32,243 bases of DNA, from contig JAENXK010000010.1 of the NCBI GenBank assembly GCA_016649615.1, positions 1 through 32,243 on the forward strand, written 5' to 3'. The stretch comes from Thermoleophilia bacterium (GTDB lineage Bacteria > Actinomycetota > Thermoleophilia > Solirubrobacterales > 70-9). Both the position numbers and the translations under genes were made by a program. The stretch's first letter is position 1, and each line of letters opens with the position of its first letter. Positions 1 through 32,243 of the stretch are shown here, one piece after another. The notes beneath the pieces were generated by a model. The model was not told where the DNA came from. It did no database searches and saw only the letters and a list, made by a program, of their open reading frames with translations.

Positions 1-1
1 G

Positions 2-400
2 GGCCTGAACCACCGGTTCGGCCTGTTCGACGCCGTCCTGATCAAGGAAAACCACATCGCGATGGCCGGGGGCCTGGCCGAGGCGGTGGCCGCCTGCCGC
101 CGGGGCGGCCGCGGGATGATGATCGAGGTCGAGGCCGAAGAACTGAACCAGGTGCGGCAGGCCCTCGACAGCGGGGTGGACCGGATCCTGCTTGACAACA
201 TGGGCCCGGCTGAGCTGGGTGCCGCGGTCGCGGCCAGAGACCTGGACGGCGGTGGGGTGGAACTCGAAGCCTCGGGCGGGATCGACCTCGGAAACGTCCG
301 GGCGGCGGCCGAGTCGGGCGTCGACTTCATCTCGGTCGGGGCGCTCACCCACTCAGCCCCCCAACTGGACGTCTCCATGCTGCTGGAGAAGCCGGGATAG
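2..400 (+). CDS. nadC: Nicotinate-nucleotide pyrophosphorylase (carboxylating), C-terminal part
   Basis: The gene enters from beyond the left edge; 132 residues are visible, read in the frame that begins at base 2. NadC (quinolinate phosphoribosyltransferase) converts quinolinate and PRPP to nicotinate mononucleotide, CO2 and pyrophosphate in de novo NAD synthesis, in the cytoplasm. The visible part begins with GLNHRFGLFDAVLIKENHI, the conserved NHR...GL.D..LIK.NH block of the family. It continues with EVEAEELNQ, LLDNMGP, EASGGIDLGNV and DFISVGALTHSAPQLDVSM, all typical of the phosphate-binding barrel. It ends with TAG at 398-400. The nadA gene follows after 93 bases on the same strand, so the two belong to one pathway cluster, although nadA may have its own promoter. 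The N-terminal half lies outside the window. Confidence 0.96.
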   Translation, partial: GLNHRFGLFDAVLIKENHIAMAGGLAEAVAACRRGGRGMMIEVEAEELNQVRQALDSGVDRILLDNMGPAELGAAVAARDLDGGGVELEASGGIDLGNVRAAAESGVDFISVGALTHSAPQLDVSMLLEKPG

Positions 401-481
401 GCGGCCGGTATAGGGTTCGGCTCCGCCGCAGGCGGACTCGGGGCCGTCCCCGGAGCAGCGGGGCCGGAAGTCGTGAACCCG

Positions 482-487
482 TAGAAT
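482..487 (+). promoter_or_regulatory. Probable -10 box of a leaderless nadA transcript
   Basis: TAGAAT lies exactly 6 nt before the nadA ATG at 494, and no Shine-Dalgarno sequence is present. That spacing would put the transcription start at or next to the A of the start codon. No good -35 box is visible. The same arrangement recurs before cydA, the 5780 protease and the 13573 phosphoesterase, which strengthens the reading. Confidence 0.55.
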
Positions 488-493
488 CGTCCC

Positions 494-1531
494 ATGGCGA
501 TGAAGAAACTTCCCGTGATCCCGACTGGCATGGCCGCGAAGCTGGAACCCGCCACGATCGAACAGCTGAGCGCCGAGATCCGTGAGCTGGCGAAGAGCCG
601 CGACGCGGTGATCCTCGCTCACAACTACGAAGTACCCGAGATCCAGGACGTTGCCGACTTCACGGGCGACTCGCTCGGACTCTCCCGGCAGGCGGCCGCC
701 ACCGACGCCTCGGTGGTCGCTTTCTGTGGCGTCCACTTCATGGCCGAGACGGCCTCGATCCTGTCCCCGGACAAGAAGATCCTGATCCCCGACCTCGACG
801 CGGGCTGCTCTCTGGCAGACTCGATCGACGCCGACCAGCTGCGCGAGTGGAAAGCAAAGTACCCGGGCGCGATGGTGGTCATGTACGTCAACACTTCGGC
901 CGAGGTCAAGGCCGAAACCGACTACTGCTGCACTTCGTCGAACGCGGTCAGCGTGGTTGAACACATCTGGAAGGAACACGGGAACGACACGGAGATCCTG
1001 TTCGGCCCGGACATGTGGCTGGGCGCGTTCGTCGCGCGCGTGACCGGGCTGAGCGACGATCCCGAGAGGGCGGGACGATTCCACGTCTGGGACGGCGAGT
1101 GCCACGTCCATGCCGGGATCCGCCCCGACGACATCGAGCGCACCCGGGAAGAGAACCCCGAGGCCGAGTTCCTGATTCACCCGGAATGCGGCTGCGCGAC
1201 CCAGGCGATGGAGTACGTCGCCTCGGGCGAGATCGACCCCGAAGGCGTGCACATGCTCTCGACCTCGGGAATGATCGATCACGTGAAGAAGAACCCGGAA
1301 GGCAGCTTCGTGGTCGCCACCGAGAACAGCATGCTTTACCCGATCCAGCAGGTCGCGCCCGAGGCGAACCTGATCGAAGCCAACCGCATGGCTTTCTGCA
1401 AGTACATGAAGATGATCACGCTGCCCAAGCTGCGAGACTCGCTGCGCGACCTCAAGTACGAGGTCAAGGTCGAACCGCAACTGGCCGAACGGGCCCGCCT
1501 GCCGATCGAGCGCATGGTTTCGATCGGCTGA
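494..1531 (+). CDS. nadA: Quinolinate synthase NadA
   Basis: This is a 345-residue [4Fe-4S] enzyme that condenses iminoaspartate with dihydroxyacetone phosphate to give quinolinate, the substrate of NadC encoded just upstream. Family motifs in order are LAHNYEVPEIQDVADFTGDS (41-60), FCGVHFMAETA (77-87), DAGCSLADS (102-110), CCTSSNAV (145-152), GECHVHAG (201-208), HPECGCATQAME (229-240), STSGM (256-260) and FCKYMKMITL (301-310). By alignment with known NadA proteins, Cys105, Cys203 and Cys302 are the likely cluster ligands. The extra Cys145-Cys146 segment is normal for the longer actinobacterial/cyanobacterial form. ATG 494 is chosen because a TAGAAT box lies 6 nt upstream. A second in-frame ATG at 500 is possible but fits the spacing less well. 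Confidence 0.97.
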   Translation: MAMKKLPVIPTGMAAKLEPATIEQLSAEIRELAKSRDAVILAHNYEVPEIQDVADFTGDSLGLSRQAAATDASVVAFCGVHFMAETASILSPDKKILIPDLDAGCSLADSIDADQLREWKAKYPGAMVVMYVNTSAEVKAETDYCCTSSNAVSVVEHIWKEHGNDTEILFGPDMWLGAFVARVTGLSDDPERAGRFHVWDGECHVHAGIRPDDIERTREENPEAEFLIHPECGCATQAMEYVASGEIDPEGVHMLSTSGMIDHVKKNPEGSFVVATENSMLYPIQQVAPEANLIEANRMAFCKYMKMITLPKLRDSLRDLKYEVKVEPQLAERARLPIERMVSIG

Positions 1532-1553
1532 GCCGGCCGTCTCGCCGCCCGGC

Positions 1554-1583
1554 TTGTTGTCGGTCGTCACCGCGGGATAGGCT
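1554..1583 (+). promoter_or_regulatory. Probable promoter of cydAB, leaderless
   Basis: TTGTTG at 1554-1559 and TAGGCT at 1578-1583 are separated by 18 bp. The -10 box ends 6 nt before the cydA GTG at 1590, which leaves no room for a 5' UTR or a Shine-Dalgarno sequence. The arrangement suggests a leaderless mRNA. Confidence 0.5.
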
Positions 1584-1589
1584 CAGGGC

Positions 1590-3008
1590 GTGCTCGAGCT
1601 GCTCGCCGCCGCCTCGTCCTCCTTCCCTCCGGTCGATCAGGACTACCTGCTCGAGGCCCGGCAGATGCAGGCGCTGTCGTTCGCGGTCCACATCCCGCTG
1701 GTCTGTTTCGGCGTCGCTTTCCCGGCCCTGGTGATTTTCATGGAGTGGCTCGGCCTGAGGACGGGCAAGGCGCACTACACGGCGATAGCCCGGCGCTGGT
1801 CGAAGGTGATGATCACTCTGTTTGCCGCCGGCGTGGTCAGCGGGACCCTGCTCAGCTTCGAGCTGGGGCTGCTCTGGCCGGGGTTCATGGCTTCGTTCGG
1901 CGATGTCTTCGGCCTGGCTTTCGGCCTCGAGGGGTTCTCCTTCTTCATCGAGGCGATCTTCATCACGATCTACGTCTACGGCTGGGATCGAATGTCGCCC
2001 AAACGCCACCTGCTTTCGGGAATACCGGCAATGGCCGCCGGCATCACCGGCTCGCTGCTGGTGATATCGGTCAATGCCTGGATGAACAGCCCGTCGGGCT
2101 TTGACGTGAACGCGGCCGGGGAAGTGGTCAACGTCCGGCCGTGGGAGGCGCTGTTCGGCAACGGACACCTCTGGCCCCAGATGACCCACATGTATCTCGC
2201 TGCGTACATCGTGGTCGGCTTCGGAATCGCCGGGGTCTACGCGGTCGGATGGCTGCGCGGCCGGCGCGGAACCTACTTCCGCACCGCGATGGTCGTGCCG
2301 CTTGCGCTCGCCTGCCTGGCCGCTCCGACCCAGATCCTGATCGGTGACTGGTCGGCCCGGGCCGTGGCCGAGGACCAGCCGATCAAGCTGGCCACTTTCG
2401 AAGGCCTGTACAAGACGACTGAAGGAGCGCCGGAGACGATTTTCGGCTGGTACACGGAAGACAATACGATCGAGTACGGGATCGAGATCCCGAAGATGCT
2501 CTCGATGCTGGCGTACCACGATCCGAACGCGACCGTGCAGGGCCTCGAGACGGTCCCCGAGGATGACTGGCCGGCGATCAACGTCGTCCGGATCGCCTTC
2601 CAGACCATGGTCGGGATCGGAACGGGGCTGGCCGCTCTGGCAGCCTGGTTCCTGTTCGTCTGGTTCCGCAGGAAACGGCTGCCCCGCAGCAAGTGGTTTT
2701 TCCGGGCGGTGATCCTGGCCGGACCGGCGGCCGTGGTCGCGCTGATCGCCGGCTGGGTGACGACCGAGGTCGGCCGGCAGCCGTGGGTGGTCTACCAGGT
2801 GATGAGAACCGAGGAGGCGGTTACCGGGGCCGACGGCATCGTCTTCGGCTATGGCGTGCTGGCCGCGGTGTACGTGGCGCTGATCATCGCGACCTGGTGG
2901 GTGCTGAGGCGGGTCGCCCGCGCGCCGTTCCCGCCGGAGATCGCTGCCCTGGAGAGGACCCCGGACGACGGCCCCCCGTCCGGCGATGAAAGGGAGGCGG
3001 AGGAATGA
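1590..3008 (+). CDS. cydA: Cytochrome bd ubiquinol oxidase subunit I
   Basis: A 472-residue polytopic membrane protein, the haem-bearing subunit of the cytochrome bd quinol:O2 oxidoreductase, a high-affinity terminal oxidase of the plasma membrane. The N-terminal block LEARQMQALSFAVHIPLVCF contains the conserved haem ligand His. LEGFSFFIEAIFITIYVYGW carries the two conserved glutamates of the haem b595/d region. GHLWPQMTHMYLAAYIV supplies a second haem-ligand His. QPIKLATFEGLYKT is the quinol-binding Q-loop motif, and GRQPWVVYQVMRTEEAV is the C-terminal signature. The Q loop is of the short kind. Start GTG 1590 is supported by the -10 box 6 nt upstream and by the correct N-terminal length. 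The gene overlaps cydB by four bases (ATGA), so translation is coupled. No cydDC assembly transporter is seen in the window. Confidence 0.96.
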   Translation: MLELLAAASSSFPPVDQDYLLEARQMQALSFAVHIPLVCFGVAFPALVIFMEWLGLRTGKAHYTAIARRWSKVMITLFAAGVVSGTLLSFELGLLWPGFMASFGDVFGLAFGLEGFSFFIEAIFITIYVYGWDRMSPKRHLLSGIPAMAAGITGSLLVISVNAWMNSPSGFDVNAAGEVVNVRPWEALFGNGHLWPQMTHMYLAAYIVVGFGIAGVYAVGWLRGRRGTYFRTAMVVPLALACLAAPTQILIGDWSARAVAEDQPIKLATFEGLYKTTEGAPETIFGWYTEDNTIEYGIEIPKMLSMLAYHDPNATVQGLETVPEDDWPAINVVRIAFQTMVGIGTGLAALAAWFLFVWFRRKRLPRSKWFFRAVILAGPAAVVALIAGWVTTEVGRQPWVVYQVMRTEEAVTGADGIVFGYGVLAAVYVALIIATWWVLRRVARAPFPPEIAALERTPDDGPPSGDEREAEE

Positions 3009-4213
3009 CCCTGGCAGAAGTGCCGGTAATCCTGATGCTGATCGGTATCGCGGCTTACGTCGTGCTGGCCGGTGCCGATTTCGGGGCGCCGTTCTGGTCG
3101 CTGACCGCCCGGGGCGAGCGGGGCAAGGAGATCCGGACCGCAACCCATCAGGCGATGGCTCCGGTCTGGGAGGCCAACCATGTCTGGCTGATCTTCGTGC
3201 TGGTCGTCTGCTGGACCGTCTACCCGGAAGTTTTCGCCTCGATCTTCTCGACCCTCTGGATACCCCTGCTGCTGGCCTGTCTCGGGATCATCATGAGGGC
3301 GGTCGGCTACATGGTCAGCGGGGTCGAGGACCGTCCCTGGGTGTGGGTTCTGGCGACCGTGTCTTCGTTTGTCACGCCGTTTGCGCTGGGGACCGTGGTC
3401 GGCGCGACCGTCGCCGGGGAGGTCCCGGCCGGCAATGCCGCCGGCGACCTCTTCACGAGCTGGCTCAATCCGACCTCGATCATGATCGGAATTCTGGCGA
3501 TCACGCTCTGCGCCTACCTCGCTGCGGTCTATCTCGCCGGAGATGCCCGGCGCACCGGGCGGCAGGGACTGTCCGAGGCGTTTCGCACACGCGGTCTGGT
3601 CGCCGGGGCGGTCACCGGGCTCGTCGGCGTCGTTGGGATCGCCGTTCTGAACGAGGATGCAGGCCGGGTATACGACGGCTTGACGTCCGGCGCCGGGCTC
3701 GTCGCGGTACTGATCTCTGCGGCGGCGGGGCTGCTGACAATGGCCTCGCTGGCGGCGCGAAGGTTCAATATCGCCCGGTTTTCGGCAGCTGCCGCCGTGG
3801 CCGCAGTGATCGCCGGCTGGGGTCTGGCCCAGGAGCCGGAGATGCTGCCCGGGCTGACCATAGAGTCGGCGGCGGCGAGCGACAACGTGATAATCGGATT
3901 GCTCGTCTCGGTCGCGATCGGTCTGCTCATCCTGATCCCGTCGCTGTTGCTGCTCTACGGGCTGGTTCTGGGCGGCCGCTTCGATCCCGGCGGTGAAAGC
4001 ACCGGCGCCGGTGAAAAAACCCCGGCGTTCGGACTGAAACCGCCGAGGGTGGCAATTGTCGTGCTCACCCTGATCGTGGCTGCGGTGGGGTGGACGCTCA
4101 CCTTCGTTTCGGACTCGGGCCCCGGCCTTTATCTGGGAGTGGCCATGGTGCTGATCACCCTGTTCGGCGGTGGGGTAATGCTGGCTTTCTCTCTGATCTC
4201 GACCGATCAGTAA
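3005..4213 (+). CDS. cydB: Cytochrome bd ubiquinol oxidase subunit II
   Basis: A 402-residue membrane protein, partner of CydA in the bd oxidase. The N-terminus MTLAEVPVILMLIGIAAYVV followed by LAGADFGAPFW is the classic CydB start. It is followed by THQAMAPVWEANHVWLIFVL, the most conserved block of the family, and IMRAVGYM. About nine hydrophobic segments are visible. The start codon overlaps the cydA stop (ATGA at 3005-3008), typical of coupled subunits made in equal amounts. The 3' end overlaps by a few bases with the end of the convergent lipoprotein gene, so there is no spacer in which a terminator could lie outside the coding sequence. Confidence 0.96.
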   Translation: MTLAEVPVILMLIGIAAYVVLAGADFGAPFWSLTARGERGKEIRTATHQAMAPVWEANHVWLIFVLVVCWTVYPEVFASIFSTLWIPLLLACLGIIMRAVGYMVSGVEDRPWVWVLATVSSFVTPFALGTVVGATVAGEVPAGNAAGDLFTSWLNPTSIMIGILAITLCAYLAAVYLAGDARRTGRQGLSEAFRTRGLVAGAVTGLVGVVGIAVLNEDAGRVYDGLTSGAGLVAVLISAAAGLLTMASLAARRFNIARFSAAAAVAAVIAGWGLAQEPEMLPGLTIESAAASDNVIIGLLVSVAIGLLILIPSLLLLYGLVLGGRFDPGGESTGAGEKTPAFGLKPPRVAIVVLTLIVAAVGWTLTFVSDSGPGLYLGVAMVLITLFGGGVMLAFSLISTDQ

Positions 4214-4542
4214 GGCTTGGCGGGGCTCGGGCTGCCCTCGTCCTGGCCGCCGCCGTTTCCGCTACCGCCGTTTCCGCCGCCGTTCTTGTTGCCGTCCTTG
4301 TCGTTGGGACCGCCGGGCCGGTCGCTGATCGCGTTGTCGGGAGCGTCGGGCTTCTTGTCACCGGCACTCGCCGGCCCGGTGGCACCCTCCGGGGGGTCGA
4401 CCGTCTTGGCCGGCTGGTCGGCGGCGGCTCCGGCATCTGGAGATCCGTCCGAACCGTCGTCCGAGCCGGAGCAGCCCGCGAACATTACGGCGCAGGCAAG
4501 GCCGACGACTGCGGGAACGAACAGGAATCTGGCCTTCGTCAT
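4207..4542 (-). CDS. Small putative lipoprotein, Gly/Asn/Asp-rich
   Basis: A 111-residue protein of unknown function. I chose ATG at 4542 because it gives a clean lipoprotein signal peptide: Lys/Arg near the N-terminus, a hydrophobic stretch, and a lipobox FAGC with Cys24. The longer upstream reading frame runs through the 3' end of the protease gene and lacks protein-like composition. The mature part is low-complexity: Ser/Asp-rich, then Ala/Pro, then a tail of repeated Gly, Asn, Asp and Lys with no predicted fold. It probably forms a flexible surface tether or spacer anchored to the outer face of the membrane. It lies 35 bp downstream of the secreted protease gene on the same strand, so the two may be cotranscribed. 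I do not recognise a family. Confidence 0.7.
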   Translation of the reverse strand: MTKARFLFVPAVVGLACAVMFAGCSGSDDGSDGSPDAGAAADQPAKTVDPPEGATGPASAGDKKPDAPDNAISDRPGGPNDKDGNKNGGGNGGSGNGGGQDEGSPSPAKPY

Positions 4543-4577
4543 GGGCGACCTGATGCCCGGTTCGGGGTCGGGCCTCG

Positions 4578-5780
4578 TCACCTGGCCACCCAGACGCTGA
4601 TCCTGGCATTCGGCGGGGCATACCAGCCGGCGAGGATTCGGGAAAAACTGATCCGGCCCCGCCGCAGCCCGGAAAAATAGTGGGGATGGGTGCGCCCGAG
4701 GCGACAGCCCCTTGACCCGAGCAGCCTGCGGGCCCGGGGCAGGGTCAGGTTGCGAAGATTCGGAACCCGGCACCACTGCGGCGCCGGCGCGATGCTCCCG
4801 CCGTGCCCGACGACGTCAGTTCCCGAGACGGCCAGAGCCTTTGTGCGGATCCAGCGCCTGAGCGGTCCTTCGGAAATCCGGGCATCGACCGAAGGCAGTT
4901 CAGGGCGGCAGTAGGGGTCGCCGTTACTGGTCAGGCCGACCAGCCTGAACTCGCCGCCGACCGCGGCGACCAGGGGTCCGCCGCTGTCCCCGAAGCAGGT
5001 CGAGGAATTGGCCCCCGGGCCACCGAGGCAGTTCATCGTGAGGCCCTGGTAAAAGCGGCCGGTAGTCGAGCGGCAGAGTCTGTTCGGCAGCATCACCTGA
5101 CTTGCCGCTCTCAGCCTGTTGCTCGTTTTCCGGTTCCGGGGCGCGGTCACACCCCAGCCGGTGCTGAAGACGGGTCGGCCGGGCTTCGAGGCTTCGGACT
5201 CGTTCGGCCCGCTGATCCGGATGGTGGCCGAAGCAAGCGGTGCTCTCAGTTCGAGCAGGGCGACGTCCCATCTGGGGACCCCTCCGGGTTCGCGGAAACG
5301 GCGTCTCCCTTGCGAGTCGACCGGCAGGATCGCGCGTTTGACCGCTGAAACGGCCCCGGTCGATTCGCGATTGATGAAGGTGCGGCCGGAAACCACCTCG
5401 ATCCGCCTGACCTGCCTCCTGTTCTGGGGGGCGACGCAGTGTGCGGCGGTGAGGACGAGGTCGGGTGCGATCAGCGAGCCTCCGCAGAAAAACCGGGCAC
5501 GCGGATTGGCTCGGGGGCGGGAACGCTCGCCCTCCAGCAGGGCTACCTGCCAGGGCCACTCACTGATTGACGTCGGCCTGCCGTTGACCACGCTTGTCGT
5601 GGCCGTTCCGGACGGCGCAGAGACCCCCTGGTCTCCCGAAGGGGAAGCCGCAAGCTGTCCGGGCGGCGAGGCCGGAGCGGGGGCGATCAGGCCGCCGAGG
5701 GTGAAGGCGAATCCCAGCATCACGATGCCGCAGCCGAGGCCCACCGACCGGACCCCTGCCTGTTGGGCGATTCCGACCAT
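4578..5780 (-). CDS. Secreted chymotrypsin-family (S1) serine protease with C-terminal PASTA-like domain
   Basis: A 400-residue exported protease. Positions are counted from a GTG one codon upstream (5783). Residues 10-38 form a signal/membrane segment ending in APAPAS, then a short linker. SVVNGRPTSISEWPWQVAL (64-82) is the activation-site-like start of the S1 fold. The triad is complete: His115 in LTAAHC, Asp173 in RWDVALLEL, and Ser267 in CFGDSGGPL. The residue six before the catalytic Ser (chymotrypsin position 189) is Ser, which in the family points to chymotrypsin-like rather than trypsin-like specificity. Residues 338-401 (CRVPNLRNLTLPRARRLL...) match a PASTA repeat, a peptidoglycan-binding module. 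ATG 5780 is preferred because TAGGCT ends 6 nt upstream. The protein probably acts at the cell wall. The substrate is unknown. Confidence 0.88.
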   Translation of the reverse strand: MVGIAQQAGVRSVGLGCGIVMLGFAFTLGGLIAPAPASPPGQLAASPSGDQGVSAPSGTATTSVVNGRPTSISEWPWQVALLEGERSRPRANPRARFFCGGSLIAPDLVLTAAHCVAPQNRRQVRRIEVVSGRTFINRESTGAVSAVKRAILPVDSQGRRRFREPGGVPRWDVALLELRAPLASATIRISGPNESEASKPGRPVFSTGWGVTAPRNRKTSNRLRAASQVMLPNRLCRSTTGRFYQGLTMNCLGGPGANSSTCFGDSGGPLVAAVGGEFRLVGLTSNGDPYCRPELPSVDARISEGPLRRWIRTKALAVSGTDVVGHGGSIAPAPQWCRVPNLRNLTLPRARRLLGSRGCRLGRTHPHYFSGLRRGRISFSRILAGWYAPPNARISVWVAR

Positions 5781-5786
5781 CACGAA

Positions 5787-5792
5787 AGCCTA
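5787..5792 (-). promoter_or_regulatory. Probable -10 box of the protease gene, leaderless
   Basis: On the minus strand TAGGCT is followed by exactly 6 nt and then the ATG at 5780; no Shine-Dalgarno sequence is present. No convincing -35 box is seen. The roughly 100-bp gap up to 5889 is shared with the divergent ftsE promoter, for which TAGTTT at 5819-5824 on the plus strand is a weak candidate. Confidence 0.5.
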
Positions 5793-5889
5793 CCCGGTCA
5801 GCTTTCTTAGCGGATGCTAGTTTTCTGCAGACCAAATCTTTGCGCGAGGCGGGTAGCCCGTTTCGCTGGAAGGATTCGCCCCTGAAGGC

Positions 5890-6765
5890 GTGAATAGGCC
5901 CAAGCAGATGGCATTCGGAAAAAAGAAGCGGAAGAAGGCGGGCGCCGAGCTCGAACAGGCCCGTGAGCGCAAACGGGCCGAGCGCCCGCGCAAGGGCGGC
6001 GCCCCGATAATCGAATTGCGGGATGTGAGCAAGGTCTACCCGGGGGGCCACCTCGCGGTCGACCGGGTCTCACTGGCGGTCGATCGTGGTGATTTCGTAT
6101 TTCTGGTCGGCCCCACCGGGTGCGGCAAGTCGACCCTGATCAAGCTGCTGATCCGCGAGCTTGCGCCGACCGACGGAACCGTCTCGATCGCCGGCCGCGA
6201 CATCGGCACCCTTTCCGAGAAGAGAATTCCCCAGCTTCGCCGAAACATCGGCACGGTCTTTCAGGACTTCAAGCTCCTGCCCAGTCGCACCGTCTACGAC
6301 AACGTCGCCTACGCTCTCCAGGTAATCGGCGCATCCAGGGCCGAGATCCGGCGCAAGGTCCCCGAGACCCTGCGGCTGGTCGGGCTCTCGACCAAGCTCC
6401 ACAACTACCCGGACGAGCTTTCGGGCGGAGAGCAGCAGCGGGTTTCCGTGGCCCGGGCATTCGTCAATCACCCGCCGCTGCTGCTGGCCGACGAACCGAG
6501 CGGCAACCTCGACCCGGTCACTTCGGTCGGGATCATGCAGCTGCTCTACCGGATCAACCGGACCGGGACGACGGTTGTGGTGGTGACCCACGATCGCGAG
6601 ATGGTCGACCGGATGCGCCGCCGCGTGGTCGAGCTCTATGAAGGCCGGGTGATTCGAGACGAGATCGCCGGTGGCTACACGGAAGAGTCGACCACCGAGT
6701 TCGGCGTGCGGATGCGGGCCGAGATGGGCGTCGGGGTCGAAGGCCACTCGAACGGGGTTCACTGA
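5890..6765 (+). CDS. ftsE: Cell division ATP-binding protein FtsE
   Basis: A 291-residue ABC ATPase that works with FtsX at the division site to control peptidoglycan hydrolysis in the envelope. It contains Walker A GPTGCGKS (74-81), Q-loop FQDFKLLPSRTVYDNVAY, signature LSGGEQQR (177-184), Walker B LLLADE (197-202) with PSGNLD, and the H-loop in VVVTHDREMV. FQDFKLL and the NPSGNLD-like block are typical of FtsE rather than of other ABC proteins. Residues 1-38 are an extra, very basic extension containing KKKRKK and several RK/RER clusters; ordinary FtsE begins close to residue 40. GTG 5890 is supported by a purine-rich GGAAGGA at 5868-5874, at long spacing; ATG 5908 is the alternative and would keep most of the extension. 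The stop and the ftsX ATG share one base (TGATG). Confidence 0.95.
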   Translation: MNRPKQMAFGKKKRKKAGAELEQARERKRAERPRKGGAPIIELRDVSKVYPGGHLAVDRVSLAVDRGDFVFLVGPTGCGKSTLIKLLIRELAPTDGTVSIAGRDIGTLSEKRIPQLRRNIGTVFQDFKLLPSRTVYDNVAYALQVIGASRAEIRRKVPETLRLVGLSTKLHNYPDELSGGEQQRVSVARAFVNHPPLLLADEPSGNLDPVTSVGIMQLLYRINRTGTTVVVVTHDREMVDRMRRRVVELYEGRVIRDEIAGGYTEESTTEFGVRMRAEMGVGVEGHSNGVH

Positions 6766-7673
6766 TGGGCAAACTCTGGTTCTTCACCGGTGAGGCCGTC
6801 CGGGCGATCCGCCGGAACGTCGCCCCGACGACTGCTGCCGTGGTCACCACGGTCCTGACCGCAATTCTGATCGGCGTCCTGATCCCGGTCTTCCAGACCA
6901 CCCAGAGCAAAAGCGCGGACGTTCGCGACGATCTCCAGGTCCGGGTCTACCTCTATGACGACGCCACCCAGGGGGAGGTCTCGACCCTGAGGAACGAGAT
7001 CGAGGGCCTGCCGCACGTCGGAAGCGTCGCCTACCTCACCAAGCAGGATGCCCTGAACGAATTCAAGCGGGACTTCGCCCAGGAGGACCGGGCGGTACTC
7101 AAGGAGATCAACGGCAATCCTTTCCCGGCGAACTTCATCGTCAAGCCGGATGACGCGGCAAACCTCGATGCCATACGCGCTTCGCTCAAACCACCGAACA
7201 AGAGCGGTCAGCCGACCTTCATCTCCCCGATCGTCCAGAAGGTGGATGACCGCCAGGCCGACGCCAACCGGATTGAAGAGGTGACCGGCGCGCTCAAACT
7301 GGTACTGACCGTGATCACCGCCCTGCTGATCGGGGCTTCGCTGCTGCTGATCGGCAATACGATCCGGCTCTCGATCTATACCCGCCGCCGCGAGATAGAG
7401 GTGATGCGACTGGTCGGTGCGACCCGCTGGTTCATCCGCTGGCCATTCATGATCGAAGGGGTCGTGGTCGGCATGCTCGGCGGCGCGATTGCGATACTTG
7501 TCCTGTGGATCGGCAAGGTAACAGTGGTGGACCCGCTCTCGGAGAGCTTTGCCCTGATGCAGGCGCAGGACTCGATGTCATTCGCCGTCCTGATGGCCTG
7601 TCTTTTCGTCGCGGCGATCCTTGTATCGGCGATCGGGTCGGGATTGACTCTGCGGCGTTTCCTCAAGGTCTGA
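6765..7673 (+). CDS. ftsX: Cell division protein FtsX
   Basis: A 302-residue membrane partner of FtsE. It shows the FtsX layout: a short cytoplasmic N-terminus (GEAVRAIRRNVAPTTAAVVT), TM1, an extracellular domain of about 120 residues starting at LQVRVYLYDDAT, then three TM helices. The coupling-helix region reads RRREIEVMRLVGATRWFIRW, the strongest family signature. The extracellular domain normally binds a cell-wall hydrolase or its activator. No murein hydrolase is encoded next to it here; the neighbour is an S41 protease. Translation is coupled to ftsE through the one-base TGATG overlap. The stop lies 19 bp before the ctpA start, consistent with one operon. Confidence 0.95.
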   Translation: MGKLWFFTGEAVRAIRRNVAPTTAAVVTTVLTAILIGVLIPVFQTTQSKSADVRDDLQVRVYLYDDATQGEVSTLRNEIEGLPHVGSVAYLTKQDALNEFKRDFAQEDRAVLKEINGNPFPANFIVKPDDAANLDAIRASLKPPNKSGQPTFISPIVQKVDDRQADANRIEEVTGALKLVLTVITALLIGASLLLIGNTIRLSIYTRRREIEVMRLVGATRWFIRWPFMIEGVVVGMLGGAIAILVLWIGKVTVVDPLSESFALMQAQDSMSFAVLMACLFVAAILVSAIGSGLTLRRFLKV

Positions 7674-7692
7674 GCGTCCGGCTGGAACGGTC

Positions 7693-8937
7693 TTGATCAG
7701 GGCATTTGTCGCCCTCGGGGCCCTGGCCCTGGCCCTCTTTCTGGGGATCTGGATCGGCGGTCACCCCGACAACCTGCCCGGTCCGTTCCAGAATGCCCTG
7801 ATCGAGACCGAACTGGGTCCGGCCGAGTCGGCCGGAGATCAGGCGGCCGGGGTGATCGAGCGCAAGTACTTCCGGCCGACCGACCCCGGGGAGGTCACGA
7901 ACTCCTCGATCCGGGGCATGGTCGCGCGCCTGAGAAATCAGTACGACGACCGTTTTTCCCACTACTTCGACCCGGACCAGCTGCAGCAGTTCAACGAGTC
8001 GATCGACGGTTCGTTCAGCGGGGTCGGAATGTCTGTGGGCGAGGTCGGCAAGCGGGGGCTGAGGGTCGGATTCGTATTCAAGGGTTCGCCGGCTGACCAG
8101 GCCGGGCTCAGGACGGGGGATGTCATCGTGTCTGCGGACGGCGAATCTATAAAGGGCGAGAGCGCCGACCTGGCTGTGGCCCGGATCAAAGGGCCTGCCG
8201 GAACCGAGGTGATCCTCGGCGTAAAGGTCCAGGGCGAGGGCAGACCGAAGCAGTTCGAGCTCACCCGGGAGGAGATCCGGGTACCGATCACTTCCAACAG
8301 GGTGCGGGAGGTCGACGGCACGAAGCTCGGGTACGTCCGGCTCACCACTTTCAGCAATGGAGCCAGCCGCTCGTTGAGGCATGCTGTCAACCAGGCCAGG
8401 AAGAAGGGGGCGCAGGGCATCGTGATCGATCTGCGCGCCAACGGAGGCGGGCTGCTACCAGAGGCGGTGCTGACTGCCAGCATCTTCGTCCCGGAGAAGG
8501 AGGTGGTGGTCGAAACCAGCTCCCGCAGCGAGGGCGACCGGGTATACCGGGCGATCGGGGGGGACATCGGGGAATACCCGCTGACCGTGCTGGTCGACCG
8601 GGACACCGCTTCGGCGGCCGAGATCCTCGCCGCCGCGCTCCAGACCAACATTGAGGTGCCGGTGGTCGGCACCCGGACCTTCGGCAAAGGGGTGTTTCAG
8701 CAGGTGATTGATCTCGACAATGGCGGGGCGCTCGACCTGACCGTGGGGGAGTTCCTCACGGCAGACGGGGTATCCCTGGCCGGCGAAGGACTCAAGCCTG
8801 ATGTCCGGGCGATTCAGCCGCGGAAGGCGACCCGGGATCTCCAGCTCGATCGTGCGTTCGAGGTGCTCGGCGGGGAGGTCGCCGCTGGAGAACCCGGCGG
8901 AAACGGTTCCGGCGCCGGCGGAAGCGGCTCCGGGTGA
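7693..8937 (+). CDS. S41 family C-terminal processing peptidase with PDZ domain
   Basis: A 414-residue exported protease of the CtpA/Prc type, which cleaves near the C-termini of envelope proteins. Residues 3-21 form an uncleaved signal or anchor helix. A PDZ domain covers about 105-185 (SFSGVGMSVGE, GSPADQAGLRTGDVIVSADG). The catalytic domain includes VRLTTFSNG, IVIDLRANGGGLLPEA, Ser307 in DRDTASAAEIL and Lys332 in GTRTFGKGVFQ, the Ser/Lys dyad. The last 15 residues are Gly/Ser-rich. TTG 7693 is chosen because it opens directly on the anchor segment, with GGAACGG a few bases upstream. The gene sits between ftsX and rnr and overlaps rnr by four bases (GTGA). Its position suggests that it acts on FtsX-linked or division-site envelope proteins; that is inference. 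Confidence 0.93.
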   Translation: MIRAFVALGALALALFLGIWIGGHPDNLPGPFQNALIETELGPAESAGDQAAGVIERKYFRPTDPGEVTNSSIRGMVARLRNQYDDRFSHYFDPDQLQQFNESIDGSFSGVGMSVGEVGKRGLRVGFVFKGSPADQAGLRTGDVIVSADGESIKGESADLAVARIKGPAGTEVILGVKVQGEGRPKQFELTREEIRVPITSNRVREVDGTKLGYVRLTTFSNGASRSLRHAVNQARKKGAQGIVIDLRANGGGLLPEAVLTASIFVPEKEVVVETSSRSEGDRVYRAIGGDIGEYPLTVLVDRDTASAAEILAAALQTNIEVPVVGTRTFGKGVFQQVIDLDNGGALDLTVGEFLTADGVSLAGEGLKPDVRAIQPRKATRDLQLDRAFEVLGGEVAAGEPGGNGSGAGGSGSG

Positions 8938-10676
8938 GTCGTACCCGGGGATCCGGGCGGCGACCTCGCGGGAGCCTTCACGTGGCGACCCTGGAAAAAC
9001 GGGGCCGTTTCACCGTGGTTAGGCCGCTGTTCGAAAGCGGTGAACAGGCCACGCTGGACCGCAAGGTCCGGTTTCGGACCGGTCAGATCGCCTGGGCCGA
9101 GTTCGCCGGAGGCCGGGCGAGGATCGTTCGGGATCTCGGGCAGATCGACAACGCGACCGATGTCAGCGAGGCCCTGACCCTGGAGCGCCTCCGGCACAGG
9201 GGATTCCGCAAAGCGATTGAGGAGGAGGCGGCAGCGGCGGCGAAGGCGCCGGCCGAGGTTCCGGGCGGTCGCAGGGACCTGACCGCTCTACCGACATTCA
9301 CCGTGGACCCGGCCACCGCCCGCGACTTTGACGACGCCGTTTCGGCCGAGCGGGAAGGCGACGGGGTGAGGATATGGATCCATATCGCCGACGTCGCCGC
9401 CTACGTGCGGCCCGGCTCCGGGCTTGAGGCCGAGGCCGCCCGGCGGGCGAACAGCACCTATGTCCCGACATCGGTGGAGCCGATGCTCCCTCTGGCTCTG
9501 AGCGCCGGGGTCTGCTCGCTCTCTCCCGGGGAAGACCGGCTCGCGGTCACCACCGAGATGCTCCTGTCGGGGAGCGGAGAAGTGGTCTCGGTCGCCTGGT
9601 ATCGCAGCCGGGTTCTCTCGGATGCCAGGCTCGACTACGACCAGCTCGACCGGATCTTCGCCGGCCGGGAGCGCCCGCCCGCCGTGGCGGCCGAGCCACT
9701 CGAACTGGTACGGGCCTTGTCCGCGATGCTGGCCGACGCCCGCTCCGGGGGGACGCTCGAAATCAACTCGACCGAACCATCTTTCAGCTTCGATGACACC
9801 GGGCAGGTCACCGGATGCACGGCTGAATCGCAGACCGAGGCTCACCGCCTTATCGAACAACTGATGGTGCTCACCAACGAGCGGGTCGCGAAGCTGCTCG
9901 AAGTCAAGCGGACCCCGACCCTCTACCGGGTCCATGAACTGCCGGACCCCGACCGGATCGGGCACCTGATAGACCAGCTCGCTTCACTCGATCTGCCGGC
10001 GCCGCCGGTACCCGACGGCATGGGCCCGAGCCAGGCCGGCCGGATCGCGGTCGAGGCATCGCGGTCGGTGGCCGGCGAGGCCGCCCGGCGGGGTCACGGG
10101 GCGACCGCCTACGGCTCACTCGTCCTGAGATCGCTGAAGCCGGCAAGGTACTGCGAGAAAAATCTGGGCCACGCCGGACTCGGAAGCGACGCCTACTCTC
10201 ATTTCACCTCGCCGATCCGGCGCTACGCGGACCTGATCGTGCATCGCGGGCTGTTGGCCGAACTCGGCCAGGGCGAGCGGGCTCCCGACCCGGGCGGCGT
10301 CGCCGCCGCCGCGGTCCACTGTTCGGAGCGGGAGCGGGAGGCGACCCGGCTGGAGCGTGACGCCGACGATGTCTGTGCAGCCTTCCTGCTGGAACGGGAG
10401 CTGTTCGAAGGCGGCTGGAAGCAGACCTTCGACGGCGAGGTTTCCGGGGTGATCGGAGCCGGAGCATTCGTTACCTTCGGCGGCGAGCTGGGAGAGGGAT
10501 ACGAGGGTTTGGTACCGGTCAGGAAGATGAGGGGCGACAGGTTCGACCTCAACCTGGAGGAGACCGCCCTGATAGGGGGCAAGAGCGGGCGGGCGATTCG
10601 ATTCGGCGATCCGATCCGGGTCACGGTCGAGCGGGTTGACGGCCCGAGGGGACGGGTCGACCTCGAACCGGCCTGA
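8934..10676 (+). CDS. rnr: RNB-domain exoribonuclease, RNase R type (short form)
   Basis: A 580-residue 3'-to-5' exoribonuclease of the RNase II/R family. The RNB core begins at about residue 114 (RRDLTALPTFTVDPATARDF...). Asp125, Asp131, Asp133 and Asp134 match the metal-binding aspartates. HIADVAAYV, LSPGEDRLA, YCEKNLGHAGLGSDAYSHF and TSPIRRYADLIVHR follow. A C-terminal S1 RNA-binding domain starts at about 497 (FDGEVSGVIGAGAFVTF). The protein is shorter than the roughly 800-residue proteobacterial RNase R: only about 110 residues precede RNB, with no N-terminal helix-turn-helix and room for at most one reduced cold-shock domain. GTG 8934 overlaps the ctpA stop. Because smpB follows directly, a role in degrading mRNAs released by trans-translation is likely. 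Confidence 0.94.
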   Translation: MSRTRGSGRRPRGSLHVATLEKRGRFTVVRPLFESGEQATLDRKVRFRTGQIAWAEFAGGRARIVRDLGQIDNATDVSEALTLERLRHRGFRKAIEEEAAAAAKAPAEVPGGRRDLTALPTFTVDPATARDFDDAVSAEREGDGVRIWIHIADVAAYVRPGSGLEAEAARRANSTYVPTSVEPMLPLALSAGVCSLSPGEDRLAVTTEMLLSGSGEVVSVAWYRSRVLSDARLDYDQLDRIFAGRERPPAVAAEPLELVRALSAMLADARSGGTLEINSTEPSFSFDDTGQVTGCTAESQTEAHRLIEQLMVLTNERVAKLLEVKRTPTLYRVHELPDPDRIGHLIDQLASLDLPAPPVPDGMGPSQAGRIAVEASRSVAGEAARRGHGATAYGSLVLRSLKPARYCEKNLGHAGLGSDAYSHFTSPIRRYADLIVHRGLLAELGQGERAPDPGGVAAAAVHCSEREREATRLERDADDVCAAFLLERELFEGGWKQTFDGEVSGVIGAGAFVTFGGELGEGYEGLVPVRKMRGDRFDLNLEETALIGGKSGRAIRFGDPIRVTVERVDGPRGRVDLEPA

Positions 10677-10682
10677 GGCCGA

Positions 10683-10699
10683 CCGCCCCCCCGGGGCGG
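10683..10699 (+). terminator. Hairpin after rnr, possible intrinsic terminator
   Basis: CCGCCCC at 10683-10689 pairs perfectly with GGGGCGG at 10693-10699 across a CCC loop, 7 nt after the rnr stop. No T-tract follows, as is common for terminators in GC-rich genomes. A separate -10 box before smpB (10718) agrees with an operon boundary here. Confidence 0.5.
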
Positions 10700-10717
10700 G
10701 CCGGAGCGGTCGACGGC

Positions 10718-10723
10718 TAGATT
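10718..10723 (+). promoter_or_regulatory. Candidate -10 box of smpB
   Basis: TAGATT ends 9 nt before the smpB ATG at 10733. No Shine-Dalgarno sequence lies between, so the transcript would be leaderless or nearly so. No -35 box of good quality is present. Confidence 0.4.
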
Positions 10724-10732
10724 GAATCCTGC

Positions 10733-11221
10733 ATGGGAAAGAAGAACAGGAAGAAGAGGGCCCCCGCGTCCGGTGACGTAGCCACGAACCGGCGGGCACG
10801 GCAGAAGTTCGAGTTGATCGAGAAGATGGAGGCCGGAATCGTGCTGCTCGGCACCGAAGTCAAGGCCCTGAGGCAGGGGGACGCACAGATGGGCGATGCC
10901 TACGCTGTGATCGAGGACGGTGAGGTCTGGCTGCGCAACCTTCACATCCCGCCCTATGCCCCGGCGACGGTCAACAACCACGAACCCGAGCGTCCCCGCA
11001 AGCTCCTGCTCCACCGGAACGAGATCGAACGCCTGATCGGCAAGGCTCAGCAGAAAGGGCTGACCCTGATCCCGTCGCGCATCTATTTCAAGGGCCCGCG
11101 CGCAAAGGTCGAGCTCGCGCTGGCCCGTCACAAGGAGGGTCGGGACCGGCGCCGGGAAATCGCCGACCGAGACGTCCAGCGCGACGTCGAGCGGGAGTTC
11201 AAGGGCCGCTACCGGTCCTGA
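10733..11221 (+). CDS. smpB: SsrA-binding protein SmpB
   Basis: A 162-residue tmRNA-binding protein needed for trans-translation. It delivers alanyl-tmRNA to ribosomes stalled on mRNAs lacking a stop codon. Conserved blocks are TNRRARQKFELIEKMEAGIVL (with the flanking GTEVKALRQGDAQMGDAY), VWLRNLHIPPYAP, RKLLLHRNEI, KGLTLIPSRIYFKGPRAKVE and LALARHK. The C-terminal tail is basic and Asp/Arg-rich (DRRREIADRDVQRDVEREFKG), as expected for the segment that becomes helical in the mRNA channel. The first ten residues are unusually Lys-rich. The tmRNA partner, ssrA, lies 3.8 kb downstream on the same strand, with two minus-strand genes and one plus-strand gene between. Confidence 0.97.
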   Translation: MGKKNRKKRAPASGDVATNRRARQKFELIEKMEAGIVLLGTEVKALRQGDAQMGDAYAVIEDGEVWLRNLHIPPYAPATVNNHEPERPRKLLLHRNEIERLIGKAQQKGLTLIPSRIYFKGPRAKVELALARHKEGRDRRREIADRDVQRDVEREFKGRYRS

Positions 11222-11222
11222 A

Positions 11223-11241
11223 TGCCGCTCCTTCGGCGGCA
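11223..11241 (+). terminator. Hairpin after smpB, possible terminator
   Basis: TGCCGC at 11223-11228 pairs with GCGGCA at 11236-11241 across a 7-nt loop TCCTTCG. It begins one base after the smpB stop codon. There is no T-tract, and the stem is short. Confidence 0.4.
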
Positions 11242-11305
11242 AGATCGGCACCATGGCCGACCCCCGGTTTGTCCCGGACTGTCGGGCGTGTAAGGATTGA
11301 CCCGG

Positions 11306-12946
11306 ATGAGTACGCGATTCAGCCTTGTGATCTGCCTCGCTGCGCTGGCCCTGGCGGCTGCGCTGCCGGTTGCTGCCCACGGCGCCGATGGCAGTGGGAC
11401 CGATCAGGCCCCGGTCACCCTCAGCGACGAGCAGCTGTCTGCCCTGGAAGACGCTTCCGGCCAGAGCAGCGACGACCAGAGCGTGTTTCAGGACGTTTCC
11501 GACTTCGTGACCGACAACGCTCCTTATTTCATCATCGGCATCGTGATTCTGGCGGCGATCGTCGCCGGGATATTCATCATGCGGGGACGATCCCATCCGG
11601 AGGGAGCGGCCGAATCATCGACCGGCACGGGGCCGCCCAGCTCTGCCGAGATGAAGCGGCGCAAGCGGGCCGCGATCCAGCGATCCCGGGAGGAAGAGCG
11701 ACTCCGGAGAAAGGGCGGGCCGGACAGCCGCCGCTCGGGCGCTCAGGCAGCATTGCCCGCGGCCGCAGCGACCGGTGCCGCATCCGCGGCCGCCGTCGAC
11801 CCGGTCACCGCCGAAAAGCAGGCCGCTCGCGACCAGCGCATGGCCGCCGCCGCGGTGGCCCGCTCGGGTGGCGCCATCCCGGCCCCGGCCTCGCCAAGCC
11901 AGACCGCGCCTTCGGCTGCGGTAACGGCAACACCTGTTCCCGGCCCGGCAGGCTCCGCATCGGACACGGGTGCCGAACCCGACACCGTTGTAACCGGGGC
12001 ACCGGCCGCGGCCCCACAGCCTCCGCCGGCAGCGGCCTTTGCCGCCGGGGCCGCCGGGGGCGCCGTGGCAGGCAGGGCCGCGACGAGTTCCGCAAGTCCG
12101 CCGGATGAGCAGGCCCCGGACCAGGCGGCTCACGACGCTGAGGCCCGGCTTCGGGCAAAGGTCGAAGAAATCAAGGCCGAACAGGCCGGAACGCCTGGCG
12201 CTTCTTCGGCGGAAGACCAGCTACGCCGGGTCGAAGAGCTCGAACGGGATCTGGAGGCATCGGATCCTTCGCCTCCCCTGACTCCGGGCCTGGCATCCGT
12301 CGAGCGGCGACTGAGCGCCGACAGCAAGGAGCGTGACCGGACCCTCCGTGAAGCGGAGGAGCGTCTTCGCCGGGTCGAGCGGCGGGCGGAAGACGCCGAG
12401 CGGCGGGCCGCTTTCGCCGAGCGCCTGGCCCAGCTCAAGATCGAAGAGTCCGATCGCGAGCGGCGGCTGAACGATGTCGTGTCCGGCATCGACCGGGCCG
12501 AGGAGCGGGCGCGGGAGGCGGAAGCCCGTGCCGAGTCGGCAGAAAAGGCCGCGGCCGCGGCTCTCGAGGTACGCGACGCCCCCCGGGCCGAGGTGCCTGA
12601 CACGGCCTTTCCGGGACCGCTGAAGACGGGCACCGAGTCTGGTCCGAGCTTCTCGGAGTCGCGGGCCGAAAGCCCCCCGGGCCGTTCCCGGCGACCTTCC
12701 GGTGGTCGGGCCGAAAAGAGCGACCGGCCGGAGAGTGCCGGTGCGGACACCGGTCACGGCGCAATCGATCTGAACAGTGCGACCTTCGAGGATCTCCGCG
12801 AGGCTGACCTGTCGGTCACCCAGGCAACCCGCATCCTGGCCTACCGGGAGCGCTTCGGCGGATACCGTTCGGTCGACGACTTGGAAAAGGTACCCGGCTT
12901 CCCGGAAGACCTGATCGAGAGCCTTCGCGGCCGCATCACCGTCTGA
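11306..12946 (+). CDS. Membrane-anchored coiled-coil protein with C-terminal helix-hairpin-helix domain
   Basis: A 546-residue protein with no full-length family that I recognise. Residues 1-26 look like a signal peptide. Residues 27-72 are acidic. A TM helix covers 74-92 and is followed at once by MRGR and a Lys/Arg-rich stretch (117-136), which by the positive-inside rule puts the rest in the cytoplasm. Residues 140-265 are Ala/Pro-rich and disordered. Two coiled-coil stretches cover about 275-315 and 331-420. Residues 487-545 (IDLNSATFEDLREADL...KVPGFPEDLIESLRGRI) match the ComEA-type double helix-hairpin-helix. ATG 11306 is preferred over TTG 11297 because AAGGA at 11292-11296 is at suitable spacing and the signal peptide then starts cleanly. 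ComEA keeps this domain outside the cell, so the predicted topology is unusual. Confidence 0.8.
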   Translation: MSTRFSLVICLAALALAAALPVAAHGADGSGTDQAPVTLSDEQLSALEDASGQSSDDQSVFQDVSDFVTDNAPYFIIGIVILAAIVAGIFIMRGRSHPEGAAESSTGTGPPSSAEMKRRKRAAIQRSREEERLRRKGGPDSRRSGAQAALPAAAATGAASAAAVDPVTAEKQAARDQRMAAAAVARSGGAIPAPASPSQTAPSAAVTATPVPGPAGSASDTGAEPDTVVTGAPAAAPQPPPAAAFAAGAAGGAVAGRAATSSASPPDEQAPDQAAHDAEARLRAKVEEIKAEQAGTPGASSAEDQLRRVEELERDLEASDPSPPLTPGLASVERRLSADSKERDRTLREAEERLRRVERRAEDAERRAAFAERLAQLKIEESDRERRLNDVVSGIDRAEERAREAEARAESAEKAAAAALEVRDAPRAEVPDTAFPGPLKTGTESGPSFSESRAESPPGRSRRPSGGRAEKSDRPESAGADTGHGAIDLNSATFEDLREADLSVTQATRILAYRERFGGYRSVDDLEKVPGFPEDLIESLRGRITV

Positions 12947-12973
12947 GTCGTTCCGTAGTTCGTCTCCGGCGGC

Positions 12974-13573
12974 TCAGTCGAGCTCGAAGAACTTCCCTTC
13001 GGGCCCGAGGTTGCTGATCTCGGTCGAGCCCACCTTCGAGGTTCTTCCCCACGATTCGTGGATGTGACCGCAGACCGCCAGTTTCGGACCGGTCCGCTCG
13101 ATCGCGGCCAGAATCGCGCTGCTGCCGAGGTGCATGCCGTCGCCGGTCTCGTCGCAATGGTTTTTCGGAGGCGAATGGACCACCAGGACGGCCCCTTCGG
13201 GCAGTCCGGCCAGCGCCTCTTCCGCTTCGGATTCATCCAGGTCGAAGCTCCAGGACCAGGGGGTGGTGGGCACTCCCGCTCCGAGCCCGTAGAAGACCTC
13301 GCCTTCAATCTCGGTCGAGTCGCCGTGGAGCACGGTGGCTGCCGGCCAGGCCTCGGCCGCCTCTTTCAGCGCCTCAAACGTCTCGTTGTTGCCCGGAACG
13401 ATCACGGTCGGGGTCTCGATGGCGGAGAGCGCCGAGATCGCTTCTTCGAGGCCTTCGTGAACCGAGGCGAAGTCGCCGGCCCCGACGACCACGTCGGCGT
13501 CGGCAGAGAGGTCAACCAGGCGGGCGGCTTGGTCAAGGTCGCGGTGCAGGTCGCTGAAGGCGAGCAGGCGCAT
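12974..13573 (-). CDS. Metallophosphoesterase
   Basis: A 199-residue cytoplasmic enzyme of the calcineurin-like phosphoesterase fold. The metal-ligand motifs are all present in order: FSDLHRD (6-12), VGAGDFAS, VPGNNET, VVHSPPKN and CGHIHESWG. The order D-x-H, GD, GNNE, H, GHIH is that of small single-domain phosphoesterases such as the YfcE/MJ0936-like and 'metallophosphoesterase family' proteins. Substrate is not determined from sequence; a cyclic or simple phosphodiester is possible. ATG 13573 has TAGATT exactly 6 nt upstream and no Shine-Dalgarno sequence. It lies 35 bp downstream of the oxidoreductase gene on the same strand but seems to have its own promoter. Its 3' end faces the HHH gene with a 27-bp gap. 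Confidence 0.92.
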   Translation of the reverse strand: MRLLAFSDLHRDLDQAARLVDLSADADVVVGAGDFASVHEGLEEAISALSAIETPTVIVPGNNETFEALKEAAEAWPAATVLHGDSTEIEGEVFYGLGAGVPTTPWSWSFDLDESEAEEALAGLPEGAVLVVHSPPKNHCDETGDGMHLGSSAILAAIERTGPKLAVCGHIHESWGRTSKVGSTEISNLGPEGKFFELD

Positions 13574-13579
13574 GTCGTT

Positions 13580-13585
13580 AATCTA
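13580..13585 (-). promoter_or_regulatory. Probable -10 box of the phosphoesterase gene, leaderless
   Basis: On the minus strand TAGATT is followed by 6 nt and the ATG at 13573. A TTGACG lies 21 bp further upstream, overlapping the stop codon of the preceding oxidoreductase gene; that spacer is longer than usual, so the -35 assignment is doubtful. Confidence 0.5.
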
Positions 13586-13608
13586 GACCACCGGGACGCA
13601 GGTCCGCG

Positions 13609-14988
13609 TCAATTCTGCGCAGGCTCCAGGGCTTCGACCAGGCGGAGCCAGATCTCGCTTCGGGTGGGGAAGGCCGGTACCACGTGGCGCAATGTCCCGA
13701 CCGGCACCTCGGCGACAATCGCGAGCGTGGCGGCGTAGACCCACTCCGCAGTCTCGAAGCCGACGAAGGTGGCGCCGATGAGCAATCGGCGCTCCCGGTC
13801 GATCAGGAACCGGCAGGTGCCATCCACGTCCTTTCCGGTGAACGAAGCACCGGCCGTCGAGTTGGTCGGGACGTCAACCGCCTGAACGTCGATCCCTTCT
13901 TCGATCGCCTCGGAACTGGTCTTGCCGACCGCGGCGATCTGGGGATCGGTGAAAGTGACCCGGGGAGATCCGAGAGCTTCGGAGGTCGCCCGCGCCTCGC
14001 GCCCGAGGATCTGCTCGGCGGCGACCCAGGCCTGGTACTTGCCCATGTGGGTCAGAAGTGCCCGCCCGTTGACATCGCCGACGGCGAACAGCCAGCTGAA
14101 GCCTTCCACTCTGAGGGTATCGTCGGTGTTCAGGAATCCGCCTCCCTCGACTCCGAGTGACTCCAGACCGAGCTCGCCGGTCTGAGGCCGGCGGCCGGTT
14201 GCGACCAGCAGCTCTGACGCCGCGACCGTGCGGCCGTCGCCCAGGGTCACCGTGATCCGGCCGTCCTTTTCGCTGACCCGTTCGGCCCTTGCCCCCAGAG
14301 CAAGTTCGACTCCGTGCCGGTTCCGCAGCGAGTCGGCCAGAAACTCGGAGGCGAAAGGCTCCTCGCGGGGGACCAGCCGGCTCTCGTACTCGACCAGGGT
14401 GACCTTCGTACCGAGGCTGGACCATGCCTGGGCCAGTTCGACTCCGACCGGCCCGCCCCCCAGGACCACCATCGAGTCCGGGACCGACCGGGCGGTGGTC
14501 GCCTCACGGTTGTTCCATGCCGCCACCGAATCGAGGCCCTCGATCGGTGGCATCGCGGCCCCGGTGCCGGTAGCGACCACTACCGCGCGGTCGGCGATCA
14601 GCACGTTGGCTCCCACCCGGACCTCGCGTTTGCCACAGAGGACCCCGGCGCCGCGGAACAGCGATATGCCCTTGTCTTCGAGCCAGGGAATCTGGCTGGA
14701 ATCGTCGAGATTGTGGATTACCTCATCCCGGCGCTCGAGCACGGCCTCCGGAGCGATTTCTCCGGTCACCGCCTGGCTCGCCCCGGGTACCCGGGACGCT
14801 TCTGCCAGCAGTTCTCCGGGGCGCAGCAGAGCCTTCGACGGCATGCACGCGTAGTAGGAGCATTCGCCTGCCACGAGGTGCTGCTCGATGATCGCAACGT
14901 TCAGTCCCCCGTCCGCCAGGCGGCCGGCCAGCACCTCTCCAGCCGGTCCGGCTCCTACTACGACAGCATCGAACGCATGAATGCTCAT
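13609..14988 (-). CDS. FAD/NAD(P)-dependent pyridine nucleotide-disulfide oxidoreductase
   Basis: A 459-residue flavoprotein of the dihydrolipoamide dehydrogenase/mercuric reductase fold. FAD-binding GAGPAG is at 12-17. The redox pair is Cys43/Cys48 in GECSYYACMPSKALLRP. The NAD-binding GGGPVG is at 177-182, with acidic Glu200 ending the second strand, which favours NADH over NADPH. The FAD-contacting AVGDVNG is at 302-308. A C-terminal dimerisation domain follows from about 341. In true lipoamide dehydrogenases the C-terminus carries a catalytic His in HPT.SE; here the block reads AFPTRSE, with Phe440 at that place, so lipoamide turnover is unlikely. ATG 14988 is preceded by GGAGGTG at ideal spacing. 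The longer upstream frame runs antisense through the tmRNA gene and is rejected. The physiological substrate is unknown. Confidence 0.9.
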   Translation of the reverse strand: MSIHAFDAVVVGAGPAGEVLAGRLADGGLNVAIIEQHLVAGECSYYACMPSKALLRPGELLAEASRVPGASQAVTGEIAPEAVLERRDEVIHNLDDSSQIPWLEDKGISLFRGAGVLCGKREVRVGANVLIADRAVVVATGTGAAMPPIEGLDSVAAWNNREATTARSVPDSMVVLGGGPVGVELAQAWSSLGTKVTLVEYESRLVPREEPFASEFLADSLRNRHGVELALGARAERVSEKDGRITVTLGDGRTVAASELLVATGRRPQTGELGLESLGVEGGGFLNTDDTLRVEGFSWLFAVGDVNGRALLTHMGKYQAWVAAEQILGREARATSEALGSPRVTFTDPQIAAVGKTSSEAIEEGIDVQAVDVPTNSTAGASFTGKDVDGTCRFLIDRERRLLIGATFVGFETAEWVYAATLAIVAEVPVGTLRHVVPAFPTRSEIWLRLVEALEPAQN

Positions 14989-15009
14989 CCGCCACCTCCG
15001 GTCGCACCA

Positions 15010-15038
15010 TTGACCACGTATCCCAGACACCGTACACT
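15010..15038 (+). promoter_or_regulatory. Promoter of the tmRNA gene
   Basis: TTGACC at 15010-15015 and TACACT at 15033-15038 are separated by exactly 17 bp, the best sigma-70-type promoter in the window. Transcription would begin near 15045, about 10 nt before the mature 5' end at 15055, which fits trimming by RNase P. It lies in the divergent gap with the oxidoreductase gene. Confidence 0.75.
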
Positions 15039-15054
15039 TGGCTGGCAGCATTCC

Positions 15055-15414
15055 GGGGACGACAGGCTTCGACGCGGTCGGTCCGTGCGGAGGGTTGCAG
15101 GTCGAGGATGTCGATGGCCTCGTAAAAAATCGGCAAAAAACCAATACGTGCGGACCATGAGTTCGCCCTCACCGCTTAGCTGATACCTAAGCGATGAGAG
15201 TCGGTCCTCCCTCGGCCCGTGGGGAGGGGCACCGGCTTCAGAAACGGGCTTACCCGCGAGGAGTGCTTCGGCCTCAAGGGGACAATTCAGAGGCTCGGCC
15301 TTCCGTAGTGCCTGCCGGCACGGCCCCCGGGAGGCGACAACAAAGCGCCGGCTAAGCCTGTAGACACTTTTCGTCACGCGGCTGCGGACGCGGGTTCAAT
15401 TCCCGCCGTCTCCA
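15055..15414 (+). ncRNA. ssrA: tmRNA (transfer-messenger RNA)
   Basis: The 5' end GGGGACG (15055-15061) pairs with CGTCTCC (15407-15413) to form the acceptor stem, with A15414 as discriminator; CCA is not encoded. The T-arm is GCGGG, TTCAATT, CCCGC (15390-15406). GACAGGCTTCGAC near the 5' end is the conserved tmRNA D-loop region. The tag reading frame runs from GGC 15132 to TAG 15177-15179 and encodes GKKPIRADHEFALTA, a typical charged-then-small-hydrophobic degradation tag. The resume codon follows an A-rich stretch (GTAAAAAATC). The tmRNA is charged with alanine and works with SmpB (10733) to rescue stalled ribosomes; the tag directs the product to proteolysis. The tag ends in ALTA instead of the usual ALAA. 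Confidence 0.97.
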
Positions 15415-15432
15415 TATCCAGCCCTCAGAAAA

Positions 15433-15488
15433 GGCCCCCGACCAAGGGGCCGCCAGCTCAGAAAGGCCCGCCCGGGGGGACGGGCCTT
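15433..15488. terminator. Two tandem hairpins, probable terminator of ssrA
   Basis: GGCCCC (15433-15438) pairs with GGGGCC (15446-15451). AAGGCCCG (15463-15470) pairs with CGGGCCTT (15481-15488), a perfect 8-bp stem. They begin 19 bp after the mature tmRNA 3' end. Both are symmetrical enough to act in either direction, and the SLC13-type gene on the opposite strand also ends towards this gap. Confidence 0.6.
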
Positions 15489-15550
15489 GGCCGTTCCCAC
15501 CGGGCCAACCCTCTGGCCTGGGGTCCGAGAACCAGTCAGCCAGAGATCAT

Positions 15551-15585
15551 GTGCAATAGCCCCCGGTATACAGGGGTAATTGCAC
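15551..15585. repeat. Imperfect inverted repeat between ssrA and the transporter gene
   Basis: The arms GTGCAAT and ATTGCAC (7 bp) enclose a second pairing CCCC/GGGG, separated by a two-base mismatch on each side, around a centre containing GTATAC. The element is much less GC-rich than its surroundings in its outer arms. It may be a terminator for the convergent transporter gene or a protein-binding site. The remainder of the 245-bp gap shows nothing else recognisable. Confidence 0.55.
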
Positions 15586-15659
15586 AGGATCGGACGAATG
15601 CTCCCCTTTTTCGGGACCGCGGCCGGGTGGGTCAGCCGAGGGCCCAGGTGGTCATCCGG

Positions 15660-17426
15660 TCAGGCGAACGCCCACGCAGAAAGGGTCGCCGTGACCAGCA
15701 CGACCGCGGTCACCGGTAACCCGGCCCGGACGTAGTCCGAGAACCTGTAGCCACCGGGGCCGTAGACCATGGTGTTGGTCTGGTACCCCATCGGGGTCAG
15801 GAATGAAGACGAAGCGACCACCGCGACCATCATCGCGATGATCCTGGGGTCGAGGCCGGCGCCAACCGCGATCGCAATGGCGATCGGGAAGACCACTACG
15901 ATCGCGGCGTTGTTGGTGATCACCTCGGTCAGCAGGACCGTGGCCAGGGCAAGCCCGAAGATGATCCCGAGGTCGCCGAGCCCGCCGAAGAGATCGAGCA
16001 GGCCGGTGGCGATGTTCTCGGCCAGTCCGGTCGACTGCATCGCCGCGCCGATGCCGAACGCCGAGGCGATCAGCAGGATCACGCCGAAATCGATCGCTTC
16101 TCCGGCCTCGGAGAAGCTGATCGTCCGGGTCGCGATCAGAAAGCCGGCGGCGATCAGCGCGGCCTGCAGGATCGACATTACCTCGAAGGCGGCAAGAGCT
16201 ACGACCGCAACCGCCACCAGACCGACCAGCGGCGCCCGGCGGGTCGCGGAAGGTGGCGGACCGCCGAGCCTGGTGACCAGCAGGAAGTCTCGCCCGCGGC
16301 GCGACCTGGCCCGGAAATCCGGCCCGGCCAGCAGCAGCAGGGTGTCGCCGGACTCGAGCTCGAGCCGGCCCAGGCCGCTATCGATCCTTATGCCGGCCCG
16401 GTGGAGCGCGACCACCGCGGCCTGGTAGCGGCCCCGGAAACGCAGATCGCGCAGGGTCTGGCCGACCAGTCTGGAGTCGGCCCCGACCACCGCCTCGAAA
16501 AAGGTGTGCTCGGGACTGTCGATCGCCAGCATGTGCTGGTCTTCCGCTGATTTCAGGCCGGCGGTTCGCTGGAAGCTGACGATCGAATCGGAGTCGCCGG
16601 CGAACGTCAGACGGTCGCCCCCACCGAGGCTGCGGCTGGGGGAGACGGCCGGCAGGACGACCCCTTCACGCTGGATCTCGACCAGGAAGATGCCTTTCAG
16701 GTTGCGCAGGCCGGCTTCGGAGATGGTCGATCCATCCAGCGGCCCGCCCTCGATCACCTCCATCTGAACCGTGAACTCCCGCATCTCATCGGTGAACTCG
16801 TCTACCGCGGCCCTCCGTTCCGGGAGCAGGCGGGGAACCAGGAAGACAAGTACGAGGATGCCCGCGGTGGCCGAAAACAGGCTGATCCTGGTGATTTCGA
16901 ACATGCCGATCGCCGGCTCCCCGGTCGCCTCGAGCAGCCCCGAGGCAACGAGGTTGGTCGAGGTCCCGATGACGGTCAGGGTTCCACCGAGGATCGCCGC
17001 GTAAGAGATCGGAAGCAGCAGAAGTGATGGCGAGACGCCCCGCTGCTTGCACCAGGTCGTCACCTGGCCGATCATCATCGCCACCAGCGGGGTGTTGTTG
17101 ATGAAGGCCGAGATTCCGGCGGCCGGCATCGTCAGGCGGGCCAGCGACTTCCGGTCCACCTTTCCCTGCTTGCCGAGCATGCGGTTTACCAGCGGCCCAA
17201 GCAACCCGGTCTTGTCGGCGGCATAGGCGAGCACATAGAGAGCCGCGACGGTCAGCGGGGCCGGATTCGAGAAGCCGGACAGGGCCTGTTCTTCATCGAT
17301 CACGCCGAGGACCAGCAGGCTCACCGTGGCGGTCAGGACGGTCGCCGCCGGGGGCATCAGCTCGAAGGCCAGGGCGAGCAGCATCGAGACGATTACCGCT
17401 GCGGCTATCCAGGCGTCGAGGCTCAT
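15660..17426 (-). CDS. SLC13/DASS-type anion permease with two RCK_C domains
   Basis: A 588-residue membrane transporter. Two halves of hydrophobic helices (about 5-200 and 398-588) flank a cytoplasmic insert holding two RCK_C (TrkA-C) domains at about 218-290 and 303-373 (GSTISEAGLRNLKGIFLVEI; GQTLRDLRFRGRYQAAVVAL). Family motifs are the paired Asn-Asn-Thr-type loops: FINNTP (108-113) with GTSTN (154-158) in the first half, and TNNAA (504-508) with YQTNT (548-552) in the second. They form the substrate and cation sites in SLC13 proteins. Members with RCK_C inserts are often annotated as sulfate or dicarboxylate/Na+ symporters; the substrate cannot be fixed here. The gene starts 45 bp after the stop of the GH15 gene on the same strand. 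No clear Shine-Dalgarno sequence precedes ATG 17426. Confidence 0.9.
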   Translation of the reverse strand: MSLDAWIAAAVIVSMLLALAFELMPPAATVLTATVSLLVLGVIDEEQALSGFSNPAPLTVAALYVLAYAADKTGLLGPLVNRMLGKQGKVDRKSLARLTMPAAGISAFINNTPLVAMMIGQVTTWCKQRGVSPSLLLLPISYAAILGGTLTVIGTSTNLVASGLLEATGEPAIGMFEITRISLFSATAGILVLVFLVPRLLPERRAAVDEFTDEMREFTVQMEVIEGGPLDGSTISEAGLRNLKGIFLVEIQREGVVLPAVSPSRSLGGGDRLTFAGDSDSIVSFQRTAGLKSAEDQHMLAIDSPEHTFFEAVVGADSRLVGQTLRDLRFRGRYQAAVVALHRAGIRIDSGLGRLELESGDTLLLLAGPDFRARSRRGRDFLLVTRLGGPPPSATRRAPLVGLVAVAVVALAAFEVMSILQAALIAAGFLIATRTISFSEAGEAIDFGVILLIASAFGIGAAMQSTGLAENIATGLLDLFGGLGDLGIIFGLALATVLLTEVITNNAAIVVVFPIAIAIAVGAGLDPRIIAMMVAVVASSSFLTPMGYQTNTMVYGPGGYRFSDYVRAGLPVTAVVLVTATLSAWAFA

Positions 17427-17471
17427 CGGGTAGTGGTGTTCTGCTGCCGGAAGGCCGCCGGTGGTCCGGTC

Positions 17472-19457
17472 TCAGCCGTCGGGGCGGGAGTCCCGCTTGC
17501 CGGCGTGGGTGACTTCCTGCTCGGCCCGGATCACGTGCATCACCGCATTGATCAGGGCAAGGTGTGTGAAGGCCTGGGGAAAATTGCCGAGGTGCCGGCC
17601 CGACAGCGGGTCTATCTCCTCGGCGTAGAGCTGAAGGCCGCTGGCAAAGCCGAGCAGCCTCTCGCAGAGCTGGCGGGCCCGGTCCAGCTCGCCGATCTCG
17701 ACCAGGGCGCTGACCAGCCAGAACGAACAGATAGTGAAGCTGCCTTCGTCGCCGGCCAGCCCGTCGTCGGTCTCCTCGGGCCGGTACCGGAGGACCAGCC
17801 CGTCCTCGGTCAGTTCCTCGGCGATCGCCAGGACCGTGTCGCGGACCCGGGGGTCGTCGGCAGGCAGAAAGCGGAGCAGCGGCATCAGAAGACAGGATGC
17901 ATCGAGCGCGTCGGTGTCGTAGTGCTGGGTGAACACCCCGCGGTCATCGACCGCGTTCTCACAAATGTCGGCGTGGATTTCGTTCGCCGCCTGTTGCCAC
18001 TCGGCGGCCAGTTCGTGATCCTCCCGCAGCAGGGCGAGCCTGGCGCCGCGGTCGACTGCGACCCAGCACATCACCTTGGATGAGGTGAAGTGTTTGGGGT
18101 CGCCGCGCACTTCCCAGATTCCGTGATCGGTACCGCGCCAGTTCTCCAGAGCCGCGTCAACCTGGCGCTTCAGGATCGGCCAGATTTCCTCGGGCATCCC
18201 GTCACGGGACTTGATGTGCAGGTAGAAGGAGTCGAGCACCGCCCCCCAGACGTCATGCTGGCTCTGGTCGTAGGCGCCATTACCGATTCGGACCGGCGAA
18301 GCGCCCTCGTAGCCGTTCAGGTGATGCAGGATCTCCTCGTCGAGCTGCTTCTCTCCGGCGACCCCGTACATGATCTGGATGTCGCCGGCTTCCCGGGCCA
18401 TCTCGGCGATGAAGTAGAAGAAGTCGTTGGCCTCCCAGTCGAATCCGAGGGTGTAGAGGCCCCAGAGCGTGAAGGTCGAGTCGCGGATCCAGGAGTAGCG
18501 GTAGTCCCAGTTGCGCTGGCCACCGGGGGTTTCGGGAAGCGACGTCGTGGCGGCCGCGATCAGGGCTCCGGTGGGCGAATAGGTCAATCCTTTGAGGGTC
18601 AGTGCCGACCGCTCCAGATAGCTTCGCCAGGGATGGTCGGGGAAGGTCCCCCGGGCCAGCCAGTTCTGCCAGTGGTGAGCGGTCCAGACCAGCTTGCTGT
18701 GGGCCTCGTCATAGTCCCGGGGTGGCTCATGTTCACTCCAGGACAGGGCGACGAACCGGACATCGCCTTCTTTGAGCAGCGTACGGGCAGTGGTGCGTGG
18801 TCCCTCGAAGCCGAGGTTCATGTCGCTGGTCAGCCGGAGCTGGACATCGGACCCGTCCGCGGTGGCGACCCCTTCGTGGTAGGCCTCGCCGGTGTACTCC
18901 CAGCTGGCCTGGCGGCGACCGTAGTCGAAGGCGGGCTTGCAGTCGAGGACCAGCTGGACTTCACCGTGGACGCAGCGCACCATCCGCAGCAGCACGTGGT
19001 CGGCGTCGTAGTCGGTGGGCGCCCGGCGGTGCGTGTTGGAGCGGTCCCGTTTGTGATGCCAGGGCCCTATCAGGAGGACGTCGCGCACGATGATCCAGCC
19101 CTCCCCGGTACCCCAGCTCGTTTCGAGCACCATCGTGCCCGGCACGTAGCGCCGGTTGGTCGGGACGTTGACGTCGGCCGGCCCGAGCCGGAAAGTGCCG
19201 GCGCTGCGATCGAGGATCGAGCCGAAAACGCTGGGTGAGTCAAATCGAGGCAGGCAGAACCACTCGACGTTGCCGCTCGGTGCGACCAGTGCCGATACTT
19301 CGCCGTCGGAAAGGAAGCCATAGTCGGCGATCGGCGGGAAGGGGGAGACCCCCTGCACCGGTTCGTAGGTGGGGATCTGCGTCTCCCAGGTCGAGCCGAA
19401 CTGGGGCCCGGGGCCGGGCCCGGGCCCGGGGCCTGCTTCGAAGGAGCCGTTGCTCAA
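17472..19457 (-). CDS. Glycoside hydrolase family 15 protein (glucoamylase/trehalase-like)
   Basis: A 661-residue cytoplasmic enzyme with no signal peptide. The N-terminal beta-sandwich begins at IADYGFLSDGEVSALVAPSG (43-62) with GNVEWFCLPRFDSPSVFGSI-type motifs. The (alpha/alpha)6 barrel carries NWDYRYSWIRDSTFTLWGLY (316-335), GIWEVRG with Glu449 as likely general acid, and YAEEIDP with Glu613/Glu614 supplying the base, followed by LGNFPQAFTHLALI. This architecture is shared by bacterial glucoamylases and by the mycobacterial-type GH15 trehalases. Actinobacterial members of this length are often trehalases, so alpha,alpha-trehalose is a plausible substrate. Residues 9-18 are a (Gly-Pro)5 run before the fold. 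The start at TTG 19457 is uncertain because no Shine-Dalgarno or -10 box fits well. Confidence 0.9.
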   Translation of the reverse strand: MSNGSFEAGPGPGPGPGPQFGSTWETQIPTYEPVQGVSPFPPIADYGFLSDGEVSALVAPSGNVEWFCLPRFDSPSVFGSILDRSAGTFRLGPADVNVPTNRRYVPGTMVLETSWGTGEGWIIVRDVLLIGPWHHKRDRSNTHRRAPTDYDADHVLLRMVRCVHGEVQLVLDCKPAFDYGRRQASWEYTGEAYHEGVATADGSDVQLRLTSDMNLGFEGPRTTARTLLKEGDVRFVALSWSEHEPPRDYDEAHSKLVWTAHHWQNWLARGTFPDHPWRSYLERSALTLKGLTYSPTGALIAAATTSLPETPGGQRNWDYRYSWIRDSTFTLWGLYTLGFDWEANDFFYFIAEMAREAGDIQIMYGVAGEKQLDEEILHHLNGYEGASPVRIGNGAYDQSQHDVWGAVLDSFYLHIKSRDGMPEEIWPILKRQVDAALENWRGTDHGIWEVRGDPKHFTSSKVMCWVAVDRGARLALLREDHELAAEWQQAANEIHADICENAVDDRGVFTQHYDTDALDASCLLMPLLRFLPADDPRVRDTVLAIAEELTEDGLVLRYRPEETDDGLAGDEGSFTICSFWLVSALVEIGELDRARQLCERLLGFASGLQLYAEEIDPLSGRHLGNFPQAFTHLALINAVMHVIRAEQEVTHAGKRDSRPDG

Positions 19458-19651
19458 AGGGGTGTCTTTTCCGCGAATGTCAAGAGCTGGTCAGGAATGC
19501 TGGCACACCGGCGGACCCGGTGTCCGATCCGGGCGTGACCGTGCACGGCGACCCATCAGGTCGTCGGGCCGTCCCGGAGGCTCCCGGCCGATCGCTACCG
19601 GCCAGCGGGCACCACCGGCAGGGCCAAGTTGGCAAACTGCCCGTCCACCTT

Positions 19652-21571
19652 ATGGCAGTCGTGACCGCAACCAGTATCGGTATCCACCTCGGTGGTGATC
19701 CCCTGTTCAGCGAAGTTTCTTTCAAGCTGACCCGCGGGACCCGGATGACACTTTCGGGCAGAAACGGAGCCGGCAAGTCGACCCTGCTGCGGATTCTCGC
19801 GGGGGAGATCAGCAATGATTCCGGGGCGCTCAGTTTCCAGAAGGGGGCGCGTGTGACGCTCCATGACCAGCGTCCGCCCCGTGACTCCGGCTTATCGTTG
19901 ATGGAGTACGTCTTCACCGGGAGGGCCGACGTGCTCGAGACAGAGGCCGAGCTGGAGCGGCTGGAGGAGCAGATGTCGGCCGGCGATCACGACGAAGAAA
20001 CGATGAGGGCCTACTCGGCCGCCCAGCAGAGACTGGAGATCGCCGGCGGCTATCGCTGGCGGGATGAGGTTCTGGCCGTGCTTCGTGGCCTCGGCTTCGA
20101 CAGCGGAGAGTTCGACCGGTCGCTTTCCACCTTCTCCGGGGGCGAACTGACCCGGGCATCGCTCGCCCGGGCTCTCGCGGCCCGGGCCGACCTGCTGCTC
20201 CTGGACGAGCCGACCAACCATCTCGACATTCCCACCCTCGAATGGCTCGAGGAGTACCTGAAAGCGCTCGACGCGGCCGTGGTCCTGGTCGCGCACGACC
20301 GCTGGTTTCTGGAATCGGTCGGCACTTCTGTCCTGGAGCTCGAGGCCGGAAGGGCCCGATACTTCTCCGGCCCCTGGCATGCCTGGCGCAAAGAACACGC
20401 GGCGAGACAGGTGGCCCTCGGCAAGGCGATCGAAAGACAGAAGGCCGAGATCGCCCGGATGGAGCGGTTCGTCGACCGCTTTCGCTACAAGGCGACAAAG
20501 GCCCGTCAGGCCCAGTCCCGCCTGAAGCAGATTGACCGGGTCAGGCAGAACGCCGTCGCTTCGGACCCCGAAGACCGCAGTCGCCTGGCCTTCGCTTTCG
20601 CCGAGCCGCAGAGGGCGAGCCGGGTTGTGCTCAAGATGGTGAATGGCAGGATCGAAGTTCCGGGGCGGGTTCTCCTCGACAGGGCCGACCTGTTGATCGA
20701 GCGGGATGAGCACGTCGTCCTGATAGGCCCGAACGGCGCCGGAAAGACGACCTTGATGGAGACTCTGGCGGGCGAGCGGAAACCGGCTTCGGGCAGCGTC
20801 AGGCGCGGTCACAATGCCATAGTCGGCTATCTCTCCCAGCACGCCGAGACCGCTGCGGGTGAGGGCACCGTGCTCGATGCCGCCGCGCGTGAGACCGGCC
20901 TCACCGGGCAAAAGGTCCGCGATCTGCTCGGCGCCTTTCTCTTTTCCGGCGACGATGTCAACAAATCCCTGACCGACATCTCGGGCGGCGAGCAGCGGCG
21001 GCTTTCGCTGGCGATCCTGGTCGCCTCAGGAGCAAATGTGCTGCTTCTCGACGAGCCGACGAACCACCTCGATATCGAGAGCCGGGAAGCGCTCGAAGAC
21101 GCCCTCTCGGCCTTTCCCGGGGCGGTTGTCCTGATCTCGCACGACCGGGCGCTTCTGGAGGCGGTCGGGAGCCGTACCCTGGTCTGCGAGAACGGCGAAC
21201 TGAGCAATCACATGTCGGGATGGGCCGAGTACCAGCGGGCAAAAGACGAGTTGCTCGAGGCCGGTCGCATCGAGGCGGCCAGACTGGCCGCGGGGTCGAA
21301 ATCGAAGCGGCCCAGCGCCAACGCGAGGCGGGGAGGATCGCCCGGCAAGGAGTCGGCCCGGGCCCGGCGGCGGGTCGGCAGCCTTGAGAAACAGATCGAG
21401 CGGGCCGAAGCGGAACTGGCAGCGGTCGAGGATGAGCTGGCCGATCCGGCCGCCTGGTCAACTCCCGACAAGACCGACAGGGCGACCCGCCGCCACGAGA
21501 AGGCCAGGTCGAAGGTCGCCCGCCTCTACGAAGAGTGGGAAGAGGCCGAGGGGGCGCTGACGCCGGAGTAG
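19652..21571 (+). CDS. ABC-F family ATP-binding cassette protein
   Basis: A 639-residue soluble protein with two ABC domains and no membrane segment. Domain 1 has Walker A GRNGAGKST (36-44), signature FSGGELTR (161-168) and LLLLDEPTNHLD (181-192). Domain 2 has GPNGAGKTT (359-367), ISGGEQRR (443-450) and LLLDEPTNHLD (464-474). The linker at 245-330, rich in Arg/Lys (FRYKATKARQAQSRLKQ), is the P-site tRNA interaction motif of ABC-F translation factors. Residues 565-635 form a C-terminal coiled coil as in Uup/YdiF-like members. ABC-F proteins act on ribosomes with bound tRNA; some give resistance to antibiotics and others are housekeeping. The class here is not resolved. ATG 19652 or GTG 19661 could be the start; the long open frame upstream lies antisense to the GH15 gene and lacks protein character. 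Confidence 0.93.
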   Translation: MAVVTATSIGIHLGGDPLFSEVSFKLTRGTRMTLSGRNGAGKSTLLRILAGEISNDSGALSFQKGARVTLHDQRPPRDSGLSLMEYVFTGRADVLETEAELERLEEQMSAGDHDEETMRAYSAAQQRLEIAGGYRWRDEVLAVLRGLGFDSGEFDRSLSTFSGGELTRASLARALAARADLLLLDEPTNHLDIPTLEWLEEYLKALDAAVVLVAHDRWFLESVGTSVLELEAGRARYFSGPWHAWRKEHAARQVALGKAIERQKAEIARMERFVDRFRYKATKARQAQSRLKQIDRVRQNAVASDPEDRSRLAFAFAEPQRASRVVLKMVNGRIEVPGRVLLDRADLLIERDEHVVLIGPNGAGKTTLMETLAGERKPASGSVRRGHNAIVGYLSQHAETAAGEGTVLDAAARETGLTGQKVRDLLGAFLFSGDDVNKSLTDISGGEQRRLSLAILVASGANVLLLDEPTNHLDIESREALEDALSAFPGAVVLISHDRALLEAVGSRTLVCENGELSNHMSGWAEYQRAKDELLEAGRIEAARLAAGSKSKRPSANARRGGSPGKESARARRRVGSLEKQIERAEAELAAVEDELADPAAWSTPDKTDRATRRHEKARSKVARLYEEWEEAEGALTPE

Positions 21572-21641
21572 GAAGGTCGGGGGTCGCTGAAAGCGTGCTG
21601 GCAGGGCCACGAAATCGCGATATGGCTCTGGATCCCGCTGG

Positions 21642-21647
21642 TAGGTT
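21642..21647 (+). promoter_or_regulatory. Candidate -10 box of the GGDEF-EAL gene
   Basis: TAGGTT lies 8 nt before the ATG at 21656, with no Shine-Dalgarno sequence. It supports ATG 21656 as the original start of the gene. Confidence 0.35.
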
Positions 21648-21655
21648 CGGCCGAG

Positions 21656-24600
21656 ATGTCTCGCGAAGCCCCCGCCCCCGCAAGGAAGGGGTCTCCCGAT
21701 GCCGCGGGCGGACTTCCGATTCCGTTGGACGCATGGGACGAGGCGAATGCCGGCAGCTTCCGCAGGGTCTGGCTGGCGTTCGCGGCGTACGCGCCGGCCC
21801 TGGGCGGCGGACTGCCTTCGTCTGCGCGATCGCGGTCGCCCTGGGCTGGATGGCCGGACTACCGGTTCTCCAGGGGGCCTACTTCGGACTGCCCCCGGCA
21901 ACGGCCTGGACCGCGATTCTGCTCGGCCTGCTCGGTGCCGCGCTGATCCTCTCCCGGCCCGGTCAGGGCGGTCGGGCTCACCACGGCCGAGTCGGCCGGA
22001 GCGTCGCGGCGCTTGCCACCGTCGGGGCCGCGACCGTCCTGCTGGACGAGGTCTGCGGCTGTCTGTTCTTCGACTGGGCCGCGCAGGGAGCCTGGCAGCA
22101 GCCGATATCGGGTCCGGTCTTCATGCTTCTCCCGCTCCCGTTCAGCGTCCTGACGGTAGATGCCGGCCCTCCCGGCTACCGCTGGAACGACTTCCTGATT
22201 CCCCTGATCGCGGTTCGCTGCTGGTCGGCCTGCTGGCTTTCGGCTACCGGGTGGATCTTGCTCTCGGACGGATGGACCCCGGCTTCAGCCTGACTCTGCT
22301 CCTGGTCAGTGCCGGCACCTACCTTGCCTACTTCTTCCTGCGTCCGGACCGTGGGATCCCCGGATTCATGCTCTCGGCCGGGCCCGGCCCGGCGATGGCC
22401 CGTTTTCTGGTTCCGACGGTGATGCTGCTTCCAGCTCTGGTCTCGATATCTTCGCTCAGCGAGCCGTTGATCGGGGCCAGGCCGGCCGACGGCGTCGGCG
22501 AGATCCTGATGCTGACGCTCCTGCTGGCCGCGGTCGCCGGGACCTCGCGACGGCTGCAGCGTTTTTACCGGGCCTGGCAGTTTGCCGAAGGAACACGGGC
22601 CGAGCGGGCCGCCGTCCTGGGTTCAATCAAGGAGGGCGTGGCGATGCTCAGGGACGATGACCTGATGATCGTCCTGACCAACCCCCAGTTCGACACGATG
22701 TATGGCTACGAGAACGGTGAACTGGTCGGACGCCACCTCTTCTGTCTGTTACCGGAGGATCTGGACCGCGACGAAATGGAGGAGTGGCAGCGGCTCGAGA
22801 ATGAGCTCGCGAAAACGGGACGGGTCGCATACGAGGGTCGCACGATTCACCGTGACGGGTCGACGATCTGGTGCAGCAGCAACATATCTACGGCTGACCA
22901 TCCCGAGCACGGCCCGGTCCGCATCGTTGTGGTCAGCGACATATCGGCCGAGTACCGGGCCAGGGAGGCCGGGGCCCGGGCACACGACCGTTTCCGCCAG
23001 GTCTTCGAGCAGAGCCCGACCGGGATCTGCCTGGCCAGACCCGACGGCACGTTCGAGAGGGTCAACTCCGCCTACGAGAGGATTACCGGGTTCACCGCCG
23101 AGGAGCTCGACGAAGTCCCGTTCACCGAGATCACCCACCCCGACGAAGTGGACGAAGACCGGCGGCTCCTCGAGTCACTCTTTGAAGGCGAGATCGACCG
23201 CTACGGCTTCGAGAAGCGAGCCATCAGGAGGGACGGGGACGTCGTCTGGGTGGACCTGACCGTGGCCCGCCTGCGGGAGCTCGACGAAGCCGAACCCCGG
23301 GCTCTGTACATGGTCGAAGACATCACCGAGCGCCACCATTTCCACCAGCGCCTGCAGCACATGGTCGATCACGATGCCCTGAGCGGTCTCTTCGGCAGAC
23401 GTCGTTTCCAGCGGGAACTGGAGGCGGCACTGGACGAAGAAAGGGCTCCGGGAGCTCCGGTCGCCCTGCTCAGCCTCGACCTCGACAACCTCAAGCTCGT
23501 CAACGACAGCTTCGGTCACACCGTCGGAGACCAGCTGATCGTCAGGGCCGCCGAGATCCTGAAGGGCGAGCTGGGCGGAACCGGCATCCTGGCCCGCCCG
23601 GGCGGGGACGAGTTTGCGGTCCTGGCTCCGGGAACTGATGGAGAAGAAGCGTTGAGCCTTGCCGAAAGGCTGGCCGAGGCCATCGCCCGCGAAGTAAGGG
23701 TCGGGGTGGCCGACCGTACGGTCCGGCTCACGGTGAGCATCGGCGTCGCCGTGGCCCGGCCCGGAGAAGATGCCTCGGCGGAAAAGCTCCTGATGGAGGC
23801 CGACATCGCGATGTATGACTCCAAGGCCTCGGGCAGGGACTGCGTGAAGCTTTACGACCGGGCGGAGAACTCTGACATCGCCCAGTCGATCGACTGGCAC
23901 AGCCGAATCGGGCGGGCACTCGAATCGGGCGGTTTCCGGCTTTATGCACAACCGATTCTCAGTCTCGACGGGACCGGGCCGGCTTTCTTCGAACTGCTGA
24001 TCCGCCTGAGGGACGATGACGGATCTATCGTTCTGCCCGGCACCTTCCTGCCGGTTGCCGAGCGGCATGACCTGATCCAGGACATTGATCAGTGGGTGAT
24101 CAGCAGCGCGATCAAATCCCTGGCCGGGTTCGATCTCGACAGCGATGCCCTCAAGCTGAGCGTGAACCTGTCGGGCCGGTCGGTCGGAGATCCGCGATTT
24201 CCAGATTTCATCGCTACGGAACTTGCCCGGAGCCAGGTAGACCCGGCGAGCCTGGTCTTCGAGATTACCGAGACCGGCGCCATCAGCGACATGACCGGCG
24301 CCCGGAAGCTTGCCGAAGAGCTGGCTCGCCTCGGTTGTGGCCTGGCACTCGACGATTTCGGGACCGGCTTCGCCTCTTTCTACAACCTCAAACACATCGA
24401 CTGCGACTATCTCAAGATCGACGGCGAGTTCGTCCGTGATCTGGCTGGCGACAGAGACAACCGGCTCCTGGTCAGGTCGCTGGTTTACGCCGCCCGCGCG
24501 ATGGGCAAGCTCACCGTGGCCGAAGGGGTCGAGGATGGCGACTCGCTGGAGTTGCTGAAGCAGTTCGGCGTGGATTTTGCCCAGGGCTACCACTTCGGGC

Positions 24601-24665
24601 AACCCGAACCGCTGGCCACGATCGTGCTCGATCGCCGCCTCGGTATCCACCGGACGAGCGCCTGA
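21656..24665 (+). CDS. PAS-PAS-GGDEF-EAL cyclic-di-GMP enzyme with N-terminal membrane sensor, frameshifted in the sensor
   Basis: The sequence makes sense as one gene only if two frameshifts are allowed. From ATG 21656 the frame reads as a natural N-terminus (SFRRVWLAFAAYAPALGG). Near 21805 the coding sense moves to the frame of TAFVCAIAVALGWMAGL, and near 22215 to the frame of LLVGLLAFGYRVDLALG. Each step equals loss of one base. From about 22215 to the stop the frame is intact: the last TM helices, PAS (about 22610-22950), PAS (22985-23340), GGDEF (motif at 23601-23615) and EAL (from about 23900). EAL-domain residues look complete: FELLIRL, SVNLSGRS, EITET, DDFGTG (24351-24368), YLKID, AEGVED, QGYHFGQP. 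Synthase and phosphodiesterase activity are both plausible. No RxxD inhibitory site precedes GGDEF. Real lesion or assembly error cannot be told apart here. Confidence 0.85.
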
Positions 24666-24689
24666 CGGCCTGGAGCCTGTCCCGGGGAC

Positions 24690-25559
24690 TCAGGTTTCGG
24701 AGGAGGGGGGATCCCGGCGGGAGTCGCGCCTGCCTCTATCCAGCCGTCGCCGTATCGGCTTGAGCACCGCCTCGGCGAAGATCGGGGCCATGATCGCACC
24801 GATCATCGAGGCCAGGACCAGGACGGTCACCTGTTTCGCGCCTTCCTCGAAGGCGAATCCGACGGTGGCGAGCCCCGGACATCTGGTGCCCGCCGGGCAG
24901 TCCCAGTACCAGAGGCCTGCGCGGTAGCCGGCCGGGGCCGGAATCGATTCGAGCGTATCCACCTTCATGTAGTCGGCCATGGCGAGTTCAATCCGGACCG
25001 GACCCTCGACACCGGCCACGGTCGGCAGGCCGACGTAGCAGGAAAGCAGCCCCCGCTTCGAGCCAGGGTCTTCCAGTTCGAAGGTGCCCAGCCCTTTCGG
25101 GCCGATCCCGATCTGCCGGAGGCCGGTCTGGTCGGAATAGACCTCGGCCCGTTCAGCCGCCTGCCCCACACCGCCCGGCGCATCCAGCCTCAGCTGGATC
25201 TCGGCGGGTGCCCAGCAGTTCTCGACGCTCATCCGCACGGTCGCTCGGTCGGCCGGCCCCTGAACCCGGATCGACGGCGTCGTGTCGCCCTGTGGCCGCT
25301 CGGTTTTCAGGATCAGGAAGGCGGTCAGGACTGCGCCGAAGGCCAGGCCGACTCCGACCGCGACCACGGTCCGGCCCAACAGGTAGCGACCAAGGTGGTC
25401 CATCTTCGCCGGCCGGGGAAGATGCCGGTGCTTTCGCCAGCGCAGAGTGATCAGCCCGATCGAAATCAGGATCAGAAAAGTGATCAGGGCGACCGCCAGG
25501 GCCGCCAGTAACAAGTTGCCGAAAGTCAAGGTCGGCCCGACCCTACCGGCACCAGACAT
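24690..25559 (-). CDS. Putative three-helix membrane protein with extracytoplasmic cysteine-containing domain
   Basis: A 289-residue protein from ATG 25559; no family recognised. TM helices are predicted at about 15-38, 62-84 and 243-266. Between the second and third lies a domain of about 155 residues with a beta-rich look and exactly four cysteines: Cys115 (VENCW), Cys174 (LLSCYV), Cys221 and Cys227 (WDCPAGTRCPG). These could form two disulfides if the domain is outside. Basic residues after TM1 (RWRKHRH) and the Arg-rich C-terminus (PIRRRLDRGRRDSRR) put those loops inside, consistent with the domain being outside. The gene diverges from the ABC importer with a 60-bp gap and converges on the GGDEF-EAL gene (24-bp gap). 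The start is not certain; a GTG three codons upstream is possible. Confidence 0.75.
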   Translation of the reverse strand: MSGAGRVGPTLTFGNLLLAALAVALITFLILISIGLITLRWRKHRHLPRPAKMDHLGRYLLGRTVVAVGVGLAFGAVLTAFLILKTERPQGDTTPSIRVQGPADRATVRMSVENCWAPAEIQLRLDAPGGVGQAAERAEVYSDQTGLRQIGIGPKGLGTFELEDPGSKRGLLSCYVGLPTVAGVEGPVRIELAMADYMKVDTLESIPAPAGYRAGLWYWDCPAGTRCPGLATVGFAFEEGAKQVTVLVLASMIGAIMAPIFAEAVLKPIRRRLDRGRRDSRRDPPSSET

Positions 25560-25576
25560 CGATTTCACGGTTTGCG

Positions 25577-25612
25577 TAGGCTTCCGCCGTACTCTCGCCA
25601 CCCAAACGGAGG
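25577..25612 (+). promoter_or_regulatory. -10 box and Shine-Dalgarno site of the ABC importer operon
   Basis: TAGGCT at 25577-25582 is a good -10 box that leaves a 5' UTR of about 30 nt. GGAGG at 25608-25612 lies 7 nt before GTG 25620 and decides that start over upstream codons. It shows that this genome uses leadered, Shine-Dalgarno-driven genes beside leaderless ones. Confidence 0.55.
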
Positions 25613-25619
25613 TCCGTTC

Positions 25620-26477
25620 GTGTCCCGATACCGTCTTCTTCTGCTGATCGTCCCCGTGTTCGCCCTGGCCCTGCTGGCCGGCTGCAGTAGCGACGACTCA
25701 TCCAGCGGCGAGCAGACCGCAGTAGCGACCAGTTGTGATTTCGCCGACCTCAAGACCTACAAGGACGGGTTCCTGACCATCGCCACCGACAGCCCGGCCT
25801 ACCCTCCCTACTTCGAGGATGACAATCCTTCCAACGGCAAGGGATTCGAAAGCGCGCTCGCCTACGCGATCGCCGACGAGATGGGTTTCGAAAAGGATGG
25901 GATCGAGTGGGCCAAGGTGCCGTTCAACGCCGCCTACGCTCCGGGTGAGAAGAAATTCGACTTCGACCTCAACCAGATCTCAATCAAGCCGTCCCGCGAG
26001 AAGGCCGTCGACTTTTCGGTTCCCTATTACACCGCCAGCCAGGGGGTTCTGGTCGGTAAGGGCTCAGACCTGGAGGGGATCACCAGCATCGATGGGCTCA
26101 AGGACGCGACGATCGGGGTCCAGATCGGCACGACCAGCCTCGACGCGGTTGAGGACGAGATCCAGCCGAGCACCGACCCCAAGGTCTTCGATAACTCGAA
26201 TGACGTGGTCAGTGCGCTCAACCAGGGCCAGGTTGACGCGATCGTGGTCGACCTGCCCCAGGCCATTTACCTGCGTGACGCGATCGTCTCCGGTTCCAGC
26301 GTGGTCGGCCAGTTCGATGCTCCCGGCGGCGACCAGTGGGGCGCTGTCCTGGACAAGGGCTCCCAGATGACCGCATGCGTCAGCCAGGCAATCGAGAACC
26401 TCGAAGATGACGGCACCCTCGAAGAGATCACCGACAAGTGGATGAGCGGGGCAGCAGACGCTCCAAAACTCAACTAG
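25620..26477 (+). CDS. Amino-acid-type ABC transporter substrate-binding lipoprotein
   Basis: A 285-residue extracytoplasmic binding protein of the SBP_bac_3 family. A lipoprotein signal ends in LLAGC (lipobox), followed by a Ser/Asp-rich linker. The mature fold starts at LTIATDSPAYPPYFEDD and continues with GKGFESALAYAIADEMGF, FDFDLNQISIKPSREKAVDF, YYTASQGVLVGKGS, IGVQIGTTSLDAV, DAIVVDLPQAIYL and LEEITDKWM, the expected order for polar amino acid binding proteins. The specific ligand cannot be told. GTG 25620 is chosen because GGAGG is 7 nt upstream and it starts directly at the signal peptide. The gene ends with TAG (26475-26477), after which the same frame stays open into the permease gene. 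Confidence 0.93.
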   Translation: MSRYRLLLLIVPVFALALLAGCSSDDSSSGEQTAVATSCDFADLKTYKDGFLTIATDSPAYPPYFEDDNPSNGKGFESALAYAIADEMGFEKDGIEWAKVPFNAAYAPGEKKFDFDLNQISIKPSREKAVDFSVPYYTASQGVLVGKGSDLEGITSIDGLKDATIGVQIGTTSLDAVEDEIQPSTDPKVFDNSNDVVSALNQGQVDAIVVDLPQAIYLRDAIVSGSSVVGQFDAPGGDQWGAVLDKGSQMTACVSQAIENLEDDGTLEEITDKWMSGAADAPKLN

Positions 26478-26606
26478 ACGGGGCCGATCGCAACGTCTTC
26501 CGCAGGATCCGCAGTAGCTGAAGTCGGCGGTCGGCGAGCCGCCCGCGAGCAGGCCCGGAGGGCCAAGTCGCGGCGCGGCCAGGCGATTGCCGCGTTTTCG
26601 TCCGTA

Positions 26607-27341
26607 GTGGTGATCGGCGGCCTGGCCGTCCTGATCCTGACCAGCACCGGCTGGCCCGAGGTCAAGGAGACCTTCTTCTCGGCCGAGGCGTTCCGCACTT
26701 CGTTCCCCGACATCCTCGAAGGTTTCTGGCTGGACGTCAGGATGTTCCTCGCGGTTGAGGTCATCGTCCTGATCCTCGGCCTGGTGATCGCCCTGGTCCG
26801 GACCAGCCGGCTGCCGGCCCTGTTCCCGATCCGCGTGCTGGCGGCGGTCTACTGCGACCTGTTCCGTGGCATACCGGTGATCCTGCTGGTCTATCTGTTC
26901 GGATTCGGGATCCCGGCCCTGCAGCTTGCCGGGGTGCCGACCGATCCGATCATCCTTGCCTGTTTCGCTCTGTCCCTGGCGTACAGCGCCTACGTGGCCG
27001 AGGTATACAGGGCGGGGATCGCTTCGGTTCACCAGGGCCAGACCGATGCCGCCCTGGCGACCGGTCTGACCGGCTTCCAGGCGCTCCGCTTCGTAGTCCT
27101 GCCCCAGGCGGTCAGGCGTGTCAGGCCGCCGCTGCTCAACGATTTCATCTCGCTGCAGAAGGACGTGGCCCTGGTATCGGTTCTTGGCATCCAGGAGGCG
27201 TTCCGCATCGCCCAGATCGACTCCCAGGCGAGTTTCAACTACACGCCGCTGATCGCCGCTGCCCTGCTCTACCTGGCGGTGACCATTCCGATGGCCCGGA
27301 TACTCGACCACATAACGGCCAGGGGCGAGGTCAACGCATGA
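26607..27341 (+). CDS. Amino-acid-type ABC transporter permease
   Basis: A HisM/GlnP-type permease, at least 244 residues. It has the conserved coupling motif EVYRAGIASVHQGQTDAALATG and LPQAVRRVRPPLLNDFISLQKDVALVSVLG, plus helices at VIVLILGLVIALV, IPVILLVYLFGFG and others. GTG 26607 is the first usual start codon in frame, but it falls inside the first TM helix. Codons 26478-26606 are open in the same frame and encode an Arg/Lys-rich segment (RRAAREQARRAKSRRGQ) that looks like the true cytoplasmic N-terminus of this family. No ATG, GTG, TTG or CTG occurs in it; ATC at 26487 would give a sensible start. The permease frame equals that of the binding protein upstream, with only one TAG between. 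The stop overlaps the ATPase start (ATGA). Confidence 0.9.
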   Translation: MVIGGLAVLILTSTGWPEVKETFFSAEAFRTSFPDILEGFWLDVRMFLAVEVIVLILGLVIALVRTSRLPALFPIRVLAAVYCDLFRGIPVILLVYLFGFGIPALQLAGVPTDPIILACFALSLAYSAYVAEVYRAGIASVHQGQTDAALATGLTGFQALRFVVLPQAVRRVRPPLLNDFISLQKDVALVSVLGIQEAFRIAQIDSQASFNYTPLIAAALLYLAVTIPMARILDHITARGEVNA

Positions 27342-28171
27342 GCCCACAGTCATCCGGGCCCGCTCCCCCCGGCCCGGCGATGCAAGCTTCAGCCGGTTCT
27401 TCCCCCTCAATGCCCGGCTCGTCCGGTGCCCCGGTTCTCGAAATCACCGGGGTGACGAAATCGTTCGGCGACCGACTGGTGCTCGACGGCATAGACCTCG
27501 CCGTGAACGAACACCAGGCGGTCGCTTTGATCGGCGCCTCCGGATCCGGCAAGTCGACCCTGCTGCGCTGCATCGACCTGCTGGTCGAAATCGATGACGG
27601 CGACATCTTTCTGGACGGCGAGGTGATCACCGATCCCTCGGTCGATCCCGTGGCGATCCGGCGCCGGCTCGGCTTCGTCTTCCAGGCCTACAACCTGTTT
27701 CCCCACATGACCGCGATTGAAAACGTGGTCCTCGGCGCAGTCCGGGCCCAGAAGGTGGGTCGGGCCGAGGCAAACGAGCGGGGCCGGGCCCTGCTCGACC
27801 GCTTCGGACTGGGTGGGCGGGAGAACGACCGGCCGGACCAGCTGTCAGGAGGCCAGCAGCAGCGGGTGGCCCTCGCCCGGGCCTTCGCTGGCCGTCCCCG
27901 GGCGCTGCTTCTGGACGAGGTCACCAGTGCTCTGGATCCCGAACTGGTGGGCGAAGTGCTCGAGGTGGTCCGCGATCTGAAACAGGAGGGCGTGACCATG
28001 ATCATCGCCACCCATGAAATGAGCTTCGCCCGCGAGGTCGCCGACACAGTCGCTTTTCTCGACGAGGGCCGGATCATCGAGCGGGACACGCCGGCAAAGG
28101 TCCTCGATGATCCCCAGCAGCCCGAAACCCGCCGGTTCCTGCGCCGCCTGCTCGCCTCCGGCAGGGTCTGA
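27338..28171 (+). CDS. Amino-acid-type ABC transporter ATP-binding protein
   Basis: A 277-residue ATPase of the GlnQ/HisP class that powers the importer encoded upstream. It has Walker A GASGSGKST, the class-specific LLRCIDLL, Q-loop VFQAYNLFPHMTAIENV, signature LSGGQQQR, Walker B LLLDEVTSALDPELVGEVL and H-loop IIATHEMSFAREV. Residues 1-32 are a Pro/Ser/Gly-rich extension before the fold starts at PVLEITGVTKSFG. A later in-frame ATG (residue 16 at 27383, or residue 25) may be the real start, although the ATGA overlap with the permease supports 27338. The gene ends 10 bp from the stop of the convergent S8 gene, so any terminator must lie inside coding sequence. Confidence 0.94.
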   Translation: MSPQSSGPAPPGPAMQASAGSSPSMPGSSGAPVLEITGVTKSFGDRLVLDGIDLAVNEHQAVALIGASGSGKSTLLRCIDLLVEIDDGDIFLDGEVITDPSVDPVAIRRRLGFVFQAYNLFPHMTAIENVVLGAVRAQKVGRAEANERGRALLDRFGLGGRENDRPDQLSGGQQQRVALARAFAGRPRALLLDEVTSALDPELVGEVLEVVRDLKQEGVTMIIATHEMSFAREVADTVAFLDEGRIIERDTPAKVLDDPQQPETRRFLRRLLASGRV

Positions 28172-28181
28172 CCGGCACGGG

Positions 28182-31100
28182 TTATTTCTTCTGGCTGTGC
28201 TTTTTGCCGGCCTTCCTGGCCTTCCTGATGCACTTCGTTTTCTGTTTCCGGTCCCGCCTGAGGGCCTTGCGGTTGCCGCGGTGGCGCTTTCTGTGTTTGC
28301 GGTAGGTCTGTCTGCAGGACTTGATCTTCTGTCTGGTCGTCTTCCGGTACCTGCCTACCTTGAGCCGGCTCAGCGACGACCAGTTTCCGGATGCATCGCG
28401 TGAGCGGATCGCCATATGGAGCTTCTTCTTTTTTGCGACTTTGACCCTGACCGACTGTTCGCGCCCGGGCTTGGCCGGTTTCGGGGCGGCCACCTGCGAG
28501 GCTCTGTCCAGTTTGCCCGGGGCGATCGGCTTCTTCGAACGGTAGATCTGGTACTTGACCGCCCTGCCGTTGCTGACGCCGTTGTCACCCGGTGCTTTCC
28601 AGGTAAGCCTGGCCTTCTTCCTCCTGCGCTCCGTCTCGACCCTGACTCCGGCCGGGGGACGGGTGTCGTTACCGTAACGGCCGGAGTTGTGCTCGTCGTG
28701 GCGGAAGCTCCACCACTGATCATTTTCTTCCGGATCGCCGTCGACCTTCCAGACGAACAGGTAACCCTCACGGGTGCCGAAGGCGAGCCGCTGCTGCCCG
28801 TTCAGTTTGGGATCCCCGACGGTCCCGCCGAAGGAGGTCCACTGGCCGGTCCATTTGGGGAACCCCGGGGCCTCCTCGCCGTCGGCTCCCCGGGCATGGA
28901 TCCAGTAGGAGTCGTTCGCGGCGACCATCGACTGGCTGCCGTCATCGCTGAGGCCGGCGACAAGCGGTGAGGTGAAGAACGGGAAGCCGTCCTGGTCGAC
29001 CGGGAAGTTCGGCAGGGTCGTGCCACCCTCGACGTCCCAGGCCTGGTCAAAGGTATGGACAAGCGCCGCCCGCCCGGCCATTCCGAGGGCCGTGCTGATT
29101 GTGACCCCCCCGGTGACGGACTGCATGTATTCCGGGTTCCCGTTCCCACTCAGGTCTCCGACCGCTCCCTGGCCGGTTACTCCGACCGTGATCGGATCGG
29201 CACCGTAGTAGGGAGGGATACCGGCGCAGGTCGGGGTCGGGCAGGTTCCGGCGAGCACTTTTTCGGTGGAACCGTCGGCATTCAGGATGACCGGAAACCC
29301 GGCGACCGGGGTGACTGCCAGCCGGAGCCGGCCCGACCCGTCGAAATCGGCGATCGAGGGTGAGTTTCCTCCGCCCTGAATGAAGTCGATCGACTCGGAG
29401 TAGCAGCCACCGCTACTGCTCATCGGCACCGGCCAGCCCGGCATGAATGCGCCGCCGGCGTGTTTGTTGCCGTCCGGGTGGATCCCGTAGACGAAGGTCC
29501 GGTTGGCCTGCTCGTCGCATTCGAAACCGGGGAGGAATACCTGGTCGGTCCCGGTCCCGAGCAGGTCGCCCACCGCCGGGGTGACCATCAGCTTGGAATC
29601 ACGGATCAGTTCGTCCGGGGGAATCGTGTTGCTGATCGATTCAGGCAGGGTCACCTTCACCGGCCAGCCGGGAACGGCCTTGCCGTCGGGCCGCCAGGCG
29701 TAGACGTGTCCGTCGAACGACGAGATCAGGATGCTCAGCCTGCCGTCGCCGGTCAGATCGCCGAGCGCCGGCGCGGACCAGTTGCCGCGCACCGGACTGC
29801 GGGCGCCGTCATCGGGTTCCATCGGTGTCGGCACGGGCAGCGTGTCGTACCTGGGATCGGGTTTGGCCGGAAAGCCCGACAGCAGCTTGCCGGCGCCGTT
29901 CCAGGCGTATACCCAGCCGCTCGCCGTCGAAGCGACGATCACCTGGTTGCCGTTGCCCCGCAGGTCGCCGACCGCGATACCGCTGACCGGGTCGCGGGCC
30001 TCCCGCAGGGCCCGGACGCTCCTGTACGCATCGGAATCGAAGTTCTGGGCGGCATGGGGATCGACGTAACGCATCTGGCGGGTCTTCACCGGGAAGCCCT
30101 CGATCTGCCTGCCGCCCGGGTCGAGCGCACTGACGGCCCCGTCATTGGTGCCGTAGATCAGCTCGAGCCGGCGTTTGCCATTCAGGTCGACCCAGGAGGG
30201 CGCGGCGCTGATCTCGGTTCCGATCGGTTTGGGATAGCCGTTGGCCAGCCGGGGGTCGGTCCGGGCTCCGATCGATCGTCTGTCCTCGCCCTTGAGGCCG
30301 TTGCCGTCCCGGGCCCGGAGCCGGATCGAGACTGTGTACTGCTCGGGTCCGTTCGGCGGCAGCGGGTCGGCCGGATCCTTGGCCGCATAGGCGGCCGGGA
30401 TCTTTTTCAGGCCCAGCGTCCCCAGCACGCCGCTCTTGCCGGCTTTGCCGGTCGAGATCGTCTTGAAATCGGAATCGGCCGGATCGGCGCCGGGCGCCCA
30501 TTCAAGGGTCCAGCCGATTCCCTTCGAGCCCCAGGCTGACGGCGCGACCGAACCTTTTACCTGGAGGTCGTCCTGTTTCGACGGGTCGACATAGTGGTAC
30601 CACTCGGGCGATTCGATCACGGCGGTCGGTGGCACCCTGCCGTCCAGGACCAGCCTGGTCGCCTTGCCGATGTTCGGTCGGCCGTAGCCGTACTGGGTCG
30701 ACCAGTTCGAGTGGGTCGCGTCGGTCTTCGAATCGGGGTTGCCCGGCCACTGGTTTGGCACGGTCGGGTGATCAATCTGGGTGATCACCGGACTGGCGGT
30801 GTTGATCAGGACCTGCTTGACCTCATTCGGAGTGAGGGTCCGCTCGTACCCGCCGGCGTCGACGGCGTCCATCGCCGCTGACTGGACCATGCCGAGAAAC
30901 GCGGCCTGGAACGGAGTCGCCCCGGACGTGGTCTTCTCACCTCCGGAGAAGATCGAGTGGGTCCCGTAACTGGTCACGTTTGAACGGGCCCTGAAGCTCC
31001 GGACGCTGCTGCCGCCGACGTTGTCGATCACCGAGTTGCCCGGGAAGACCTGTTCATAGAGGTGGCCGTCGGTGTGGTCCATCGAGTCGAAATCGTTTGA

Positions 31101-32243
31101 ATCGAAGGAAAGCAGCACATCGTTGTCGAGCGCGTACCTGACCGCCTCGGCCGCGGCGCTGGAGTAGCTGTAGGAGACGACCACTGAAGAAACGACCTCG
31201 GCCCCTGCATCGACCGCGTAGGTAAGGGCGGGGGTCCAGTTGTCGGTCTTGCCGACCGCTTCGGCGTTGGCCTTGATCGGCAACACCCGGCATTCACGGC
31301 AGACCCCGACGTCGCCGAAGTTGTTGTCCGCCTCCGCGCCGATCAGGCTGATCAGGCTCGAGGCATGGCCGTATCCCGGGTCTTCGGTCTGGGGGTCGTT
31401 GTTGTTCCGGTAGGTATTCCAACCGGAAACGTCGTTCGGATACCCGTTGCCGTCGTTGTCGATACGGCCGTCTTCCGGACACGAACTGATTCGGGAGTTC
31501 TCGATTCTGCAGTGGCCGAACACCGCGATCAGGTCTTCCGGCGAAAGGTAGGGGGTTTTCAGTCCGGCTATGTTCACTTCGTGCAGGTATCGGTGCCTGC
31601 CGGAGCTGACGCAGCCCCGGATGGTGCCCTCTTCTTCTTTGACGAACTGGGGCGATCCGCCGGGGCATTTCGGGTTGACCCTCGGATCCATGACGTAGTC
31701 ACGGATGTCGAAGCGCCCGTTGCCGTCGAAGTCGTGGCGGCCGAGGTCCTCGCCGTCCCAGCCCCGGGGGTAGGGCAACTCGCCGGGATTGATGTAGATC
31801 GAGTTGAGACCGTCCTTGATCGAGTTCTGGCTGTAGTTGACCCCGCCCTCGATGTAGCCGATCAGCATCTCGTCGCGGCCGAGGTTGCCCTGGGCCCAGG
31901 CACCGGTCATGTTGATGCCTGAGGAACTCTCGGGGTCGGTCGCGTCGCCGGCCCAGCAGGGCAGTCCGCCGTCAGGGCGCGGCTGGTTGAACGCCAGGCC
32001 GCCCGGGGCCTTGCAGAGGCCGTCCATCGGACCGTAGAGGTTCCACTGTTCCCGGTTCGTGCAGCCGGACACCGGGTCCTGGAACTCGCAGTCGGCGAAG
32101 CCGGGGTCGTTCGGCCACTGGGACTGGGGGAGGATCGGGCCGGCCGGCAGTTCGGGTGCGGGGTCTGCCGTGGCTGCGCTGTCGCCGGCGGCCAGGGCGA
32201 TGGCGGCGCATAGGACCAGCCCCAGAACTCGTTTCAGACGCAA
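28182..32243 (-). CDS. Secreted S8 (subtilase-like) protein with FG-GAP-like repeats, FN3-like domain and basic tail
   Basis: 1353 residues are visible, beginning with a TTG at the very edge of the window. As it opens on a full signal peptide (MRLKRVLGLVLCAAIALAAG) the gene may be complete, but an upstream start cannot be excluded. The S8 domain covers about 125-530: IGYIEGGVN (Glu132 where Asp is usual), YGHASSLISLIGA (His293), FDSNDFD (Asn383, oxyanion) and TTSGATPFQAAFLG (Ser440). It holds two calcium-loop-like insertions, DFDGNGRFD (171-179) and DNDGNGYPND (262-271), and many cysteines. Residues 675-1170 contain six or more FG-GAP/PQQ-like blades (GDLTGDGRLSILISSFDGHV, ADFDGSGRLRL, GDLSGNGNPEY). 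An FN3-like domain covers 1195-1295. The last 57 residues are about half Lys/Arg with two Cys. Proteolytic activity is uncertain. Confidence 0.88.
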   Translation of the reverse strand: MRLKRVLGLVLCAAIALAAGDSAATADPAPELPAGPILPQSQWPNDPGFADCEFQDPVSGCTNREQWNLYGPMDGLCKAPGGLAFNQPRPDGGLPCWAGDATDPESSSGINMTGAWAQGNLGRDEMLIGYIEGGVNYSQNSIKDGLNSIYINPGELPYPRGWDGEDLGRHDFDGNGRFDIRDYVMDPRVNPKCPGGSPQFVKEEEGTIRGCVSSGRHRYLHEVNIAGLKTPYLSPEDLIAVFGHCRIENSRISSCPEDGRIDNDGNGYPNDVSGWNTYRNNNDPQTEDPGYGHASSLISLIGAEADNNFGDVGVCRECRVLPIKANAEAVGKTDNWTPALTYAVDAGAEVVSSVVVSYSYSSAAAEAVRYALDNDVLLSFDSNDFDSMDHTDGHLYEQVFPGNSVIDNVGGSSVRSFRARSNVTSYGTHSIFSGGEKTTSGATPFQAAFLGMVQSAAMDAVDAGGYERTLTPNEVKQVLINTASPVITQIDHPTVPNQWPGNPDSKTDATHSNWSTQYGYGRPNIGKATRLVLDGRVPPTAVIESPEWYHYVDPSKQDDLQVKGSVAPSAWGSKGIGWTLEWAPGADPADSDFKTISTGKAGKSGVLGTLGLKKIPAAYAAKDPADPLPPNGPEQYTVSIRLRARDGNGLKGEDRRSIGARTDPRLANGYPKPIGTEISAAPSWVDLNGKRRLELIYGTNDGAVSALDPGGRQIEGFPVKTRQMRYVDPHAAQNFDSDAYRSVRALREARDPVSGIAVGDLRGNGNQVIVASTASGWVYAWNGAGKLLSGFPAKPDPRYDTLPVPTPMEPDDGARSPVRGNWSAPALGDLTGDGRLSILISSFDGHVYAWRPDGKAVPGWPVKVTLPESISNTIPPDELIRDSKLMVTPAVGDLLGTGTDQVFLPGFECDEQANRTFVYGIHPDGNKHAGGAFMPGWPVPMSSSGGCYSESIDFIQGGGNSPSIADFDGSGRLRLAVTPVAGFPVILNADGSTEKVLAGTCPTPTCAGIPPYYGADPITVGVTGQGAVGDLSGNGNPEYMQSVTGGVTISTALGMAGRAALVHTFDQAWDVEGGTTLPNFPVDQDGFPFFTSPLVAGLSDDGSQSMVAANDSYWIHARGADGEEAPGFPKWTGQWTSFGGTVGDPKLNGQQRLAFGTREGYLFVWKVDGDPEENDQWWSFRHDEHNSGRYGNDTRPPAGVRVETERRRKKARLTWKAPGDNGVSNGRAVKYQIYRSKKPIAPGKLDRASQVAAPKPAKPGREQSVRVKVAKKKKLHMAIRSRDASGNWSSLSRLKVGRYRKTTRQKIKSCRQTYRKHRKRHRGNRKALRRDRKQKTKCIRKARKAGKKHSQKK

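Follow-up and report, generated by a model that had tools for sequence, protein, structure and literature searches.

The window analysed here (32,243 nt of contig JAENXK010000010.1, from a Thermoleophilia bacterium) carries, directly downstream of smpB (10733..11221, + strand, PF01668), a gene for a membrane-anchored coiled-coil protein that ends in a helix-hairpin-helix (HHH) domain. The gene occupies 11306..12946 on the + strand as an open reading frame of 546 codons plus a stop, and a direct reading of the sequence places a Shine-Dalgarno-like AAGGA at 11292..11296 (+), 9 nt ahead of the ATG. Because orthologs in other species (approximately 500-790 aa) keep the same architecture, we do not regard the gene or its layout as chance, and both the gene and the order of parts described in an earlier note, made from the sequence of the window, are borne out in full.

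From the N-terminus, all on the + strand, the protein begins with a signal peptide (residues ~1-25, 11306..11380), read from the sequence and with an A-x-A site that is clearer in the orthologs. This is followed by an acidic outside segment (residues 26-73, 11381..11524) with 11 D/E and no K/R, which bears a conserved (S/A)DFVTDNAP motif immediately N-terminal of the membrane segment, and by a transmembrane (TM) helix (residues 74-93, 11525..11584), supported by hydropathy (Kyte-Doolittle 2.87) and by an AF2 model. The stretch after the TM helix (residues 94-147) is basic, with 14 K/R and 7 D/E, and includes a basic helix (residues 113-136, 11642..11713) recognised from ortholog comparison and the AF2 model. 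An Ala/Pro-rich linker follows (residues 137-270, 11714..12115; 37% Ala and 14% Pro over residues 148-270), which is mostly of low predicted confidence and differs in length among orthologs. The coiled coil (residues 329-423, 12290..12574) is the best-conserved region apart from the HHH; it is modelled as a single unbroken 95-residue helix with pLDDT block means mostly of 96-98, and its heptad-like period is equalled in only 1 of 2000 shuffles. The protein closes with a ComEA-type domain of two HhH motifs (residues 486-546, 12761..12943), assigned by fold and by a Pfam HHH_3 match (residues 486-545, E 7.6e-12) that passes the Pfam cut-off. The AF2 model, built on 14 orthologs, is confident in the HHH and of low confidence in the linkers; like all of our structure models, it represents the protein alone, free of any partner.

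The C-terminus is well supported by inference as cytoplasmic, as the earlier note had proposed from the positive-inside rule. Across 25 orthologs that have a TM helix, the 20 residues preceding it contain a mean of 1.1 K/R and the 20 that follow it 5.8, and the direction of this bias is identical in 25/25 (Wilcoxon p = 1e-5, although the rows are related and are not 25 independent tests). Signal peptides occur in genus g1 and in several g9 and g11 members, while g3, g8 and some g9 members have just a short N-terminal tail and a TM helix, again with K/R after it. In genera g2 (L046, L048), g6 (L052) and g4 (L111), the orthologs that occupy this locus immediately downstream of smpB have neither TM helix nor signal, as judged over the whole stop-to-stop frame, and their coiled coil and HHH must therefore be cytoplasmic. 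The same note held that an uncleaved signal peptide would invert the topology; this does not follow, as a protein with two hydrophobic segments would likewise have its C-terminus inside. A basic stretch comparable to residues 113-136 persists in g2 and g6, whose orthologs lack the TM helix, and this basic helix appears to be the best candidate for direct nucleic-acid or lipid contact, if there is any.

Structure prediction of the C-terminal domain, a check that the earlier note had called for, returns a ComEA fold. Modelled alone from 28 aligned rows, the HHH reaches a pLDDT of 92, and its top structural match is the ComEA of Geobacillus stearothermophilus (8dss; TM-score 0.86, 1.2 A, 35% identity), followed by 2duy and then by KIF22, Tex and PsbU. 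The HhH domains of Tex and KIF22 have this two-HhH core as well (TM-scores of 0.83 and 0.74, respectively) and are cytosolic or nuclear rather than secreted, but they belong to soluble multi-domain proteins, unlike ours, and KIF22 retains both Gly and Lys in its hairpin 1 (RIGPKK). The best sequence match in the PDB is to the N-terminal HhH domains of EEPD1 (9yi2; E 8.9e-15 over two domains), whose first hairpin, GVTRA, likewise lacks the second glycine, although EEPD1, a nuclease of human DNA repair, carries a catalytic domain and is unrelated in architecture.

When 28 heads of these membrane tethers and their orthologs are set against 18 ComEAs encoded in the same bacterial family, both hairpins differ. 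Hairpin 1 reads SVTQATR in the window protein (residues 503-509, 12812..12832, +), replacing GPxKA and its neighbours, and hairpin 2 reads GFP (residues 531-533, 12896..12904, +) in place of GIG. The second glycine is lost from both hairpins in 28/28 tethers and retained in 18/18 ComEAs, such that a GxG in both hairpins is found in 0/28 versus 18/18, and hairpin 1 of the tether heads is shorter by one loop residue. R498, S503, V504, T505 and R509 are fixed differences between the two sets and Q506 is nearly so; Q506 aligns with the K164/K166 position of ComEA. In G. stearothermophilus ComEA, the K166A protein does not bind DNA in EMSA (PMC9747964). This lysine is not diagnostic by itself, as the local ComEAs (L078-L095, L126) carry Thr at the DNA-contact position while keeping both GIG hairpins; only the hairpin glycines together with the whole residue set discriminate. 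Net charge was likewise dropped as a test for DNA binding, the tether HHH being at -4 and the local ComEAs (L078-L095) at -4 to -8. In a tree of only 66 columns, the tether heads and a set of soluble paralogs split from the ComEAs at a support of 96/92, with the caveat that the E-values and trees depend on a 64-residue domain. By this signature, the head would not be an ordinary DNA binder. Such strict conservation of the new hairpin residues points to selection acting on a particular surface, not to decay, and leads us to think that the head has a specific ligand; since the features of non-specific DNA contact are gone, a protein or nucleoprotein partner is favoured over plain DNA.

Tether-type heads are confined to a narrow group in our samples. 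With the HHH profile at a threshold of at least 60 bits, matches are found in 44 of the 50 sampled genomes of the window's GTDB family, many of whose member genomes are MAGs, and in none of the 101 other sampled genomes of the order. Those 101 genomes yield mostly ComEA-sized proteins (at most 56.5 bits) and an unrelated protein in G122. In samples of 299 genomes from the class and 396 from the phylum, only two weak, ComEA-sized matches appear outside the family at E <= 1e-13. The G122 protein (L112), from another family of the order, is an exported-type protein of 588 aa with a C-terminal HHH, encoded 2.5 kb after smpB; having an N-terminus of a different kind and a canonical hairpin 1 (GVG), it was rejected as a candidate member from outside the family and seems to be an independent HHH fusion in a comparable position. 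None of the NCBIfam models fits the window protein, and we found no report in the literature of a membrane-anchored cytoplasmic bacterial HHH protein.

Soluble coiled-coil/HHH paralogs with the same head adjoin genes for a family-4 glycosyltransferase and an FAD protein in g3, g8 and g10, and in g5 a more divergent long paralog precedes the FAD gene; the FAD protein resembles L-aspartate oxidase (nadB-like), these neighbours having been Pfam-tested in part. The long soluble proteins L049, L068, L124 and L127, with the same or a related head, lie beside the glycosyltransferase and/or nadB-like gene, and no match of this type is found in the genus of the window. In g2, two short genes (L075, L076) ending in the same type of HHH lie upstream of a WYL-domain regulator. 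These paralogs lend support to a cytoplasmic home for this type of head.

The position of the gene is highly conserved within the family. In 30/30 genomes in which both genes are seen on one stretch, the HHH gene is the next gene after smpB on the same strand, and the usual order is ftsE-ftsX-S41 peptidase-rnr-smpB-HHH. In the window, ssrA, which encodes tmRNA, lies at 15055..15414 (+), so that the earlier placement of the gene between smpB and ssrA is correct in order; two genes on the opposite strand, a metallophosphoesterase and a pyridine-nucleotide-disulphide oxidoreductase, nonetheless separate the HHH gene from ssrA. In most stretches of sufficient reach, ssrA is found further downstream, though not in L052 or L111. 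Read at its greatest length, the oxidoreductase ORF (13609-15144, -) overlaps ssrA (15055-15414, +) in antisense. Its first ~30 residues look conserved at other loci because they are tmRNA sequence, and translation probably starts at the Met of MSIHAFD, which lies outside ssrA. Elsewhere in the order, families that lack the HHH gene can also have smpB and ssrA close together with other genes between them, and genome G049 (96% complete) has smpB, the oxidoreductase and ssrA with a gap of ~88 bp at the place of the HHH gene and no tether-type HHH elsewhere in its genome. By this comparison, the smpB-ssrA neighbourhood predates the HHH gene. Since G049 and the other families have smpB and ssrA without it, the position of the gene is most simply an inherited context and trans-translation would have no need of the gene; the neighbourhood was thus dropped as a functional clue.

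We propose that the protein is a coiled-coil scaffold that is restricted to this lineage and faces the cytosol, and that its re-specialised HHH docks a partner, with a protein or a specific nucleoprotein more probable in this role than plain dsDNA; the case for this proposal as a whole is, in our judgement, evenly balanced. In such a single-pass inner-membrane protein, the N-terminus would be outside and the main functional parts cytoplasmic: the anchor would hold the protein at the inner face of the membrane, the disordered linker would provide reach, the coiled coil would form a dimer or oligomer, and the HHH, a ComEA fold put to new use, would serve as a docking head that keeps a cytoplasmic partner close to the membrane. 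The parts, the inward topology, the orthology, the restricted distribution and the hairpin changes are strongly supported by comparative sequence analysis; we infer the oligomerisation of the coiled coil, the reach of the linker, the docking and the kind of partner. Several observations weigh against the proposal: the loss of the key lysine does not by itself separate the two groups, as the local ComEAs also lack it, the net charge does not decide, phosphate might still be bound by the Ser at a helix N-cap and its two new Arg neighbours, and the basic helix might bind nucleic acid on its own.

A rival role is that of a membrane-to-nucleoid tether, in which the inward HHH, possibly aided by the basic helix, would bind the DNA of the chromosome and keep it at the membrane. 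The ComEA fold, the two tether-specific invariant Arg (R498, R509) beside hairpin 1, the presence of the kinesin KIF22 HhH among the fold matches, and a basic stretch kept in g2 and g6 even where the TM helix is gone all favour such a role. Against it stand the loss, in 28/28, of the second glycine in both hairpins, which the same-family ComEAs keep, the shortened hairpin 1 and the exchange of the DNA-contact lysine for Gln, and we consider it possible but unlikely. The suggestion of the earlier note that the HHH tethers nucleic acid or a nucleoprotein at the membrane is thereby divided: ordinary nucleic acid is weakened as the ligand, the DNA-contact features of the hairpins being replaced at fixed positions, while a specific nucleoprotein is still allowed. 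A special case of docking would be a ZipA-like or polarity scaffold, with anchor, Pro-rich linker and head recruiting a division or growth protein. ZipA-type anchors combine a single N-out TM helix, a flexible Pro-rich linker and a cytoplasmic head, and the window protein has this general layout; the proximity of ftsE and ftsX and the glycosyltransferase beside the soluble paralogs point in the same direction. The resemblance is of layout only, as the head is a two-HhH domain with no ZipA fold among its matches and is joined to a long coiled coil. Moreover, the ftsEX-smpB order is old in actinobacteria, related families without the HHH gene keep much of it, and the anchor is absent in three genera, which leaves this reading improbable.

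Two further readings would follow from the location or the annotation of the gene. As an accessory to trans-translation, the protein would connect the membrane with SmpB, tmRNA or stalled ribosomes, an idea that draws on the invariable place directly after smpB and that the earlier note had raised as a link with RNA or ribosome handling. Such a factor should be present wherever smpB and ssrA keep their neighbourhood; the gene is instead missing from G049 and from the other families of the order, where the two genes remain near neighbours, and genomes outside the family manage without it, making this role highly improbable and leaving the suggested link unsupported. The HHH_3 match and the matches to ComEA models, in turn, would suggest a competence protein, that is, a ComEA variant whose HHH lies outside the membrane. 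Both ComEA-model matches are below the cut-off in the window protein (TIGR01259, 32.6 bits versus 152.35; TIGR00426, 34.7 versus 53.1), and the same two models are matched by all 14 aligned members. ComEA, as in Bacillus subtilis (8dfk) and G. stearothermophilus, resembles the window protein in its HHH fold and N-terminal membrane anchor, but its HHH lies outside, with intact GxG hairpins and the DNA-contact Lys, and it has a middle (oligomerisation) domain where the tether has a coiled coil and long linker. The predicted inward topology, drawn from the 25 orthologs and those without a TM helix, and the separate tree group of the tethers speak against competence, as does the presence in the same genome of a normal comEA, a frame of 228 aa with a ComEC-like frame after it on another contig (C95), while the HHH gene adjoins smpB. 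We regard this role as barely conceivable.

Membrane-anchored ComEA-type HHH domains are usually read as DNA-uptake proteins. The family described here keeps the ComEA fold, is predicted to face the cytoplasm and has exchanged the DNA-contact chemistry for other fixed residues, such that automatic naming as 'ComEA' would be misleading. A distinctly speculative reading, which we doubt more than we favour, is a new class of actinobacterial inner-membrane scaffolds in which an inward DNA-uptake fold on a coiled coil, with a new and strictly conserved ligand site (R498, S503-Q506, R509), links the membrane to a specific cytoplasmic nucleic-acid or nucleoprotein partner, the anchor having been gained or lost between genera. 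The protein is found almost throughout one actinobacterial family, most of which is uncultured, and its anchorless orthologs provide a natural comparison for the effect of membrane tethering, and it may bear on how the interface between membrane and cytoplasm is organised in Thermoleophilia.
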